From NCBI GenBank assembly GCA_029879725.1, contig JAOUPR010000004.1, forward strand, positions 1 to 64,000: DNA of 64,000 nucleotides, given 5' to 3'. This stretch comes from Gemmatimonadota bacterium. GTDB lineage: Bacteria > Gemmatimonadota > Gemmatimonadetes > Longimicrobiales > Gaopeijiaceae. Shown piece after piece: positions 1-64,000 of this stretch (the stretch's first letter is position 1; each line of letters starts with the position of its first letter). A program made the position numbers and the translations under genes. The notes below the pieces were generated by a model. It saw only the letters and a list, made by a program, of their open reading frames with translations. It made no database searches and was not told where the DNA came from.

Positions 1-810
1 GGGTCCGAAGGGTGTTTCGGGATCGCCACCGAGATCGAGGTGCGCCTCCTCCCCCTTCCCGAAGACGTGCGCACCCTGCTCGGGATCTTCGACACGGTGG
101 CGGACGCGGGAAAGGCGGTCACCGACATCATCGCCCTGGGATTGTTGCCTGCCGCGCTGGAGATCATGGACGGGGGGAGTATCCAGGCGGTGGAGGCCAG
201 CGTGTACGCCGCCGGATATCCGACCGAAGCCGGGGCGGCGCTCGTGGTGGAGTTCGACGGAACCGCCGAAGGACTCGACGCCGACGCGGCCAGGGCCGAG
301 CGATGCTGTCTCGATGCCGGCGCCCTCGAGGTGCGGCGGGCGAACGATCCGGCGCAGCGGGCCGCGCTCTGGCAGGGCCGGAAGAAGGCCTTCGGTGCCA
401 TGGGTCGAATCGCGCCCGACCTTCTGGTACAGGACGCCACGGTTCCGCGGACCCGGCTACCCGAGGTCCTGGCACGCATCGCCGACATCGGGTCGCGGCA
501 CGGGCTGAGGGTGGGGAACGTCTTCCACGCCGGTGACGGGAATCTCCATCCGAAGATCCTCTTCGACCGGCGCAACGAAGGGGACGTCGCCCGGGTGGAG
601 GAGGCCTCCCGTGAGATCATGGAGGCCTGCGTGGCGGTCGGGGGCACCATCACGGGCGAGCACGGGGTCGGACTGGACAAGCGCAAGTTCATGCGCCTGG
701 TCTACGGTCCCGGAGAGCTGGCGACGATGGCGGGGGTGAAGGCGGCCTTCGACCCCGAGGGACGCATGAATCCGGGGAAGGTGCTCCCCGACCCGGAGCC
801 TGTCCCATGA
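1..810 (+). CDS. glcD: Glycolate oxidase subunit GlcD, FAD-linked (5'-truncated by window edge)
   Basis: Open from base 1, so the gene begins before the window; 269 codons remain. The first visible residues, GSEGCFGIATEI, match the conserved end of the FAD-binding PCMH domain in GlcD/D-lactate dehydrogenase-type flavoproteins. The rest is the FAD-oxidase C-terminal domain, including GNVFHAGDGNLHPKILFD and TGEHGVGLDKRKFM, the usual flavin and substrate motifs. GlcD is the catalytic flavin subunit that oxidises glycolate to glyoxylate with GlcE and GlcF. Its stop overlaps the glcE start (ATGA at 807-810), so the genes are probably translationally coupled. D-lactate or another 2-hydroxy acid is a possible alternative substrate, but the glcE and glcF neighbours favour glycolate. 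Confidence 0.9.
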   Translation, partial: GSEGCFGIATEIEVRLLPLPEDVRTLLGIFDTVADAGKAVTDIIALGLLPAALEIMDGGSIQAVEASVYAAGYPTEAGAALVVEFDGTAEGLDADAARAERCCLDAGALEVRRANDPAQRAALWQGRKKAFGAMGRIAPDLLVQDATVPRTRLPEVLARIADIGSRHGLRVGNVFHAGDGNLHPKILFDRRNEGDVARVEEASREIMEACVAVGGTITGEHGVGLDKRKFMRLVYGPGELATMAGVKAAFDPEGRMNPGKVLPDPEPVP

Positions 811-1931
811 AGGGCGGGTCGGAGCGCGCGGTGGCGGTACCCGAGTCGGTGGCCGACGTGGTCGACCATCTCGCGGAGGCCGAGCGCCGAGGCGATCGGG
901 TGTGGCCGGGAGGCCTCGGTACCCGGGAGCCGGCTCCCGAAGGGGCGCGCGCGCTGTCGACGAGGGCTCTCGACGGGGTGGTGGAGTACGAGGCTGCCGA
1001 TCTCACCTTCACGGCCCAGGCGGGCACACCCGTGGCCGACATCGTGGAGATCCTGGCGGAACGGAATCAATGGCTCCCCTTCGACCCGGTTGGGTGGCCG
1101 GACGGGACCCTTGGCGGGCTGGTGGCGTCGGGCGTGTCGGGCCCCCTCTCCATGAGCTACGGAATGGTGAGGGACCACGTGCTCGGCCTGTCGGTGGTGA
1201 CGGGAGACGGGAGGGTTCTCCGTCTGGGTGGCAAGGTGGTCAAGAACGTGGCCGGGTTCGATCTGGTGAAGCTTCTGGTGGGAAGCCGGGGAACCCTCGG
1301 CGTGATCACTTCCGCCACCCTCAGGGTGTTTCCCCGGCCGGACGTGGATCGGGTGCTGCAGGCGCGCGCAACCGATGCGCGAGCACTCCTTCTGGCGGGG
1401 AGGGCCGTGGCGACGGGGCCGGTCATGGCCGCGTCCGTGGTCCTCTCCGGAGAGGGGGGTGGAGAGGCGGCTCTGTCCGTCCGCCTCCACGGCTCGGGAG
1501 CCACCGTGGATGCCGACGAGAGGACGGTCCGGCGAGTGGTGGCCGGCGCCTTCGGAGGGGAAGTGGTCATCCATCCGGGGTCGACGTTACAGGCTCGGAC
1601 GGATGGAGGGGGGGCTTCGGGAGGAATGCCGAGGACGCGTGCCCGGGTGTACGCGTTGCCCACCAGGGCCCGGGAGATCCTGGACCTGATCGGTTCCGTT
1701 GCGGCCGGGGGAGTGTCGTGGGTGGTGGACCTTCAACGAGGGGAGTGGCATGTGAGCATGACCCCGGACGAGCAGGTATTTTCCGCGATGGCGAGGGGAG
1801 CCGCCCGGCTCGGCGCGTCCGTGTCCGTGGAGGGCACGAGCCGTACCCACGGACCCATCGAAGATCGGATTCGCCGGGTGTTCGATCCCCGGGGGCTCTT
1901 CGGACGAGGGGGCGAAGATGTCCAGACGTAG
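807..1931 (+). CDS. glcE: Glycolate oxidase FAD-binding subunit GlcE
   Basis: 374 aa, starting at the ATG that overlaps the glcD stop. It carries a PCMH-type FAD-binding domain over roughly residues 5-180: TFTAQAGTPVADI, WPDGTLGGLVASGVSGPLS, and GGKVVKNVAGFDLVKLLVGS followed by GTLGVIT. These are typical of GlcE, the second flavoprotein of glycolate oxidase, which is shorter and lacks the GlcD oxidase C-terminal domain. It should work at the membrane with GlcD and the Fe-S subunit GlcF. The end overlaps the start of an aldehyde dehydrogenase (ATG 1918), which is not a standard member of the glc operon. Confidence 0.88.
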   Translation: MKGGSERAVAVPESVADVVDHLAEAERRGDRVWPGGLGTREPAPEGARALSTRALDGVVEYEAADLTFTAQAGTPVADIVEILAERNQWLPFDPVGWPDGTLGGLVASGVSGPLSMSYGMVRDHVLGLSVVTGDGRVLRLGGKVVKNVAGFDLVKLLVGSRGTLGVITSATLRVFPRPDVDRVLQARATDARALLLAGRAVATGPVMAASVVLSGEGGGEAALSVRLHGSGATVDADERTVRRVVAGAFGGEVVIHPGSTLQARTDGGGASGGMPRTRARVYALPTRAREILDLIGSVAAGGVSWVVDLQRGEWHVSMTPDEQVFSAMARGAARLGASVSVEGTSRTHGPIEDRIRRVFDPRGLFGRGGEDVQT

Positions 1932-3489
1932 GCCGCCCGGGGGTGGCGGCGGTGCGCACAGGGACGCGTCCGTCGAGGTCCACAGCCCCCTCGACGGGGC
2001 CGTGCTCGGTACCGTTCCGCTTCGTGGTCCGGATGAGGTTTCCGCCGCCGTGAGGAGGGCCCGGGCGGCTCAGCCGGCCTGGGCGTGCATGACCCCCCGG
2101 GAACGGTCCCGGATCCTACGGCGTTGGGCCGCGATCATGGTGGACCGGCAGGACCAGATTGCCGGATTGATCCGCGGCGAGACGGGCAAACCCGAAGGAG
2201 AGGCGTTGACCGAGTTGGTGGTCAGCGTGGACCTCATCCACTTCTACGCGAACGAAGCGAGACGGCACCTCCGTCCGCGCCGGGTCGGTACCGGTTGGCT
2301 TCTCTGGAAGCGGGCTTGGGTCGAGAGGGTTCCGGTGGGGGTGGTGGGCGCCATCACTCCGTGGAACTACCCGCTCATCATCGTCGTGGATGCCGTCGCC
2401 GCCTCCGTTGCCGCGGGGAACGCCGTGGTTCTCAAGCCGTCCGAGTTCACCCCGTTGACCGCGCTCCTGCTTCGCGACGTGATGGTGGAGGCGGGCTTTC
2501 CCGAGGACCTGGTGGCGGTGGTGACGGGAGACGGTCAGGCTGGTGAGGCATTGGTCGGTGGTGGCGTCGACCATGTGCTCTTCACGGGGAGCACCGCGAC
2601 GGGGAGGAAGGTGCTACAGACGGCGGTCTCGTCGTTGACCCCCGTGACACTCGAGCTGGGCGGCAAGGACGTCGCCATGGTACTCGCCGACGCCGATCTG
2701 GAACGGAGCGCCCGCGGGGTGGTGTTCGGGGCGATGTTCAACGCCGGGCAGACATGCCTGTCGGTGGAGCGTGCATTGGTCGAGCGGTCCGTGTTCGACG
2801 GATTCGTGGAGCGCGTGGTGGAGTTGACGAGCGGTCTTTCGGTGGGAACCGGGCCGAATTCCGACGTCGGCCCCATGGTGACCGGACAGCAGGTCTACAA
2901 GGTGGAGGAGCAGATCGAAGACGCGGTCCGGAGAGGTGCGAAGGTACGGTGCGGTGGCACCCGCCACCCGGACAACGCCCGGATCTTCCTTCCCACCGTG
3001 GTCGTCGACGTGAACGCTGGAATGACGGTGGTTTCGGAAGAGACCTTCGGGCCGGTCCTGGCCATCCTTCCCGTCGACGACGAAGATCACGCCGTGCGGG
3101 TCGCCAACGAGTTGGGATACGGACTCTTCGCCAGCGTGTGGACCGGCGACCGGGCCCGCGGATTGGACGTGGGGCGCCGGCTGGAGGTGGGCGGCTTCTC
3201 GGTGAACGACGTCCTGAGCCACTATGCGGTTCCCGGACTTCCCGTGGGCGGCGTCAAGATGAGCGGCTTCGGCCGGCGCCGAGGAACGTACTCCCTGGAT
3301 CAGCTCACCCATCCGAGGACGGTATTGGTCGATCGTATCGGTCTGCGAAGCGAGCCGTGGTGGTTTCCCTATTCCGCCGGCGGTACTCGGCTCTTTCGGG
3401 CGCTCCTCCACTGGCGGGGGTATCGAGGCATGCGGGGACTCTTCCGGGCGGCCCGCTCGTTCCTCGGCGGGCAGGCCCACCGCCGGTGA
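1918..3489 (+). CDS. NAD(P)-dependent aldehyde dehydrogenase
   Basis: 523 aa, within the usual ALDH size plus a C-terminal tail. The Rossmann part has TPWNYPLIIVVDAVAASVAAGNAVVLKPSEF. The catalytic glutamate is E246 in LELGGK and the nucleophile is C280 in NAGQTC. It would oxidise an aldehyde to the acid; the substrate cannot be read from sequence. It sits between glcE and glcF with overlaps on both sides (ATG 1918 inside glcE; stop 3487-3489 overlapping the glcF ATG). Glycolaldehyde to glycolate would fit this operon well, but that is inference. The last ~45 residues (rich in aromatic and basic residues) lie beyond the ALDH fold and could be a membrane-contacting tail. Confidence 0.88.
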   Translation: MSRRRPPGGGGGAHRDASVEVHSPLDGAVLGTVPLRGPDEVSAAVRRARAAQPAWACMTPRERSRILRRWAAIMVDRQDQIAGLIRGETGKPEGEALTELVVSVDLIHFYANEARRHLRPRRVGTGWLLWKRAWVERVPVGVVGAITPWNYPLIIVVDAVAASVAAGNAVVLKPSEFTPLTALLLRDVMVEAGFPEDLVAVVTGDGQAGEALVGGGVDHVLFTGSTATGRKVLQTAVSSLTPVTLELGGKDVAMVLADADLERSARGVVFGAMFNAGQTCLSVERALVERSVFDGFVERVVELTSGLSVGTGPNSDVGPMVTGQQVYKVEEQIEDAVRRGAKVRCGGTRHPDNARIFLPTVVVDVNAGMTVVSEETFGPVLAILPVDDEDHAVRVANELGYGLFASVWTGDRARGLDVGRRLEVGGFSVNDVLSHYAVPGLPVGGVKMSGFGRRRGTYSLDQLTHPRTVLVDRIGLRSEPWWFPYSAGGTRLFRALLHWRGYRGMRGLFRAARSFLGGQAHRR

Positions 3490-4811
3490 TGAACGCGACC
3501 GCGCTGGCGACGGCTCTGGACGAGCAGCGGGAGGGTCTCCTCCCGTGCGTCCACTGCGGCTTCTGTCTCTCCGCCTGCCCCACGTACAAACGGCTGGGTG
3601 ACGAGGCCGACTCCCCTCGCGGCCGGCTCCACCTCATGGGTGCCGTGGTCGAGGGTAGGCTCTCTCCCGCCTCCGAGGCGTTCCGGACCCACATCGATCG
3701 CTGCCTGGGGTGCAGGGCCTGCGAGCCCGTATGTCCGTCGGGTGTCCAGTACGGGAGCCTCCTGGAATTGGCCCGCGACGTGGCGGCGCGCCATCGCCGG
3801 CCCTCGTTTCTCACCAGGGCGCTCCTGGGGGTGTTCGCCAACCCGTTCTTCAGGCGACCCACGCTGATGAAGGGCCGCGTGGCGCGTGCTCTGGGCCTCG
3901 ATCGGTTTCTGGTGGCGATCCTCCCGGGGAGGGGGGTCCTGGGGAGTGCGAGGTTGGGGCTGGCCATGCTGGCGGCTTCGGCGCCGTGGAAGGGGTTGAG
4001 GAAGTGGGGTGGGGGCGACACGCCTCCGCCGGCGCCTCCGGTTCCGCGCAGGAACGTCACCGTCGCCCTCCTCGACGGGTGCGTCCAGGACGGCCTGTAT
4101 CGGCGGGTGAACGACGCGACCCGGCGGGTGCTCGAAGCCAACGGCTTCACGGTGGTGAAGGTGGCGGGCCAGGGATGCTGTGGCGCCCTCCATGCCCATG
4201 CGGGGAGCCTGGACGGAGCGCGTGCCCTCGCGCGCCGGAACGTCGACCGTTTCCTGACGGACGGGGTGGACCTGGTGGTGGTGAACGCCGCCGGGTGCGG
4301 GGCGGCCATGAAGGAATATCGCCACCTGCTCCAACACGATCCCGGGTATCGCGAGAGGGCCGGAGACCTGGCGGCCCGGGTCCGGGACGCCACCGAGGTC
4401 CTGGCGGAGGTCGGACCCCGTGAGGGCGCGGCGATGTCCGGGTCGGTGGCGTACGATCACCCCTGTCACCTTCTCCATGCGCAGCGGGTGGAGCGTGAGC
4501 CCCTCCGGGTGCTCGCCGCCATCCCGGGGCTCGAGGTCCGCGTCGTGGCCGACGCCGACGAGTGTTGCGGGGGGGCCGGCATCTATGGGATCACCCACCC
4601 GGAGTTGGGAGCCGCCATCGGAGGCGACAAGGTGGCATCGGTCCGAGAGAGTGGGTGCGAGGTGGTGTCCACGCCCAATCCGGGTTGTATGATGCAGATC
4701 GGCGGCGGGCTCCGGTTGGCCGGCGAGCCTCTTCCCGTGCTCCATCCGCTGGAGCTCCTGGACGAGAGCTATCGGCGGGCCGGGTACTACGACATCGCAT
4801 CAGAGGATTGA
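3489..4811 (+). CDS. glcF: Glycolate oxidase iron-sulfur subunit GlcF
   Basis: 440 aa, starting at ATG 3489, which shares an A with the preceding TGA; the reading frame is open further upstream but that is shadow. Two ferredoxin-type [4Fe-4S] motifs lie near residues 20-31 (CVHCGFCLSACP) and about 72-83 (CLGCRACEPVCP). Two CCG domains follow, with GCCGALHAHAG and ECCGGAGIYG. This is the standard GlcF arrangement, passing electrons from the GlcD/GlcE flavins to the quinone pool. It completes a glcD-glcE-aldh-glcF operon and is followed at once by the M20 gene, so read-through transcription is likely. Confidence 0.9.
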   Translation: MNATALATALDEQREGLLPCVHCGFCLSACPTYKRLGDEADSPRGRLHLMGAVVEGRLSPASEAFRTHIDRCLGCRACEPVCPSGVQYGSLLELARDVAARHRRPSFLTRALLGVFANPFFRRPTLMKGRVARALGLDRFLVAILPGRGVLGSARLGLAMLAASAPWKGLRKWGGGDTPPPAPPVPRRNVTVALLDGCVQDGLYRRVNDATRRVLEANGFTVVKVAGQGCCGALHAHAGSLDGARALARRNVDRFLTDGVDLVVVNAAGCGAAMKEYRHLLQHDPGYRERAGDLAARVRDATEVLAEVGPREGAAMSGSVAYDHPCHLLHAQRVEREPLRVLAAIPGLEVRVVADADECCGGAGIYGITHPELGAAIGGDKVASVRESGCEVVSTPNPGCMMQIGGGLRLAGEPLPVLHPLELLDESYRRAGYYDIASED

Positions 4812-4813
4812 GG

Positions 4814-6007
4814 TTGGATTCGGAACAGCTTGCCGCGCGCGGGAAGGCCGTGCACGCCGCCGCGCGCGAATACAGGGACGAGTTGGTGGACTACGTCTGC
4901 CGTCTGGCCCGTGTCGAGTCGCCCTCGGACGACCCCACCACCCAGGCGCCGGTTCAGGAGATTCTGACCCGGGCGCTCGGCGAGTTGGGATACCGCGTGC
5001 GGAAGGTCGGGGGTGGGGCGTCGGGCGGGCACCTCTTCGCGGCCCCTGCCCTGCGCCCGAAGGGACGGCCCGCGCAGCTTCTCATGGGGCACTCGGATAC
5101 CGTATGGCCGGTCGGAACCCTGGCCCGGATGCCCGTGGAGGTTCGCGACGGCCGTCTGCGGGGCCCGGGGGTCTTCGACATGAAGGCGGGCCTGACCCAG
5201 ATGATCTTCGCCCTGCGCATCCTCCGGGACCTGGAGCTGGATCCCCCCGCGACGCCGGTCCTCTTCATCAACTCGGACGAGGAGCTGGGGAGCCCCGACT
5301 CCCGGCGGCGGGTGGAGTTGGTGGCTCGGCACGTGTGCAGGGCCTTCGTGATCGAGCCCTCCCTGGGTCCCGATGGGCATCTCAAGACCGCGCGGAAGGG
5401 CGTGGGCAACTTCGCCGTGACGGTGCGGGGAAAGGCCGCCCACGCCGGCCTGGACCCGCGCGGGGGTGCGTCCGCCATCCTGGAGATGGCGCACGTGATC
5501 CGGTACCTCCACGGGCTCACCGACCACGAGGCCGGGATCACCGTCAACGTGGGGGTGGTGGGCGGCGGGCTGCGCCCCAACGTGATCGCGCCCGAGGCCC
5601 ATGCGCAGGTGGACGTACGCGTGCTCACCCTGGACGACGCCCGGAAGATCGAGGCCACCATCCGGGCCATGGAGCCCGGCACGCCGGGTACGTCGCTGGA
5701 GATCGAGGGCGGCTTCACCGCCCCCCCGCTGGAACGGACTCCCCGGAACCGGGCGCTCTGGCAGGCGGCCCGCGAAGCGGGTTCACGGGTGGGAATCACG
5801 TTGCAGGAGGCCGTGGCGGGTGGCGGTTCCGACGGGAACACCACCAGCCTCTTCACGGCCACCCTGGACGGTCTCGGGGCGGCGGGAGACGGCGCCCACG
5901 CGGCCCACGAGTTCCTGTACGTGGACTCGTTGGTGGAACGCACGGCCCTGCTGGCGGAACTGCTCATGGTTCCCGTGCCTGCCCCGGGTGAGGAGGGCGC
6001 GGGATGA
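4814..6007 (+). CDS. M20 family metallohydrolase, probable N-succinyl/N-acyl-L-amino acid hydrolase
   Basis: 397 aa from TTG 4814, chosen because AGAGG (4802-4806) lies 7 bases upstream; TTG 4808 overlapping the glcF stop is the alternative. It has the CPG2-like M20 metal and catalytic set: H93-S-D95 in GHSDTVWPVGT, the bridging D in VFDMKAGL, the E156-E157 pair in NSDEELGSPDSR, a ligand E in FVIEPS, and a C-terminal His in DGAHAAHE. HAGLDPRGGAS marks the dimerisation domain. The family cleaves N-acyl or C-terminal amide bonds. Because a GNAT transferase and an enolase-superfamily racemase overlap downstream, the likely role is removal of succinate from N-succinyl-L-amino acids. A generic glutamate carboxypeptidase is the alternative. 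Confidence 0.85.
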   Translation: MDSEQLAARGKAVHAAAREYRDELVDYVCRLARVESPSDDPTTQAPVQEILTRALGELGYRVRKVGGGASGGHLFAAPALRPKGRPAQLLMGHSDTVWPVGTLARMPVEVRDGRLRGPGVFDMKAGLTQMIFALRILRDLELDPPATPVLFINSDEELGSPDSRRRVELVARHVCRAFVIEPSLGPDGHLKTARKGVGNFAVTVRGKAAHAGLDPRGGASAILEMAHVIRYLHGLTDHEAGITVNVGVVGGGLRPNVIAPEAHAQVDVRVLTLDDARKIEATIRAMEPGTPGTSLEIEGGFTAPPLERTPRNRALWQAAREAGSRVGITLQEAVAGGGSDGNTTSLFTATLDGLGAAGDGAHAAHEFLYVDSLVERTALLAELLMVPVPAPGEEGAG

Positions 6008-6843
6008 CCTCTCCGGACGAGTACACGATCCGCCGTTTCGTCACCATCGAAGAGTACCGCGAGTGCGTGGATCTCCAGGAGGAGACGTGGGGGAAGGGCT
6101 TCTCCGAGCGGGTTCCGCCGGCCATCCTGAAGGTCACCCAGCGCCTGGGTGGTGTCTCCGCGGGGGCGTACGACGCTGAGGGGCGCCTGGTGGGCTTCGT
6201 CTTCGGGTTGACCGGCGTGGAGCACGGTCGTGTGGTCCACTGGTCGGACATGCTCGCGGTGCGCCCCGAGGCGCGGGACCGGGGGCTCGGCGCCCGGCTC
6301 AAGGCCTATCAGCGCGACGAGTTGATCCGGGACGGCGTGGACGTCATGTACTGGACCTTCGACCCGCTCCAGGCGCGCAACGCCTACCTGAACTTCTCCA
6401 AGCTGGGGATCGTGGTCCGGGAGTATGCCCGCGACATGTACGGCCAGACCGACTCGCCGCTGCACCGCGGGATCGGCACCGACCGTTTCGTGGCGCTCTG
6501 GCTCATGACGTCCGACCGCGTGGTGCGACGGCTCTCCGGAGAGGAGCGGGGACCCTCCTGGGAGTCGGCGGCGGCGGTGCCGTGGGCGCTGGAAGCGAAG
6601 CCGGGGAGTGGCCCGCCGTTGCCCGGGGAACTCCACGACGACCTGGACGCTCCCGCGGTGCGGGTGGCCGTGCCGGCGGACATCGGCACCATCATGGACC
6701 GGGACCCCGCGCTGGCGCTGGCCTGGCGGGAAGCGACCCGGGCGGCGTTGACGGCCTACATGGACCGAGGCCACGAAGTCCGCGAGCTTCTTCGCGGCGA
6801 TGAAGTCTGTGCCTACCTCCTGCAGGGAGACGAGAGAGCGTGA
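6004..6843 (+). CDS. GNAT-family acyltransferase (COG3375-like), probable D-amino acid N-succinyltransferase
   Basis: 279 aa; ATG 6004 overlaps the M20 stop (ATGA) and its own stop overlaps the GTG of the racemase. The first ~165 residues form a GNAT fold with the acyl-CoA loop in PEARDRGLGARLKAYQ, preceded by the strand HWSDMLAVRP. The segment VMYWTFDPLQARNAYLNFSKLG is characteristic of the COG3375 group. About 110 extra C-terminal residues follow. In Geobacillus kaustophilus a GNAT of this kind succinylates D-amino acids and is encoded beside an N-succinylamino acid racemase and an M20 hydrolase; the same three families sit here in one overlapping run. The acyl donor and acceptor are inferred from that precedent. 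Confidence 0.82.
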   Translation: MTSPDEYTIRRFVTIEEYRECVDLQEETWGKGFSERVPPAILKVTQRLGGVSAGAYDAEGRLVGFVFGLTGVEHGRVVHWSDMLAVRPEARDRGLGARLKAYQRDELIRDGVDVMYWTFDPLQARNAYLNFSKLGIVVREYARDMYGQTDSPLHRGIGTDRFVALWLMTSDRVVRRLSGEERGPSWESAAAVPWALEAKPGSGPPLPGELHDDLDAPAVRVAVPADIGTIMDRDPALALAWREATRAALTAYMDRGHEVRELLRGDEVCAYLLQGDERA

Positions 6844-7943
6844 AGATCGAACGTGCGGTGCTCCGCGAGATTCCCCTCCGGCTGCGTGAGCGTTTCGAGA
6901 TCAGCAGCGGGAGCATGCAGGATCGCCGGATCCTCCTCCTGACCATGGAGGGCGAGGGCGTGGAGGCGTGGAGCGAGTGCGTGGCCGCCGAGTCGCCGTC
7001 GTACTCCTATGAGACGACCGACACCGCGTGGCACATCCTCACCGAGTTCATCCTTCCGCACATCGTGGGGAGGAAGGCCGACGGCCCCACGGACGTCCTT
7101 TCTCCGGTGGACTGGATCCGCGGGCACGGGATGGCCAAGGCGGCCGTGGAGATGGGGGCCTGGGACATGGCCGCCCGCATGGACGGAGTGTCGCTGGCCG
7201 AGAAGATCGGCGGTTCGCGCCGCCCGGTCCCCGTGGGAGTGAGCATCGGGATCCAGCACACGGACGAGGAGCTTCACGAGAAGGTGGCCGGCTACGTGGC
7301 CGAGGGCTACAAGCGGATCAAGATCAAGATCAAGCCGGGGCGTGACGTGGCCATGCTGGCCGGGCTGAGGGAGGCGTTCCCCGACGTTCCCTTCATGGCC
7401 GACGCCAACTCGGCGTACACCCTGGCCGACGCTCCGCGGCTGAAGGAACTCGACGCGTTGAAGCTCATGATGATCGAGCAACCGCTGCGCTACGACGACT
7501 TCCTGGAGCACGCGCGCCTGCAGGAGCGGATCGAGACGCCGGTGTGCCTGGACGAATCGGTGAAGTCCGAGGGCGATCTGGCCCTGGCCCTGGAGCTGGG
7601 GAGCTGCCGGATCGTCAACATCAAGCCCGGACGGGTGGGCGGCTTCGCCACGTCCAGGAACATCCACGACGTCATGCAGGCTCACGGCCTTCCCGTGTGG
7701 TGCGGAGGGATGCTCGAGTCCGGGATCGGACGGGCCCACAACGTCGCGCTGGCCACGCTCCCCAACTTCGTCCTCCCCGGGGACATCTCCGCCAGCCGAC
7801 GATACTGGGCGCAGGACGTGGTCGACCCGGAGTTCGAGGTGGTGGACGGGACGCTGGCGGTGCCCGACGGGCCGGGGATCGGTGTGGAGCCCGACCGGGA
7901 GCGCATCGAGGCGCTGACCGTGCGGAGCGCGGTGTTCGGATAG
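6840..7943 (+). CDS. N-succinyl/N-acylamino acid racemase of the OSBS/NSAR group (MenC-like)
   Basis: 367 aa from GTG 6840, overlapping the GNAT stop. It is an enolase-superfamily (muconate lactonizing subgroup) enzyme. The catalytic KxK pair is K161/K163 in RIKIKIKPG, metal ligands are D188 (MADANSAY), E213 (MIEQPL) and D238 (CLDES), and the second catalytic lysine is K262 in NIKPGRVGG. GMLESGIGRAHN is typical of OSBS/NSAR proteins. This family includes o-succinylbenzoate synthase (menaquinone pathway), N-succinylamino acid racemase and bifunctional enzymes. With no other men gene nearby and with the GNAT and M20 partners, racemase activity is favoured; dual OSBS function cannot be excluded. 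Confidence 0.85.
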   Translation: MKIERAVLREIPLRLRERFEISSGSMQDRRILLLTMEGEGVEAWSECVAAESPSYSYETTDTAWHILTEFILPHIVGRKADGPTDVLSPVDWIRGHGMAKAAVEMGAWDMAARMDGVSLAEKIGGSRRPVPVGVSIGIQHTDEELHEKVAGYVAEGYKRIKIKIKPGRDVAMLAGLREAFPDVPFMADANSAYTLADAPRLKELDALKLMMIEQPLRYDDFLEHARLQERIETPVCLDESVKSEGDLALALELGSCRIVNIKPGRVGGFATSRNIHDVMQAHGLPVWCGGMLESGIGRAHNVALATLPNFVLPGDISASRRYWAQDVVDPEFEVVDGTLAVPDGPGIGVEPDRERIEALTVRSAVFG

Positions 7944-7964
7944 GCACGGCCTCAGGCCGCGTGC
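7944..7964. terminator. Hairpin between convergent genes
   Basis: GCACGGCC (7944-7951), loop TCA, then GGCC-GC-GTGC (7955-7964) forms an 8-bp stem with a two-base bulge. It lies between the plus-strand racemase stop (7943) and the minus-strand secretion ATPase stop (7952). There is no U-tract, so termination activity is a guess. Confidence 0.35.
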
Positions 7965-9724
7965 ACGGCGGCGGAGAGAGGGCGGACACAGGAGGGGCAG
8001 AAGCGCCATCCGCGCTCGACGCGTTCTCCGCAGGTGCAGTGGCGTCCTCGCGGCCTCCCACACCCCGGGCAGGCCGCCGCCCCGGCGGGCACTCCCGCAC
8101 CGCAGTGCGCGCAGGTGCTCACCGCGTTGGCAGAACCCTTGAGGATCCGCGTGATCTCGTGGGGTGAGGTGGCGTTCTGCGCCACGGCGCGGCGGGCGTC
8201 GTCTGCCAGGGTGCCCATCCCGGCTTCCCTGGCGAGCCGGCGGATGCGCGCGGTGGTTCCGCCCCGGGCGATCTCGTCGCGCAGCGCGTCGGTGGTGGCC
8301 AACACCTGGTAGACCCCGGTGCGGCCCTTGTGTCCGTCACCGCACAGCTCGCATCCGCGACCCATGCACCGGGTGCAGAGGCGCCGTACCAGACGTTGCG
8401 CGATGATCCCCGTCAGGCCACCCGCCACCAGGAACGGCGGCACCCCCATGTCCAGGAGCCGCGTGATGGCGCCGGGCGCATCCGTGGTATGGAGGGTGGA
8501 GAGGACCAGGTGCCCCGTCACCGCCGCCGCCATGGCGATCTCGGCCGTCTCGCGGTCCCGGATCTCTCCGACCATGACCACGTCCGGATCCTGGCGGAGG
8601 ACGGCGCGCAGCGCGTCGGCGAAGGAGAGGCCCGCGCGGGTGTCCACCTGGATCTGGCTGACTCCTTCCAGGGCATACTCCACCGGGTCCTCCAGCGTGA
8701 CCACGTTCTGGCTCGTGCGGTCCAGCTCGGACAGGAGGGCGAAGAGCGTGGTGGTCTTTCCGCTTCCCGTGGGCCCCGTGACGAGGATCACCCCTTCTCC
8801 CGCGGCGGCCATGTCGCGGATGCGCGTCGTGTCTTCCGCCGACAGTCCCAGGTCTCCCAGGTTCTTCGGTCCGCTCCCCGGGTCCAGGATCCTCACCACC
8901 GCCTTCTCCCCGCCGGTGACGGGTACCGTGGACACCCTGAGGTTGAGCGAGCGCTCCCGGTGGGTCCGTCGCATGGCGCCGTCCTGCGCCCTTCGCCGCA
9001 CGGAGATGTCCATCCCCGCCATCACCTTGATGCGGGACAACACTGCCCGCCGCACGCCCGAGGGGAGGTCCATGGCCCGGCGGAGCACCCCGTCCACGCG
9101 GTAGCGCACCTGGACGTCGGACCCCGTCTCCTCCACGTGGATGTCGCTGGCACCCTCCTCGATGGCCTGGTCCAGGATGCGGTCCACGATGCGCACCACC
9201 GGGGCGGAGCGGGTGGCGCGCTCCAGCTCGTCCGGGGGAGCCGCGCCGCGGCGCTTGAGCTCCGTGGGGAGCTGGGCCACCAGGTCGGTCATGTCTCCGG
9301 CGAACAGGGTGTCCACGGCCTCCGCGTGGGCGGTGGCCGTCACCACCACCGGCTCCACGCGCCGACCGGTCTGGAACTGGACGTCGTCCAGGGTGGAGAT
9401 GTCCAGGGGATCCACCATGGCCAGGCGCACCGAGCGGGGCGTGGCGAGGAGGGGGAGCACCGCGCGTCCCCGGACCAGCTTTTCCTCAACGAGCTGGTGG
9501 GCGTCGCCCCGGATCTCCAGGGGCCCGGGAAGGAAGGAGAGTCCGAGTTGGCCCGCCAGGGCCGCACCCACCTGCTCTTCCGAACAGGCGCCCATGGCGA
9601 CCAGGCACCGCCCCAGGCGTTCCCCGCGGGCGTGTTGGGATCCCAGAGCCTCGTCGAGGACCTCGGGAGTGACCGCTCCGGCGTCGAGGAGGAGCTGGCC
9701 GATGACCTTTCTTCGCGCACCCAT
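7952..9724 (-). CDS. GspE/PilB-like type II secretion/type IV pilus ATPase with C-terminal zinc ribbon
   Basis: 590 aa, starting at ATG 9724. The N-terminal ~160 residues form an MshEN/T2SSE_N domain (IGQLLLDAGAVTPEVLDEAL). The AAA core follows: Walker A GPTGSGKTTT near residue 316, the Asp-box VMVGEIRDRETAE and the His-box LSTLHTTDA. The family's tetra-cysteine zinc motif is shortened to CTRCMGRGCELCG near residue 450. It powers pilus or pseudopilus assembly. The last ~55 residues, beyond the normal end, hold four more pairs (CAHC, CPGC, CTC, CPSC) resembling a double zinc ribbon. No pilin, secretin or inner-membrane platform gene is adjacent. Confidence 0.88.
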   Translation of the reverse strand: MGARRKVIGQLLLDAGAVTPEVLDEALGSQHARGERLGRCLVAMGACSEEQVGAALAGQLGLSFLPGPLEIRGDAHQLVEEKLVRGRAVLPLLATPRSVRLAMVDPLDISTLDDVQFQTGRRVEPVVVTATAHAEAVDTLFAGDMTDLVAQLPTELKRRGAAPPDELERATRSAPVVRIVDRILDQAIEEGASDIHVEETGSDVQVRYRVDGVLRRAMDLPSGVRRAVLSRIKVMAGMDISVRRRAQDGAMRRTHRERSLNLRVSTVPVTGGEKAVVRILDPGSGPKNLGDLGLSAEDTTRIRDMAAAGEGVILVTGPTGSGKTTTLFALLSELDRTSQNVVTLEDPVEYALEGVSQIQVDTRAGLSFADALRAVLRQDPDVVMVGEIRDRETAEIAMAAAVTGHLVLSTLHTTDAPGAITRLLDMGVPPFLVAGGLTGIIAQRLVRRLCTRCMGRGCELCGDGHKGRTGVYQVLATTDALRDEIARGGTTARIRRLAREAGMGTLADDARRAVAQNATSPHEITRILKGSANAVSTCAHCGAGVPAGAAACPGCGRPRGRHCTCGERVERGWRFCPSCVRPLSAAVHAA

Positions 9725-9774
9725 GCAGGAGGGTAGGCGTGCCGGCGGGACCGGAGGATGGCCTGATGGGCCGG

Positions 9775-10686
9775 CTACACCGCTCCGGCCAGATGCGCGA
9801 GGATGGCGGGGGCCACCCGGGTGAGATCCCGTGCGTCCCCGAGGATCGCTCCCGCCCCCGGACCCACGGCCAATCCGAGGGCCGGGTTCAGGGTGTGGCC
9901 GGCGCCTACGTCCTCCACGTTCCCGTGGTCGCTGGCGATGACCAGGGTGGTGTCTCCGTCCAGGTGCTCCAGGAGACCACCCAGGAAGCGGTCCACGCGT
10001 TCCAGGGCGGACCGCGCCCTCACCGGACTCTGCGTGTGCCCCGCCGTGTCCGTGTCGTAGTGGGCGAAGAGGGTCAGCTGCGCGGTTGCGGCGATGCGGG
10101 CCAGGTTCGCGCCGGCAGCCTCTTCCGTGACGCGGGGGAGCCCCGCATCGAGGTGTTCGATCCAGCGGTCGTTCACGATCTCACTGGCGACCGCTTCGCC
10201 GGCGCGGAGGGCGTCCTCGTGGCGCACCATGGTGCCCGCGGAATGGGCGGCCAGGGGCGCCGCGGCCGCGCGCCGGGCGGCCCGGCGTTGGGGCCACGCG
10301 GCCGGGTAGGCGTTGGCGAACGCGGCGGTCCGTCCCTGGTTCTGGACGGAAGCGAGAAGGTTGGCGCGCTCCACCAGGGGTCTGAGAGCGGAGGGGGTCC
10401 AGGGGCCGAAGTGGCGGCCGTATTCCCGGGGTGCGTTGGTCCCGGTCAGGAGGGCGGCCTGTCCCGTCCCGCTCTGGGGGACGCCCTCCACGCCCAGCGT
10501 GGCGTCGAGGGGAGCGGTACGCGCGGCTCCGTGCTCCAGGACCGGAGTGCGGAGCGTGGGCACGGCACCGCCGAGAAGGCTCCGCAGCACGGGGAGGCGC
10601 GCCGTGAGGAACGGATTGACGTGGGGGTCGTCACCGCCGATCCCCACGCCGTCCAGGAAGAGGAGTAGGACGCCCCGGCGGGGCAC
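9775..10686 (-). CDS. Phosphoglycerate mutase/alkaline phosphatase-superfamily metalloenzyme
   Basis: 303 aa from GTG 10686. The N-terminus LLLFLDGVGIG carries the first metal-binding Asp of the alkaline phosphatase superfamily. SGTGQAALLTGTNA supplies the nucleophile region. Near the C-terminus HYDTDTAGHTQ and IASDHGNVEDVGAGHT supply the remaining metal ligands, as in 2,3-bisphosphoglycerate-independent mutases and phosphopentomutase. At about 300 aa it is much shorter than GpmI (about 510 aa), so it belongs to the small metalloenzyme-domain group and its substrate is unknown. It starts 2 bp after the upstream hypothetical gene, so the two are probably cotranscribed. Confidence 0.75.
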   Translation of the reverse strand: MPRRGVLLLFLDGVGIGGDDPHVNPFLTARLPVLRSLLGGAVPTLRTPVLEHGAARTAPLDATLGVEGVPQSGTGQAALLTGTNAPREYGRHFGPWTPSALRPLVERANLLASVQNQGRTAAFANAYPAAWPQRRAARRAAAAPLAAHSAGTMVRHEDALRAGEAVASEIVNDRWIEHLDAGLPRVTEEAAGANLARIAATAQLTLFAHYDTDTAGHTQSPVRARSALERVDRFLGGLLEHLDGDTTLVIASDHGNVEDVGAGHTLNPALGLAVGPGAGAILGDARDLTRVAPAILAHLAGAV

Positions 10687-10688
10687 GG

Positions 10689-11249
10689 CTACTCGGCCGG
10701 GCGGAGATCCGTGGTGATCTGGACCTGGATGTGACCCATGTCCGCACGGTCACGGATGGCGTCGCGGATGCGTGGCTCGAGCTTCTGGTAGGCCAGCCGC
10801 ACCCCCTCGCGCAACTCGGTCCTCAAGACCTTGAGCGCGTTCACGTCGGGACGGCTCGTCTTGGTGGTCTTCTTCGCTTCGACCAGGTTCGCGGGGCGGA
10901 TCTCGAAGGGCGACATGGCCACGTCGTCCGGACGATCATGGTCCAGATAGTGGATCGACAGGCTCACGTCTCCCCGGGCGTGATGATGATGGATGTCGCC
11001 CACGGCCTGGAATCGGCTGGCGAGCTTACCCAACTCGGCCCTCTGCGCGGCGGTGGTGTATGCCCGCTCCACCGCCTGGAAGATCCGCCGCGCCCGCTCG
11101 GGGTTGGTCGCGTCGAGATCGGGGATGTCCGTGTCCAACTCCCGACCCACGGCCTGTCGGTCGACGCTGAAACGAGCACTTTCGGCGGCCCGATTTCTCG
11201 CGCGGTCGATGGATTCGAGGATGCGGTCAGGGTTGGTCCGAAAGCTCAT
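10689..11249 (-). CDS. Hypothetical protein, predicted mostly helical
   Basis: 186 aa from ATG 11249; the frame is open back to a TTG at 11327, but that stretch runs through a hairpin and looks non-coding. I do not recognise a family. The protein has no signal peptide or membrane segment. It has a charged helical N-terminal half (RILESIDRARNRAAES, RARRIFQAVERAYTTAAQRAEL), a central GDIHHHHARGDVSLS segment with four consecutive histidines that could bind metal, and a C-terminal half (KVLRTELREGVRLAYQKLEP) ending in the strand-like HIQVQITTDL. It lies directly upstream of the phosphomutase-like gene with a 2-bp gap, suggesting a shared transcript. Confidence 0.6.
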   Translation of the reverse strand: MSFRTNPDRILESIDRARNRAAESARFSVDRQAVGRELDTDIPDLDATNPERARRIFQAVERAYTTAAQRAELGKLASRFQAVGDIHHHHARGDVSLSIHYLDHDRPDDVAMSPFEIRPANLVEAKKTTKTSRPDVNALKVLRTELREGVRLAYQKLEPRIRDAIRDRADMGHIQVQITTDLRPAE

Positions 11250-11282
11250 CAGGGCATCCCGGGGAAGAAGCTGAGTCAACCT

Positions 11283-11309
11283 CCCCGCGGGGGCGCGACC
11301 CCCACGGGG
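11283..11309. terminator. Strong GC hairpin upstream of the hypothetical gene
   Basis: CCCCGCGGGGG (11283-11293), loop CGCGA, CCCCCACGGGG (11299-11309): an 11-bp stem with one mismatch. It lies in the gap between the amidohydrolase stop (11352) and the next minus-strand start (11249). A second small inverted repeat, CACTTG-N7-CAAGTG (11312-11330), lies beside it. There is no U-run on either side; it could be a terminator or an mRNA-stabilising processing stem. Confidence 0.45.
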
Positions 11310-11351
11310 AGCACTTGACGATACCAAGTGATGATGATTCGGCCAAGGGTG

Positions 11352-14300
11352 TCACCGGACACCGGGCACGTCCGCCGGCTCCCGGTCCCACCACCAGAGC
11401 GGGGGGGCGTCCCTGCGGCGCGGCCACGTTTCCGCCAGCGTGCCACCATCATACAGACGCCCGTTCATCATGACCCGGTCGATGCTGTTGGTATGGCGGA
11501 GGTCCTCCAGCGGGTTCCCGTCCAGGATCACGAGGTCGGCCAGCTTTCCCACCTCGATGGACCCCACGTCACCGTCGAGCCCGATGGCCTGGGCGCCGAA
11601 GAGGGTGGCCACGCGAAGGGCGTCGTGATTCGAGAGACCCCCGGAAGCGAGCGACCAGAGCTCCCAGTGGTACCCCAGCCCCTGGAGCTGTCCGTGGCTT
11701 CCCACGCCCGCCCGCCCACCGGCGGCCACCAGGTCCGCCACGAAGCGCGCGTGATCCTGGAACACGTATTCCTCGTCGCGGAACCATCCGGCCGGACCCG
11801 GCGAGGGGCCACCACCGCGCCGGCGGGTGGCCACGTCCACGTCGGAGTGGGGGATGAAGCGTCGTAGCTTCCCGTCGTCGTGCGGATTCTCGTGGGTGTA
11901 GTAGTAGTTCTCGCCCCAAGGTCCGCCGTACGAGACCAGGAGGGTGGGGGTGTAGACCCGTCCCGTGGCGACGAAGAGCTGCACGACGTCGTCGAAGACC
12001 GGATAGATGGGGAGGGAGTGCTCCAGCCCCGGGTATCCGTCGATGGTCTCGGTGAGGTTCTGCTTGATGTTCAACGACCCCTCGGTCGTGGGCATGAGCT
12101 GGAATTCGCGGGCCGCCTCGATGATCCATTGGCGCTGCTGACGGTTCCCCGCCACGTACATCTTGATTGTCTTGGTGTCGAAGTACCGGGCATATCGCCG
12201 CAGGATGTCGCGGGCGTGGTCCAGGCTCCGGATGTTCTCCTGCCAGAAGACTCCGGGGCCGGTGGAGTAGATGCGCGGGCCGAGGATCTCGCCCGTGCGC
12301 ACGAGGTCTTCGTAGGTGAGGACGTCGGTGGTGGCGGTCTGCGGATCACGGGTGGTGGTCACCCCGTAGGCCAGGTTCGCCATGTAGATCCATTGGTCCG
12401 GGCGGTGCAGGTCCCAGGCGGGCCACATATGGGAGTGCGTATCCACGAATCCGGGGACGATGGTCCGCCCCGCCATGTCGATGATCTCCGCGCCCTCCGG
12501 GATGGTCACGCTCCCCTGCGCGCCCACGGCCTCGATGCGGTTGTCGCGGACCACCACGTCGCCCCGCTCGATCACCTCGTCGCCCTTCATCGTGACCACC
12601 CGGGCGCCGCGGAGAACGGCGACGCCGCGGGGGATGTCCCGGGGGGCCGCGATGACCACGCGGACTTCGGTGGGGGAGTATTCGTCGGCACCCGCCGCCG
12701 TGGCCGAGTCCGCCTTCTCCCCCTCTCCTTCGGAGGCTGCGGTCACGCTGTCGTCGTACGCGGCGGCGGCGTCGAGATCGTATACGAAGTGGGCGTTCCC
12801 CAGTGACCAGTGGACCCGCCGCCCGTTCGCGCTCCAGGCCGGGAACTCTCCTCCCATGTCGGTGAGCTTGCGGGCCGGGAACTGCGCCTTGTCCGGATCG
12901 GAGACGGAGATGGTGGGGGCGTCGCCTCCGAGGCGCGGCACCGTGACCGCGTAGATCTGCCGGTTCACCACCGCGAGGGCCTGGTCGCCCCGGGGGGCCA
13001 TGAGGATCACCGACGCGTTCATCGCCTGGGTGGATCCCGCGGGGGTCTCGCCGCGCACCTTCACGTGGGCCTTCTGGTCCGTCCCGTCCCAGCGGATGGA
13101 CACCAGTCCGTCACTCCCGGAAAAGAGGAAGATGCGCTCGGGATCCTGGGTGAAGTGGGGTGAGCCGCGTCCGTCGAGGGGGGCGATCACCGTGGGGTTC
13201 CCACCGTCGGCGGGAATCCACACCAACTCCCGGGTGGCGCCGGCGGCGCCTCTCGGTCCGGTGTTCTCGTCGAAGTCGTGGGCGGGCCCCTGGATCGCCA
13301 CGATGCGCGTCCCGTCCGGGGCCCACGACGGCGTCACGTACACGTTTCCGGACGACGGCGTCAGCCGCACCGTCCGCCCGTCGCGGACACGGACCTTGGT
13401 GAGGGTTCCGTGGCCGTCCTTCCAGGTGGCCACCGCCACCCAGGCGCCGTCCGGAGACCAGGTGGGGAAGGCCACCGTGGCGCCCTCTTCGAGATCCGCG
13501 GCCAGCTCTCGCGGGCCGGACCCGTCCGCGTTTGCGACCCACAGACGGTCCAGCGCGGTGAAGGCGATCCTCGCCCCGTCCGGGGACGGTACCGCGTCTC
13601 GGATCTGCCGCACCGTGAAGGTGGGCGTGTCCTCGATGGGGTAGTCGAAATCCACCTCGGCCCCCAGCTCCAACTCGGCCCTCACGCGGAAGGGGATCTC
13701 CACGGCGTCGCCGCCTTCCACCGGGATCCGCCAGAGCTTCCCGCCGTAGGAGGCCACCAGGGAGGCGCCATCGGGGGTGAAGGACATCCCCGGGAGGACG
13801 TCCAGCGCGCCCCGGGACTCCTGGTCGTCGCGCTGGACCGGGTAGGCGAGCCACTGCTCACGTCCCGTCTCCAGGTTGCGAATCACCAGGCCGGTGTGCT
13901 CGTCGTGGCGCGTGCCGTACACGAGCCGCCGGCCGTCGGGAGAGAGCGTCGGGCGGAATCCTCCTCCGTACCGGGAGCTCCGTTCGTACGAGTGTCCGGT
14001 GTCCCGGTCGTACACCGCGAGCTGGTACATGGGAAGCTGGGCGTTGTAATCCCAGTCCCGAGCGCCGGTGCGCCGCGCGAACCAGACGTACCGGCCGTCC
14101 GGACCGAAGGCGGCGCCCACCGTCTTCCGCTCGTTCTCGCCGCGGAACAGCTTCGCGCCCGACCCGCCCTCGGTATGGAAGATCTGGAGGACGGGGAGGT
14201 GGCTCCCCCGGAAGTCGCCCATGGACGCCACGACGTACTCGCCGTCGGGGGTCCACTCCGGAGACTCGGCGCGGTTCGACTTCCCCTTCGATACCTGCAC

Positions 14301-14720
14301 GGTGTCGGTTCCGTCCAGCGAGAGGATCCAGATGTTCTGGCCGCCGTCCCGATCGGAGGTGAAGGCCACCCGTGATCCGTCGGGAGAGAAGCGGGGCTGG
14401 GCGTCGAACGCCATCCCCCGCGTGAGCCGGGTCGCGTCGCCTCCGGAGATGGGAAGGGTGTAGAGGTCGCCGAGGTAGTCGAACACCAAGGTGTTTCCGT
14501 CGGGGCTCACGTCCACGGACATCCAGGTGCCCTCCGTGAGATCCAGCGAGAGCGACCGGTTCTCCGCCCACCCTTCCAGGGGGAGGGGCTGCTTGCTCCG
14601 GTCCTTCGGCTTTTCCTGTGTCGGTGCCGTTTCCTGGTATCCGCTGGCGGGGGCCGGGGCTACCGTCGCGGCCACCAGCAGGCTGCACATCACGTTCGAA
14701 AGGACTCTCGTTCGGAACAT
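11352..14720 (-). CDS. Secreted PD40/TolB-like beta-propeller fused to amidohydrolase
   Basis: 1122 aa from ATG 14720, chosen because it begins a signal peptide (MFRTRVLSN, then a hydrophobic run to ASGYQ) and has GGGAG upstream; the frame is open to 14891. Residues ~60-700 contain repeated PD40/WD40-like blades such as FSPDGSRVAFTSDRDG and PEWTPDGEYV. The C-terminal ~400 residues are an amidohydrolase: GRTIVPGFVDTHSHMWPAW (HxH near residue 762), a Lys in TIKMY, and later His residues. Where typical enzymes show the catalytic Asp motif, the sequence reads AGVGSHGQLQGLGYHWEL. The likely role is periplasmic hydrolysis of peptide-like or cyclic amide substrates. The exact substrate is unknown. 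Confidence 0.85.
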   Translation of the reverse strand: MFRTRVLSNVMCSLLVAATVAPAPASGYQETAPTQEKPKDRSKQPLPLEGWAENRSLSLDLTEGTWMSVDVSPDGNTLVFDYLGDLYTLPISGGDATRLTRGMAFDAQPRFSPDGSRVAFTSDRDGGQNIWILSLDGTDTVQVSKGKSNRAESPEWTPDGEYVVASMGDFRGSHLPVLQIFHTEGGSGAKLFRGENERKTVGAAFGPDGRYVWFARRTGARDWDYNAQLPMYQLAVYDRDTGHSYERSSRYGGGFRPTLSPDGRRLVYGTRHDEHTGLVIRNLETGREQWLAYPVQRDDQESRGALDVLPGMSFTPDGASLVASYGGKLWRIPVEGGDAVEIPFRVRAELELGAEVDFDYPIEDTPTFTVRQIRDAVPSPDGARIAFTALDRLWVANADGSGPRELAADLEEGATVAFPTWSPDGAWVAVATWKDGHGTLTKVRVRDGRTVRLTPSSGNVYVTPSWAPDGTRIVAIQGPAHDFDENTGPRGAAGATRELVWIPADGGNPTVIAPLDGRGSPHFTQDPERIFLFSGSDGLVSIRWDGTDQKAHVKVRGETPAGSTQAMNASVILMAPRGDQALAVVNRQIYAVTVPRLGGDAPTISVSDPDKAQFPARKLTDMGGEFPAWSANGRRVHWSLGNAHFVYDLDAAAAYDDSVTAASEGEGEKADSATAAGADEYSPTEVRVVIAAPRDIPRGVAVLRGARVVTMKGDEVIERGDVVVRDNRIEAVGAQGSVTIPEGAEIIDMAGRTIVPGFVDTHSHMWPAWDLHRPDQWIYMANLAYGVTTTRDPQTATTDVLTYEDLVRTGEILGPRIYSTGPGVFWQENIRSLDHARDILRRYARYFDTKTIKMYVAGNRQQRQWIIEAAREFQLMPTTEGSLNIKQNLTETIDGYPGLEHSLPIYPVFDDVVQLFVATGRVYTPTLLVSYGGPWGENYYYTHENPHDDGKLRRFIPHSDVDVATRRRGGGPSPGPAGWFRDEEYVFQDHARFVADLVAAGGRAGVGSHGQLQGLGYHWELWSLASGGLSNHDALRVATLFGAQAIGLDGDVGSIEVGKLADLVILDGNPLEDLRHTNSIDRVMMNGRLYDGGTLAETWPRRRDAPPLWWWDREPADVPGVR

Positions 14721-14911
14721 CGTATCCACTCCCACCAGGGGTTCGTCACGCGCGGGAGCGCGCCCGGCGAATATCCGCGCCCTCCCCGGATGGCGAAAGT
14801 CCACACGCACAGGCTCGCTGAAGGATCCGCGAGGGGATATCGTATCCTCGGACGATCGGTACGCCTCCTTCCTGCTCATCAAGTTCCCCACGGACCTGGA
14901 GCACGACGCAG
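14721..14911. other. Divergent intergenic region
   Basis: 191 bp between the divergent amidohydrolase (minus) and Yip1 gene (plus). It should hold both promoters. I see no convincing paired -35/-10 boxes and no RNA gene in it. Confidence 0.4.
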
Positions 14912-15598
14912 ATGGATACGCCCACCCCGGAATCCCGACTCCCCGCCCTTCCCGTCCGATTCCTTCAGGTCTTCGTGTCGCCGGGACGACTCACCGAGTC
15001 CCTGGCCCTCAACCCGGCGTGGGCCGCGGCTCTGGTGGCGGGAGCCGTCCTCATGGTGGCCCAGACCATCCTGATTCCCGCCGAGGTCTGGGAGACGGTG
15101 TTCCGGGAGGCGGCGCTCCAGCGGGGCAACGAGATCCCCGAAGGGTTCTCGATGAACGGGAACACGATGCGCCTGATCGGGACCATCAGTGGCGGGATCA
15201 TGTACTTCATCATGGCCCTCCTGTTTTCAGGCATCGTGACGGGGATCTTCGTCTTCCTCATGGGAGACGAGGGACGCTTCAAGCAGTACCTGGCCATGTA
15301 CGCCCATGCCCTCCTGATTCCGGGTGTGGTGGGGCTCCTCCTGGTTCCTCTGCGCATCGCACAGGCGGACCCACGCATCACGCTGAACCTGGGCACCTTC
15401 CTCTTCTTTCTCCCCGATGGGTTCCTTCTCCGCTGGGCGACGATGATGGATCTCACCCAGATATGGGCCTGGGTGGTCGTGGCGGTGGGCGCGAACGCCA
15501 TCGCTCCGCAGCGGGGAGTCACCGGCGCAGCGGTGGTATTGATCGGCGTCGGGGCGGCCTTCGCCATGCTCCTGGCCGTTCTGCAACCGGGCGGATAG
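14912..15598 (+). CDS. Yip1-domain integral membrane protein
   Basis: 228 aa, starting at ATG 14912. After a cytosolic N-terminus (FLQVFVSPGRLTESLALNP, the amphipathic Yip1 signature before the first helix) there are about five membrane segments: residues ~36-55, ~93-118, ~125-146, ~160-190 and ~197-225. Bacterial Yip1-family proteins are widespread but functionally poorly defined. The first loop carries a charged region (VWETVFREAALQRGNEIPEG). The gene is monocistronic and sits between the divergent amidohydrolase promoter and the TRAP transporter genes; nothing ties it mechanistically to either. Confidence 0.75.
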   Translation: MDTPTPESRLPALPVRFLQVFVSPGRLTESLALNPAWAAALVAGAVLMVAQTILIPAEVWETVFREAALQRGNEIPEGFSMNGNTMRLIGTISGGIMYFIMALLFSGIVTGIFVFLMGDEGRFKQYLAMYAHALLIPGVVGLLLVPLRIAQADPRITLNLGTFLFFLPDGFLLRWATMMDLTQIWAWVVVAVGANAIAPQRGVTGAAVVLIGVGAAFAMLLAVLQPGG

Positions 15599-15679
15599 CT
15601 CCCTCCGGGCGATCCGCGGGGGAAGGAGCGGTCGGCCGGGAACTGGCCCGATCCGGCCGGCGCTGTACATTCCGCGGTC

Positions 15680-17530
15680 ATGGTCAGAGCTCTAACACTC
15701 GGAGTCGCCCTGGCGGCGGCCGCATTCCACCTCTACGCGGCGGGGGTGGCGCCATTCACCGCGCTCGTCCAGCGCCCGGTACACCTCGGCCTCATGGCCG
15801 TGCTGGGTTTCCTGGGTGTGGGGATCGCGCGGGCCGACTCTGGAGATGGAGAGGCCTCCGAAGAGGAGTCGCACGCGGCCGTCGTCGCGCCTCCGACGCG
15901 GGCGTCGTGGCTCTCGTGGCTTCTCGTGATCCTGACGGTGGCCGTGTGCGCGTATCTGGTCACCGAGAACCAGGAGCTGGTTCAACGGTCGGGGTCTCCC
16001 ACGCCGGTGGATCTGGTGGCCGGAGCCCTGGCCATTCTCCTGGTGATGGAGTTGGCGCGCCGGGCCACGGGGTGGGGGTTGGTCGTGGTGTGTGTCATGG
16101 CGCTGGCCTACGCGATGGCCGGTCCGTACCTCCCCGGATTCCTCGCCCACCGGGGATACGGCCCCACCCGTCTTGTCGAGCACCTCTACCTCTCCACCGA
16201 GGGAATCTGGGGTGTTCCGCTCGGCGTGTCGGCCGATTTCGTGTACCTCTTCGTCCTCTTCGGCGCCGTCCTGGAGATGGCGGGAGGAGGCGCCCTCCTC
16301 ATCGCGTTGGCGAATCGGGTGGCCGGCAACACCCGGGGCGGCGCCGCGAAGACCGCGGCCGTGGCCAGCGCTTTCATGGGATCGCTCTCCGGGAGCGCCG
16401 TGGCCAACGTGGTGACCACGGGCACCTTCACCATTCCCATGATGAAGCGGGCCGGGTTCAAGCCCTTCTTCGCCGCGGCCATCGAGGCGGCGGCGAGCAC
16501 CGGCGGCCAGCTCATGCCTCCCATCATGGGCGCGGGTGCGTTCATCCTGGCCACCTGGACCAACATCCCGTACGTGACGGTCGCGGCCACGGCGGTGATC
16601 CCGGCGCTCCTGTACTACGTGGCGCTCCTGGCCGCCATCCACTTCCGGGCGGGTCGGATGGGGATGGCTCCCACCGGGACGGGAGAGAAGGAGCCGGTGC
16701 GCGATCGGCTCCATCTCCTGTTCCCGCTGGTGGTGATCGTGCTCCTCCTGGGCGCGGGGCGGTCACCCATGCGCGCCGCGTTCTGGGGAGTCGCGTCGGC
16801 GTTGTTCATGGCGTTGCTCCGTCCGTCCACGCGTCCCGATGGAGCCGGTGTGGCAAGGATCGTGGAGGCGGCGGGGCGTGGTGCGGTCCAGGTCGCGGCG
16901 GCGTGCGCGGCCGCGGGGATCGTGGTGGGCGTGGCCTCCCTCACCGGGATCGGACTGCGCATGTCCGAGCTCATCATCACGTTGTCGCAGGGGCACCTCC
17001 TCATCGCGCTCCTTCTCACCGGGGCGGGATCCATCGTGCTGGGGATGGGCCTTCCCACGACGGCGGCGTACGTGGTCCTCGCCGCCCTGGGTGCGCCGGC
17101 GCTGGTGAACCTGGGTGTGCCCCTGCTCGCCGCACACCTCTTCATCTTCTACTTCGGGTGCATCTCCAACGTGACTCCGCCGGTGTCGCTGGCGGCGTTC
17201 GCGGCGGCGGGGATCGCGGGGTCGCCTCCCGTGAAGACGGCCTTCGCGGCGGCCGTCCTGGCCGGCGCGGGGTTCCTGGTTCCCTTCATGTTCGTGTACG
17301 GGCCTCCCCTTCTTCTCCAGGGCTCGCCGGGCGCCATCGTGTTGGCGGTGGTCACCGCGGTGGGTGGGGTGACGATGCTGGCGGCCGCGGCCATGGGATT
17401 CGGGCGGAGGGTGCTCTTCCCGTGGGAGCGCGTCATATTGGGGGTCGGCTCGCTGGCCCTGGTGTTCCCGGGTATCGTCACCGACGGGATCGGGCTGGTG
17501 GCATTGGCTGTGGTGTTCCTCCGTCGCTGA
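15680..17530 (+). CDS. TRAP transporter fused permease (TAXI type, DctM-DctQ fusion)
   Basis: 616 aa with about 15 membrane segments. The N-terminal ~170 residues are the 4-TM small-subunit (DctQ-like) part. The remainder is the large permease: FVLFGAVLEMAGGGALLIALANR, MGSLSGSAVANVVTTGTFTIPMMKR, and GQLMPPIMGAGAFI, followed later by GAGSIVLGMGLPTTAAYVVLAAL and YFGCISNVTPPVSLAAFAAAGIA. These are hallmarks of TAXI-associated fused TRAP permeases. It imports an organic anion using an ion gradient, with the binding protein encoded 40 bp downstream. The substrate is unknown. Confidence 0.9.
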   Translation: MVRALTLGVALAAAAFHLYAAGVAPFTALVQRPVHLGLMAVLGFLGVGIARADSGDGEASEEESHAAVVAPPTRASWLSWLLVILTVAVCAYLVTENQELVQRSGSPTPVDLVAGALAILLVMELARRATGWGLVVVCVMALAYAMAGPYLPGFLAHRGYGPTRLVEHLYLSTEGIWGVPLGVSADFVYLFVLFGAVLEMAGGGALLIALANRVAGNTRGGAAKTAAVASAFMGSLSGSAVANVVTTGTFTIPMMKRAGFKPFFAAAIEAAASTGGQLMPPIMGAGAFILATWTNIPYVTVAATAVIPALLYYVALLAAIHFRAGRMGMAPTGTGEKEPVRDRLHLLFPLVVIVLLLGAGRSPMRAAFWGVASALFMALLRPSTRPDGAGVARIVEAAGRGAVQVAAACAAAGIVVGVASLTGIGLRMSELIITLSQGHLLIALLLTGAGSIVLGMGLPTTAAYVVLAALGAPALVNLGVPLLAAHLFIFYFGCISNVTPPVSLAAFAAAGIAGSPPVKTAFAAAVLAGAGFLVPFMFVYGPPLLLQGSPGAIVLAVVTAVGGVTMLAAAAMGFGRRVLFPWERVILGVGSLALVFPGIVTDGIGLVALAVVFLRR

Positions 17531-17570
17531 GGCGAGCGGAGTTCACCGGGAGACTCATCGTAGCAGGGAG

Positions 17571-18515
17571 ATGCCGAGAGTGAGGACTGTCCATCTGCTG
17601 ACCACGGCGCTGGCCGCGGCGTCCCTCCTGGCGTGCCAGGGAAACGGTGGACAGCGGTTCCTGTCCGTCGGTACCGGCGGCACGGGGGGTGTCTACTATC
17701 CCCTGGGGGGCGCCATCGCCAGCCGCCTCTCCGTGCGCGACTCCCTCCGTCAGTACACCGCCGAGGTGACCGGCGGCTCGGTTGAGAACGTGAACCGGAT
17801 CCTGGCGGGCCAGATCGACATGGGGTTTTCTCTGTCCGTGACGGCGTACGAGGCGTTCCACGGAGGTGAGGGCTTCGGTACGCCGGCCGAGAACCTTCGC
17901 ATCGTGGCTCCCCTCTACTCCAACCTGACACACGTCCTGGTGCCGGCTTCCTCTCCCGTCCGCGACCTGTCGGAACTCCGGGGGATGCGGGTGTCGGTGG
18001 GATCTGCCGGGAGCGGCACGGAGCAGATCTCCAGGCAACTCCTCGAGGTGCATGGGCTCACCTACGACGACGTCGAGCCGCAGTACCTGTCTTTTTCCGA
18101 GTCCACGGCGGCGCTCAGGGACGGCGCGGTGGGCGCGGCCATATTCTCCGTGGGGGTTCCCGCGGCCGCCGTGCTGGAGGCGACGACTTCGGGGAACGTG
18201 CGAATGATCGGGGTGACGCCCGAACGTACGGCGGAGTTGCGGGAGCGCTACCCGTATTATTCCGCGGGTATGATCCCCGCGGGGTCGTATCCCGGCGTGG
18301 ACGAGGCGCTACCCACGGTGGGGATGATGAACTGGATGGTGGCCGACGAAGCCCTCGATGACGACGTCGTGGAGCTTCTCCTGAACATTCTGGACGAAGA
18401 CCGTGTCTCTCTTGGGCAGGTCCACGACATGGCGAAGCAGATCGACTTGCGCCAGCTGGATGAAGCGCCCATTCCGCTCCATCCCGCAGCGGAGGAATTC
18501 GTTTCGCGGAGGTAG
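17571..18515 (+). CDS. TAXI-family TRAP transporter solute-binding lipoprotein
   Basis: 314 aa from ATG 17571. It has an N-terminal lipoprotein signal peptide with lipobox LLAC (Cys about residue 22), so it is probably membrane-anchored on the periplasmic side rather than free. The TAXI signature GTGGTGGVYYPLGGAIAS follows at once, then TGGSVENVNRILAGQIDMGFS and LRGMRVSVGSAGSGTE, typical of two-lobed TAXI proteins that bind small carboxylates such as glutamate. It delivers ligand to the fused permease encoded just upstream. The ligand cannot be assigned from the sequence. Confidence 0.9.
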   Translation: MPRVRTVHLLTTALAAASLLACQGNGGQRFLSVGTGGTGGVYYPLGGAIASRLSVRDSLRQYTAEVTGGSVENVNRILAGQIDMGFSLSVTAYEAFHGGEGFGTPAENLRIVAPLYSNLTHVLVPASSPVRDLSELRGMRVSVGSAGSGTEQISRQLLEVHGLTYDDVEPQYLSFSESTAALRDGAVGAAIFSVGVPAAAVLEATTSGNVRMIGVTPERTAELRERYPYYSAGMIPAGSYPGVDEALPTVGMMNWMVADEALDDDVVELLLNILDEDRVSLGQVHDMAKQIDLRQLDEAPIPLHPAAEEFVSRR

Positions 18516-18553
18516 GGGAGGGCCGGGAGGCCCCGGACACGGAGAGGTTCGCG

Positions 18554-21319
18554 GTGCGGTTCAAGTTGGTGAACGCAGGAATGCTGGCGTGCGTGGCGGC
18601 GGTCCTAGGACTCCCCACGGCCGGGGTGGCGCAGGACGACGATGGGTCTTCTCGTGTACGGAGAGAGCCTCCGGACCCGTGGACGCTCGTGCGTCCGGAC
18701 GGGCGGGCCGTGCGGCGTGGGAGCCCCATCGAACTGGACGGATCCCTGGACGACGAGGCATGGGAGGCCGCGCCCGTCATGTCACAGTTCGTCCAGCGTG
18801 AGCCGGTGGAGGGGAGCGCGGCGGTGGAGGACACCCACGTGCGCGTCCTCTTCGACGACGAAGCCATCTGGATCGGCCTCCGCATGTACGACTCCGATCC
18901 CACCTCCATTGCCCGGCAACTGTATCGGCGGGACGAGCAGGGCCAGGCCGACTTCGTGGAGGTGGCGTTCGACCCCAACCTGGACCGGCGTACGGCGTAT
19001 CTCTTCGGCGTGAGCGCCGCCAACGTCCAGATCGACGAGTACCTCTTCGGCGACAAGGACGAGGACCGGGCGTGGGACGCCGTGTGGTCATCGGCGGTGA
19101 CGGTGGACGACGAGGGTTGGACCGCCGAGCTACGCATTCCGCTCTCCCAGATCCGCTACGAGGCGTCGACCGAGCCCCAGACCTGGGGATTCAACGTCCA
19201 TCGTTTCCGGGTACGGAGCGCCGAGCGGACCTTCCTCTCCCTCCTGTCCCGCCTGCGGCCGGGCACGGTGAGTCAGTTCGGGACGCTCGAAGGGATACGG
19301 GTCGACCGGGCGCCCCGGCGCGTGGAGGTACTCCCCTACACCCTGGCGAGCGTGCATGACGGACCCGCGGAAGCGGGGGATCCGTTCTTCGATGGATTCG
19401 CCACGGCGGGTCGGGTCGGTGTGGACGTGAGCTATGGGCTCGGGTCGGCCTTCACGCTGGACGCCACCATGAATCCCGACTTCGGGCAGGTCGAGGCGGA
19501 CCCCGCCGTGATCAACCTGACCGCGTTCGAGACGTTCTTCCGAGAGCAGCGTCCCTTCTTCGTGGAGGATTCCAAGGTCTTCGACTTCGGGCTTTCCGGG
19601 GGGCGTAACCAGCTCTTCTACAGCCGCAGGATCGGCCGGTCTCCCCACGGGAGGTCACCCGGCGAGGCCGCATTTTCGCACGTGCCGGACAACGCGACCA
19701 TCCTGGGTGCGGCCAAGGTGGCGGGACGCACGTCCGACGGTCTTTCGTTGGGGTTGCTGGCCGCCGTCACGGGCCGGGAACATGGCCAGGCGGTGCTCCC
19801 GGACGGATCCGAGATGGACGACTTCCTGGTGGAGCCGCGCGCGGAATTCGGTGTCCTGAGCCTCCAGCAGGACCTGAACGGCGGAGCGTCGCAGATCAGC
19901 GGGATGGCCACGGCCATGCGGCGCGACCTCCCGGCGGACGGATCGTTCGACTACCTGGCGTCGTCGGCGTTCAACGGGGGCGTGCGGTTCGAACACCAGT
20001 GGAACGACCGCGAGTGGGCGCTCTGGGGATTCCTGGCCGGAAGCCATGTGCGGGGTGATCCCGCGGCGATCACCCGGATCCAGTACGCCAGCAACCACTA
20101 CTTCCAGCGTCCCGACGCCACGCGGTACTCGGTGGACGGGACCGCCACGTCCATGAGCGGGATGGAGTGGAGGCTCCAGTTCGAGCGGCGTTCCGGTCGG
20201 CACTGGACCGGGGCCCTGTGGGCGGCCGAGGTCACCAAGGGCTTCGAGATCAACGACGTGGGATACTCGCAGAGCTCCGAGCGCCTGGACGGGGGCGCGC
20301 GCATCGCCTACCGGGAGATCGTGCCGGGGAGCGTGTTCAGGAACTACAACGTCAGCCTTTCCACCTTCCACAACTGGAGCCACGAGGCGCTGGACGAGGT
20401 CTGGTCGGTCGACTCGTGGCAGCGGGCGCGGTTGAGGGGTAGCTACTCGCTCAACGCGCACGGGCAGTTCCTCAACTATTGGAACATCCGCTCCCAGGCG
20501 TCCTACTCGCCCCAGGCCATGAGCCGCTCCGCCACGCGCGGGGGACCCATGATGGTCGACCCGGCCTCCGCGACCGTCAGCGTCAACGTGGGCAGCGACC
20601 GCCGAGGCCAGGTCAGCTACGGAGCGGGTGTGGAGTTCTCCGACGACCGCCTGGGGAGGGGACGCCGCACGGAGTTGAACGGGAACGTCCACATCAGACC
20701 CACGAGCAGGGTGGAGGTCTCGGTGGAGCCACGGTTCGAGGTGCAGAAGAGCGGGGCGCAGTACGTCACGGCCAGCTCCGCGGCATCCTTCGATCCCACG
20801 TACGGTACCCGTTACCTGTTCGCCGACCTGGACAGGAAGACGGTGTCCATGGAGACACGGGTGAACTGGACCTTCTCGTCCAGCCTCTCCCTCCAGGTGT
20901 TCGCACAGCCACTCCTGTCGTCGGGCGAATACCTTTCCTACAAACAGTTGACGGCCCCCGAGACGTACGATTTCCACGCCTTCACGGAAGGAACGGCCCG
21001 GATGACCGGGACGGGGGTGGTGTGCACCTCCGGGGAGATGTGTCTGGCCGACGGCGACCGGTACGTCGACGTGAACGGCGACGGACTTCCGGACTTCTCG
21101 TTCTCGGACAGGGACTTCAACGTCCGCTCCCTCATCGGGAACATGGTGCTGCGGTGGGAATACCGGCCCGGTTCCACCATCTTCCTGGTGTGGCAGCGAC
21201 AGCAGTCGGGAAGGGCGACGGTGGGTGATTTCGACCTCGGGCGCGACGTGGGGGCGCTCTTCGACCTGGAGCCCGACAATCGCTTCATCATCAAGGCGAA
21301 CTACTGGCTGGGGTTGTGA
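18554..21319 (+). CDS. DUF5916/CBM9-like secreted protein with C-terminal outer-membrane barrel
   Basis: 921 aa from GTG 18554, with GGAGAGG 6 bases upstream and a signal peptide ending near GVAQDDD. Residues ~50-230 form the carbohydrate-binding family 9-like domain (IELDGSLDDEAWEAAPV, VRVLFDDEAIWIGLRMYDS, DRRTAYLFGVSAANVQIDE). The rest is the DUF5916 region: FRVRSAERTFLSLLSRLRPG, MNPDFGQVEADPAVINL, EQRPFFVEDSKVFDFG and many alternating beta strands ending in FIIKANYWLGL, as expected of an outer-membrane barrel. The family is common in Gemmatimonadota and Bacteroidota, with unknown function, perhaps glycan or protease-linked uptake. A paralogue lies at 43483-45657. Confidence 0.85.
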   Translation: MRFKLVNAGMLACVAAVLGLPTAGVAQDDDGSSRVRREPPDPWTLVRPDGRAVRRGSPIELDGSLDDEAWEAAPVMSQFVQREPVEGSAAVEDTHVRVLFDDEAIWIGLRMYDSDPTSIARQLYRRDEQGQADFVEVAFDPNLDRRTAYLFGVSAANVQIDEYLFGDKDEDRAWDAVWSSAVTVDDEGWTAELRIPLSQIRYEASTEPQTWGFNVHRFRVRSAERTFLSLLSRLRPGTVSQFGTLEGIRVDRAPRRVEVLPYTLASVHDGPAEAGDPFFDGFATAGRVGVDVSYGLGSAFTLDATMNPDFGQVEADPAVINLTAFETFFREQRPFFVEDSKVFDFGLSGGRNQLFYSRRIGRSPHGRSPGEAAFSHVPDNATILGAAKVAGRTSDGLSLGLLAAVTGREHGQAVLPDGSEMDDFLVEPRAEFGVLSLQQDLNGGASQISGMATAMRRDLPADGSFDYLASSAFNGGVRFEHQWNDREWALWGFLAGSHVRGDPAAITRIQYASNHYFQRPDATRYSVDGTATSMSGMEWRLQFERRSGRHWTGALWAAEVTKGFEINDVGYSQSSERLDGGARIAYREIVPGSVFRNYNVSLSTFHNWSHEALDEVWSVDSWQRARLRGSYSLNAHGQFLNYWNIRSQASYSPQAMSRSATRGGPMMVDPASATVSVNVGSDRRGQVSYGAGVEFSDDRLGRGRRTELNGNVHIRPTSRVEVSVEPRFEVQKSGAQYVTASSAASFDPTYGTRYLFADLDRKTVSMETRVNWTFSSSLSLQVFAQPLLSSGEYLSYKQLTAPETYDFHAFTEGTARMTGTGVVCTSGEMCLADGDRYVDVNGDGLPDFSFSDRDFNVRSLIGNMVLRWEYRPGSTIFLVWQRQQSGRATVGDFDLGRDVGALFDLEPDNRFIIKANYWLGL

Positions 21320-21322
21320 CCG

Positions 21323-21424
21323 ATGAGCATGTTCGAGATCGTGGGCCTGGTGGTGATCGGGATCGGCTTTTTCGGCCTGATCATGTATGCTGCAGGGCAT
21401 GCCCGCAGATCCAACGACGATTGA
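21323..21424 (+). CDS. Small single-pass membrane protein (33 aa), tentative
   Basis: An ORF starting 3 bp after the DUF5916 stop. It encodes MSMFEIVGLVVIGIGFFGLI followed by MYAAGHARRSNDD and a TGA: one membrane helix of about 20 residues with a short basic tail, which fits the positive-inside rule. Upstream there is only a weak purine stretch (GGGG in CTGGGGTTGTGACCG). Its position and composition argue for a real short gene coupled to the DUF5916 gene, but no family is recognised and 33 codons can arise by chance. Confidence 0.4.
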   Translation: MSMFEIVGLVVIGIGFFGLIMYAAGHARRSNDD

Positions 21425-21456
21425 CCCGGCCGCCGCGTCGCGGTGCCTTCGGAGAG

Positions 21457-22626
21457 ATGTCCGTGACCGACCCCCTCGCGTGCCAGAGTGACGCCTTCGC
21501 CCTTCCCGACGACGTCCACTACCTGAACTGCGCCTACATGGGCCCCCTCCCCCGGGTCGCCGAGGCGGCGGGTGTGGCCGGGTTGGCGAAGAAGCGGGTG
21601 CCCACCGGGATTTCCCCGGAGGACTTCTTCAAGGAGGCCGACGTGTTGCGGGCGCTCTTCGCCCGCCTGGTGAACGCGCCGGACCCGGCGGCCATCGCCA
21701 TCGGTCCGGGGGTTTCGTACGGGGTGGCCACGGCGGCGCGCAATCTTCCCCTCGGAGCCGGGCAGAACGTGGTGGTGACCCACGAGCAGTTCCCCGGCAA
21801 CGTGCACGCCTGGCGGCGGAAGGCGACCGAGTCGGGGGCCGAGGTCCGCACCGTGGTCCCGCCCGACGGGGAAGGGCGCGGCGCGGCGTGGAACGAGCGG
21901 CTCCTGGAGGCCATCGACGCGCGCACCGGCATCGTGGCGGTGCCGCACGTCCACTGGACCGACGGGACGCTCTTCGACCTCTCCGCGGTGGGCCGGCGCT
22001 GCCGGGACGTGGGAGCGGCGCTCATCGTGGACGGGACGCAGTCGGTGGGCGCTCTGCCCTTCGACGTCGCCGAGGTCCAGCCGGATGCCCTCATCGTGGC
22101 GGCGTACAAGTGGTTGCTGGGTCCCTATTCGCTCTCGTTGAGCTACTTCTCCCCTCGCTTCGACGACGGAGTCCCCCTCGAGGAAACGTGGATCGGGAGG
22201 GAGGCGTCGGAAGAGTTCCAGCGGCTGGTGCAGTACCGGGACGGCTATCAGCCCGGCGCCGTCCGCTTCGACGTGGCCGAGCGGTCCAATTTCGCCCTTG
22301 TTCCCGTGGCGCTGGCGTCACTGGAGCTCCTGAATGGTTGGCGGCCCGAGCGGATCCAGGAATACTGCCGCGCCCTCACCTCGGAGCTGTTGCACGAAGC
22401 GGCCGCCCTGGGATTCGGCGTGGAAGCACCCGAGTGGCGCGGAAGCCATCTCTTCGGACTTCGCATGCCGGCGGGAGTGGACCTCGACGCTCTTCGCGAC
22501 GCGCTCCAGCGGCGGAACGTGTACGCCTCCCTTCGCGGGTCCGCGCTGAGGCTCTCCCCCAACGTGTACAACACGCCGGAGAACGTCGCGGCACTCGTCG
22601 AAGTGTTGCGCGAGGCGGTGGCCTAG
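21457..22626 (+). CDS. Aminotransferase class V-fold PLP enzyme
   Basis: 389 aa from ATG 21457, the first Met before homologous sequence; GGAGAG sits very close to it. The fold-type I PLP core is clear. LNCAYMGPLP forms the N-terminal substrate segment, and VDGTQSVGALPFD contains the Asp that binds the PLP ring nitrogen. The Schiff-base lysine is K218 in AAYKWLLGPYSLS. The protein resembles cysteine desulfurase-like or isopenicillin N epimerase-like class V members that lack a catalytic Cys loop, so sulfur transfer is not implied. A small-molecule aminotransferase, lyase or epimerase is likely. It stands alone on the plus strand. Confidence 0.82.
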   Translation: MSVTDPLACQSDAFALPDDVHYLNCAYMGPLPRVAEAAGVAGLAKKRVPTGISPEDFFKEADVLRALFARLVNAPDPAAIAIGPGVSYGVATAARNLPLGAGQNVVVTHEQFPGNVHAWRRKATESGAEVRTVVPPDGEGRGAAWNERLLEAIDARTGIVAVPHVHWTDGTLFDLSAVGRRCRDVGAALIVDGTQSVGALPFDVAEVQPDALIVAAYKWLLGPYSLSLSYFSPRFDDGVPLEETWIGREASEEFQRLVQYRDGYQPGAVRFDVAERSNFALVPVALASLELLNGWRPERIQEYCRALTSELLHEAAALGFGVEAPEWRGSHLFGLRMPAGVDLDALRDALQRRNVYASLRGSALRLSPNVYNTPENVAALVEVLREAVA

Positions 22627-22645
22627 GCCGGCCGCCTTCCCGGAC

Positions 22646-23197
22646 TCAGGATCCGAAGACCACCGACGGCGTGGTTCCGACCTCGATCCCGTGCTCCGCG
22701 AACCACCCCATACGTACCTCGAGGGCGAACATGGCAGGCGCCGCGCTGTCGTGGGGATCCACGGTCTGGGGCTCCATCTGCTGGATGTCGACGATGGTGA
22801 AGGCCGCGTCGAGATAGGCGATGTCCAGGGCGACGTAGGTGTCCTTCATCCAGAACGAGCGCAACTCCACCTCTTCGAACACGAAGAGCATCCCCGTGCC
22901 GTCGGGGACCGCCTCGCGGAACATGAGGCCCCGCTGGCGATCATCGGGCGTGCGTGCCACCTCCGCCACCACCGTGTCAGCGCCGAAGATGATCCACGCG
23001 GAGCCCCTCGGGGGGCGGGGAGCCACCTGGGACACGCCCGTGGCGGGAGTCGGCGTGGCCTCTCTATCCGCTCCGGACGCTTCGCCCTCCGCGGTGGAAC
23101 ACCCCGACAGGAGGGCCGCCAGGAGCGCCCCGATGAGGGTACGGGAAAACGGGAGGCCCGGTGCGGCGCTTCCCTTCGGACGATCGTGTCGGACCAT
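22646..23197 (-). CDS. DUF192 domain lipoprotein
   Basis: 183 aa. It has an N-terminal lipoprotein signal with lipobox LSGC (Cys ~33), then a Pro/Ala-rich linker and the DUF192 domain from about residue 68 (VVAEVARTPDDRQRGLMFRE). Conserved family segments follow: GMLFVFEEVELRSFWMKDTYVALDIAYLD and AMFALEVRMGWFAEHGIEVG. DUF192 proteins are small secreted or periplasmic beta proteins of undefined function, and a membrane-tethered form as here is common. It is convergent with the class V aminotransferase (19-bp gap) and divergent from the Trm112-like gene. Confidence 0.85.
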   Translation of the reverse strand: MVRHDRPKGSAAPGLPFSRTLIGALLAALLSGCSTAEGEASGADREATPTPATGVSQVAPRPPRGSAWIIFGADTVVAEVARTPDDRQRGLMFREAVPDGTGMLFVFEEVELRSFWMKDTYVALDIAYLDAAFTIVDIQQMEPQTVDPHDSAAPAMFALEVRMGWFAEHGIEVGTTPSVVFGS

Positions 23198-23276
23198 GTA
23201 GAGACTCCCACTCGGGTGAAAACCCTGATAAGTTAGTCACCTTCCAATTGTTCCCAATATGCAGGAATCCGGTTCG

Positions 23277-23540
23277 ATGGTAGATGAAGCCCTCCTGGAG
23301 GTCGTGGTGTGCCCGGAGACGAAGCAGCGGCTTCGTCCGGCGGGACCCGGGCTGCTGGCGGGGATGAACGAGTCCATCGTGGCCGGGACGGTGGTGAACG
23401 GAGGGGGGGTGACGGTCGCCCAGCCGGTGGCGGAGGCGCTGGTCCGGGAAGACGGCGAGGTGGTCTACCCGGTGCGGGACGGGATTCCGATCCTGCTCCT
23501 GGACGAAGCGATCCCGGTAGCGGACGGATGGAAGGCGTAG
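23277..23540 (+). CDS. Trm112-like/YcaR family small protein
   Basis: 87 aa from ATG 23277, chosen over ATG 23259 because the conserved family start MVDEALLEVVVCPETK begins there and AGGA lies about 10 bases upstream. The C-terminus EDGEVVYPVRDGIPILLLDEA matches the Trm112/UPF0434 end, where the usual motif is Y-P-V-x-D-G-I-P. Only the first CP pair of the zinc ribbon is visible; the second cysteine pair is replaced, so metal binding is doubtful. In other organisms such proteins activate methyltransferases; no methyltransferase gene adjoins it here. Confidence 0.78.
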   Translation: MVDEALLEVVVCPETKQRLRPAGPGLLAGMNESIVAGTVVNGGGVTVAQPVAEALVREDGEVVYPVRDGIPILLLDEAIPVADGWKA

Positions 23541-23595
23541 GCGGCGGGGATGGGGTCCGGAGTGGTATCCCGGACGCCGACGATGGAAAAATGGT

Positions 23596-23625
23596 TTGCG
23601 TGCGGCCCGATCATGGCGGTAGACT
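23596..23625 (+). promoter_or_regulatory. Candidate sigma70-type promoter for the cytochrome oxidase cluster
   Basis: TTGCGT (23596-23601) and TAGACT (23620-23625) are separated by 18 bp, about 45 bp upstream of the cytochrome c start. The match is moderate (3/6 and 4/6) in a GC-rich genome, so this is only a candidate. Confidence 0.25.
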
Positions 23626-23670
23626 TGCGCCTCGTTGGTCCGCGTTCACGGTAGTCTCCAGGTGAGGATG

Positions 23671-24306
23671 ATGGTACGAATTCGGATTGCCAGGATGCCG
23701 TTCGCGCTCCTGCTGGCCTCGGCCGTCGTTGCGTGCGGCGGAGAGCCTACCCAGGGCATCGCCAGGGGTGGACAGCTGTTCGACACCTGCGCCCCCTGCC
23801 ATGGTACCGATGCCGGTGGCAACCAGCACCTCGGCGCGCCTGCCATCGCCGGGTTGCCGGCGTGGTACGTGAAGTCCCAGTTGGACAAGTTCCAGTCGGG
23901 CGCGCGGGGAATGCATCCGGCCGACACGGCCGGGATCCGCATGAAGTCCATGGCCCTCGCCCTCGACCTCGCGGGTGACGTGGAGTCGGTGGCGGAGTAC
24001 GTGGCGTCCCTGCCCAGGGTGGCTCAGGCGGCCACGGTGGTCGGGAACGCCGACGCCGGTCGGGCGGCCTACGCGGTGTGCAGCGCGTGTCACGGGGTCC
24101 AGGGCAATGGAACCGAGGCGCTCGGGGCTCCCCCGCTCGCCGGGTTCAGCGACTGGTACCACGCGGTTCAGCTCGAGAAGTTCCGCGACGGCCTCCGCGG
24201 GACGTCTCCCCAGGACATCCAGGGGGCCACGATGCGACCCAACGCCCTGACGCTGTCGGACGAGGCCATCGCCGATCTGGTGGCCTACATCCAGACGCTC
24301 CAGTAG
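23671..24306 (+). CDS. Dihaem cytochrome c lipoprotein
   Basis: 211 aa from ATG 23671 (GGTGAGG 4 bases upstream; ATG 23668 is adjacent). It has a lipoprotein signal with lipobox VVAC at about residue 23. Two class I cytochrome c domains follow, with haem sites CAPCH (40-44) and CSACH (137-141); candidate axial methionines are in RGMHPADT/IRMKSMALAL and in GATMRPNAL. The repeated layout (GAPAIAGLPAWYVKSQLDKFQSG and GAPPLAGFSDWYHAVQLEKFRDG) shows an internal duplication, as in cytochrome c4. It probably donates electrons to the oxidase encoded just downstream, anchored to the outer face of the inner membrane. Confidence 0.9.
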   Translation: MVRIRIARMPFALLLASAVVACGGEPTQGIARGGQLFDTCAPCHGTDAGGNQHLGAPAIAGLPAWYVKSQLDKFQSGARGMHPADTAGIRMKSMALALDLAGDVESVAEYVASLPRVAQAATVVGNADAGRAAYAVCSACHGVQGNGTEALGAPPLAGFSDWYHAVQLEKFRDGLRGTSPQDIQGATMRPNALTLSDEAIADLVAYIQTLQ

Positions 24307-24321
24307 TTCGAGGACCCGACG

Positions 24322-24483
24322 ATGACCGAAGAAGCAGTACGGAGCGGAAACGGCGGCGCCGAAGTATCGCCTCCCCTTTCCGACGATTTGAATCCTGCCA
24401 TCATCGATGCGCACAAGACATTCATCATCACGCTGGTGAGCGCGGCACTGTTCATCGGCGCAGTGTTCATCTTCATCCTCTGA
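24322..24483 (+). CDS. Small single-pass membrane protein of the oxidase cluster (53 aa)
   Basis: An ORF between the cytochrome c and coxB: about 30 soluble residues (with LSDDLNPAIIDAHKTF) followed by one hydrophobic helix (IITLVSAALFIGAVFIFIL) reaching the C-terminus. The start has no strong ribosome site (GAGGACCCGACG). Position inside a tight cox operon, correct spacing and the clear amphipathic-then-hydrophobic layout support it being translated. It may be an accessory or assembly subunit of the oxidase; no family is recognised. Confidence 0.65.
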   Translation: MTEEAVRSGNGGAEVSPPLSDDLNPAIIDAHKTFIITLVSAALFIGAVFIFIL

Positions 24484-24502
24484 TCGGGGCAGACGGACAC
24501 CT

Positions 24503-25174
24503 ATGATCGAGAGAATGGTTCTCCAGGCATCCTCGTACGCGGCCAGCGTCGACGGATTGATCCTTCTCATCACCGTGCTGGTCGGCTTCTGGTTCCTGAT
24601 GGCGGAAGGCGTGTTCTTCTGGCTGATCTTCAAGTTCAGGGAAAAGCCGGGTCGCAAGGCGATGTACATCACCGGTGAGAAGAAGTCGCACAAGAAGTGG
24701 ATCTCCATTCCCCACGGGCTGGTGCTGGTGTGCGACGTGTTCATCATCATCGGGGCCGTGAAGGTCTGGTACAACGTGAAGCAGCACCTTCCCGAGCCCG
24801 ACTACGAGGTCCGCGTCATCGGCCAGCAGTGGGCGTGGGTGTTCCAGACCCCGGGACCCGATGGAGTCCTGGATACCGACGACGACATCCAGACGGTGGA
24901 CAAGCTCCACGTGGAGACCGACAAGACGTATCACTTCAAGCTGGAATCCAGGGACGTGATCCACAGCTTCTCGGTCCCGGTGTTCCGCCTGAAGCAGGAC
25001 GCGGTCCCCGGGCGATCCATCACGGGGTGGTTTCATCCAACCAGGACCGGAACGTACGACATCCAGTGTGCGGAGATCTGTGGCATCGGCCACGGCGTGA
25101 TGGCGGGGCAGATCGTGGTTCACGATGCTCCCGAATACGCGTCCTGGGTCTCCGATAACGCAGCCGCACAGTAG
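24503..25174 (+). CDS. coxB: Cytochrome c oxidase subunit II (CuA)
   Basis: 223 aa. Two transmembrane segments (residues ~15-45 and ~73-92) precede the periplasmic cupredoxin domain. CuA ligands are H154 (DVIHSFSVP), C189 and C193 (CAEICG), H197 and M200 (GHGVM), with the bridging Glu in CAEIC present. VIGQQWAWVFQTPGPDG is the electron-entry Trp region. It accepts electrons from cytochrome c and passes them to subunit I. Unlike many caa3 enzymes it has no C-terminal cytochrome c domain; in this cluster that haem domain is attached to subunit IV. Confidence 0.95.
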   Translation: MIERMVLQASSYAASVDGLILLITVLVGFWFLMAEGVFFWLIFKFREKPGRKAMYITGEKKSHKKWISIPHGLVLVCDVFIIIGAVKVWYNVKQHLPEPDYEVRVIGQQWAWVFQTPGPDGVLDTDDDIQTVDKLHVETDKTYHFKLESRDVIHSFSVPVFRLKQDAVPGRSITGWFHPTRTGTYDIQCAEICGIGHGVMAGQIVVHDAPEYASWVSDNAAAQ

Positions 25175-25191
25175 CCGAGAGGAAAGCACTG

Positions 25192-26886
25192 ATGGCAGAG
25201 GCCGCCGCAGTCGGGGCTCACGAGCATCATCACGGGCCCCAGGGGATTCTCAAGTACATCTGGTCCACGGACCACAAGATCATCGCCATGCAGTACCTGT
25301 TCACGGGTATGTTCATGGCGGTCATCGGTGGGTTCATGGCGTACGTCTTCCGGATGCAACTCGCCTTCCCGGGGCTCCCCGTCCCGGGTTACGGGGTGGT
25401 GTCTCCGGGCGAGTACAACGCCCTGGTGACGAACCACGGGACGATCATGATCTTCTGGGTGGCGATGCCCGTGCTCATCGCCGCTTTCGGGAACTTCCTG
25501 ATTCCGCTCATGATCGGAGCGGACGACATGGTCTTCCCCCGGATCAACCGGCTCTCGTATCAGGTGTTCCTGATCAGCGCCATCCTGATCCTGGTCTCGC
25601 TCTTCGTGGAGGGCGGGGGCTTCGGTGGAGCGTGGACGGCGTATCCACCCCTCTCCTCGGTGTCCGACTACAATCTCACCAAGCTCGGGTCCAGTATCTG
25701 GCTCGTGGCGGTGGCGCTGGAGTTCGTGGCCTTCCTCCTGGGCGGTATCAACTTCATCGTGACGTTGATGAACGCCCGTGCGCCGGGGATGAAGGCGTAC
25801 GACATCCCGGTGGTCGTGTGGATGATCGTCATCGCCAGCATCCTGTTCATGCTGTCGGTGGGACCGCTCATCGCCGGCGCGGTGATGCTCCTCTTCGACC
25901 AGACGCTCGGAACCGGCTTCTACGACCCGACCCGGGGCGGTGACCCCATCCTCTGGCAGCACCTCTTCTGGTTCTTCGGGCACCCGGAGGTGTACGTGGT
26001 GCTCCTGCCGGCCTTGGGGATCACGGCGGAGATCATCACCACGTTCTCCCGCAAGAAGCTCTTCGGGTACAAGATCGTGATCTTCACCGCGGTGGCCACC
26101 GGAGTGCTGAGCTTCTTCGTGTGGGCGCACCACCAGTTCATCGCGGGCATCGACCCCCGCATGGCGAACATCTTCACGGTGACCACGCTCCTGATCTCGG
26201 TCCCCATCGCCGAGCTCTGTTTCGTGTACATCGCCACGTTGTACGGTGGATCGATCCGGTTGACCACGCCCATGCTCTGGGCGCTGGCCTTCATCGGAGA
26301 GTTCCTCATCGGTGGTGTGACGGGGATCTTCCTGGGAGCCAGCGGCGCGGACATCTATTTCCACGACACGTATTTCGTGCTGGCCCACTTCCACTACACC
26401 TTCTTCCCCATCGCCATCATCGGGACCTTCGCGGCCTTCACGTACTGGTTCCCGAAGATGTTCGGGAAGATGATGAACGACACGCTGGGCAAGATCCATT
26501 TCTGGGGCACCATCATCCCCTTCAACTTCATCTTCATCCCGCTCTTCGTTCTGGGACTCGGCGGCCAGCACCGCCGCATCTACAACTACCAGAACTTCCC
26601 GGAGCTGGCGGAGATGCAGCCGCTGCGGGTGCTCGCCACGGGTGCGCTCATCGTCATGCTCGTGTTCCAGTTCGTGTTCTTCTGGAACATGTTCAAGAGC
26701 TGGCGGTCGGGTGAGAAGGCGGGGAAGAACCCCTGGAAGGCCAACACCCTGGAGTGGACGACGGATTCGCCGCCGCCCCACGGGAACTGGCCGGCCGATG
26801 ACATGCCCAAGGTGTACCGGGGTCCCTATGAGTACAGCGTTCCGGGCCGGGACGACGATTACTGGCCCCAGAACATTCCTGGTTGA
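25192..26886 (+). CDS. coxA: Cytochrome c oxidase subunit I, A-type haem-copper oxidase
   Basis: 564 aa with about 12 helices, preceded by GAGAGGAAAG. Catalytic residues: low-spin haem His in NHGTIMIFW, CuB His and the A1-family Glu in FGHPEVYVVLLP (His ~263), the CuB pair in AHHQFIAGIDPR (~313-314), and the haem a3/a His in LAHFHYTFFP (~399-401). The HPEVY glutamate and ADDMVFPRINR aspartate point to D- and K-channel equipped A1-type enzymes. It reduces oxygen to water and pumps protons. It lies between coxB and coxC with 17-bp and 11-bp gaps. Confidence 0.95.
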   Translation: MAEAAAVGAHEHHHGPQGILKYIWSTDHKIIAMQYLFTGMFMAVIGGFMAYVFRMQLAFPGLPVPGYGVVSPGEYNALVTNHGTIMIFWVAMPVLIAAFGNFLIPLMIGADDMVFPRINRLSYQVFLISAILILVSLFVEGGGFGGAWTAYPPLSSVSDYNLTKLGSSIWLVAVALEFVAFLLGGINFIVTLMNARAPGMKAYDIPVVVWMIVIASILFMLSVGPLIAGAVMLLFDQTLGTGFYDPTRGGDPILWQHLFWFFGHPEVYVVLLPALGITAEIITTFSRKKLFGYKIVIFTAVATGVLSFFVWAHHQFIAGIDPRMANIFTVTTLLISVPIAELCFVYIATLYGGSIRLTTPMLWALAFIGEFLIGGVTGIFLGASGADIYFHDTYFVLAHFHYTFFPIAIIGTFAAFTYWFPKMFGKMMNDTLGKIHFWGTIIPFNFIFIPLFVLGLGGQHRRIYNYQNFPELAEMQPLRVLATGALIVMLVFQFVFFWNMFKSWRSGEKAGKNPWKANTLEWTTDSPPPHGNWPADDMPKVYRGPYEYSVPGRDDDYWPQNIPG

Positions 26887-26897
26887 GGGTTGAGCTC

Positions 26898-27467
26898 GTG
26901 AAGCCAATTGCCACCACACGCAGCGCAACGGGAATCCCCACCGGCCGTCTGGCCATCTGGTGGGTCCTGGCGTCCGAGGTCGTGATCTTCGGAGGTCTCC
27001 TGGCCTCCTACCTCATGCACCGTCTCGGGCACCCCGAGTGGGCGAACGCCGCTGCCAACACGAATACATGGATCGGAGCGTTCAACACGCTGGTCCTTCT
27101 CTCTTCCAGCTTCACCGCGGTGCTGGCGCACAACGCCGCCGAGATGGGTGACGGGAAGAAGGCGGCTCGCTATCTGGTGTTCACCATCGTGGGGGCCCTG
27201 ATCTTCCTCCTGGTGAAGTCGTTCGAGTGGTACACCGAGATCCGCCACGGATATACCATCACCGCCAACGGATTCTGGAGCTTCTACTACACCGCGGCGG
27301 GACTCCACGCGGCGCACGTGATCGCCGGAGCCATCATCATGGGGTTCATCGCCAAGGACGCGGCGAAGGGGAAGGAGCTCCAACGGGTGGAGCTCATCGG
27401 GATCTACTGGCACTTCGTCGACGTGGTCTGGATCTTCCTCTTCCCGCTCCTCTACATCGCCAAGTAG
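26898..27467 (+). CDS. coxC: Cytochrome c oxidase subunit III (first copy)
   Basis: 189 aa from GTG 26898, chosen because GAGGG lies 8 bases upstream; a TTG at 26883 overlapping the coxA stop is the alternative. It has about five helices: WWVLASEVVIFGGLLASYL, TLVLLSSSFTAVLAHNAA, VFTIVGALIFLLVKSFEW, AGLHAAHVIAGAII and GIYWHFVDVVWIFLFPLLY. The final motif WHFVDVVWIFLF is the subunit III signature. At about 190 aa it is the short five-helix bacterial form. A second, divergent subunit III-like gene follows at 28202. Confidence 0.92.
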   Translation: MKPIATTRSATGIPTGRLAIWWVLASEVVIFGGLLASYLMHRLGHPEWANAAANTNTWIGAFNTLVLLSSSFTAVLAHNAAEMGDGKKAARYLVFTIVGALIFLLVKSFEWYTEIRHGYTITANGFWSFYYTAAGLHAAHVIAGAIIMGFIAKDAAKGKELQRVELIGIYWHFVDVVWIFLFPLLYIAK

Positions 27468-27474
27468 GTGAAAC

Positions 27475-28188
27475 ATGGCCGGGCACGATCATACAGCTAA
27501 GTACAGGAAGATCTACTTCACGCTCCTCGCCCTCCTGGTGGTGAGCGTGGCGGGTCCGTTCCTCGAGATCTTCTGGGTTACGCTCATCACCGCCTTCGGG
27601 ATCGCCCTGGTCAAGGCGAACATGGTGATCCAGAACTTCATGCATCTGCGTGAGGAACGACGCATCATGAAGTGGATGCTGGCGACTTCCGTCATCCTCA
27701 TGTTCCTCTTCTTCGCCGGCGTCGCGCCCGACGTCATGAAGCACCGGGGAACCAACTGGGTGAATGTGGCCGCCGAGGCCGCGGTCGAGCGCGGGATCCC
27801 GGCGCCGTACGCGGCCGAGGGCGAACACGGCGAAGCCGCCGCCGAGCATGAGCCGGCCGCCGAACACGAGGCGGTACCGGTGGAGGCCGCTCCCGCCGAG
27901 GTCGCGCAGGCCTTCGATCCGGCCGCGGTATATGCCACGGCGTGCTCGCTCTGTCACGGCAGCGCGGGGATGGGTGACGGCCCCGGTGGGGCGGCCTTCG
28001 ATCCCCCTCCGGCCGACTTCACCGATCCCGCCTTCTGGGCCGAGCGGACCGACGAGCTGGTCTTCACCGCCATCAAGGGTGGTGGTGGTGCGGTGGGCCG
28101 CTCTCCCCTGATGCCGCCATGGGGCGGGTCGTACAGTGACGACGAGATTCGCGCGCTGGTGGAGTACATCAAGGGATTCTCGCAGTAG
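27475..28188 (+). CDS. Cytochrome oxidase subunit IV fused to cytochrome c
   Basis: 237 aa. Residues ~5-90 are a prokaryotic subunit IV (three helices, with YFTLLALLVVSVAGPFLEIF and NMVIQNFMHLREERRIMKWM). An Ala/Glu/His-rich linker (~100-145, repeating EHEPAAEHEA-type units) joins it to a C-terminal cytochrome c with haem site C157-S-L-C160-H161 and candidate axial Met in SPLMPPWGG. In classical caa3 enzymes the cytochrome c is fused to subunit II, so this is an alternative wiring with the haem domain tethered to subunit IV. It sits 7 bp after coxC. The fusion is seen directly in one reading frame. Confidence 0.9.
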   Translation: MAGHDHTAKYRKIYFTLLALLVVSVAGPFLEIFWVTLITAFGIALVKANMVIQNFMHLREERRIMKWMLATSVILMFLFFAGVAPDVMKHRGTNWVNVAAEAAVERGIPAPYAAEGEHGEAAAEHEPAAEHEAVPVEAAPAEVAQAFDPAAVYATACSLCHGSAGMGDGPGGAAFDPPPADFTDPAFWAERTDELVFTAIKGGGGAVGRSPLMPPWGGSYSDDEIRALVEYIKGFSQ

Positions 28189-28201
28189 GCAGGAGGTCAC
28201 G

Positions 28202-28804
28202 GTGTCAACGGACGCCGCAGTGATGCAGTTCGAGGTCAGGCCCGAGCCCGGTCCCGGGAAGAAGCTTCTCCCGGACGGGGTGATGGGGATGGTGATCTTC
28301 GTGTTCACGGAGGTCATGCTCTTCGCGGGCCTGATTTCCGCACACACCATCGTCCGCTCCCGGGCCGCAGGAGAGATGTGGCCGCCGTACGGCCAGCCCC
28401 GGCTCCCTCTGGAGGAGACGGCCATCAACACCGCCGCCCTCCTCCTCAGCGCCGTGGTGATCTTCTTCGCTCAGCGGGCCTTCCGACGTGGCGTGGGATC
28501 GGCCCGCTGGACGTTCCTGGCCAGCATCGTCCTGGGGATCTTCTTCGTGGCCTCCCAGGGGATGGAGTGGGCCGCGCTCCTGGGCGAGGGCCTCACGATG
28601 CAGTCGAGCGCGTACGGCGGGTTCTTCTATCTCATCGTGGGCACCCACGCCCTCCATGCGGTGGCGGCCATGCTGGGGATGGTCTGGGCCTGGCTCCGGA
28701 TGTCGAAGGGGACCCTGACCCAGTCACAGTTCAGCACCGTCCAGGTATTCTGGTACTTCGTGGTGCTGGTATGGCCGGTGCTCTACTGGAAGGTCTACCT
28801 GTGA
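28202..28804 (+). CDS. Cytochrome c oxidase subunit III-like protein (second copy)
   Basis: 200 aa from GTG 28202, with GGAGG 6 bases upstream; the frame is open further upstream but that region overlaps the previous gene. About five helices with the subunit III pattern: MVIFVFTEVMLFAGLISAH (the FxxTExMLF start), NTAALLLSAVVIFFAQRA, SIVLGIFFVASQGMEWAAL, GTHALHAVAAMLGMVWAWL and FWYFVVLVWPVLYWKVYL. It differs clearly from the copy at 26898, so these are anciently separated paralogues and not a recent duplication. Two subunit III genes in one operon suggest either a two-part subunit III module or alternative assemblies. Confidence 0.85.
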   Translation: MSTDAAVMQFEVRPEPGPGKKLLPDGVMGMVIFVFTEVMLFAGLISAHTIVRSRAAGEMWPPYGQPRLPLEETAINTAALLLSAVVIFFAQRAFRRGVGSARWTFLASIVLGIFFVASQGMEWAALLGEGLTMQSSAYGGFFYLIVGTHALHAVAAMLGMVWAWLRMSKGTLTQSQFSTVQVFWYFVVLVWPVLYWKVYL

Positions 28805-29052
28805 GGCGGGGCGTGTGGGTCGTGGCGCTGGCGCTGGTGGCGCTGGCGCTCCTCCCCGAGCCCGGGTTCGCGTGTCCGGTGTGCTTCGATCCCAACGACG
28901 AGCACCGGCAGGCCTTTCTCGCCACCGCGATCTTCATGACCGTACTGCCTCTGGGGATGGTGGGCGGCGTGGGGATATGGTTGCGAAAGAGGCTTCGCAG
29001 ACTCGATGACGAGGAAGCTCCTCCCGAGCCTCCTGCGAACGACCCTTCCTGA
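28801..29052 (+). CDS. Small secreted or membrane protein with CPVC motif (83 aa)
   Basis: 83 aa from GTG 28801, overlapping the previous stop (GTGA). It starts with a signal-like hydrophobic segment (VWVVALALVALALLPEPGFA), then CPVCFDPNDEHRQAF, a second membrane helix (FLATAIFMTVLPLGMVGGVGIWL), a basic stretch RKRLRRLDD and a Pro/Glu-rich tail. With signal cleavage after GFA the mature protein would begin with the CPVC pair outside the membrane, suitable for metal or thiol chemistry. Operon position suggests an oxidase accessory or assembly role, perhaps in copper handling; that is inference. Confidence 0.65.
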   Translation: MRRGVWVVALALVALALLPEPGFACPVCFDPNDEHRQAFLATAIFMTVLPLGMVGGVGIWLRKRLRRLDDEEAPPEPPANDPS

Positions 29053-29067
29053 GGCTCCGACCTCGCC

Positions 29068-29796
29068 GTGTGCCCCGCTCCGCCGCGCGAACCTCAGGGT
29101 GGTGACGAGGAAGGGGCACACCTCGCCCGCACCCGCAGTCCCCGCCTGACCTCTTCCCGGGGCGACGTCCAGGAGAGCAGCCTCCGGCTGGTGGCCGCGT
29201 TGTGGGCGCTCACCGGTGCGGCCCTGGGCGTGTTGGTGGGGGTGGCCGCCATGGAGATGTGGGGGTGGTCCTCGTGGATCCTGTGGGTGGCGCCTCCGGC
29301 GGGGTGGGCCTTCGTCTATGGAGTGGCGTTGTTCATCACCGACTCCGCCGGCTCCGCGGGAAGCCTGCTCTACGCGCCCTCGGGACAGACCACGCCCCGG
29401 AAGCGGGAACACTCGCAGGCGGAGTCGCTGGTGGTGCGCGGCCGGTACATGGAGGCCATCGACGCCCTGGAGGTCGCGTTGGAGGAGGACCCCCGGGACA
29501 CGGGGATCCATTTCCGCATCGCGCGGATCTATCGCGACCACCTGGGCCGCCCCGAAGATGCCGCGCGTTGGTTCCGTCGCGTCCGGAGCGAGGGGCACCT
29601 GACAGCGGCCGAGGATCTCGCGGCGCTGCGGGAGTACGCCGAACTGTGCATCCTGAAGCTCGCCGATCCCGGCCGGGTCGCCGCCGACCTGGCCCGGGCA
29701 GCCGAATCCCTGCAGGGCACGCCCGGCGGTGAATGGGCGGCGCGGGAGCTGGCACACGTGAAGCGGCTGCTCCACGGTGGAGAAGGAGACGGGTAG
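29068..29796 (+). CDS. Membrane protein with TPR-like C-terminal domain
   Basis: 242 aa from GTG 29068, the only plausible start in the frame; the N-terminal 35 residues are low-complexity and the start is uncertain. Two membrane helices (about 44-64 and 70-90: LTGAALGVLVGVAAMEMWG and WILWVAPPAGWAFVYGVALF) precede a soluble domain with tetratricopeptide-like helices (LVVRGRYMEAIDALEVALEEDP, GIHFRIARIYRDHLGRPEDAARWFRRV). It probably scaffolds protein contacts at the cytoplasmic membrane. It is the last gene of the oxidase run, but a functional link to the oxidase is not shown by sequence. Confidence 0.7.
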   Translation: MCPAPPREPQGGDEEGAHLARTRSPRLTSSRGDVQESSLRLVAALWALTGAALGVLVGVAAMEMWGWSSWILWVAPPAGWAFVYGVALFITDSAGSAGSLLYAPSGQTTPRKREHSQAESLVVRGRYMEAIDALEVALEEDPRDTGIHFRIARIYRDHLGRPEDAARWFRRVRSEGHLTAAEDLAALREYAELCILKLADPGRVAADLARAAESLQGTPGGEWAARELAHVKRLLHGGEGDG

Positions 29797-29802
29797 CGTG
29801 GC

Positions 29803-29822
29803 GGGTCGGAGGTGCACGACCC
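29803..29822. terminator. Hairpin between convergent genes
   Basis: GGGTCG (29803-29808), 8-base loop, CGACCC (29817-29822), in the 36-bp gap between the convergent TPR and VWA genes. The stem is short and there is no U-tract. Confidence 0.3.
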
Positions 29823-29832
29823 ACCGGGAGGG

Positions 29833-31125
29833 TCAGCCCACGCTCTTCCGGGTCCGCTTCATGAAGTCCATCATGATGTACTGGCCCAGCGTCATGGTGT
29901 TGGTGAAGTAGGCCTTTCCACGGGAGATCTCGGCCACCTTCTGCACGAACTGCACCAGATAGGGGTCGCGGGCGAGCATGAAGGTGTTGATGAGGATCCC
30001 CGCCTTCCGGCATGCCGCCACCTCCTGGAACGTACGCTGGAGGATGCGCGCGTCGAGGCCGCCCGAATTCGTGTAGACGCGTCCGTCGGGGAGCGTGATG
30101 GCGCTGGGCTTTCCGTCCGTGATCATGATGATCTGCCGCATGTCCTGCTTCTGCGAGGCCAGGATGCGGCGCGCCACTTCCAGCCCTTCCGCGGTGTTGG
30201 TGTGGAAGGGGCCCACCTGGGCCTTGGTGAGCTGGGACAGCGGGATCTCCTCGGCCCGGTCGCCGAAGGTGACCACCCTGAGGGTGTCTCCGGGAAACTG
30301 GGTGCGCAGGAGGTGGGACAGAGCCAGTGCCACGCGCTTCGCCGGTGCGAAACGGTCTTCGCCGTAGAGCACCATGCTGTGGGAGACGTCCAGCATGAGC
30401 ACCGTGGCGCACGAAGACCGATACTCGGCCTGGTGCACCATGAGGTCGCGGTAGTCCAGATTCAGCGGCACCTGGAGTCCCTCCCGCTCGATGGCCTTCT
30501 TGAGGGTGGCGGGGATGTCCAGATTCATGGTGTCGCCGAACTCGTACGGCTTCGACGCGGCCTCGGCCTCCACGCCGGTGGCCAGGTGGGGAGTGTCGTG
30601 AGACCCGAAGCTGGACTTGCCGATGGCGGCCAGGAGGTCCTTCAGCGCCCGGTATCCCAGGAAGTCCATCCCCTTCTGGGTCAGGTTGAACTGGACCTGC
30701 TGGGCGGCCTCGCGGGCCTCGTCGACGTTCCCCTCGCCGGTCACGTCGTAGGTGGCGCCGGGCACCTGGGGATTTCCCGTCTCGAGGTTGATGTACCCCT
30801 CGTCCACCATCCTCTGGATGAGGTCATCGAGGAGCTCCGCGATCCGGCGTTGGACCTCTTCGTCTCCGGCGCCCTCCCCGCGGAACTCCGCGAGCATCTC
30901 CTCCGTGAGCTGGTCGCTTTCGATGAGGGCGCGGAGCAGGGCGTTCTTCAGCGAGTCCACGGAGCTCACGTCGTCCACTCCGGACCACCCCCAGAAGGGG
31001 TGGAAGTTGGGCCCGCCGGCGAAGCCACCGTCCATGAGGAAGTCGGACAGGTGCTCCAGGAGCGACTCCAGGTTCAGTGCGTCGAGCCACCGGCCCTTGT
31101 ACTTCGAATAGGTGGTGAAGCGCAT
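29833..31125 (-). CDS. VWA domain protein, ChlD/CoxE-like partner of a MoxR/ChlI-type ATPase
   Basis: 430 aa from ATG 31125. The N-terminal half is charged and helical (LESLLEHLSDFLMDGGF, EEVQRRIAELLDDLIQRMV). The C-terminal ~190 residues form a von Willebrand A domain with MIDAS motif DVSHSM, the second ligand Thr in FHTNTAEGLE and the third in IMITDGKPS. Such proteins pair with ChlI-like AAA+ ATPases in metal-chelatase-like or protein-remodelling complexes. A matching ATPase lies 4 kb away on the same strand at 35212-36675. The pair is separated here by mutY, a creatininase gene, an SDR and creD. Confidence 0.82.
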   Translation of the reverse strand: MRFTTYSKYKGRWLDALNLESLLEHLSDFLMDGGFAGGPNFHPFWGWSGVDDVSSVDSLKNALLRALIESDQLTEEMLAEFRGEGAGDEEVQRRIAELLDDLIQRMVDEGYINLETGNPQVPGATYDVTGEGNVDEAREAAQQVQFNLTQKGMDFLGYRALKDLLAAIGKSSFGSHDTPHLATGVEAEAASKPYEFGDTMNLDIPATLKKAIEREGLQVPLNLDYRDLMVHQAEYRSSCATVLMLDVSHSMVLYGEDRFAPAKRVALALSHLLRTQFPGDTLRVVTFGDRAEEIPLSQLTKAQVGPFHTNTAEGLEVARRILASQKQDMRQIIMITDGKPSAITLPDGRVYTNSGGLDARILQRTFQEVAACRKAGILINTFMLARDPYLVQFVQKVAEISRGKAYFTNTMTLGQYIMMDFMKRTRKSVG

Positions 31126-31160
31126 GAAGCAATTCCGGTGAAGGGGGGTAGCCTCCCGCC

Positions 31161-32303
31161 ATGGCCGACCCGACGCTGTCCCGACTCGATCCCGGCGACC
31201 TGCCCCCGAAGGTACTGGCGACGCTACGAGAATCTCTGCTCGCGCACTATGATCGCAGCGCGCGAGACCTTCCGTGGCGTCGCCTCACCGACCCGTACCC
31301 CGTCTGGGTATCGGAGGTGATGCTACAGCAGACCCGCGTCGAGACGGTAACCGACTACTACCGGCGATGGATGGCGCGGTTCCCGGACGTCGAGACGCTG
31401 GCCGACGCGGAGCTCGATGAAGTCCTCCTCCAGTGGCAGGGGTTGGGATACTACACCCGCGCCCGGAATCTCCACGGCGCGGCCCGGGTGATCCGGGAGC
31501 GGTTCGGTGGCGAGGTGCCCGGCACGGTGGACGAGCTCAGGTCCCTCCCGGGCGTGGGGGAGTACACGGCCGGAGCGGTGGCCAGCATCGCCTTCGGGCT
31601 CCCCGTGCCCGTGGTGGACGGGAACGTGAACCGGGTCCTGTGCCGCCTCGTGGACGTTCCCCGACTCACCCCGGCGAGGGCGCGGTCGTTGGCGAAGACC
31701 CTGGTCCACCAGGACCGTCCCGGAGACTGGAACCAGGCGGTGATGGAGTTGGGCGCCACCGTCTGCACGCCGCGGAGCCCCTCGTGCGACGTGTGTCCGG
31801 TGGCGTCGTGGTGCGGCGCCCGGGCGAGCGGGCGGCAGGGTGAGCATCCCGCTCCGGCCCGCCGTGCCAGGGTGGAGCCGCGCCTGTACGCGGTGATGGT
31901 CGCGGCCGACGCGGCGGGAAGCCTCCTCGTTCGGCGCCAGGACGACCCCGGGCTCCTCCAGGGTCTCTGGGCCTTTCCGGCCGTGGAGGTGGCCCACGCG
32001 TCCATCGTCGAGGAGAGCGCGGAGTGCCTGGCGGACCGGTGGGCCGAACCGGGAGTGTTCGTCCGTCGATCACGGCGTGCCCTCCGCCTTCCCCCGGTGC
32101 GACACCGTTTCACCCACATCGACGCCACCTACCACCCCGTCCTCGTCGAGGTGAGCCGGCCTTCCGGCCAGGATGCGAGGGGGGAGGACGTGCGCTGGAT
32201 CGACCCGTGCGGTCCGGTGGGAGTAGCCATTCCGGTGGCGCAGCAGAAGATTGTGGCGGCGGCGCGCGCCGTCCTGGACGAACCCGACCCCCGAGAGGCG
32301 TGA
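31161..32303 (+). CDS. mutY: A/G-specific adenine glycosylase MutY
   Basis: 380 aa. HhH-GPD core: the N-terminal WVSEVMLQQTRVETVTDYY contains the catalytic-region EVMLQQT motif (Glu), then LPGVGEYTAGAVASIAFG is the helix-hairpin-helix, and VVDGNVNRVLCRL contains the catalytic Asp. The Fe-S loop is C-x6-C-x2-C-x5-C (CTPRSPSCDVCPVASWC, about 203-219). The C-terminal ~140 residues are the Nudix-like domain that recognises 8-oxoguanine. The enzyme removes adenine mispaired with 8-oxoG. It is divergent from the VWA gene and 5 bp from the creatininase-family gene. Confidence 0.95.
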   Translation: MADPTLSRLDPGDLPPKVLATLRESLLAHYDRSARDLPWRRLTDPYPVWVSEVMLQQTRVETVTDYYRRWMARFPDVETLADAELDEVLLQWQGLGYYTRARNLHGAARVIRERFGGEVPGTVDELRSLPGVGEYTAGAVASIAFGLPVPVVDGNVNRVLCRLVDVPRLTPARARSLAKTLVHQDRPGDWNQAVMELGATVCTPRSPSCDVCPVASWCGARASGRQGEHPAPARRARVEPRLYAVMVAADAAGSLLVRRQDDPGLLQGLWAFPAVEVAHASIVEESAECLADRWAEPGVFVRRSRRALRLPPVRHRFTHIDATYHPVLVEVSRPSGQDARGEDVRWIDPCGPVGVAIPVAQQKIVAAARAVLDEPDPREA

Positions 32304-32308
32304 GCCCA

Positions 32309-33007
32309 ATGCGGATTGCCGACATGACGTGGATGCAGGTGGAGGAGTACCTGCTTGACGACGACCGATGCGTACTCCCCCTGGGGAGCACCGAGCAGCA
32401 TGCCTATCTGAGCCTGGCGGTGGACGCCATCCTGGCCGAGAAGGTGGCCGGGGACGCCGCTGGGCCGGAGGGCGTCCCCGTGTTTCCGGTGCTCGCCTAC
32501 GGCCTCACGCCCTACTTCATGGCGTATCCGGGGACGGTGACGATCAGCCCGGACACGTACGCGAGCCTCCTCGGAGACATCCTGGACAGCCTTCACGCCC
32601 ACGGGTTCCGGAAGATCCTCATCGTGAACGGCCATGGCGGAAACGCCCAGGCCCGCCCCGCCGCGGAGTCGTGGAGCGACGCCCACCCCGGCACGAGCCT
32701 GCGCTGGCACGATTGGTGGAAGGCGCCCCGCACCATGGCGGCGGTACGGGAGATCGATGAGGATGCCTCCCACGCCTCCTGGATGGAGGGCTTCCCCTGG
32801 ACCCGGGTGGAGACGGCGCGCCCCCCGGAGGGCCACAAGCCGGCGGTGGACCTCTCGGGCCGCGAGGACATGACGCCCGCCCGCTTCCGCGAGCGGCTGG
32901 GGGATGGATCGTTCGGCGGGTTCTACGAACGACCCGACGAGGATCTCCACCGCATCTGGGCGATCGCGGTGGAGGAGACCCGGGCCCTCCTGTCGGGAGG
33001 TTGGTGA
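32309..33007 (+). CDS. Creatininase family metallohydrolase
   Basis: 232 aa from ATG 32309, 5 bp after the mutY stop; the frame runs upstream through mutY but that is shadow. Creatininase-fold ligands are visible: E29, H31 and D39 in LGSTEQHAYLSLAVD, a His and Asn in the NGHGGN motif (~107-112), and a C-terminal Glu in VEETRAL. Members hydrolyse cyclic amides or act as N-formyl or mycofactocin-type peptidases, so creatinine need not be the substrate. It overlaps the SDR gene by 4 bases (GTGA), suggesting coupled function, perhaps in a small-molecule degradation step. Confidence 0.82.
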   Translation: MRIADMTWMQVEEYLLDDDRCVLPLGSTEQHAYLSLAVDAILAEKVAGDAAGPEGVPVFPVLAYGLTPYFMAYPGTVTISPDTYASLLGDILDSLHAHGFRKILIVNGHGGNAQARPAAESWSDAHPGTSLRWHDWWKAPRTMAAVREIDEDASHASWMEGFPWTRVETARPPEGHKPAVDLSGREDMTPARFRERLGDGSFGGFYERPDEDLHRIWAIAVEETRALLSGGW

Positions 33008-33768
33008 ACGTGAACGTGACCTTCGAAGGACGCACGGTCCTGGTGACCGGCGCGGGCCACGGATTCGGGCGCGCGATCGCGGGAGCCTTCGCGTTGCGCG
33101 GCGCCGACGTGCACGTGTGTGACGTCAATGCCGCGGGGCTGGAGGAAACCGCCGCGCTGGTGGGCGATCGATGCCACGCGTCGCTGGTGGACGTGACCGA
33201 CCGGGCGGCGGTACACGACTGGACCGCCGGCGCTCTCGACGCGACGGGACGGATCGACGTCCTCGTGAACAACGCGGGCGGGGTGCTCGGGCAGGTGGGG
33301 CGCCCCCTCGAGGAGGTGTCCGAAGCGGAGTGGGAGGGAGTCGTGGCGGTGAACATGACCGGCGCGTTCTGGTGCGCCCAGGCGGTGGCGCCGCCCATGA
33401 AGGCGGCCGGGTACGGGAGGATCGTGAACATCTCCAGCGGAGCCGGCCTGGGCGTGAGTCTCACGGGGATCCAGGCATACGCTTCGGCGAAGGCCGGTCA
33501 GATCGGCCTCACCAGGCAGCTGGCCCACGAACTGGGCCCCTTCGGCATCACCGTGAACAACGTGGCCCCCGGGTTCGTCCGCTCCAACCCCACCACCGAA
33601 CGGCAGTGGGAGTCGTACGGCGCAGAAGGGCAGCGCCGCCTACTCGACCGGATCTCCATGCGTCGCCTGGGGACTCCCGCGGACATCGCCCACGCCGTCC
33701 TCTTTCTGGCATCGGACTACGCCGGCTGGATCACCGGTCAGGTTCTCCCCGTGGACGGGGGGAAGTAG
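33004..33768 (+). CDS. Short-chain dehydrogenase/reductase (SDR)
   Basis: 254 aa from GTG 33004, which overlaps the creatininase stop; TTG 33001 is possible. It is a classical SDR: cofactor motif TGAGHGFG near residues 15-22, VCDVNAAG (Asp after beta-2, favouring NAD over NADP), NNAGG near 90, the catalytic Ser in NISSGAGLG (~144), and Y159-x3-K163 in AYASAK. GFITVNNVAPGFVRSNP-type substrate loop follows. It probably oxidises or reduces a small alcohol or ketone. Its partner is likely the creatininase-family enzyme, but the pathway is not known. Confidence 0.88.
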   Translation: MNVNVTFEGRTVLVTGAGHGFGRAIAGAFALRGADVHVCDVNAAGLEETAALVGDRCHASLVDVTDRAAVHDWTAGALDATGRIDVLVNNAGGVLGQVGRPLEEVSEAEWEGVVAVNMTGAFWCAQAVAPPMKAAGYGRIVNISSGAGLGVSLTGIQAYASAKAGQIGLTRQLAHELGPFGITVNNVAPGFVRSNPTTERQWESYGAEGQRRLLDRISMRRLGTPADIAHAVLFLASDYAGWITGQVLPVDGGK

Positions 33769-33772
33769 CCCC

Positions 33773-35113
33773 TCACTCCGACAGGGCGTACCAGTCCACC
33801 TTGCGGGTGAGGTACATGGTGGCGGCCAGCGCGGCGAAGAGTCCCAGCGACCCCGCCAGAAGGGCGTAGTCCTGTGCCTGGAGCAAGACGAAGAGGTAGC
33901 TGTAGAGGAGCGTCACGATCCCGCCCATGATGGCGCCCCGCCGGGGGGACCCCAGCACCGAGCGCATGTACCCCACCACGAGGCCCACGATGGCCATGGT
34001 GGCCAGCAGGTAGGCCGCGGTGAACCCGAGGTGCTCCGCCAGCGAGAGCTCCAGGAGATAGAAGATGCACATCGCGGCGCCCACGAGGAGGTACTGCACG
34101 GGGTGCACGCGTAGTCCGGCCAGCACCTCGAAGAGCCAGATGGAGACGAAGGTGAGCACCAGGAAGAGGAACTGGTACTTCACGCTGCGGTGCGACATCC
34201 GGTAGTGGTCCACGGGTGCCAGGAGGCGCACACCGAAGGCCGACGCCGAGATGGTGGCGTCGGGAACGCCCTGGGCGCTGGACCATTGTTGGGGATAGTT
34301 CCGTCCCAGGAACGGGACGTTCCAGAGGGCGGTGAACCCTTCCGCGGTGACCTCCCGCTCTTCGGGGAGCCACGTTCCCTCGAAGCTGGGGTCCGGCCAG
34401 TCACCTTCCAGGGTGACCCTCGTCTCGCTCCCGAAGGGCACCACGAAGACGCCTCCCGTGCCGTTCACCGAAACCGAGAGGTCGAACGCGACCTCGTCGG
34501 TGCGCGCGGCGCGACCGAGGGGGGCGTGGATCCCCTCACCGCTTCCCGGCCACCCCATTCCCGGAAGGAAGTCCACCGTGTGGCCGTTCCACTGCACGCT
34601 CACCTGCCGGGGGATCGCATCCGCGTCGGAGATCCCCATGGCCAGGACGGCGCGATCCCACATGATGGATCCGGGATCGATGTCCAGCGCCGCCACGTCC
34701 GGGCGTCTGAACACACCCTGGAAGTGGAGGTGCGTGCGAAACACCGGCACCTGGAAGATCCCGCGGTAGCGGGCCTCGCTGACCAGCGTGCCCGTCACGC
34801 CCAGCGTGTCGGCGAGGACGTGGATGTAGTGTATGGTGCTCTCCGTCCGGACCCTGCCGTCGCCGTGGGTGACCTCCTGCGTGGTCACGTAGGGGACCAC
34901 CAGCCGGGGGCCCACGACGCGCTGCTCGTCGCCCCAGCTCTCCGCGATGGCCCGTGCCGCCTGGTCCCGGTTCCCTTCCCGCTCGCGGATGGTCGTCCGG
35001 ATCATGGAGATGGGGATCTGGAGGAGGAGGATCAGGAAAGCGATGGCGGAGACGCGGAACAGCTGTGAGTGCTGCAGCGACCGTATCGTTGAGGAGGGAG
35101 AGGTCTCGCTCAT
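33773..35113 (-). CDS. creD: Inner membrane protein CreD
   Basis: 446 aa from ATG 35113. An N-terminal membrane helix (FRVSAIAFLILLLQIPISMI) is followed by the conserved EREGNRDQAARAIAESWGDEQRVVGPRLVVPY. A large periplasmic beta-rich domain (~70-310) follows, then about five C-terminal helices (YQFLFLVLTFVSIWLFEVL, QYLLVGAAMCIFYLLELSL, and beyond). This matches CreD/COG4452, known from the creABCD regulon and tied to beta-lactam and envelope stress responses in proteobacteria. No creB or creC two-component genes are adjacent, so its control here differs. It is convergent with the SDR (4-bp gap). Confidence 0.9.
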   Translation of the reverse strand: MSETSPSSTIRSLQHSQLFRVSAIAFLILLLQIPISMIRTTIREREGNRDQAARAIAESWGDEQRVVGPRLVVPYVTTQEVTHGDGRVRTESTIHYIHVLADTLGVTGTLVSEARYRGIFQVPVFRTHLHFQGVFRRPDVAALDIDPGSIMWDRAVLAMGISDADAIPRQVSVQWNGHTVDFLPGMGWPGSGEGIHAPLGRAARTDEVAFDLSVSVNGTGGVFVVPFGSETRVTLEGDWPDPSFEGTWLPEEREVTAEGFTALWNVPFLGRNYPQQWSSAQGVPDATISASAFGVRLLAPVDHYRMSHRSVKYQFLFLVLTFVSIWLFEVLAGLRVHPVQYLLVGAAMCIFYLLELSLAEHLGFTAAYLLATMAIVGLVVGYMRSVLGSPRRGAIMGGIVTLLYSYLFVLLQAQDYALLAGSLGLFAALAATMYLTRKVDWYALSE

Positions 35114-35211
35114 GAAGTTGCCCGGTGGTGGGAAGTGAAACGTGCGGCGTGTTCACTCCCTCCCGGTCCGCAAATTCCGCGCCAGACGCGAAATCCCGGT
35201 GTGCGGCGGGC

Positions 35212-36675
<1,464 letters not shown>

Positions 36676-36820
36676 GGACATCACTCCTCATCGACGGACG
36701 GAGGGGGCGGAACCGTGCGCCCGCCGCCCGGATTTGCTACCGTTCCTGTCTGGAAACCACGCATACCCGACGAGGGCGCCCGGGGGTCCGGGGGTCTTCG
36801 ACTTCTCAGAACCGATCTCC
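36676..36820. other. Divergent intergenic region
   Basis: 145 bp between the ChlI-like ATPase (minus) and the Fe-S oxidoreductase (plus). It must hold both promoters; I see no convincing boxes. It includes the purine-rich ribosome site of the ATPase. Confidence 0.35.
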
Positions 36821-38932
36821 ATGACAAGTCACGACGTCGTCCGCGTAATCGTCGCCGTATACCTCATCGGCGCCCTGGCCGTCTTCTTCCGGCGTGTGGC
36901 CGACCGGGCCGCGTTCATCCGGGCGGGCAAGCCGGAGGACCGCACCGACCAGCTCGCGCGCCGCATCGGGATCTTCTTCACCGAGGTCCTCGGACAGACC
37001 AAGGTGCGCCGGCGTCTCACCGCCGGTTGGGCCCACGCCCTGATCTTCTGGGGATTCCTTGTGTTCGCCCTCTCCACCGTGAACCTCCTCTGGAGGCTCG
37101 GCGTCGGCGGTGAAGGGTTCCTCCACGGCGCCCTGGGGTGGTTTCCGCCCACCGTGGACGTCTTCGCGGGCCTGATCCTCCTGGGGATCGTGGTGCTGGC
37201 CATCCGCCGCTTCGTGATCCGTCCCGAGTACCTCACGTACCACAGCAACGAGAGCGCCGTGGTCCTGACCATCATCGGGGTCATCGCCCTCACCCACCTG
37301 GGCGAGCGCTACCTGGCCGGAGACGTCTCCGCCTACTTCGGATACGGGCACCTGGTGGTGGCCTTCTCCTTCCTGGCCTACGTCCCCACCTCGAAGCACT
37401 TCCACATCCTCGGGGCTCCCGTGAACGCGGTGCTCCAGCAGCTCGGCGACCACCAGAAGATGGACGCCATGGATCTCGAGGCGGAGCTCGACTTCGAAGC
37501 GGGTGAGTCGTACGGGTGGAACAAGCTGCGCGACTTCGCGTGGACCGACCGGCTGAACATCCTCACCTGCATCGAATGTGGACGATGCCAGGAGGCTTGC
37601 CCGGCCCACGCCACGGGGAAGCTCCTCAGCCCCCGCGACTTCATCATCGACCTGAAGTACCACGCCAAAGGGGTCACGCCTCCGGGGAATCAGGCCGCGG
37701 TGGCCCGGGCCGCCTTCGCGGGCTCCGGGGAGTCGCTGGAAGGGGTGGCGCTGGAAGACCAACCGCTGGTGGACCACGTCGTCGCCTCGCAGACGCTCTG
37801 GGAGTGCACCAGCTGCATGGCCTGCGTGAACGCGTGCCCGGTGGACATCGATCACCTCTCCATCCTCCTCAACCTGCGCCGCTACCAGGTGCTGGACGTG
37901 GGAGAGATCGAACCCGAATACCAGCGGGTGTTCACCAACATGGAGCGCTCCGGAGACCCGTGGGGGTATGGGGAGCACCGCAAGGCCGAGACGTTGGCGA
38001 AGCTCGGGGCGGGCGAGGCCGGCGGGCCCTCCCCCCGCGTCGCCCTTCCAGGAGAGGAGTTCGACGTCCTCTTCTGGGTGGGGTGCTGGGGGCTGTACGA
38101 CGATCGCAGCGTGGAGACCACTCGCGCCACCCTCCGGGTTCTGGACCACTACGGGGTGGACTACCGGATCCTGGGTGACACCGAGGTCTGCTGCGGCGAG
38201 AACTACCGCCGCATGGGGAACGAACTCCAGTTCCAGATGAACGCGCAGACCAACATGGAGCTCTTCGGCAGCGTGGCCTTCGGTACGCTCATGGTGACCA
38301 ACCCCCACTGCCACCAGGTGTTCGGGAAGGACTACAAGGACTTCGTCCCGGAGGACGCGCAGGGTGTTCTCCCCTTCCAGGTGCGGAGCGTCGAGGAGGT
38401 GGTGTGGGATCTCGTGCGCGAGCGCGGGCTTCCCGGGAAGGCGGACCTCGGACAGGTGGCCTATCACGACTCCTGCTTCTACGGGCGCTACAACGACCTC
38501 TTCGCGCCCCAGCGCGAGCTGGTGAAGGCGGGTGGAGCGGAGTTGGTGGAACTGGGAAGGAACAAGGACAACGGGTTCTGCTGCGGCGCCGGGGGCGGGA
38601 ACTTCTGGCGCGAAGAGTCGGAGCCCCGTGTCTCGTGGAACCGGGCGGCCGAGGTCATGGAGTCGGGCGCACCCACGCTGGCCGTCTCCTGCCCCTTCTG
38701 CATGGCCATGCTCGAGGACGGGCTGAAGGCCCAGGAAGGCTTCGAGGCGAACCCGGTGAAGGTGCGCCACGTGGTGGAGTTGGTGGCGGACGCCATCCCC
38801 GCCCCTGCCGGAGTGGGCGCCGGGCCGACGCAGGCGGCGGACGTGCCGGGAGAGGACACCGGGGCGGACGTCGCGGACGACCCTCGCGGAGACGGCGCGA
38901 CCGAGGCGGGGGGCAACACCTGGGAAGCGTGA
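36821..38932 (+). CDS. Membrane-anchored Fe-S oxidoreductase with CCG domains (HdrD/GlpC/EtfQO-like)
   Basis: 703 aa from ATG 36821, the first Met before the membrane domain; the frame is open upstream but not coding. Residues ~1-220 hold about five or six helices resembling the gamma-subunit of nitrate reductase/HdrE, with possible haem-ligand His residues. Two ferredoxin-type [4Fe-4S] motifs begin at C250 (CIECGRCQEACP) and about C329 (CTSCMACVNACP). Two CCG domains (CCGENYRRMGNE ~457; CCGAGGGNFWREE ~587) complete the Hdr-like module. It probably moves electrons between a soluble donor and the quinone pool. The ~60 C-terminal residues are low-complexity acidic. No donor gene is adjacent. 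Confidence 0.85.
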   Translation: MTSHDVVRVIVAVYLIGALAVFFRRVADRAAFIRAGKPEDRTDQLARRIGIFFTEVLGQTKVRRRLTAGWAHALIFWGFLVFALSTVNLLWRLGVGGEGFLHGALGWFPPTVDVFAGLILLGIVVLAIRRFVIRPEYLTYHSNESAVVLTIIGVIALTHLGERYLAGDVSAYFGYGHLVVAFSFLAYVPTSKHFHILGAPVNAVLQQLGDHQKMDAMDLEAELDFEAGESYGWNKLRDFAWTDRLNILTCIECGRCQEACPAHATGKLLSPRDFIIDLKYHAKGVTPPGNQAAVARAAFAGSGESLEGVALEDQPLVDHVVASQTLWECTSCMACVNACPVDIDHLSILLNLRRYQVLDVGEIEPEYQRVFTNMERSGDPWGYGEHRKAETLAKLGAGEAGGPSPRVALPGEEFDVLFWVGCWGLYDDRSVETTRATLRVLDHYGVDYRILGDTEVCCGENYRRMGNELQFQMNAQTNMELFGSVAFGTLMVTNPHCHQVFGKDYKDFVPEDAQGVLPFQVRSVEEVVWDLVRERGLPGKADLGQVAYHDSCFYGRYNDLFAPQRELVKAGGAELVELGRNKDNGFCCGAGGGNFWREESEPRVSWNRAAEVMESGAPTLAVSCPFCMAMLEDGLKAQEGFEANPVKVRHVVELVADAIPAPAGVGAGPTQAADVPGEDTGADVADDPRGDGATEAGGNTWEA

Positions 38933-38958
38933 CGCACTCCCGGGAGGGCGGCCGATCG

Positions 38959-40059
38959 GTGGGACCCGTGGTGATCTGGGGCGCCGGCGCCATGGGTGGG
39001 TCCATCGGCGCGTGGCTCCACCGCGCCGGGGTTGAGGTCCTCTTCGTGGATGCCGACCGGGCCCACGTGGCGGCCATCCGGGAGCGCGGGCTGCGCATCA
39101 CCGGGCCCGTGGACGAGTTCACCGTGCGGGCGCAGGCGGTGACGCCGGAGGAGTTGGCGGCGGGAGTGCCCGCCGGGGTGGTCCAGACGGGCGTGGCCGT
39201 GGAGGAGGAGCCGAGGGGTACACCCGGTCGCCCGGGCCCGGCGTGGCCACCCCCTCCCTTCCATGTCGTCCTCCTGGCCGTGAAGGCCCACCACACCCGC
39301 ACGGCGGTGGAAGCCCTGGCGCCCCACCTGGCCGAAGACGGGTGCGTGGTCTCGGTGCAGAACGGACTCAACGAGCGGGTCATCGCCGAGGTGGTTGGCG
39401 AGTCCCGCACGATGGGGTGCTTCGTGAACTTCGGCGCCGACGTCATGGAGCCCGGCGTGGTGATGCGGGGGAACCGGGGCGCCGTGGTGGTGGGGGAGCT
39501 GGACGGCGCCGTGACGCCGCGCGTTCAGGGGATCCACGAGCTGTTGCGGGTCTTCGAGCCCGACGCCGTCCTCACGGACAACATCCACGGATTCCTGTGG
39601 GGGAAACTCGCCTACGGCGCCCTCCTGTTCGCCACCGCCCTCACCGACGCCTCCATCGCCGATGTGTTGGCGTCCACGCGGCATCGGCCGGTCCTGGTGG
39701 AGATGGGTCGGGAAGTGGTGCGGGCCACCCTGGCCAGGGGGATCCGGCCCGAGCCCTTCAACGGGTTCGACCCCCGGGCCTTCCACCCCGACGCCTCCGA
39801 CCAGGTGGCGCACGCGAGCCTCGACGAACTCGTGGCCTTCAACCGCGGGTCGGCCAAGAGCCACAGCGGCGTCTGGCGCGACCTGGCGGTGCGGAAGCGG
39901 AAGACGGAGGTGGACGCCCAGATCGCTCCTATCGCGGAGCTCGCGGCCGCGACGGGGGTGGACACTCCCCTCGTCCGCAGGCTGGTGGAGCTGGTGCACG
40001 ACGTGGAGGAGGGACGGCGGGCGCAGGGGTGGGAGACGCTGGACGCGCTGGGGGAATAG
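38959..40059 (+). CDS. Ketopantoate reductase-like protein (ApbA/PanE family)
   Basis: 366 aa from GTG 38959, chosen for GGGAGGG 10 bases upstream; GTG 38929, overlapping the previous stop (GTGA), is the alternative. The N-terminal Rossmann motif is VIWGAGAMGGSIGAWLHRAG. The NADP-linked half has HVVLLAVKAHHT and VVSVQNGLNE. The catalytic Lys is in LWGKLAYGALLFATALTDAS. In PanE, ketopantoate is reduced to pantoate for coenzyme A; paralogues of unknown substrate are common, and an insertion near residue 80-100 (Pro/Gly-rich) is not usual in PanE. A true panE assignment is therefore not made. Confidence 0.78.
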   Translation: MGPVVIWGAGAMGGSIGAWLHRAGVEVLFVDADRAHVAAIRERGLRITGPVDEFTVRAQAVTPEELAAGVPAGVVQTGVAVEEEPRGTPGRPGPAWPPPPFHVVLLAVKAHHTRTAVEALAPHLAEDGCVVSVQNGLNERVIAEVVGESRTMGCFVNFGADVMEPGVVMRGNRGAVVVGELDGAVTPRVQGIHELLRVFEPDAVLTDNIHGFLWGKLAYGALLFATALTDASIADVLASTRHRPVLVEMGREVVRATLARGIRPEPFNGFDPRAFHPDASDQVAHASLDELVAFNRGSAKSHSGVWRDLAVRKRKTEVDAQIAPIAELAAATGVDTPLVRRLVELVHDVEEGRRAQGWETLDALGE

Positions 40060-40137
40060 GGTGGAGCAAACCTACACTCGGCGCCGCCGGCATGGATGCT
40101 CGACGTCGCCCGGGACCCTGCCGAGCAGGTCGAAGAT

Positions 40138-40189
40138 GCGGGGGCGGGAGCGCAACGACGTCGGTCGTCATCACACTCTCCGCCCCCGC
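40138..40189. terminator. Two-tier hairpin between convergent genes
   Basis: GCGGGGGCGG (40138-40147) pairs with CCGCCCCCGC (40180-40189). Inside the 32-base loop is a second stem, ACGAC-GTCG-GTCGT (40155-40168). It lies between the convergent ketopantoate-reductase-like and SPFH-partner genes. No U-tract. Confidence 0.45.
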
Positions 40190-40218
40190 CTCACATCATT
40201 CCTCGCAGGATCCGCGGT

Positions 40219-40413
40219 CTACTGCGTACCCCCTTGTGGCGCCTGGACTCTCCGCTGAAGGTCCGTGATGTCGCGCCGAAGGAGGGCGATGTCCTCCTCC
40301 GTTTCGACCAGATCCTTTTCGATCCGAGAGATGGAGTTCCCGAAGGACACGACCACGATGCCCAGGGCGCCCACCACGACCACCACCATGACGGCGAGAA
40401 GGACGAAGGTCAT
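40219..40413 (-). CDS. Small membrane protein with coiled-coil tail (64 aa), SPFH partner
   Basis: 64 aa from ATG 40413, with GGAGG 6 bases upstream and a start that overlaps the SPFH stop; the frame is open further upstream but without this signal. An N-terminal hydrophobic helix (TFVLLAVMVVVVVGALGIVVV) is followed by a heptad-like charged segment (ISRIEKDLVETEEDIALLRRD, then ITDLQRRVQ) expected to form a coiled coil. The overlap with the SPFH gene suggests the two are translated together and act together at the membrane. No family name is known to me. Confidence 0.75.
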   Translation of the reverse strand: MTFVLLAVMVVVVVGALGIVVVSFGNSISRIEKDLVETEEDIALLRRDITDLQRRVQAPQGGTQ

Positions 40414-41603
40414 CGGTTTCCTCCCATGTTGCTGAGATCGAGAGAAAGGTCCCGGGCCGCCCTGATTCCGAGAAGCTCGATCAATTGCAGGGCGCCCGAC
40501 CCCGCGACCTGGTCTCCGCCGCCCGTGACCACGGACGGAACCCAGGCCCCCTGGTACTGGGCGATGGCGGCGGCATAGGCCTTCTGGGCCTCGAGCCACG
40601 CATTCAGCTTGGGCTCCAGGGCTCCGTCTGCCCGCATGATCAGTCTGCGGCGTTCGGATTCTCCCTGTCCACGCAGGATGTTCGCTTCACGTTCGGCGGC
40701 CGCGGCCTGGCGATCCAGTTCGGCGACCTGCCGGCGGGTTTCGGCGTCGGTCACGAGCCGTGCCTGTTGGACTTCCTGCTCCGCCCGTGCCGCGGCGGCG
40801 TTGGCCAGGCCCTGCTGCTCCACCGTGATCCGCCGCTGTTCGGCCTCGCGCGCCTGCGCGATGGCGGTCTGGACCCTCATGATGTTTTCCTGTTGCTCGT
40901 CGATCTGGTTCTGGACGCGCTGGTCGTAGGCGATCTCCCGGACGGCGAAGTTCGCGGTCTGGATTCCGAAGGAAGACAGGTATGCCTCTTCCTGACGGAG
41001 CTCTCGTCCGTCCTCCCCGCGACGGATGGACGCGACGGTGACCGTCTGCTCCTCGCCCGTGAGCGGGTTGATTTCTCTCACCGTCTCGGTGGTGGTCTGG
41101 TAGATCCCGCCTTCGATCTGATCTTCGATCCAGCGGATCAACTCCGTACGACGTGAGGCGTAGGATTCGGTGGACGAAAGGAGGGGGCCCGTCATGTAGA
41201 TGGACTTGTCCGTGGTCACCGACACCAGGTTCTGCGTGACCGCGTCGGCCGAACCGAACTGCTCGTGGATCTTGAGGATGGCTTCACTCGCGAGGGGCAT
41301 GATCCAATCGATGGACCCCTCGACCACGCCTCCTCCGCCGTCGTTGAAGCGGGTGTCGGCGGTGAAGCTGTACGTCTCACGTTTCGGATAGGATGTCGTC
41401 CTCCCGAAGAGTTGCAGCTTCGGTCCGGGTGACGTGTGAGCGGTGAGCTTTCCGGTGACGCTCTGGATCACGACGATCTCGTCGGCGTTCACGTCCTCGA
41501 TGAGAAACTGTCCGAACGCGGCGGTCACCACCGCCACGACGAGGACGATTCCGATACTGACGGTTCGCTGTAATGGCCAACCAGAGAGGCGGCTTGTCTC
41601 CAC
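40410..41603 (-). CDS. SPFH/Band 7 (prohibitin-like) membrane protein
   Basis: 397 aa. An N-terminal membrane helix (VSIGIVLVVAVVTAAFGQFL) is followed by the SPFH domain (~45-240: DEIVVIQSVTGKLTAHTSPGPK, NLVSVTTDKSIYMTGPL, GIQTANFAVREIAYDQ). A long heptad-rich coiled coil occupies ~240-345, then a C-terminal tail with IELLGIRAARDLSLDLS. SPFH proteins form large membrane-associated rings that organise lipid domains or proteases such as HflKC/FtsH. No FtsH or NfeD gene is adjacent; instead a 64-aa membrane/coiled-coil protein overlaps it downstream. Confidence 0.85.
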   Translation of the reverse strand: METSRLSGWPLQRTVSIGIVLVVAVVTAAFGQFLIEDVNADEIVVIQSVTGKLTAHTSPGPKLQLFGRTTSYPKRETYSFTADTRFNDGGGGVVEGSIDWIMPLASEAILKIHEQFGSADAVTQNLVSVTTDKSIYMTGPLLSSTESYASRRTELIRWIEDQIEGGIYQTTTETVREINPLTGEEQTVTVASIRRGEDGRELRQEEAYLSSFGIQTANFAVREIAYDQRVQNQIDEQQENIMRVQTAIAQAREAEQRRITVEQQGLANAAAARAEQEVQQARLVTDAETRRQVAELDRQAAAAEREANILRGQGESERRRLIMRADGALEPKLNAWLEAQKAYAAAIAQYQGAWVPSVVTGGGDQVAGSGALQLIELLGIRAARDLSLDLSNMGGNR

Positions 41604-41856
41604 GATTCACTTCTCCTTGCGGATGGACTTGGTGACCGGGTCGCGACACACGCACCAGCGCAGATTGAACTCACATATATCAGGCGCGCTCGTCGAAAGC
41701 CATACGGGTGGAAGGACGATTCTCTTCTTATCCGAAGCACGCCGTTGCCGCGCGAGTCGGCGAGGGTGCTCGAGAGTGGCGGGACGGGACCGGGCCCTCC
41801 TTCGCCTGGTTCCCGGCCATGGTGACCGAGGCGGTGCCGCCGCTTGGGCGGCCCCC
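41604..41856. other. Intergenic region between minus-strand genes
   Basis: 253 bp between the GIY-YIG gene stop (41857) and the SPFH start. Its base composition is less GC-rich than the flanking genes. It should include the SPFH promoter on the minus strand, but I cannot identify paired boxes. No RNA gene seen. Confidence 0.35.
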
Positions 41857-42210
41857 TCAGTACTTCCCGTCCACCTCCAGCTTCTCCCTCCAGAGGGCCA
41901 GAAGCGTCTCCAGCTCTCCTTCGGCGTCATTCCCCGGATCGTTCGAGGGAGGGAGGAGGTCCACCACCTCGAAGAGGAAGGCGTCGGCACCGTATGCGTT
42001 CCAGTCGGCCTGGAGGGCATGGTTGCGGTGGCCGCGCATCCGTAGCTCCGCGCGGATCCGATTGAGCATGGCCGGCGCGTCGGGGCCGGCGCCCAGGAGC
42101 GTCCGTCCGCTCGGCGTGTGCTGGACACGGTAGACCCCGGCCGGGCGGGGCGTCTCCTTGTACTTCCGGACCATCTCGCGCCGGTCGGCGCCGCCACCAC
42201 CTGCCATCAC
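41857..42210 (-). CDS. GIY-YIG-like nuclease family protein
   Basis: 117 aa from ATG 42210, overlapping the stop of the metallophosphoesterase gene. It contains a short GIY-YIG-type fold: AGVYRVQHTPSGRTLLG stands in for GIY-(10)-YIG, so the second motif reads LLG. A conserved segment LQADWNAYGADAFLFEVVDLL follows, and a C-terminal acidic helix (GELETLLALWREKLEV) may hold the metal-binding Glu. Proteins with this pattern are annotated as GIY-YIG nucleases in many genomes. The Tyr change raises doubt about catalysis. It is unlikely to be UvrC or a homing endonuclease, since neither context nor extra domain is present. Confidence 0.65.
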   Translation of the reverse strand: MMAGGGGADRREMVRKYKETPRPAGVYRVQHTPSGRTLLGAGPDAPAMLNRIRAELRMRGHRNHALQADWNAYGADAFLFEVVDLLPPSNDPGNDAEGELETLLALWREKLEVDGKY

Positions 42211-43424
42211 CGCCCCTCCAGTGCCAGAAACTCCCCTCCATCCACCTTCCCATCCCGCACCCGGTAGACGGTGATCCCGGAGATGGGATCACGATCTCCG
42301 CCGACTCCCGCGGCGGGGCCCACCACCGCGGCCGCCGTCTCCAGGCGTAGGGAGCCGCCCTGTGTTTCGTACTCGGTGATCTCCCGCACGTGGATGTGTC
42401 CGGCCAGGGCGACCGCCAGGCGATCCCCCACGCGGCGGAGCACTTCCTCGTGGTTGGCCACCACGTGGCGGAAGCGGTCCACCCCGTCGATGCGGATGAG
42501 GGTGGGCGCCAGGCCCTCATCGGTGTACCCGTAGCGCGTCATGTTGGCGCTCATGAAGGGGATGTGGCCGAAGGTGACCACGGGGGTGTCGGCTCCCGTG
42601 CGGGCCAGGATCCCGTCCATCCACGCGAGTTGCAGCGAGTCCACGTTCCCGTAGTACCAGAGGTCGTCGTAGTCCACGTCGTCGAGGCCCATGAAGAGGA
42701 CGCCGCCGGCGTGGAAGGCATGGTAGTTGGGCCCGCGATAGGTGCGGTACATCCGGTTCCCGTACAGGGGATGGTCCTTCCCGATGAGGGAGTTGTGCCG
42801 CTCGATCCCGAACTTCTCGTGGTTCCCGGGGACGGTGTACACGGGGACGGAGAAGGCGGCCAGCTCGGCTTCCAGGAGCTCGTAGTATCCCCGCGCCTCC
42901 GCCTCGGTGACCCGTAGGGCGTCCCGGACCAGGTCCCCGGTGATGATCACGAAGTCGGGGGCGATGGAGTCCACCATCTCCCGGACGCGACGCAGCCGCC
43001 CCACGCTCTGGGCGCTCACGTGCGTGTCGGAGGCGTGGACGAAGGTGACGTCGCCACCGGTGTCCCAGGGACGGAGAGCGAAGGACACGGAGGCGCCGCG
43101 CTCCACCCGCCGCCAGAACGCTCCCTCCACCGCCCACCCCTCGGGCTGTACGACCTCGACGATCCCGTACCCGCGGGCTTCCAGGGTGAAGCGCCCGGCC
43201 GCGTCGGTGGCTACCACCTGCTCCTGGTCGGACACGAGGACGCCCTCCACCCCGCGCTCCCCCGCGTCCATCGTGCCGTTTCCGTTGGAGTCGGCGAAGA
43301 CCACCCCCGACACGGAGGTCGCCTCGGCGGAGCGCTCCCCCACCGCCTGGGCCGCCGCCGACGTCCACGATCCCGCCGCCGGAAAGGCGGCCAGGAAGGC
43401 CACGATGATCACCGCGTTCCGCAT
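42207..43424 (-). CDS. Secreted calcineurin-like metallophosphoesterase with N-terminal SdrD-like domain
   Basis: 405 aa from ATG 43424, chosen for GGAGG upstream and a signal peptide (NAVIIVAFLAAFPAAGSW..AAAQ). Residues ~45-120 resemble an SdrD B-type/carboxypeptidase-regulatory Ig domain with a calcium-like loop (VFADSNGNGTMDAGERGVEGV). The phosphoesterase core has the five metal motifs: FVHASDTHVS, ITGDLVRD, VPGNHEKFG, TFGHIPFMS and LAGHIHVRE. It acts outside the cytoplasm on a phospho- or nucleotide substrate, perhaps like secreted purple-acid-type enzymes. It overlaps the GIY-YIG gene and is followed upstream by the DUF5916 paralogue. Confidence 0.85.
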   Translation of the reverse strand: MRNAVIIVAFLAAFPAAGSWTSAAAQAVGERSAEATSVSGVVFADSNGNGTMDAGERGVEGVLVSDQEQVVATDAAGRFTLEARGYGIVEVVQPEGWAVEGAFWRRVERGASVSFALRPWDTGGDVTFVHASDTHVSAQSVGRLRRVREMVDSIAPDFVIITGDLVRDALRVTEAEARGYYELLEAELAAFSVPVYTVPGNHEKFGIERHNSLIGKDHPLYGNRMYRTYRGPNYHAFHAGGVLFMGLDDVDYDDLWYYGNVDSLQLAWMDGILARTGADTPVVTFGHIPFMSANMTRYGYTDEGLAPTLIRIDGVDRFRHVVANHEEVLRRVGDRLAVALAGHIHVREITEYETQGGSLRLETAAAVVGPAAGVGGDRDPISGITVYRVRDGKVDGGEFLALEGR

Positions 43425-43482
43425 GTCCCTTCCTCCGGGTTGATACCTCACGAGCGGTTCCCTCAGAGCCGGCTCAGCCGGG

Positions 43483-45657
43483 TCAGTTCCTCAGGGCGTA
43501 CTGGATCTTCACCAGGAACTGGCTCGAGTCCATCTCCCACCCCCGGTCCAACGTCTCGAGGGTGTTGTAGTTGTACACGACGAAGAGGTCACCCAGGGGG
43601 TCGAAGGTCCACCGCAGGCGGGTGTTCCCCCCGCACTCGCCGTTGTCTTCGGTGCGGCCTTCCCGCTGGCACTGTCCCAGGAAGGCGAGCTGGAGATCGG
43701 GAGAGAAGTTCACCCGCACCTGCGCGCCCAGCACCTCCTGGAAGATCTCCCCCGCCGGGAGTGTTCCCGTGTTGCGCGTCCCCGAGAGCTCGAAGGTGAC
43801 GAAGTCCGAGGGGTTGAGGGCCAACCGAACGGAAAGCTCGCTCACGTTGCCGTCGTGGAAGGGCCCGAACCACCACGACACCCGTCCGCTCACCAGGCGT
43901 TGCGCCGCGAAGTCGGCTTCCGCCCGATACCGGACCCAGTCGTAGCTCCCCGGAGGGAGGACCACGCCGGCGATCTCGGTGGAATCGAGGTAGCGCTCCC
44001 CCTGGGGCTGGACGTTGAGCTCGAGGCGGTCGCCGCTCTCGAAGCGCAGGTTCACCGGGGCAGTGAAGATGCGGTAGCTCTCCAGGCGGCCCGTGAGGTC
44101 CCACGCCAGGATGGGGACGAACTCGAAGTAGGCGTTGCGCACGGAGGGCGTGGGGGACCACCAGCGGTAGTTCACCCCCACGTTCCCCAGGTGGACGTTC
44201 TTCCGCGGGACGAATCCCAGCGAGGGATCGAAGCCGTCTCCGATGCGCTTGTACGACGCCCACACGTCCCACACGTCGTTGGGGTAGTCCACGATGGCGC
44301 CGAAGGCGGTGCGGTCACCCGTGAGGCCCTCGCGCCCGGTGGCCAACCCCCACGCCGCCACCATGAGGTTCCGGTCTCCCAGGAAGTGGGAGGTGTTGTA
44401 GATGAAGTCGCCCCCGGCCATGTAGCTCCCGGGCCGGCCCAGGGGGTCGCCGAAGGTGGCCAGCACGCCGGCGCTGGACTGCTCCAGGACGTTCTGCTTG
44501 ATCCGGAACGCTCCCATGGTGGTGGGATCCACCAGGCCGTCCACGGCCCCCGTCCCCGCCACCAGCCCGCCGAAGTTGGTGCGCCCCATCCTCCCCGACA
44601 CCTTCCCCCCGGCGCGGATGGGCACCTCCTCCCCTCCGTGGAGTCCGATGCTGCGCGTGAAGAAGGGGAGGACATCCTGGTTGTGGAAGGTGGAGAGTCC
44701 GGCCCCGAAATCGAAGATGTCGGAACCGTCCAGGAAGAAGGCCCGCTTCTCCGGGAAGAAGAGAGGGAAGCGGGTGAGGTTCGTGCGGCGGGTGTCCACC
44801 TCCGTTTCGGCGAAGTCGGTGTTCACGGTGAGAACGGCGGTGACGTTGGACCCCAGCCGCTGGAACACGTCCAGACTCGGCTCCCCGCTGCGGATCCAGG
44901 CGCTGTCGGCGTGGACCTTCTCGACCCCCCCGGCCACCGAGGGACGCACCGTGAGTCCCATCCCCTGGTCGAAGCGGGGGAGTCCCGTGAGGAGCCCGGC
45001 GCGGCTGGTCTGGGAGATGGACGCGTCCCGGCGCGGCGTGGCCCACCGGCTCACTTCGGCCAGGCGCTGGACCCGGCGCTCCACGTTGAACCCCCACGCG
45101 TCCAGGTCCGCGTCGAAGGTGAGGCTCTGCACGGGGATGCGGATCTCCGCCGTCCACCCGTCGGGGGTGCGCACCGTCGCGGCCTCCCACACGGCGTCCC
45201 AGCTGGCGTTCTCTCCCAGTCCCTGCTCCGCCACCAGGGCGTCGTACCGCGCGCCTCCGGGGTTGATGGCGAAGACGTACCCCGACTGCCCGTCCAGGTA
45301 CGGATCCAGGACGATCTTCACGTAGTCCTCGGAGCGGAGCTGCGAATCCCGCGCCTTGGAGTAGCTCACGATCCCCGCCGGGTCGCCCAGGGCGCGGATG
45401 GCCACGTAGAGGTCGTGCTCGTCGGCCAGGACGCGGATCTCGGTGGCCGCGGTGGGTACGGCGCCCTCCACCGGCTCGATCATGGTGAGGGGGCCGATTG
45501 GGGTCGCGCCTTCCCAGGCGGCGTCGTCCAGGACGCCATCGACGCGTACGGCTCCCTGCGCCGGTCCCACCGGTGCGCTCGGGCGTTCCTGGGCGAAGGT
45601 GGAGGTGGCCGCGCCCACCATGAAGAGCCCCGTCACGCCCAGGGACCGGACGTTCAT
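43483..45657 (-). CDS. DUF5916/CBM9-like protein (second copy)
   Basis: 724 aa from ATG 45657, which starts a signal peptide (NVRSLGVTGLFMVGAATSTFAQ); the frame is open upstream through the next gene. N-terminal CBM9-like domain ~30-220 (VRVDGVLDDAAWEGATPI, GYVFAINPGGARYDALV, TAEIRIPVQSLTFDADL), then the DUF5916 core: VNTDFAETEVDTRRTNLTRF, PEKRAFFLDGSDIFDFGA. A strand-rich C-terminus ends in SQFLVKIQYALRN. It shares the layout of the 921-aa protein at 18554 but is about 200 residues shorter. Its stop-to-start overlap with the SnoaL-like lipoprotein gene upstream (45654-45657) suggests one transcript. Confidence 0.85.
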   Translation of the reverse strand: MNVRSLGVTGLFMVGAATSTFAQERPSAPVGPAQGAVRVDGVLDDAAWEGATPIGPLTMIEPVEGAVPTAATEIRVLADEHDLYVAIRALGDPAGIVSYSKARDSQLRSEDYVKIVLDPYLDGQSGYVFAINPGGARYDALVAEQGLGENASWDAVWEAATVRTPDGWTAEIRIPVQSLTFDADLDAWGFNVERRVQRLAEVSRWATPRRDASISQTSRAGLLTGLPRFDQGMGLTVRPSVAGGVEKVHADSAWIRSGEPSLDVFQRLGSNVTAVLTVNTDFAETEVDTRRTNLTRFPLFFPEKRAFFLDGSDIFDFGAGLSTFHNQDVLPFFTRSIGLHGGEEVPIRAGGKVSGRMGRTNFGGLVAGTGAVDGLVDPTTMGAFRIKQNVLEQSSAGVLATFGDPLGRPGSYMAGGDFIYNTSHFLGDRNLMVAAWGLATGREGLTGDRTAFGAIVDYPNDVWDVWASYKRIGDGFDPSLGFVPRKNVHLGNVGVNYRWWSPTPSVRNAYFEFVPILAWDLTGRLESYRIFTAPVNLRFESGDRLELNVQPQGERYLDSTEIAGVVLPPGSYDWVRYRAEADFAAQRLVSGRVSWWFGPFHDGNVSELSVRLALNPSDFVTFELSGTRNTGTLPAGEIFQEVLGAQVRVNFSPDLQLAFLGQCQREGRTEDNGECGGNTRLRWTFDPLGDLFVVYNYNTLETLDRGWEMDSSQFLVKIQYALRN

Positions 45658-46229
45658 GGCACGTCTCCCAGTTCGATGATCGATCCGTCGGGCATCTCGA
45701 CGCGCCCTCCCAGCTGCAGGTACAGCGCCGTCCGGTCGAAGTAGTCCGCGGCGCGTACGATGCGCCCTCCCTCCAGCTCGATGACGGTCACGCCGTTCAT
45801 GAGCACCTCCGCTCCCCCGTCCGCGTCGAGGCGGGGAGAGACGGGTCCGTCCTGGAAGGCCGAGACGAGCCACTCCGCCACCGCGAAGTCGCCGGATCCC
45901 CTCACGTTGCCGACGTCCACGCGCACGCCCACCCCCCAGGCATGCACCTGGCTCAGGTATCCCACGATCTCCTCCACCCCCTGGTACTGCGTCTGGTCGG
46001 GGAAGTCGTCGTACACGGCGTCGGGACGGAACAAGGCGACCAGGGTGGCTGTGTCCGCCAGCTCCCACGCCCGCATGAGGTCGTAGGCCACCGCCTCTCC
46101 CATCGTGGGCTCGCGGCGGTCGCCCGGTCCTCCGCCTCCGCACGCGCCGAGCGTGAGCGCCGGGGCGAGGGCCAGGGTGAGGGCCCCGACCACGCGACTC
46201 CACGCGGAACGCCGCGCGCCGTGCATCAT
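45654..46229 (-). CDS. SnoaL/NTF2-like lipoprotein
   Basis: 191 aa from ATG 46229, which overlaps the Nudix stop. It has a lipoprotein signal peptide (VVGALTLALAPALTLGAC; Cys ~30). The remaining ~150 residues form an NTF2-like/SnoaL cone: AYDLMRAWELADTATLVALFRPDAVYDD, YLSQVHAWGVGVRVDVGNV, and GGRIVRAADYFDRTALYLQLGG. Such folds bind or isomerise small ligands; when lipid-anchored in the periplasm the role is unknown. The gene overlaps the DUF5916 gene downstream, making a three-gene overlapping run with Nudix. Confidence 0.8.
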   Translation of the reverse strand: MMHGARRSAWSRVVGALTLALAPALTLGACGGGGPGDRREPTMGEAVAYDLMRAWELADTATLVALFRPDAVYDDFPDQTQYQGVEEIVGYLSQVHAWGVGVRVDVGNVRGSGDFAVAEWLVSAFQDGPVSPRLDADGGAEVLMNGVTVIELEGGRIVRAADYFDRTALYLQLGGRVEMPDGSIIELGDVP

Positions 46230-47116
46230 GGCTCCACGATCTCCGGGATGCTCAGCGTGACCCCGGTGGCGGTGCGGACCAGCCGGGGAAGGATGGCGGG
46301 GACGGGCCGGCCGCGGAGCTCGCCCAGGGCCGTCGCCACGGTGTCGAACACGGCCAACTGCTCCAGCGTCTTGATGGTGGGGAAGATCATGGGAAGTGAT
46401 CCGGCTCGTTGCCGCTCCAGCGCGGCCGAGGGCGTCACCCACACCGCGTCGGTCATCTCCCGGGGATCCACGATGGGCACGGTGTCGGAGGGGACGGCGG
46501 CGGCGAAGAAGCGGGTGTCGTAGCGGCGGGGCTCCACCACCGGGGTGATCCAGTGGGCGATGTAGGCCACTCGATGGCTGTCCAGTGTGCATTCCATCCT
46601 GCGCAGCGCCTCGCCGAACCCGATACGGTCCTCCAGGAGATCGTCGCGCACGGCGTCCACCGCGGGGTCGGCCGCGGCCGTCGCGGGCGGGTCTCCCGTC
46701 GCGTTGGTCCCCACCAGGATCCCCGTCTCCTCGAAGGCCTCACGGAGGGCGGCCACGTAGTAACCGAGCCCGACGCGGGGGTCGGAGAGTCGCAGCCTCT
46801 CCGCCGCCTGTTCGGCGGTGAGCCCCACGAGGAACGGATCCAGCTCCGGGTCCTCGTCGGCTTCGTCCACGCGTCCTCCGGGGAAGACGTACGCGCCCGG
46901 GACGAACCCGGCGCTCCGCGTGCGTTTCAGGAGGAGCGTCTCCATCCCCGTGGGCCCGTCGCGCAGGAGGACGATGGTCGAGGCGGGACGCGCTTCCACC
47001 ACCCGTTCCGGCTCTCTGTCCAGCGCCTCGGCGAATCCCGGCGGAAGGCGGTCCAGGGGGATCTCCAGCGGATCTCGGGAATCTGGTGACATGATCGTCT
47101 CGCGGTCCGGCCTCAC
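46226..47116 (-). CDS. Nudix hydrolase (NUDT19-like)
   Basis: 296 aa from GTG 47116, overlapping the gamma-glutamyltransferase stop (GTGA); ATG 47092 is the alternative start. After a family N-terminus (ASTIVLLRDGPTGMETLLLKRT), VFPGGRVDEAD and, after an insertion of about 40 residues, ALREAFEETGILV form a split Nudix box. A C-terminal helical region follows. This layout with an inserted segment resembles eukaryotic NUDT19/RP2 and bacterial relatives acting on CoA esters. The true substrate is not known; CoA diphosphatase activity is a reasonable guess. Confidence 0.85.
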   Translation of the reverse strand: MRPDRETIMSPDSRDPLEIPLDRLPPGFAEALDREPERVVEARPASTIVLLRDGPTGMETLLLKRTRSAGFVPGAYVFPGGRVDEADEDPELDPFLVGLTAEQAAERLRLSDPRVGLGYYVAALREAFEETGILVGTNATGDPPATAAADPAVDAVRDDLLEDRIGFGEALRRMECTLDSHRVAYIAHWITPVVEPRRYDTRFFAAAVPSDTVPIVDPREMTDAVWVTPSAALERQRAGSLPMIFPTIKTLEQLAVFDTVATALGELRGRPVPAILPRLVRTATGVTLSIPEIVEP

Positions 47117-48771
47117 CGGCCCGCGGCCATCCCGTCCTTACGGGGGTCGGAGCCGGCGGCCCATCCCTTCTCCAGCTTCATGACCGCCTGCCCTCCCCCG
47201 AACGCGATCCCCGCGGGGTCCCGCAGGTCGTGCCCCAGGACGGAGAGCCCGTCGAGGACCTCCTGGTCCACGCCTTCGATGGCGACCCGCGTTCCGGAGA
47301 AGTGCCGGAAACGGGCGGCGTCGATGGCTTCCTGAAGGTCCATCCCGAACTCCACCAGGTTGAGGAGAACCTGGACGTGGCCCTGGGGCTGCATGGCCCC
47401 GCCCATGACCCCGTACGCCAACCAGGGCTCGCCGCCCTTCGTGACGAAGGCCGGAATGATGGTGTGGAAGGGGCGCTTTCCGGCGGCGATCCGGTTGGGG
47501 TGCCCTTCTTCCAGCGTGAAGCCGGCCCCCCGGTTCTGGAGAATGAACCCCGTGCCCGGAATCACCACGCCGGACCCGAAGTATCCGAACACGGAGTTGA
47601 TGAAGGAGACCATGTTCCCGTCCTCGTCGGCGACGCTGAGGTAGATGGTCTCGCTGGCGGTGGCGGGATCGCCGGGGTCTGCTCGCTCGGCCGCGTGGGA
47701 CGGGTCGATGAGGGCGGCGCGCCTCCGGATGTACTCCGGGTCCAGGAGCTGGCCCACCGTCACGTCCATGTGGTCCGGATCCGCCACGTACCGATCCAGG
47801 TCGGCGTACGCCAGCTTCTTCGCCTCGATGAGGGTGTGGAGGTACGCCGCCGAGTTGTGTCCCATCCCGCGCAGGTCGAAGTCCTCCAGCATCTTGAGCA
47901 TCTGGAGCGCGGCCACTCCCTGCCCGGAGGGCGGGAGCTCCCAGAGGGTGTACCCCTTGTAGTCCATGGAGAGGGGCGTCACCCAGCGCACCTCGTGGTT
48001 GCGCAGGTCGTCCAGGGTGAGGTAGCCGCCCATGGCGTCGAGCCCGTCCACGACCTCGCGGCCCAGGGCGCCGCCGTAGAACTCTCCGATCCCGCCGCGC
48101 GCCACCCGGCGGAAGGATCGGCCCAGGTCGGGGTTCGAGAACCAGTCACCGGCCCGGGGCGCCTCTCCGTCGAGGAGGAAGGTGGCCGCCGCGCCGGGGT
48201 CGCGGCGTAGCTTCTCCACCTGCCCCTGCCAGTCCTGCGCGATGATGGGCGTGACGGGGAACCCTTCTTCCGCGATGCGGATGGCCGGAGCCAGCACCTC
48301 GGCCAGCGTCATGGTGCCGTACCGTTCCAGGAGGGCGCTCCATCCGGAGAGTGCGCCGGGGACGGTCACGGAGGCGGGGCCCGATCCGGGGACGCTGGTG
48401 GCGCCCGCGGCGACGAGTGCCTCCGCCGAAGCCTTCGATCCCGCCCGTCCGCTGGCGTCGAGCCCCACCAGCCGCTCCTCGGCGGCCGACCAGAGGAGCG
48501 CGAACATGTCGCCCCCCATCCCGGTCATGTGCGGCTCGGTCACGTTCAGGACCGCCGCCGCCGCCACGGCTGCGTCGATGGCGTTGCCTCCCGCCTCCAT
48601 GATGCTCAGTGCCGCGCCAGTGGCCAGGGGTTGGCTCGTGGCCACGGCACCGCGGGGAGCGTAGACCGTGGAGCGGCCGGAATGGGTGGCGGGGCTGGTG
48701 ACCACCTGGGCTACCGACGGCGTGGGGGTGAGCACGAACAGGAGGACGGGGAGGACACGGTGTCCGGGCAT
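47113..48771 (-). CDS. Gamma-glutamyltransferase/glutathione hydrolase
   Basis: 552 aa from ATG 48771, which begins a signal peptide (PGHRVLPVLLFVLTPTPSVAQ); the frame is open upstream. It is an N-terminal nucleophile hydrolase: APRGAVATSQPLATGAALSIM and NVTEPHMTGMGGDMFALLW precede the autocleavage site. The predicted catalytic Thr is T375 in ASETIYLSVADEDGN; the residue after it is Ile where the family usually has Thr. GSGVVIPGTGFILQNRG follows. It would remove gamma-glutamyl groups from glutathione or peptides in the periplasm. Next to several peptidases in the window, it fits amino acid scavenging. Confidence 0.88.
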   Translation of the reverse strand: MPGHRVLPVLLFVLTPTPSVAQVVTSPATHSGRSTVYAPRGAVATSQPLATGAALSIMEAGGNAIDAAVAAAAVLNVTEPHMTGMGGDMFALLWSAAEERLVGLDASGRAGSKASAEALVAAGATSVPGSGPASVTVPGALSGWSALLERYGTMTLAEVLAPAIRIAEEGFPVTPIIAQDWQGQVEKLRRDPGAAATFLLDGEAPRAGDWFSNPDLGRSFRRVARGGIGEFYGGALGREVVDGLDAMGGYLTLDDLRNHEVRWVTPLSMDYKGYTLWELPPSGQGVAALQMLKMLEDFDLRGMGHNSAAYLHTLIEAKKLAYADLDRYVADPDHMDVTVGQLLDPEYIRRRAALIDPSHAAERADPGDPATASETIYLSVADEDGNMVSFINSVFGYFGSGVVIPGTGFILQNRGAGFTLEEGHPNRIAAGKRPFHTIIPAFVTKGGEPWLAYGVMGGAMQPQGHVQVLLNLVEFGMDLQEAIDAARFRHFSGTRVAIEGVDQEVLDGLSVLGHDLRDPAGIAFGGGQAVMKLEKGWAAGSDPRKDGMAAGR

Positions 48772-48796
48772 GGCACGCTCTCGGTCATCGAGAAGA

Positions 48797-49429
48797 TCAG
48801 GCCGTGCGCTCCAGGACTCGTACCTCGCCGGAGAACTGGTACTGGATCTCGTCCAGATCCTCTCTCGTACAATGGGAATCACCCCAGTGTATCGGAACCA
48901 TGACGGAGGCACCACACGCCGACGCGGCCCGGGCCGCCTCCATGGGTCCCATGGTGTAGTGGCCGTCGCAGGGGAGGAAGGCCACGTCGCACCGGATCCC
49001 GAACATGGACGGGAGGAAGTCCGTGTCGCCTGCGTGGTAGTACGTCACCTCCCCGATGGTGAACACGTACCCCAGCCAGCCGTCTTCCGGAGTGTGGAAC
49101 TTCTTCTCTTCGTTGTGCGCCGGAACCGCCAGGACGTCCAGACCGTCGAGCTGGAGCATGTCGCCCGGACGCATGAAGTGATCGGCGTCGGCGAGCTGCT
49201 TCTTCATCGTGGCCGGCGCGATGATCACCGTGCCGGCCTTTCGCACCCGGTGGATCCCCTCTTCCGAGAAGTTGTCGTAGTGCGGATGCGTGAGGAGGAT
49301 GAAGTCCGCCTTGGACTCGTCCCCGGAGGCCGGGAGGGCGAGTGGATCCACGTGGATCTCCACGCCGGCCCGGCGAATCCGGATGGACGAACCCCGGAAC
49401 CATGTCACGTCTGTAAGAAGGTCGCTCAT
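48797..49429 (-). CDS. MBL-fold metallo-hydrolase (COG2220-like)
   Basis: 210 aa. The metal motif is LTHPHYDNFS, where the usual HxHxDH has Asn in place of the last His; a GDTD motif (YYHAGDTDFL) and a C-terminal His in MVPIHWGDSHC complete the likely metal site. VFTIGEVTYYHAGDTD and the small size match the UlaG/UPF0173-like group of beta-lactamase-fold enzymes. Substrate unknown; members include L-ascorbate-6-phosphate lactonase and RNA-processing relatives. The altered ligand may lower activity or change metal preference. Confidence 0.8.
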   Translation of the reverse strand: MSDLLTDVTWFRGSSIRIRRAGVEIHVDPLALPASGDESKADFILLTHPHYDNFSEEGIHRVRKAGTVIIAPATMKKQLADADHFMRPGDMLQLDGLDVLAVPAHNEEKKFHTPEDGWLGYVFTIGEVTYYHAGDTDFLPSMFGIRCDVAFLPCDGHYTMGPMEAARAASACGASVMVPIHWGDSHCTREDLDEIQYQFSGEVRVLERTA

Positions 49430-49850
49430 GGGGGGGACGCTACCGATGGTGGCGGATGAGGCTCGAAGATGCCAAGCTAGTGTGGTGTATCAAGAGTGTC
49501 ACTGCCATTCGCGGGGCGATCCCTCAGGTCCTGAGTCGTCGTTCCTTCTCGCCATGGCGCTGTCATTCCTCGTCGTGTCGCCTGCCAGGGTCCGGCGCCT
49601 CGACCCTCTCGGTGGTATCGGGACTCTTGGTATTCCACGCCGGTCGTCTACTACGAATGCGGGTAAAAGTGGCGGAAGCCGTTCGCGATTCCCTGCCAAT
49701 CTGGCCGCGAGCACTGCTGAAGGGGCACGAACACGCTCTTCTGAAGCTGGCAGGATTCCTGCACCTTATCTCTAATTGTGTCGATCCTTGGGCGATTGGG
49801 AAAGCATTTCTTCCGGCGGTGAGCCGGTTCGTACATCAGTGAGGATATAA
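49430..49850. other. 421-bp intergenic region upstream of lon, less GC-rich than its surroundings
   Basis: No convincing gene: the 128-codon ORF at 49456-49842 looks random in composition and lacks a start signal. This is probably the lon promoter region. A TGGCAG-N5-CTGCA element (49748-49763) has GG and GC dinucleotides exactly 10 bases apart, as in sigma54 -24/-12 promoters; the same bases make an inverted repeat (GCAGGA-T-TCCTGC). TCTAAT (49771-49776) is a 5/6 match to a sigma70 -10 box without a good -35. No CIRCE heat-shock operator is visible. GAGG lies 6 bases before the lon ATG. Confidence 0.4.
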
Positions 49851-52316
49851 ATGGGCGAGCGATTCACGCTTCCAGTGCTTCCGTTGCGGGACACCGTGGT
49901 CTATCCCGGTGTGGCCGTTCCCATCTCGGCCGGAAGGCCCGGAACGGTGGAGGCGGTACAGGAGGCTCTCGACGGAGATCGGCGCCTCTTCGCCGTGGCG
50001 CAGCGTCAGAACGTGGACGAGGCCGACCCGGACGTCCTGTACCGGGTCGGGACCGTGGTACGGATCATCCAGACCCACCGGGTCCGGGGCGGAGTCCAGT
50101 TGTTGGTGCAGGGCGAGGAGCGGGCCCAGTCGTTGAGCTACGACACCGAGGGTCAGTCCATGCTGCGGGCGGTGCTCATGCCCATGGACCGGATTCCGCC
50201 CGCGGACGTCGCCGAGCCCTCCTTCCAGGCATTGGACCGTGAGTTGCGCGACCGCGCGGCCGAGCTCGGTACGCGGAGAGGCGTGCCGGCGGAGGCGTTG
50301 AACCAGCTCATCCAGGGGGTCGATGACCCGGGTTCGTTCGCCGATCTGGTGGCGTTCTACCTCGAGTTGGAGACTTCCGACAAGCAGGCACTCCTCGAGA
50401 ACCTCGACGACGAAGGCCGGATGCGAGCCGCCCTGGTGGCGGTGGAGCGAGAGCTGGCCCGCATCGACGCCCAGGAAGACATCCAGGCCAAGGTGCAGTC
50501 GGAACTGGGAGAGCGGCAGCGCGAGATGCTCCTGCGCGAACAGCTCAAGGCCATCCAGAAGGAGCTGGGCGACGAGGAGGAGCGCGACGACATCGAAGAG
50601 ATGCGCAAGCGCATCGTGGCCCTGGAGCTCAGCGAAGAGCAGCGCTCCGAGGTGGACCGGGAGCTGCGCCGGCTGGAGCGCACCAGCCCCCAGTCGGCGG
50701 AGTACCAGGTGATCCGTACCTTCCTCGAGTGGGTGACGGAACTCCCCTGGAACGAACGCACCGAAGACAAGATCGATCTGACGCGGTCAGAGGAGATCCT
50801 GCACGAGGATCACTACGGGCTTGAAGACGTGAAGGACCGCGTGCTCGAGTTCCTGGCGGTGCGGAAGCTGTATCTCGACCGGAACGTCGGCGACCCGGGT
50901 GCGGCCGGTAACGGTGAGTCGGAGTCCGCCGAGGCCTCGCGCGACGATGACGACGAGTCATCCACCGGGCGTGGTCCGATTCTCCTCTTCGTGGGGCCTC
51001 CCGGCGTGGGCAAGACGTCCATCGCCAAGTCCATCGCCCGCTCCCTGGGCCGGAAGTACGTGCGCATCTCCCTGGGAGGCGCCCGGGACGAGGCGGACAT
51101 CCGTGGCCACCGGCGCACCTACGTGGGCGCCATGCCCGGCCGGATCGTCCAGGGGATGAGGCAGGCCAAGTCGAAGAACCCGGTCTTCCTCCTGGACGAA
51201 GTGGACAAGCTGGGCGTCTCCTTCCAGGGGGATCCCAGCTCCGCGCTCCTCGAAGTGCTCGATCCGGCGCAGAACTCCACTTTCGTGGACCACTACCTGG
51301 GGATCCCCTTCGATCTCTCGGAGGTGCTCTTCATCGCCACGGCCAACTACATGGACCGGATTCCGGCGCCCCTCCTGGACCGCATGGAGCGGGTGGACTT
51401 CGCGGGATACACCGAGGCCGAGAAGCTGGAGATCGCCCGGCGGTATCTCCTTCCCAGGCAGAGGAAGGAGAACAGTCTGAAGGAAGAGGAGCTGCAGATG
51501 ACCGACGAGGCCGTCCTCACGGTGGTGCAGCAGTACACCCGCGAGGCCGGCGTCCGCCAACTCGAGCGCGAAGTGGGAAAGCTGGCGCGTAAGGTGGCGC
51601 GTCGGGTGGCCGCGGGGAAGCTGGAGGTTCTCTCCGCCGAGCCTGACGACGTGCGGGAGCTTCTGGGCCGTCCCCGCGTGCATCCCGAGCGCATCGCCGC
51701 CGAGGATACGGTGGGAGTCGCGACCGGGATGTTCTATACCCCCATGGGTGGCGACATCATGTTCGTGGAGGCGAGCGTCATGCCCGGAGAGGGCGGGCTC
51801 GTGCTCACCGGACAGCTCGGCGACGTCATGAAGGAGTCGGGGCGCGCGGCGCTCTCGTACGCCAAGGCGCACTGGAGCACGCTGGGGATCGCCGAGGCGG
51901 GGCTGAAGGGCCGCGAGGTCCACATCCACGTTCCCGCCGGCGCCGTTCCCAAGGACGGACCCTCCGCGGGGATCACCATGGCCACCGCCCTGGTGTCGGC
52001 GCTGTCCGGGCGGCGAGTCCGCCGGGACGTCTCCATGACCGGTGAGCTCACCCTGACGGGTCGGGTGCTTCCCATCGGTGGGGTGAAGGAGAAGGTCCTC
52101 GGAGCGGTACGGGCCGGGATCAAGGAGGTCATCCTTCCCCGGGACAACGAGGCGGATCTGGAGGACATCCCCGAGGAGATCCAGAAGGAGCTGCGCTTCC
52201 ACCTCGTCGAGACGCTGGACGACGTCATGGCCGTGGCGCTGGTGAACGGAAAGACGGTGCGGAAGGCGCCGGCGAAGAAGAAGGCGCCGGGCAAGAAGGC
52301 CGTCGCGACCGAGTAG
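49851..52316 (+). CDS. lon: Lon ATP-dependent protease
   Basis: 821 aa from ATG 49851 with GAGG 6 bases upstream. Lon substrate-binding (LAN) domain ~5-200 (LPVLPLRDTVVYPGVAVPISAG), a coiled-coil-rich region, then AAA+ with Walker A GPPGVGKTSIAKSIA near 383, pore-loop/Walker B FLLDEVDKLG, and the S16 protease domain with dyad S705 (KDGPSAGIT) and K746 (IGGVKEKVL). It degrades misfolded and regulatory proteins. It ends in a Lys/Ala-rich tail (RKAPAKKKAPGKKAVATE). Convergent with selD, 14 bp apart. Confidence 0.97.
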   Translation: MGERFTLPVLPLRDTVVYPGVAVPISAGRPGTVEAVQEALDGDRRLFAVAQRQNVDEADPDVLYRVGTVVRIIQTHRVRGGVQLLVQGEERAQSLSYDTEGQSMLRAVLMPMDRIPPADVAEPSFQALDRELRDRAAELGTRRGVPAEALNQLIQGVDDPGSFADLVAFYLELETSDKQALLENLDDEGRMRAALVAVERELARIDAQEDIQAKVQSELGERQREMLLREQLKAIQKELGDEEERDDIEEMRKRIVALELSEEQRSEVDRELRRLERTSPQSAEYQVIRTFLEWVTELPWNERTEDKIDLTRSEEILHEDHYGLEDVKDRVLEFLAVRKLYLDRNVGDPGAAGNGESESAEASRDDDDESSTGRGPILLFVGPPGVGKTSIAKSIARSLGRKYVRISLGGARDEADIRGHRRTYVGAMPGRIVQGMRQAKSKNPVFLLDEVDKLGVSFQGDPSSALLEVLDPAQNSTFVDHYLGIPFDLSEVLFIATANYMDRIPAPLLDRMERVDFAGYTEAEKLEIARRYLLPRQRKENSLKEEELQMTDEAVLTVVQQYTREAGVRQLEREVGKLARKVARRVAAGKLEVLSAEPDDVRELLGRPRVHPERIAAEDTVGVATGMFYTPMGGDIMFVEASVMPGEGGLVLTGQLGDVMKESGRAALSYAKAHWSTLGIAEAGLKGREVHIHVPAGAVPKDGPSAGITMATALVSALSGRRVRRDVSMTGELTLTGRVLPIGGVKEKVLGAVRAGIKEVILPRDNEADLEDIPEEIQKELRFHLVETLDDVMAVALVNGKTVRKAPAKKKAPGKKAVATE

Positions 52317-52322
52317 CCGGGT

Positions 52323-52352
52323 GGGCCGGATCAGCGGATGCTGATCCGGCCC
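52323..52352. terminator. Strong bidirectional hairpin between lon and selD
   Basis: GGGCCGGATCAGC (52323-52335), loop GGAT, GCTGATCCGGCCC (52340-52352): a perfect 13-bp stem that also contains the last codons of selD. Both convergent genes end at it. There is no U-tract on either strand, so it probably blocks or stabilises both 3' ends. Confidence 0.6.
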
Positions 52353-53392
52353 CCTTCGCCCTCCACGATCTCGCCGATCACGGCCGCCGCGGGGGCGTTC
52401 CCCTCCAGCCGTCCCATCAGTGCGTCTACCCGGTCTTCCGGGACGCAGATCAGGAGCCCTCCCGACGTCTGTGCGTCGGCCAGGAGGAGCCGATCCACCT
52501 CCGCGATCCCCGCACCCCATTCGAGGTCGGGCTCCAGGTCGTCCAGGTTCCTCCGGCTCCCACCCGGAACGTGGCCCTCGGCGGCCAGCGTGCGGGCACC
52601 GCCGATGACGGGGATCCGCCCCACGTCCAGCGATGCTCCGACTCCGGAGGCGCGCAGGAGCGAACGAAGGTGCCCCAGGAGCCCGAAGCCGGTCACGTCC
52701 GTGGCCGCACGCACGCCCACCGCCGTCATGGCCTCGGAGGCTCCGCGGTTCAGCGTGGCCATGAACTCGACGGCGGTGGCGACCGTCTCCGCGGGCGCCG
52801 CACCGGCCTTCAACGCCGTGGTGATCACGCCCGTTCCCAGGGGCTTGGTGAGCACGATGCGGTCTCCCGGACGCGCTCCGGCGTTGGTGGCCATGTGGTC
52901 CGGATGCACCTCACCCACCACCACCATCCCGAACTTGGGCTCCGCGTCGTCGATGGAGTGGCCTCCCAGCACGGGGATCCCCGCCATCCGGGCCACCTCT
53001 CCACCTCCACGGAGGATGTCTTCGAGGATCCCCTCGCCGAGGAGCTTGCGGGGGAAGCCCACCAGGTTGAGCCCGAAGAGGGGACGGGCTCCCATGGCGT
53101 ACACGTCCGACAGCGCGTTGGCGGCGCCGATGCGTCCGAAATCGTAGGCGTCGTCCACCACCGGGGTGAAGAAATCGGCGGTGACCACCAGCGCCCGGTC
53201 CGCGGAGATACGATACACGGCGGCGTCGTCCCCGGTGGTCGCGTCCACCAGGGCGTTGGGATCCTCCACTGGAACCAGATGACGCAGAACCTGCGTCAAC
53301 TCGGACATGCCGAGCTTACAAGCTCAACCGGAACCGTGGGACAGCGTCGAGAGCCGGATCCTGGGCTTCTGATCCGTGGGCTCGTCCGTCAT
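52331..53392 (-). CDS. selD: Selenide, water dikinase SelD with catalytic selenocysteine (in-frame TGA)
   Basis: 353 residues including Sec, from ATG 53392 (GAGG 7 bases upstream). An ordinary ORF would start at ATG 53308, leaving only 325 aa and losing the conserved N-terminus. Reading the minus strand upstream from 53308 in frame gives HGSG, then TGA (53324-53326), then ACKLG. This matches the SelD active-site motif HGAG-(C/U)-G/A-C-K, so TGA is at the catalytic position (residue 23), with the essential Lys at residue 26. The rest is canonical SelD: TTGDDAAVY, FFTPVVDDAYDFGRIGAANA and GGHSIDDAEPKFG. It makes selenophosphate from selenide and ATP. A SECIS-like hairpin lies at 53281-53297. 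Confidence 0.93.
53281..53297 (-). promoter_or_regulatory. Candidate bacterial SECIS element in selD mRNA
   Basis: On the minus strand GACGCAG-GTT-CTGCGTC forms a perfect 7-bp stem with a 3-base GUU loop. The stem starts 27 bases after the selD TGA and the loop G is 34 bases from it. Bacterial SECIS elements lie within the ORF just downstream of the Sec UGA, with a G at the loop start. Nearby alternative stems (GAGCTTgtAAGCTC, CTCGGcatgtCCGAG) could compete. Confidence 0.6.
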
Positions 53393-53511
53393 GCATGGGC
53401 CTCGTGGGAGGTCGCGCGTGCTCGGCAGGCGCGGAAGGGAACCCCGCTCCGAACGAGTGTACCAACTTCACCCGGGAACGGTGACCGGAAAAAAGGGAGT
53501 GTGACGGTACG
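53393..53511. other. Divergent region between selD and the SirB1-like gene
   Basis: 119 bp expected to hold both promoters. Ribosome sites are visible at both ends (GAGG for selD; GGGAG at 12 bases for the plus-strand gene). No convincing -35/-10 pair was found. Confidence 0.35.
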
Positions 53512-54375
53512 ATGCAAGAGGCCCGACGGCTCTTCGCCATGGAGGTGGCCCGTCCGGAGGACGAAATCGACATGGCCAGGGCGGCGCTTCTGGTGGCCGG
53601 CGAGGAGTATCCCCAGCTTTCCGTGGAGTTGTATCTCGCCCGCCTCGATCAGATCGCCGAAGAGGTGAAGGATCGTCTCGCCGACGAGACCGCGCCTCCG
53701 GTGGTGCTGGCGGAGATCCTGGACACGCTCTACCAACGGCGAGGATTCCACGGCAATCGGGAGGCCTTCTACGACCCCCGGAACTCCTTCCTCAACGACG
53801 TGCTCGACCGCTACACCGGAATCCCGCTCACCCTCGGGATGGTCCTTCTGGAGGTGGGTTGGCGGCTGGGGCTCCCGCTGGAAGGCGTGACCTTTCCGGC
53901 GCACTTCCTGGTCCGCTACCGGGGGAGCGCGCTCCGGTTGCTCATCGATCCCTACGACTCGGGGAAGATGTACCTGCAGGACGAGGCCCAGGCCCTTCTG
54001 GACCGCACGTACGGAGGGATGGTCCGGGTACAGGACGCGCACATGGCCGTGGCGTCCCGCCGGTACATGCTCACCCGGCTCCTCAACAATCTCAAGTCGG
54101 TATACACCAACGTGGGGGACCACGCACGGGCCCTGGCGGCGGTGGACCGCCTGCTGATCCTCGCCCCGCGGGTGCCGTCGGACGTGCGCCTGAGGGGAAT
54201 GCTCCTGGCCCATCTCGGGCGATACGACGAGGCCGCGACCCAGTTGGAGCAATACCTCGTCCTGGCGCCCCGAAGTGCCGACGCGGGGAGGATCCGCTCC
54301 ATGGTGGCCGACCTCAAGTCGGGGCGCCCTCCCGAGGGGGGTGACCTCCCTGGATCCGAGGGGCGGATGGGATGA
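53512..54375 (+). CDS. SirB1-like protein (transglutaminase-like plus TPR)
   Basis: 287 aa from ATG 53512. An N-terminal SirB1/transglutaminase-like region (LYQRRGFHGNREAFYDPRNSFLNDVLDRYTGIPLTLGMVLLEVG, LPLEGVTFPAHFLVRY, LLIDPYDSGKM) contains the family's N-P-R-N-S-F-L and H-F-L-V motifs. A C-terminal TPR-like segment follows (MLLAHLGRYDEAATQLEQYLVLAP). SirB1 proteins are conserved in many phyla but their molecular role is unclear. The stop overlaps the ygfZ start, so the two are translated together. Confidence 0.85.
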   Translation: MQEARRLFAMEVARPEDEIDMARAALLVAGEEYPQLSVELYLARLDQIAEEVKDRLADETAPPVVLAEILDTLYQRRGFHGNREAFYDPRNSFLNDVLDRYTGIPLTLGMVLLEVGWRLGLPLEGVTFPAHFLVRYRGSALRLLIDPYDSGKMYLQDEAQALLDRTYGGMVRVQDAHMAVASRRYMLTRLLNNLKSVYTNVGDHARALAAVDRLLILAPRVPSDVRLRGMLLAHLGRYDEAATQLEQYLVLAPRSADAGRIRSMVADLKSGRPPEGGDLPGSEGRMG

Positions 54376-55364
54376 CGGCACCGGACGCGTATCGGGCCGC
54401 CACCGAAGATTCGGCCGTCGTCGTGCGGGAGCCGCGGAGCTGGTTGACCGTGACGGGGCGGGCGCCGGGTCAGATGCTCAAGGGTGTCGTGACGGGGAGG
54501 ATTCCGGAGCCTCCCGTGCGCGACGGAGAGGTGACGCGGGGAAGGGCCGGGTACTCGGCGGTGCTCACGCCGAAGGGGAAGATGATCTCCGACGTCCGGC
54601 TGTTCCTCCTCGGAGAGGAAACGGGAGCGGGGTTCCTCCTCGATGTTCCGGACGCGGGGGCGGACGGACTGAGGGCGCACCTGGGCCGTTTCCTCCCGCC
54701 GCGGATGGCCCGGGTGTCCGAAGCGGCTTCCGGGCCGGTCATGATCTCCGTGACGGGACCGGGAGCCGCGGCTCATCTTTCCCGACTGGCTCTGGGACTC
54801 CGCGTGGACCAGGAGGAGCTCGCCGGGGCCGAAGAGGGATCGTGGTGGGCCGTGGGAGAGGTGGGGGGGGAAGGCGTGGTGGTGGCGCGATGGCAGGACG
54901 TCGGTCCCCCCTCCTTCGACGCCATCGGCCCCCGGGCCGCCGTGGAGGCGCTCCGCTCATCGTTGGTGGCCGGGGGGGTCGCCGAGATGGGCCTCGACAC
55001 GTGGGAAACCCTTCGCGTGGAGGCAGGGCGCCCGGCCTTCGGCGTGGACATGGACCAGGATACCATCCCGGTGGAAGCAGGAATCGACGGTCGTGCCATC
55101 GACCACGCCAAGGGATGCTACACCGGACAGGAAGTGATCGTGCGCATCCGCGACCGCGGGCACGTGAACCGGTCGCTGCGGAACGTCTTCCTGGGGGACG
55201 TCCCCCTCCCGGCGGCGGGCGCCGAGTTGTTCGTGGAGGGGGAGTCCAGGCCCATGGGGCGCGTCACGTCGGCGGTGCTCTCTCCGAGCGCCGGTGGCGT
55301 GCTGGCCCTGGCGTACGTGCGCCGGGGGGTCGAGAGCGGCACAGCCCTGGTTCTCCGGCCCTAA
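54372..55364 (+). CDS. ygfZ: Folate-binding protein YgfZ (GcvT-fold, Fe-S cluster maintenance)
   Basis: 330 aa from ATG 54372, overlapping the SirB1-like stop (ATGA). The signature K247-G-C249-Y-T-G-Q-E (KGCYTGQEVIVRI) identifies YgfZ/COG0354. The N-terminus resembles GcvT (WLTVTGRAPGQMLKGVVTGRI, GYSAVLTPKGKMISDVRLFLL), but the cysteine motif replaces the aminomethyltransferase site. YgfZ helps assemble or repair Fe-S enzymes such as MiaB with folate. The many Fe-S proteins in this window (GlcF, HdrD-like, MutY) are plausible clients. Confidence 0.9.
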   Translation: MTAPDAYRAATEDSAVVVREPRSWLTVTGRAPGQMLKGVVTGRIPEPPVRDGEVTRGRAGYSAVLTPKGKMISDVRLFLLGEETGAGFLLDVPDAGADGLRAHLGRFLPPRMARVSEAASGPVMISVTGPGAAAHLSRLALGLRVDQEELAGAEEGSWWAVGEVGGEGVVVARWQDVGPPSFDAIGPRAAVEALRSSLVAGGVAEMGLDTWETLRVEAGRPAFGVDMDQDTIPVEAGIDGRAIDHAKGCYTGQEVIVRIRDRGHVNRSLRNVFLGDVPLPAAGAELFVEGESRPMGRVTSAVLSPSAGGVLALAYVRRGVESGTALVLRP

Positions 55365-55473
55365 ACCGCTCCCTCGCGATGCCGATACTCTGAGACGTGG
55401 GTCTCCGCCCCGGATGGTGGAGACCCTTCCTCTTCATTTCCCGTATCGGCACTCCCAGGAAGGTATCCGTAGC

Positions 55474-56244
55474 GTGGACAAGGCATCGATATTCGGCGTT
55501 CTGGCCGGCGTGACGCTGGTCCTGTCGTCGATTCTCATGGGTTCCGGGCTCGGAATCTTCATCAACGTACCGAGCATCCTCGTGGTGGCGGGCGGCACCG
55601 TGGCCGCCACCAGCATCGCGTTTCCCTTCGACGAGCTGAAGCTGATCTTCTCCGTCACGAGTCGGGTCTTCAACGATCCGGGTGACGAGATGGTGGGGAT
55701 CACGCAGTACCTCGTCAAAGCCATGGGCGTGCTCAAGCGAGAAGGGCCCGTCGCTCTGGAGAATCTCGCCGGAGAGGCTCCCAACAAGGCGCTGTCCAAA
55801 GGGATCCTCCTCATCGCCGACGGCACCGACGCCCGCACCATCCGTGAGATTCTCGGCACCGAGCAGAAGTACATGGAGGAACACCACCGTGTCGGGCAGA
55901 AGATCTTCAAGGAGATGGGCGCGTTCGCTCCGGCCTTCGGAATGGTCGGTACCCTCATCGGTCTGGTGCAGATGCTTGCGGACATGAGCGATCCGGACAC
56001 CATCGGACCCTCCATGGCGGTGGCGCTTCTGACCACCTTCTACGGGGCGGTGCTGGCCAACCTCATCTTCCTTCCCATGGTCACGAAGCTCGATCGGCGT
56101 ACCGAGATCGAGGTGACGCAGATCCAACTGGTGATCGTGGGACTCATGTCGATGAACGGCGGCGACACGGCCGCGATCCTGAAGGAGAAGCTGGCGGCTT
56201 TCCTCAACCAGCACGAGCACAAGCTCCAGGCAGCGCTCGGGTAG
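55474..56244 (+). CDS. motA: Flagellar stator protein MotA (MotA/PomA)
   Basis: 256 aa from GTG 55474, with AGGAAGG 10 bases upstream; the frame is open further upstream without a start signal. Four membrane segments (IFGVLAGVTLVLSSILMGSG, NVPSILVVAGGTVAATSIA, GAFAPAFGMVGTLIGLVQML, ALLTTFYGAVLANLIFLPMV). The cytoplasmic loop carries the conserved charged residues (ARTIREILGTEQKYMEEHH) that contact the rotor protein FliG. With MotB it forms the ion-driven torque unit. No other flagellar gene is in this window. Coupling ion (H+ or Na+) is not certain from sequence. Confidence 0.9.
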   Translation: MDKASIFGVLAGVTLVLSSILMGSGLGIFINVPSILVVAGGTVAATSIAFPFDELKLIFSVTSRVFNDPGDEMVGITQYLVKAMGVLKREGPVALENLAGEAPNKALSKGILLIADGTDARTIREILGTEQKYMEEHHRVGQKIFKEMGAFAPAFGMVGTLIGLVQMLADMSDPDTIGPSMAVALLTTFYGAVLANLIFLPMVTKLDRRTEIEVTQIQLVIVGLMSMNGGDTAAILKEKLAAFLNQHEHKLQAALG

Positions 56245-56250
56245 TGGGTC

Positions 56251-57177
56251 ATGGGTGACGATGAAGAAGTAACCGAAGAGGTCAAGTGTCCTCCCTGTGA
56301 GGAAGGCGCGCCGGCGTGGACCACCACGTTCGGCGACATGATGAGCCTCCTTCTCACGTTCTTCATCCTCCTGTTCTCCATGTCGGAGCTGAAGATGGAT
56401 CGATTCCTCCTGGCCGCGCAGTCCCTGCGCGAGGCCGTGGGTGGAACGGCCGAGGTGGTCATCGAAGACCCCATGGGGCTCATGCCCGATCCCGTGGATC
56501 CGGATCTCGTGCTCGAGAATCCAGGGTCGAGCCAGGGTGCGTCCGAGACGCAGGCGGAGAGCCAGGACGGCGTGGCGGGCGGCTCGAGCGCCTGGGTCGA
56601 TGCGTTGGTCGATGCGTACATGAAGCTCATCGCCTCCCAACTCCAGCAGTTCGTGGACGACAACAACCTGAAGGACCTGCTCTCCGTGGAGATGTCGGGC
56701 GAAGGGGTGTACCTCCGTATCCAGACCATGGCGCTGTTCCCCTCGGGGTCGAGCGTGGTGGCGGACCAGAACAGCTGGATCCTCGACAAGCTCGCCGACG
56801 TCGTACGGGACATCGAGTTTCCGGTGGCCGTGTCGGGGCACGCGGACAATCGGCCCATCAGCACCCCCGAATTCGCCTCGAACTGGGAGTTGTCCGCCGC
56901 GCGGGCGGCGGGCGTGGCCAGAGCCCTGGTCGCGCATGGACACGACCCGTACCAGTTGCGCGTGGAGTCGTTCGGCGAGTACCGCCCGCTGGCGGACAAC
57001 GACACACCGCTCGGGCGGGCGCTGAACCGCCGGGTGGAGCTCTTCTATTCCCGACAGGCCATCGCCGAGGCGGTGATCCGGATGGAGGCGGCGGCGGCGG
57101 CGCTGGCGGACTCGGCGGCGGTGGCCGACACCGCCGCACGGGAGGGTGGAGACGATTCGGGGGCGGCGCAGCACTGA
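56251..57177 (+). CDS. motB: Flagellar stator protein MotB with OmpA peptidoglycan-binding domain
   Basis: 308 aa starting 6 bp after motA. One membrane helix contains the ion-binding aspartate D29 in TFGDMMSLLLTFF. Two cysteines just before it (CPPC at 13-16) are unusual for MotB. The C-terminal ~125 residues are OmpA-like (FPVAVSGHADNRPISTPEFASNWELSAARAAGVARAL, FGEYRPLADNDTPLGRALNRRVEL), anchoring the stator to peptidoglycan. The tail is Ala/Asp-rich. It ends inside a strong hairpin with the convergent tricorn gene. Confidence 0.9.
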   Translation: MGDDEEVTEEVKCPPCEEGAPAWTTTFGDMMSLLLTFFILLFSMSELKMDRFLLAAQSLREAVGGTAEVVIEDPMGLMPDPVDPDLVLENPGSSQGASETQAESQDGVAGGSSAWVDALVDAYMKLIASQLQQFVDDNNLKDLLSVEMSGEGVYLRIQTMALFPSGSSVVADQNSWILDKLADVVRDIEFPVAVSGHADNRPISTPEFASNWELSAARAAGVARALVAHGHDPYQLRVESFGEYRPLADNDTPLGRALNRRVELFYSRQAIAEAVIRMEAAAAALADSAAVADTAAREGGDDSGAAQH

Positions 57178-57193
57178 GCCCGCCGCCCCCGAA
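57156..57193. terminator. Strong hairpin at the motB / tricorn convergent junction
   Basis: TTCGGGGGCGGC (57156-57167), 14-base loop, GCCGCCCCCGAA (57182-57193): a perfect 12-bp stem spanning the motB stop codon. No U-tract, but a likely 3' boundary for both transcripts. Confidence 0.55.
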
Positions 57194-57222
57194 ACCCTAC
57201 CGTTCAGCGCTCCAGGGGCCGG

Positions 57223-60200
57223 TCAGCGTCCTCCTGGACGGCGCCACCGGACCGGAGCGGCCGGCTCGGGCTTCAACTCCACGCCCTCCGTTTCGAGGAG
57301 GCGGAGCGCTTCCTCCACGGCCCTACGCAACTGGGTGTCCTCCCCGCGGGCCATGGACGCCGGGTCATTGCCGACCTCGATGTCCGGAGCGATCCCCGTC
57401 CCCTCCACGTCCCACTCCCCGTCCACGTTGAAGAAACCGCCCCGCGGCGCCACGAACCGCCCGCCGTCCACCAGGGGCGGTGTGTCCCAGGTGCCCACGA
57501 GCCCTCCCCAGGTGCGCATCCCCACCAGGGGGCCCACTCCACGGAACCGGAAGAGGTAGGGGAGGAGGTCCCCGCCGGAACCGGCCCGCTCGTTGATGAT
57601 CATGACCTTGGGGCCCCACAGCCCGGCCATGGGCTGGGTGAAGGGCTTCCGGTCGGAGGCACGGGAGTTGAAGTACCCGGTGAGCTCACGCGCGAGGATG
57701 TCCACGATGTAGTCCGCCGCCGAGCCACCTCCGTTGTTGCGCTCGTCGATCACCGCGCCGGCCCGGTCCTGCTGGGCGAAGTACATCCGGTTGAAGTAGG
57801 TGTACCCGCCCTGCCCCGTGTTGGGGAGCCAGACGTAGGCGAGGCGTCCGCCGCTCATCTCGTCCACGGCCCGGCGGTTCCCCTCCACCCACGCCCAGGT
57901 CCTGAGTTGACCCTCGGAAGCGACGGGCTTCACCCTCACCTCCCACGCATCCTCCATGGAGGGGAGGTCATTCACGGTCACGGTGATGGTGCGGCCCGCG
58001 GTCCCTTCGAGAAGCTGATAGGGGTTGGTGGGATACCGGAGCGGCTGGCCGTCGATGGCCAGGAGGTAGTCGCCCTCGTCGATCTCGAGTCCCGGCTGGG
58101 CGAGGGGGCCCTCGACGCCGGGCGTCCACCCCTCACCGGTGTAGATGCGCGAGATCCGGTAGTACCCGTTGGCCACGCCAGCCCCGCCGACGTCCAGGTC
58201 GACGCCCAGGAGTCCGGTACGGGGGCTCTCGATGTCGGGGTAGTCTCCGCCCCGGACGTAGGAGTGGCCCACCGCCACCTCGCCGGAGACCATGTCCAGG
58301 AGCTGGTTGAAGTCCGAGCGATGCTCCACGTCGGGGAGCCACTCGGAGTACCAATCCCACACGTCGTCCCACGGCGCACCGTGCACGTTGTCCACGTAGA
58401 GGAAGTCACGCATGAAGCGCCACCCGTCCCGGAGCATCTGGGCCCACTCCTCCGGAGGATCGACGTACACGCGCAGGTCGTTCAGGGCGAGGCGGCCGTC
58501 CGGGCTCTTCGGCGGCGCCCCCCCGGCGTCGGCTACGCTCCAGTTGGACCCGGTCCGCAGGAGGATCTTCTTGCGGTCATGGGAGGTGACGGCGGCGGAC
58601 ACACCCGTCGCGAACTCGGTGGGCTCGGCGTCCTCCACCGAGTAGCGGCGGAGGGTGAGCCCCCGCTCGTTGGCGACGGCCTCTTCCACGAACACCTTAC
58701 CCGCGGGCGCTTCCACCAGGCCCGTGTAGTTCCGGCCGGGCAGGCCCGGGGCGTCGAGAATGCGGTTCTCGATGCCGTCGAAGTCGATGGTGGTGGCGGG
58801 CGGCGGACCGGTGCCGTCGCGTTCGTCGCCACTTCTCGCGTCGCCGCCTTCCTCGTCACTGCGCGGGAGGAAGGGAGAAGGATCCCTGGCCGAGAGGACC
58901 GCCAGGTACAACGACCGGGTCACGGGCCGGTCGTACGAGGTCATGTCGAGCCATCCGGTGTTCAGCGCGTAATCCGTCGACGCCAGGAAGTACAGATACT
59001 TCCCGGACGCGTCCCACACCGGCGAGATGGCGTCGGCCATGGCGTCGGTGAGCTGATGCGTGGTCCCCGTACGCGTGTCGTGCACGAAGATGGCGCGGAG
59101 TTGGTTGTCCAGCCGGCGGGCGTAGGCGATCCAGCGCGAGTCGGGAGACCACACCGGGTTCATGGAGCGCTCGGGGTGGGCGAACCGCTCCGTGTCCACG
59201 TGGGTGAGCGCCCCCGACGCCAGGTCCAGGATGAGGACCCGGTAGTCGGTGTCGGTGAAGGCCAGACGCGTCCCGTCGGGCGACCAGGTGGGCACGAAGT
59301 AGAAGGTGGGGTCGGGGATGGCGATGGTGCGGGCGTCGGCACCGTCCTGGTCGGCGATCACCAGCGCGTATTCCCCGTCCTCGTCGTTGAACCACGCGAT
59401 GCGGTCGCCGTCCGGCGACCAGACGGCGTGGCGGTCCGCCACGCCCGGGGAGCGGGTGATGTTGCGCCAGCTTCCCTCCTCGACGGGTACGGTGAAGAGG
59501 TCACCCCGATACTCGAAGAGGGCACGCTTCCCCGTGGGGGAGAGGCGCGGGTCGCGGAGATCGCCGGCGGGAACTTCCTCCCAGCGGGGCGCGGCCCAGT
59601 TCTGGTCTCCGGCCGCCGTGATGGTCAGGCGCCGGGTGGTTCCGGTGGCGGGATCCAGCCGGTGCAGGTAGCCGGCCTGCTCGTACACCACCATCCCGTA
59701 TCCGGCGCCCAGGCTCTTCACGTCGAAGTCGGCGTGGGTGGTGAGCTGCCGCTCCCGTCCGGTGGCGGGCTCGAACGACCACACGTTGGCGGCGTAGTCG
59801 CGTTCGGAGATGTAGTACACGACGCCGTCCATGATGGACGGTTCCATCTGTCGCTCGCCTTCCCACGGCGGGGTGGTGTGGGACCAGTCGGCGGTGGAGA
59901 CCACGCGGATGGGCTGGGCCTGGCCTCCGCGGTAGTTCCGCCACTCGGGATCCCAGTATCCGATCTCCTGATAGACCAGGGTGGACCCGTCCGAGCTCAT
60001 CTCACCGAGGTACGCCTGGGCGGCCGATACCGCGCGCGGGAACCCTCCGTCCGGCGACACCGTGAAGAACTGCCACAGCCGAGTGGGGTGTCCGTTGCGT
60101 CCGGACTGGAAGAGGACGTTGCCGTCGGGGGTCCACCCCTGGACGACGTCGTCCCCCGGATGCCAGGTCAGGCGCGTGGGCTGTCCTCCGGCCGCCGGCA

Positions 60201-60495
60201 CCACGTAGACGTCCACGTTTCCCCCGTACTCCCCGCTGAAGGCGATCCACGCTCCGTCGGGGCTGAAGGCCGGGTCGGTCTCGGCGCCCTCGTGGCTGGT
60301 GATGCGCTTCGCCACCCCCCCGTTGTGCCCGACGGTCCAGATGTCGTTGGCGTGCACGAAGGCGATGGCGGTGGGGCCGACCGACGGCTGGTGGAGGAAG
60401 CGGTTGCCCTGGGCCGTGGCCCGATCCGCCGGCAGGGCGAACAGGGTGGCGGTGAGCATGAGGCTCGATAGGATGGTCGAGATCGATCGATTCAT
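57223..60495 (-). CDS. Tricorn protease homologue (S41 family) with signal peptide
   Basis: 1090 aa from ATG 60495, chosen for its signal peptide (RSISTILSSLMLTATLFALPADRATAQ); the frame is open further upstream. Residues ~40-560 hold two PD40/beta-propeller regions (ETDPAFSPDGAWIAFSGEYGG, HAVWSPDGDRIAWFNDEDG). A C1-like helical region (WAQMLRDGWRFMRDFLYVDN) and a PDZ-like domain (PGLEIDEGDYLLAIDGQPLRY) follow, then the S41 core: the catalytic His in AVGHSYV (~743), VIDERNNGGGSAAD, Ser in ERAGSGGDLLPYLF (~975) and Glu near DVEGTGIAPDIEV. It should degrade short peptides in the periplasm. The archaeal tricorn is cytosolic. Confidence 0.92.
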   Translation of the reverse strand: MNRSISTILSSLMLTATLFALPADRATAQGNRFLHQPSVGPTAIAFVHANDIWTVGHNGGVAKRITSHEGAETDPAFSPDGAWIAFSGEYGGNVDVYVVPAAGGQPTRLTWHPGDDVVQGWTPDGNVLFQSGRNGHPTRLWQFFTVSPDGGFPRAVSAAQAYLGEMSSDGSTLVYQEIGYWDPEWRNYRGGQAQPIRVVSTADWSHTTPPWEGERQMEPSIMDGVVYYISERDYAANVWSFEPATGRERQLTTHADFDVKSLGAGYGMVVYEQAGYLHRLDPATGTTRRLTITAAGDQNWAAPRWEEVPAGDLRDPRLSPTGKRALFEYRGDLFTVPVEEGSWRNITRSPGVADRHAVWSPDGDRIAWFNDEDGEYALVIADQDGADARTIAIPDPTFYFVPTWSPDGTRLAFTDTDYRVLILDLASGALTHVDTERFAHPERSMNPVWSPDSRWIAYARRLDNQLRAIFVHDTRTGTTHQLTDAMADAISPVWDASGKYLYFLASTDYALNTGWLDMTSYDRPVTRSLYLAVLSARDPSPFLPRSDEEGGDARSGDERDGTGPPPATTIDFDGIENRILDAPGLPGRNYTGLVEAPAGKVFVEEAVANERGLTLRRYSVEDAEPTEFATGVSAAVTSHDRKKILLRTGSNWSVADAGGAPPKSPDGRLALNDLRVYVDPPEEWAQMLRDGWRFMRDFLYVDNVHGAPWDDVWDWYSEWLPDVEHRSDFNQLLDMVSGEVAVGHSYVRGGDYPDIESPRTGLLGVDLDVGGAGVANGYYRISRIYTGEGWTPGVEGPLAQPGLEIDEGDYLLAIDGQPLRYPTNPYQLLEGTAGRTITVTVNDLPSMEDAWEVRVKPVASEGQLRTWAWVEGNRRAVDEMSGGRLAYVWLPNTGQGGYTYFNRMYFAQQDRAGAVIDERNNGGGSAADYIVDILARELTGYFNSRASDRKPFTQPMAGLWGPKVMIINERAGSGGDLLPYLFRFRGVGPLVGMRTWGGLVGTWDTPPLVDGGRFVAPRGGFFNVDGEWDVEGTGIAPDIEVGNDPASMARGEDTQLRRAVEEALRLLETEGVELKPEPAAPVRWRRPGGR

Positions 60496-60636
60496 GGGAG
60501 GTACCTCTGGAACGGGTCGTCGGCGGGCTGGTGGGCAGATTAGATATCCGGCCGGAGAAATGCGAGGGTGGATCTGGCGCGGGTGGGAGGGAGGCGGCCA
60601 CCTTGGCGGAATTCGATCCCGAGCAAGGAGTGCACC
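60496..60636. other. Divergent intergenic region between the two peptidases
   Basis: 141 bp shared upstream region of tricorn (minus) and S9 peptidase (plus); suggests joint control. AAGGAG for the plus gene is visible; no reliable promoter boxes were found. Confidence 0.35.
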
Positions 60637-63048
60637 GTGAAGATTCCGCCGTCCGTGGCCATCGGCCTGGCGTGGGCCGCCGCCTGGGCGCTTCCATCGC
60701 CTCAGGTCGTGGCCGCCCAGTCCGCCCACCCCACCCCCGTGCGCCAATCGGAACTCGCCACGCGACTCCCTGATGCGACCCCCCTCACGCTCCGGGACGC
60801 CTCGCGGGACGACCGGTGGATGGGTCTCGGTGTTCGGGACGTGCGCTGGGCGCCGGACGGAGCCGGCGTCTACTTCCGCTGGCACCGGGACCCGGCTCCC
60901 GGTCAGGTGGAGGAGGCGGACCCGTGGTTCCTGGCCGCTCCGGACGGATCGTCGGTCCGGGAGGCCTCCCCGGAAGACGTCGCGGCGATCCCCGGCGAGG
61001 CCGTGGACTGGAGTCCGGACGGCCGGATGGCCGTCTGGGAGCGCGGGGGGAGCGTGTACCTGTATCAGGCTGGGGCGACTCCGTCGGTGCGTGCCGTGGC
61101 GACGCTCTCGGCGCCGGCGCGGAGCGTCAGGTTCGCGGCGGGAGGGGGCGCCGTGGACTTCGAGGTGGAGGAGGCCCTCTATCGATACGACGTGGGGCGC
61201 GGCTCCGTGTCCGTCATCGCCAGGGTGGAGACCGTTCCGGCGGACCGTCCCTCGGCGGCCGGGCGGTGGTTGGAGGACCAGCAGAGGGAGCTCCTCGGGC
61301 ATGTTCGCGAGGCGGCACGCCTGACCGACGCCAGGGAACGGGTGGCCCGCCTGGCCCCGGGTCGGCCGCAATCCATTCCCGTCCCCGCGGGGACCCACGT
61401 GGACCAGATGGTCCTTTCACCCGATGGGCGCCATCTGAGCTTCCGTGCCCGGACGCCGGCGGGGGACCGTCCGCCCACGGAGTACGTCGATTACGTGGAC
61501 CCGTCCGGGTACAGCACGGTGCACCGGGCCCGGTCCAAGGTCGGCGAGTCGAGGGACACGTATCGCCTGGGGATCATCGACGTGGATCCCTCGCGGGCGA
61601 CGGACGGCATCACCGTACGCTGGGTCGACATCTCGGAGGCCGAAGAGGCCACCGTTCCCCACGGCCTCTTCTGGAATCTCGAGGGCACCCGGGCCGTGGC
61701 GCAGTTCATCGGGGAAAGCCATCGGGACCTCTGGATCGCGGAGGTGGACCCCGCCACCGGAGAGGCGGCGGTTCTCGTCCACGACCATGACGACGCCTGG
61801 ATCGGCGGCCCGCCCATCCAGGCCAACTACCTCCAGCCCACGCTTCTCGAATGGCTTCCCGGTGATCGCTTCGTGTTCGCCTCGGAGCGGAGCGGGTGGA
61901 GCCATCTCCATCGGGTCGATCCAGGCGGCGGGACGCGGGCGCTCACCGAGGGCGCTTGGGAGGTGCGGAGCGCCACCCTGTCACGCGACCGGACGTGGTG
62001 GCTCCTGCAGGGTAGCCGCGAGCATCCGGCGGACGACCACCTCTATCGGATGCCGGCGGGGGGCGGAGCACTGACACGACTCACCGACGGAGAAGGCCGG
62101 CGCGTGGGGTACGTCTCTCCCGACGGAACGCGCCTGGCCTTGTTGTCCGACGACGCCACCCACATGCCCGACCTCTGGGTGGGCTCCGTTCCCGGGTCGT
62201 ACTCCGGCGAATGGGATGGGCGGCGTGTCACGGTGAGCGGGAGCGACGCCTTCTGGGAGCACCCGCTCGTCGCGCCGGAGATCGTGTCCTTCCCGCATCC
62301 CGACGGGGAAAACGTGTGGGGCGCGGTGTACCGCCCCCGGGAGCCCAACCCGGAACGCGCGGCGGTCATCCACGTGCATGGCGGAGGCTACCGCCAGTTT
62401 GCCCACCGCGGCTGGACGGTGTACGGCTACGCCCTCCATCTGGGGTTCATCAACTACATGGTGCAGCAGGGCTACACCGTCATGGACTTCGACTACCGCG
62501 GGGGCGCGGGGTTCGGACGCGACTACCGTACGGACATCGCCCGCGCCATGGGAATCAGCGACGTGGACGGCGCGGTGGCCGCGGCCCGGTATCTGGTCCG
62601 TGAGGAGGGCGTGGACTCCACCCGGATCGGGATGTACGGGGTGTCGTACGGTGGGTTCATGACCCTCATGTCGCAGTTCCGGTATCCCGGGGTGTTCGCC
62701 GCGGGCGTGGCCCGCGCGGCCGTGTCGGACTGGGCGCACTACAGCGACGGGTGGACCAGCCGCATTCTCGGGGTGCCGCACATGGACGAGGAGGCCTACC
62801 GCGTATCGAGCCCCATCTACCACGCGGAGGGGCTGGAGGACCGGCTCCTCATCACCCATGGGCTGGTGGACGACAACGTCCACTTCCAGGACGCGGCCCG
62901 CCTGATCCAGCGTCTCGTCGAGCTGGAGAAGGAGTTCGAGGTGATGGTCTACCCCGTGGAACCGCACACCATCGCCACCGAGGCCAGCCGGTACGACCTG
63001 GTGAGGCGGCAGGCGGCGTTCTTCGACCGGTGGCTGAGAGGGAGGTAG
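60637..63048 (+). CDS. S9 family dipeptidyl peptidase (DPP IV-like), secreted
   Basis: 803 aa from GTG 60637, with AAGGAG 7 bases upstream; a signal peptide runs IPPSVAIGLAWAAAWALPS..VVAAQ. An N-terminal beta-propeller (DVRWAPDGAGVYFRWHRDPA, DQMVLSPDGRHLSFRAR) precedes the alpha/beta-hydrolase domain: S670 in GVSYGGFMTL, Asp in ITHGLVDDNVHFQD (~745-746) and H777 in PVEPHTIA. VYRPREPNP and HVHGGGYRQFAHRG form the oxyanion region. It cleaves dipeptides from peptide N-termini, complementing the tricorn homologue that is divergent from it across ~140 bp. Confidence 0.92.
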   Translation: MKIPPSVAIGLAWAAAWALPSPQVVAAQSAHPTPVRQSELATRLPDATPLTLRDASRDDRWMGLGVRDVRWAPDGAGVYFRWHRDPAPGQVEEADPWFLAAPDGSSVREASPEDVAAIPGEAVDWSPDGRMAVWERGGSVYLYQAGATPSVRAVATLSAPARSVRFAAGGGAVDFEVEEALYRYDVGRGSVSVIARVETVPADRPSAAGRWLEDQQRELLGHVREAARLTDARERVARLAPGRPQSIPVPAGTHVDQMVLSPDGRHLSFRARTPAGDRPPTEYVDYVDPSGYSTVHRARSKVGESRDTYRLGIIDVDPSRATDGITVRWVDISEAEEATVPHGLFWNLEGTRAVAQFIGESHRDLWIAEVDPATGEAAVLVHDHDDAWIGGPPIQANYLQPTLLEWLPGDRFVFASERSGWSHLHRVDPGGGTRALTEGAWEVRSATLSRDRTWWLLQGSREHPADDHLYRMPAGGGALTRLTDGEGRRVGYVSPDGTRLALLSDDATHMPDLWVGSVPGSYSGEWDGRRVTVSGSDAFWEHPLVAPEIVSFPHPDGENVWGAVYRPREPNPERAAVIHVHGGGYRQFAHRGWTVYGYALHLGFINYMVQQGYTVMDFDYRGGAGFGRDYRTDIARAMGISDVDGAVAAARYLVREEGVDSTRIGMYGVSYGGFMTLMSQFRYPGVFAAGVARAAVSDWAHYSDGWTSRILGVPHMDEEAYRVSSPIYHAEGLEDRLLITHGLVDDNVHFQDAARLIQRLVELEKEFEVMVYPVEPHTIATEASRYDLVRRQAAFFDRWLRGR

Positions 63049-63148
63049 GCGCCCACGCCGGACACTCGTGGTGTGGTCCATGGGGGTGTCCGGTGGGTAT
63101 CTTGGAAGCACACGTTGGTCACGTTCTCGCACGCGGGAGGGAATCCAC

Positions 63149-63748
63149 ATGAATCGACTCATGGTCGCGGTACTGCTGGCGTCGCTCGGCGCGGTGATTC
63201 CCGCTTCGGCCGGGGCTCAGGCCCGGTCGGGCACGGAGGGATTCCATCTGGGTGCCTCGGTGGGCGGGGCGAGCATCACCTTCGAGAACAGCGATGGCGC
63301 CGACAACGGGGGCTCCATGGGGTTCGTCATGGGATACGGCTTCTCTCCCCTCGTGACGGCGTATCTGAACATGAATGGAGCCAGCATGGACATCAGCGGC
63401 TCGAACGTGAGCGGTACGGCGAGCTACACGCTGGCGCACGCGGATCTCGGCGTGCGCTTCAGCTTCGGAAGCAGCGAGAAGAGTGTACGCCCGTATCTCG
63501 CCACCGCCTTCAGCGGCAGGGCGGCCAACATCAACCTCCTGGGTGAGATCTTCGAGGTACGAGGCCCCGCGTTCACCGTCGGAGGCGGTGTCGCCATCTT
63601 CGTCACGCCCTCGGGAGCCGTCGATATCGGGCTCAAGTTGACCGGGGGGAAGTTCGACGAGGCGACCTTCCTGGGAGAGATCGTCGCCATAGACCAGAGC
63701 GCGGTGTCGGCGCGCTTCGACGTGGGCTTCATGTGGTGGGCCGGCTGA
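63149..63748 (+). CDS. Outer-membrane beta-barrel protein
   Basis: 199 aa from ATG 63149, with GGAGG 9 bases upstream; the frame continues upstream without a signal. Signal peptide (NRLMVAVLLASLGAVIPASAGAQ). Then alternating strands with turns typical of an 8-stranded OmpA-/OmpW-like barrel: FHLGASVGGASITFE, FSPLVTAYLNMNGASMDI, HADLGVRFSFGSSEKSVRPYLATAF, PAFTVGGGVAIFVTPSGAVDIGL. It ends with aromatic residues (RFDVGFMWWAG), near the C-terminal barrel signature. Function unknown; possibly a passive outer-membrane component. Confidence 0.8.
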   Translation: MNRLMVAVLLASLGAVIPASAGAQARSGTEGFHLGASVGGASITFENSDGADNGGSMGFVMGYGFSPLVTAYLNMNGASMDISGSNVSGTASYTLAHADLGVRFSFGSSEKSVRPYLATAFSGRAANINLLGEIFEVRGPAFTVGGGVAIFVTPSGAVDIGLKLTGGKFDEATFLGEIVAIDQSAVSARFDVGFMWWAG

Positions 63749-63776
63749 CCGGCTGACACCCCCGGGAGTCACGAAG

Positions 63777-63813
63777 AACGCCCGCCCCCGCCGCATGGCG
63801 GAGGGCGGGCGTT
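63777..63813. terminator. Strong hairpin between convergent genes
   Basis: AACGCCCGCCC-CCGCC (63777-63792), loop GCAT, GGCGG-A-GGGCGGGCGTT (63797-63813): 16 paired bases with one bulged A. It lies between the barrel protein gene and the convergent gene that stops at 63837. Short pyrimidine-rich run (TTCCGTCTTCCCC) follows on the plus strand. Confidence 0.6.
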
Positions 63814-63836
63814 CCGTCTTCCCCCGGGAGGGGAGC

Positions 63837-64000
63837 CTACCGGCTCGCGTACTTCAGCCGCACGTCGCCGCTGACCGTCTTCAGGGAGAGACGGCGGGAC
63901 CCGCCCTCGCCGATGACTCCGCGTACCGTCCGGCCCACCCACTGCCGCCGGTTGCGGCCCTGGTCGCCGAGATCGAAGTCGGAATCGATGTCTCCGGAGA
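63837..64000 (-). CDS. DUF4097-like beta-strand repeat protein, C-terminal end (truncated by window edge)
   Basis: The last 53 codons before a TAG at 63837-63839; the gene starts beyond the window. The visible protein includes SGDIDSDFDLGD and the C-terminus GEGGSRRLSLKTVSGDVRLKYAS(R). The pattern L-x-L-x-T-x-S-G-D-V/I, together with a preceding SGDI repeat, is typical of DUF4097/DUF4098 right-handed beta-solenoid proteins often linked to anti-sigma/adhesin-like envelope factors. It is convergent with the outer-membrane protein gene across a strong hairpin. Confidence 0.7.
   Translation of the reverse strand, partial: SGDIDSDFDLGDQGRNRRQWVGRTVRGVIGEGGSRRLSLKTVSGDVRLKYASR

Follow-up and report, generated by a model that had tools for sequence, protein, structure and literature searches.

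The minus-strand frame at positions 53392-52331 of the analyzed DNA (a 64,000-nucleotide stretch of a Gemmatimonadota genome, hereafter the window) almost certainly encodes a selenocysteine (Sec)-containing selenophosphate synthetase (SelD; selenide, water dikinase), a conclusion drawn from the reading frame itself, the UGA at the catalytic position, the full set of Sec-decoding genes in the same genome, and the conservation of both the UGA and a downstream RNA hairpin. Sec-containing SelD (TIGR00476) is a well-known selenoprotein, with which the present protein shares the domain, the arrangement of catalytic Sec and Lys, and the UGA at the Cys17 position; what is less ordinary here is the taxon (a Longimicrobiales-like member of Gemmatimonadota, with the motif HGSGUACK) and a two-part recoding element, the latter being the least expected part of the case. 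A literature search based on titles, abstracts, and term counts showed no report of selenoproteins of this order, and the present analysis places the Sec code in this little-studied group, where it is used for SelD and for two or more peroxiredoxin-like selenoproteins.

The selD gene (52331-53392, minus strand; 353 codons plus stop) runs from an ATG (53392-53390) through an in-frame TGA (53326-53324), read as Sec at residue 23, to a terminating TGA (52333-52331), and the peptide around the UGA reads MTDEPTDQKPRIRLSTLSHGSG-U-ACKLGMSELTQVLRHL. Its 353-residue translation matches the TIGR00476 SelD profile over residues 13-320 (E 1.1e-113, 379.5 bits versus a cut-off of 125), and since the match starts at residue 13, it begins upstream of the TGA. 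Sec23 occupies the position of the catalytic residue Cys17 in E. coli SelD, and Lys26 (codon 53317-53315, minus strand) that of Lys20; both residues fit the family rule of Cys or Sec followed three residues later by Lys in the N-terminal loop. The solved SelD structures 3u0o and 2yye align over nearly the full length (E 1.9e-72 and 5.3e-56, respectively), and in a phmmer comparison with the former, U and Lys26 fall on the Cys and the Lys of SHGAGCGCK, respectively. Column 23 (Cys, or U printed as C) and K26 were invariant in our sequence alignment. A Shine-Dalgarno-like GAGG (53403-53400, minus strand) sits 7 nt 5' of the ATG, and in several relatives the ATG is likewise preceded by GAGGAG or a similar sequence. 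The peptide, the ATG context, and the TGA recur alike in relatives with 60-70% protein identity, which argues that the frame is not a product of chance. The initial annotation had proposed a hidden N-terminus from ATG 53392 preceded by GAGG, an in-frame TGA at the SelD catalytic position, and an HGSG-TGA-ACK motif with Lys three residues after Sec, all of which were borne out; the alignment with Sec- and Cys-SelD that it had called for places U on the catalytic Cys column. The neighbours of selD in the window are a long Lon protease-like ORF (convergent) and a SirB1-like gene (divergent).

It had further been claimed that the organism decodes UGA as Sec and needs selA, selB, and selC, and each of them was indeed found in one clear copy in the assembly, a 3.9-Mb draft of 184 contigs with 93.6% completeness. 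They comprise one selA gene (TIGR00474, 564.8 bits), one selB gene (TIGR00475, 349 bits), and one tRNA-Sec with the anticodon UCA (Rfam RF01852, 68.7 bits versus a gathering score of 47; also detected by ARAGORN), located on three contigs other than that of selD, which is adjacent to none of them; selA, selB, tRNA-Sec, and selD, which together define the Sec-decoding trait, thus occur in one genome. An ErpA/IscA-like gene (L001:2651-3112) lies directly downstream of selA and has Cys only; related families include Sec forms.

Other UGA-Sec genes, a search for which had also been suggested, were sampled solely through family searches of this genome, and that for the AhpC/TSA family revealed two peroxiredoxin-like genes with in-frame TGA. 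One (L120:1402-1995, minus strand, contig C91) is peroxiredoxin-like with the sequence TPG-U-TVQ; 86 family genomes had a match to it, and the TGA is retained in almost every one. The other (L118:1336-1863, plus strand, contig C76) is an AhpC/TSA-family gene with FYRGHW-U-PWC, whose TGA is conserved in 71 family genomes; genes of this second type are located 1.6-5.4 kb from selD in the 16 genomes examined. Family searches of the draft genome did not detect YbbB (selenouridine synthase), revealed no SelW-like protein, or none with TGA, and showed formate-dehydrogenase-like genes without TGA in the matched stretches, Sec-containing FdhA not being found. The demand for selenophosphate therefore rests on the Sec proteins found, and selenophosphate probably serves Sec proteins here, SelD included; compared to E. 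coli SelD and the solved structures, this SelD carries Sec in place of Cys and belongs to a genome without detected YbbB. A codon-usage scan of the window and the surroundings of selA, selB, and tRNA-Sec gave no convincing further TGA-interrupted frame, and the selD site was not among its ten best in the window, implying that the scan is insensitive to a TGA near the start of a gene. Its top match, at 21317, resembles the normal end of one gene with the next gene behind it.

Two RNA hairpins follow the UGA. The model of the bacterial SECIS (bSECIS) element (PMC13188914) specifies an apical loop of 3-9 nt, a stem of 4-16 bp, a G in the first two loop positions, a distance of 16-37 nt from the UGA, and an energy of at most -7.5 kcal/mol. 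Hairpin 2 (GACGCAG-GUU-CUGCGUC; 53297-53281, minus strand, apical loop 53290-53288) agrees with this model in every respect (loop GUU with G first, 7 bp, 33 nt, -9.2 kcal/mol), whereas it departs from the usual picture in that its spacing is near the far limit (33 of 37 nt) and that a second conserved hairpin is placed between it and the UGA. A SECIS element had not figured in the reasoning of the initial annotation; the present analysis found one downstream of the TGA, namely hairpin 2. Among 75 Sec genes of the order, hairpin 2 is 98.7% paired versus 64.0% under synonymous recoding, a level that partly reflects the shared ancestry of these closely related sequences. Covariation was examined in 43 distinct Sec sequences from other groups of many phyla (by record name, Planomicrobium, Paenisporosarcina, Chloroflexi, Actinomycetota, Myxococcaceae, Verrucomicrobiales, Neomarinimicrobiota, and others), in which 32 cells were changed on both sides versus 9.6 in shuffles, and none of 500 shuffles reached this value. 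Pairing across these other groups amounts to 86.7% in Sec genes versus 53.7% in Cys homologues, and it falls to 36-57% when the partners are slid by 1-3 bases. Similarly, at least six of the seven pairs are present in 32 of 42 Sec-SelD genes (6.7 expected) and in one of 33 Cys-SelD genes (1.3 expected). Rfam showed no match at gathering score in the window, and near the TGA no SECIS family was matched even at E values up to 1. The free-energy z-score under synonymous recoding was weak for the window gene alone (z -0.58) because GC-rich codons fold anyway, and the analysis relied instead on covariation and on how well named helices pair.

Hairpin 1 (AGCUCGG-CAUGU-CCGAGUU; 53316-53298, minus strand) lies between the UGA and hairpin 2 and is the putative accessory part of the recoding element. 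It has two registers, CUCG...CGAG, as in the window gene, or GGUC...GACC. Synonymous recoding would predict this hairpin in 13.3 of the 75 Sec genes of the order, 8.8 of the 42 Sec genes from other groups, and 5.2 of the 33 Cys genes, and the observed numbers are 64, 29, and 8, respectively. These counts overstate the evidence, since the registers were picked after viewing the sequences, which are moreover not independent. A stronger argument than these counts against expectation comes from the comparison with Cys homologues; the two hairpins are found together in 24 of the 42 Sec-SelD genes from other groups (1.4 expected) versus none of the 33 Cys-SelD genes. It is quite possible, with a chance that we would put somewhat below even, that hairpin 1 arises as a side effect of constraints on codons and protein and that hairpin 2 alone matters for decoding: taken by itself, hairpin 1 does not fit the bSECIS model (there is no early G in the loop, and the loop is 14 nt from the UGA), it is missing from several Sec genes, and the second position from the bottom of its stem (+11/+27) is frequently A-C in the order, whereas its excess over expectation in Sec genes of other groups, set beside the Cys genes, speaks against such an origin. 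We consider it an evenly balanced proposition that bacterial Sec-SelD genes are recoded through a two-hairpin element conserved across phyla, in which a near hairpin in either register and a SelB-binding hairpin at a fixed distance would be combined and would shape the protein via wobble pairing. Mariotti et al. (PMC4561486) refer to a supplementary figure with a bacterial SECIS found in Sec-SelD genes, so the two-hairpin form may already have been noticed.

The hairpin pairing has a bearing on the protein sequence. Counting codons after the Sec codon, the wobble base of codon 10 (position +32) pairs with the first base of codon 14 (+42). GCG at codon 10 is accompanied by CGN (Arg) at codon 14, GCC by GGN (Gly), GCU by AGU (Ser), GCA by UGU (Cys), and AUG by CAU (His), with several exceptions to the overall scheme. 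As a part of the two-hairpin reading, and with the same balance of probability, the fourteenth residue after Sec would be Arg, Gly, Ser, Cys, or His depending on the partner base. Given this pairing, the RNA seems to determine, at least in part, the AQVLR stretch typical of Sec-SelD. A functional two-hairpin element would make Sec-SelD a clear example, across phyla, of a protein sequence imposed by RNA structure.

Based on the established biology of the family, the ribosome would arrive at UGA 53326, and SelB carrying Sec-tRNA-Sec would bind hairpin 2, with its loop 33 nt past the UGA, and insert Sec; hairpin 1 probably either brings the UGA closer to the SelB-binding hairpin or delays termination. 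In the mobile N-terminal loop of the product, Sec and Lys26 would help to make selenophosphate from selenide and ATP, which could then be used by SelA to produce the Sec-tRNA needed for translation of selD itself and of at least two peroxiredoxin-like selenoproteins.

The closest genomes with a name are MAGs of Gemmatimonadota, led by a Longimicrobiales bacterium with 68% protein identity. Across 154 genomes of the order, SelD was over the cut-off in 104 and SelB in 106, and most genomes with the former also had the latter, those without one being mostly without the other. A few genomes have SelD yet no full-length SelB (e.g., G041, G099, and G101), probably due to fragmented assemblies. At the Sec site, 76 of the 81 SelD loci read in the order have TGA and five have Cys (TGC). 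It is very improbable that the UGA is a real stop and that SelD starts at ATG 53308: the mechanical ORF list does contain exactly such a 325-residue ORF, and the initial annotation had rightly warned that standard ORF callers would yield a truncated protein, but Sec and Lys26 are both encoded upstream of 53308 and would be lost, as it had also pointed out, the residues encoded upstream of the UGA are conserved SelD sequence that can be aligned with solved SelD structures, and relatives keep TGA at the same codon, a plain stop with an unrelated N-terminus not having been encountered among them. Standard gene calls in the order therefore cut off the catalytic end of SelD. Readthrough of the UGA without Sec, either by near-cognate insertion or by reassignment to another amino acid, is known for insect SPS1-UGA genes (PMC4561486), but it is hardly credible here, as selA, selB, and tRNA-Sec are all present, UGA still terminates genes, including selD, and relatives without UGA have Cys, as expected of a Sec site. 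A sequencing or assembly error for TGC or TGT, which the draft state of the genome and the occurrence of Cys-SelD in the order might suggest, has a negligible probability, being contradicted by the same TGA in independent genomes and by the presence of an RNA hairpin typical of Sec genes.

Two of the Cys-SelD genes were found in genus g59, of which L036 retains the hairpin sequence UCGCGCAGGUGCUGCGCAA and L052 has lost it; this pattern, with the SECIS hairpin apparently kept as a fossil in L036, fits a recent Sec-to-Cys change, and Sec-to-Cys loss has been described for SelD (PMC1794560). In genus g2 (L099, L101, and L102), SelB is present, and SelD at the loci examined makes up the C-terminal portion of a long fusion protein with Cys (MRCGGCGSK), where sister genera have Sec-SelD.
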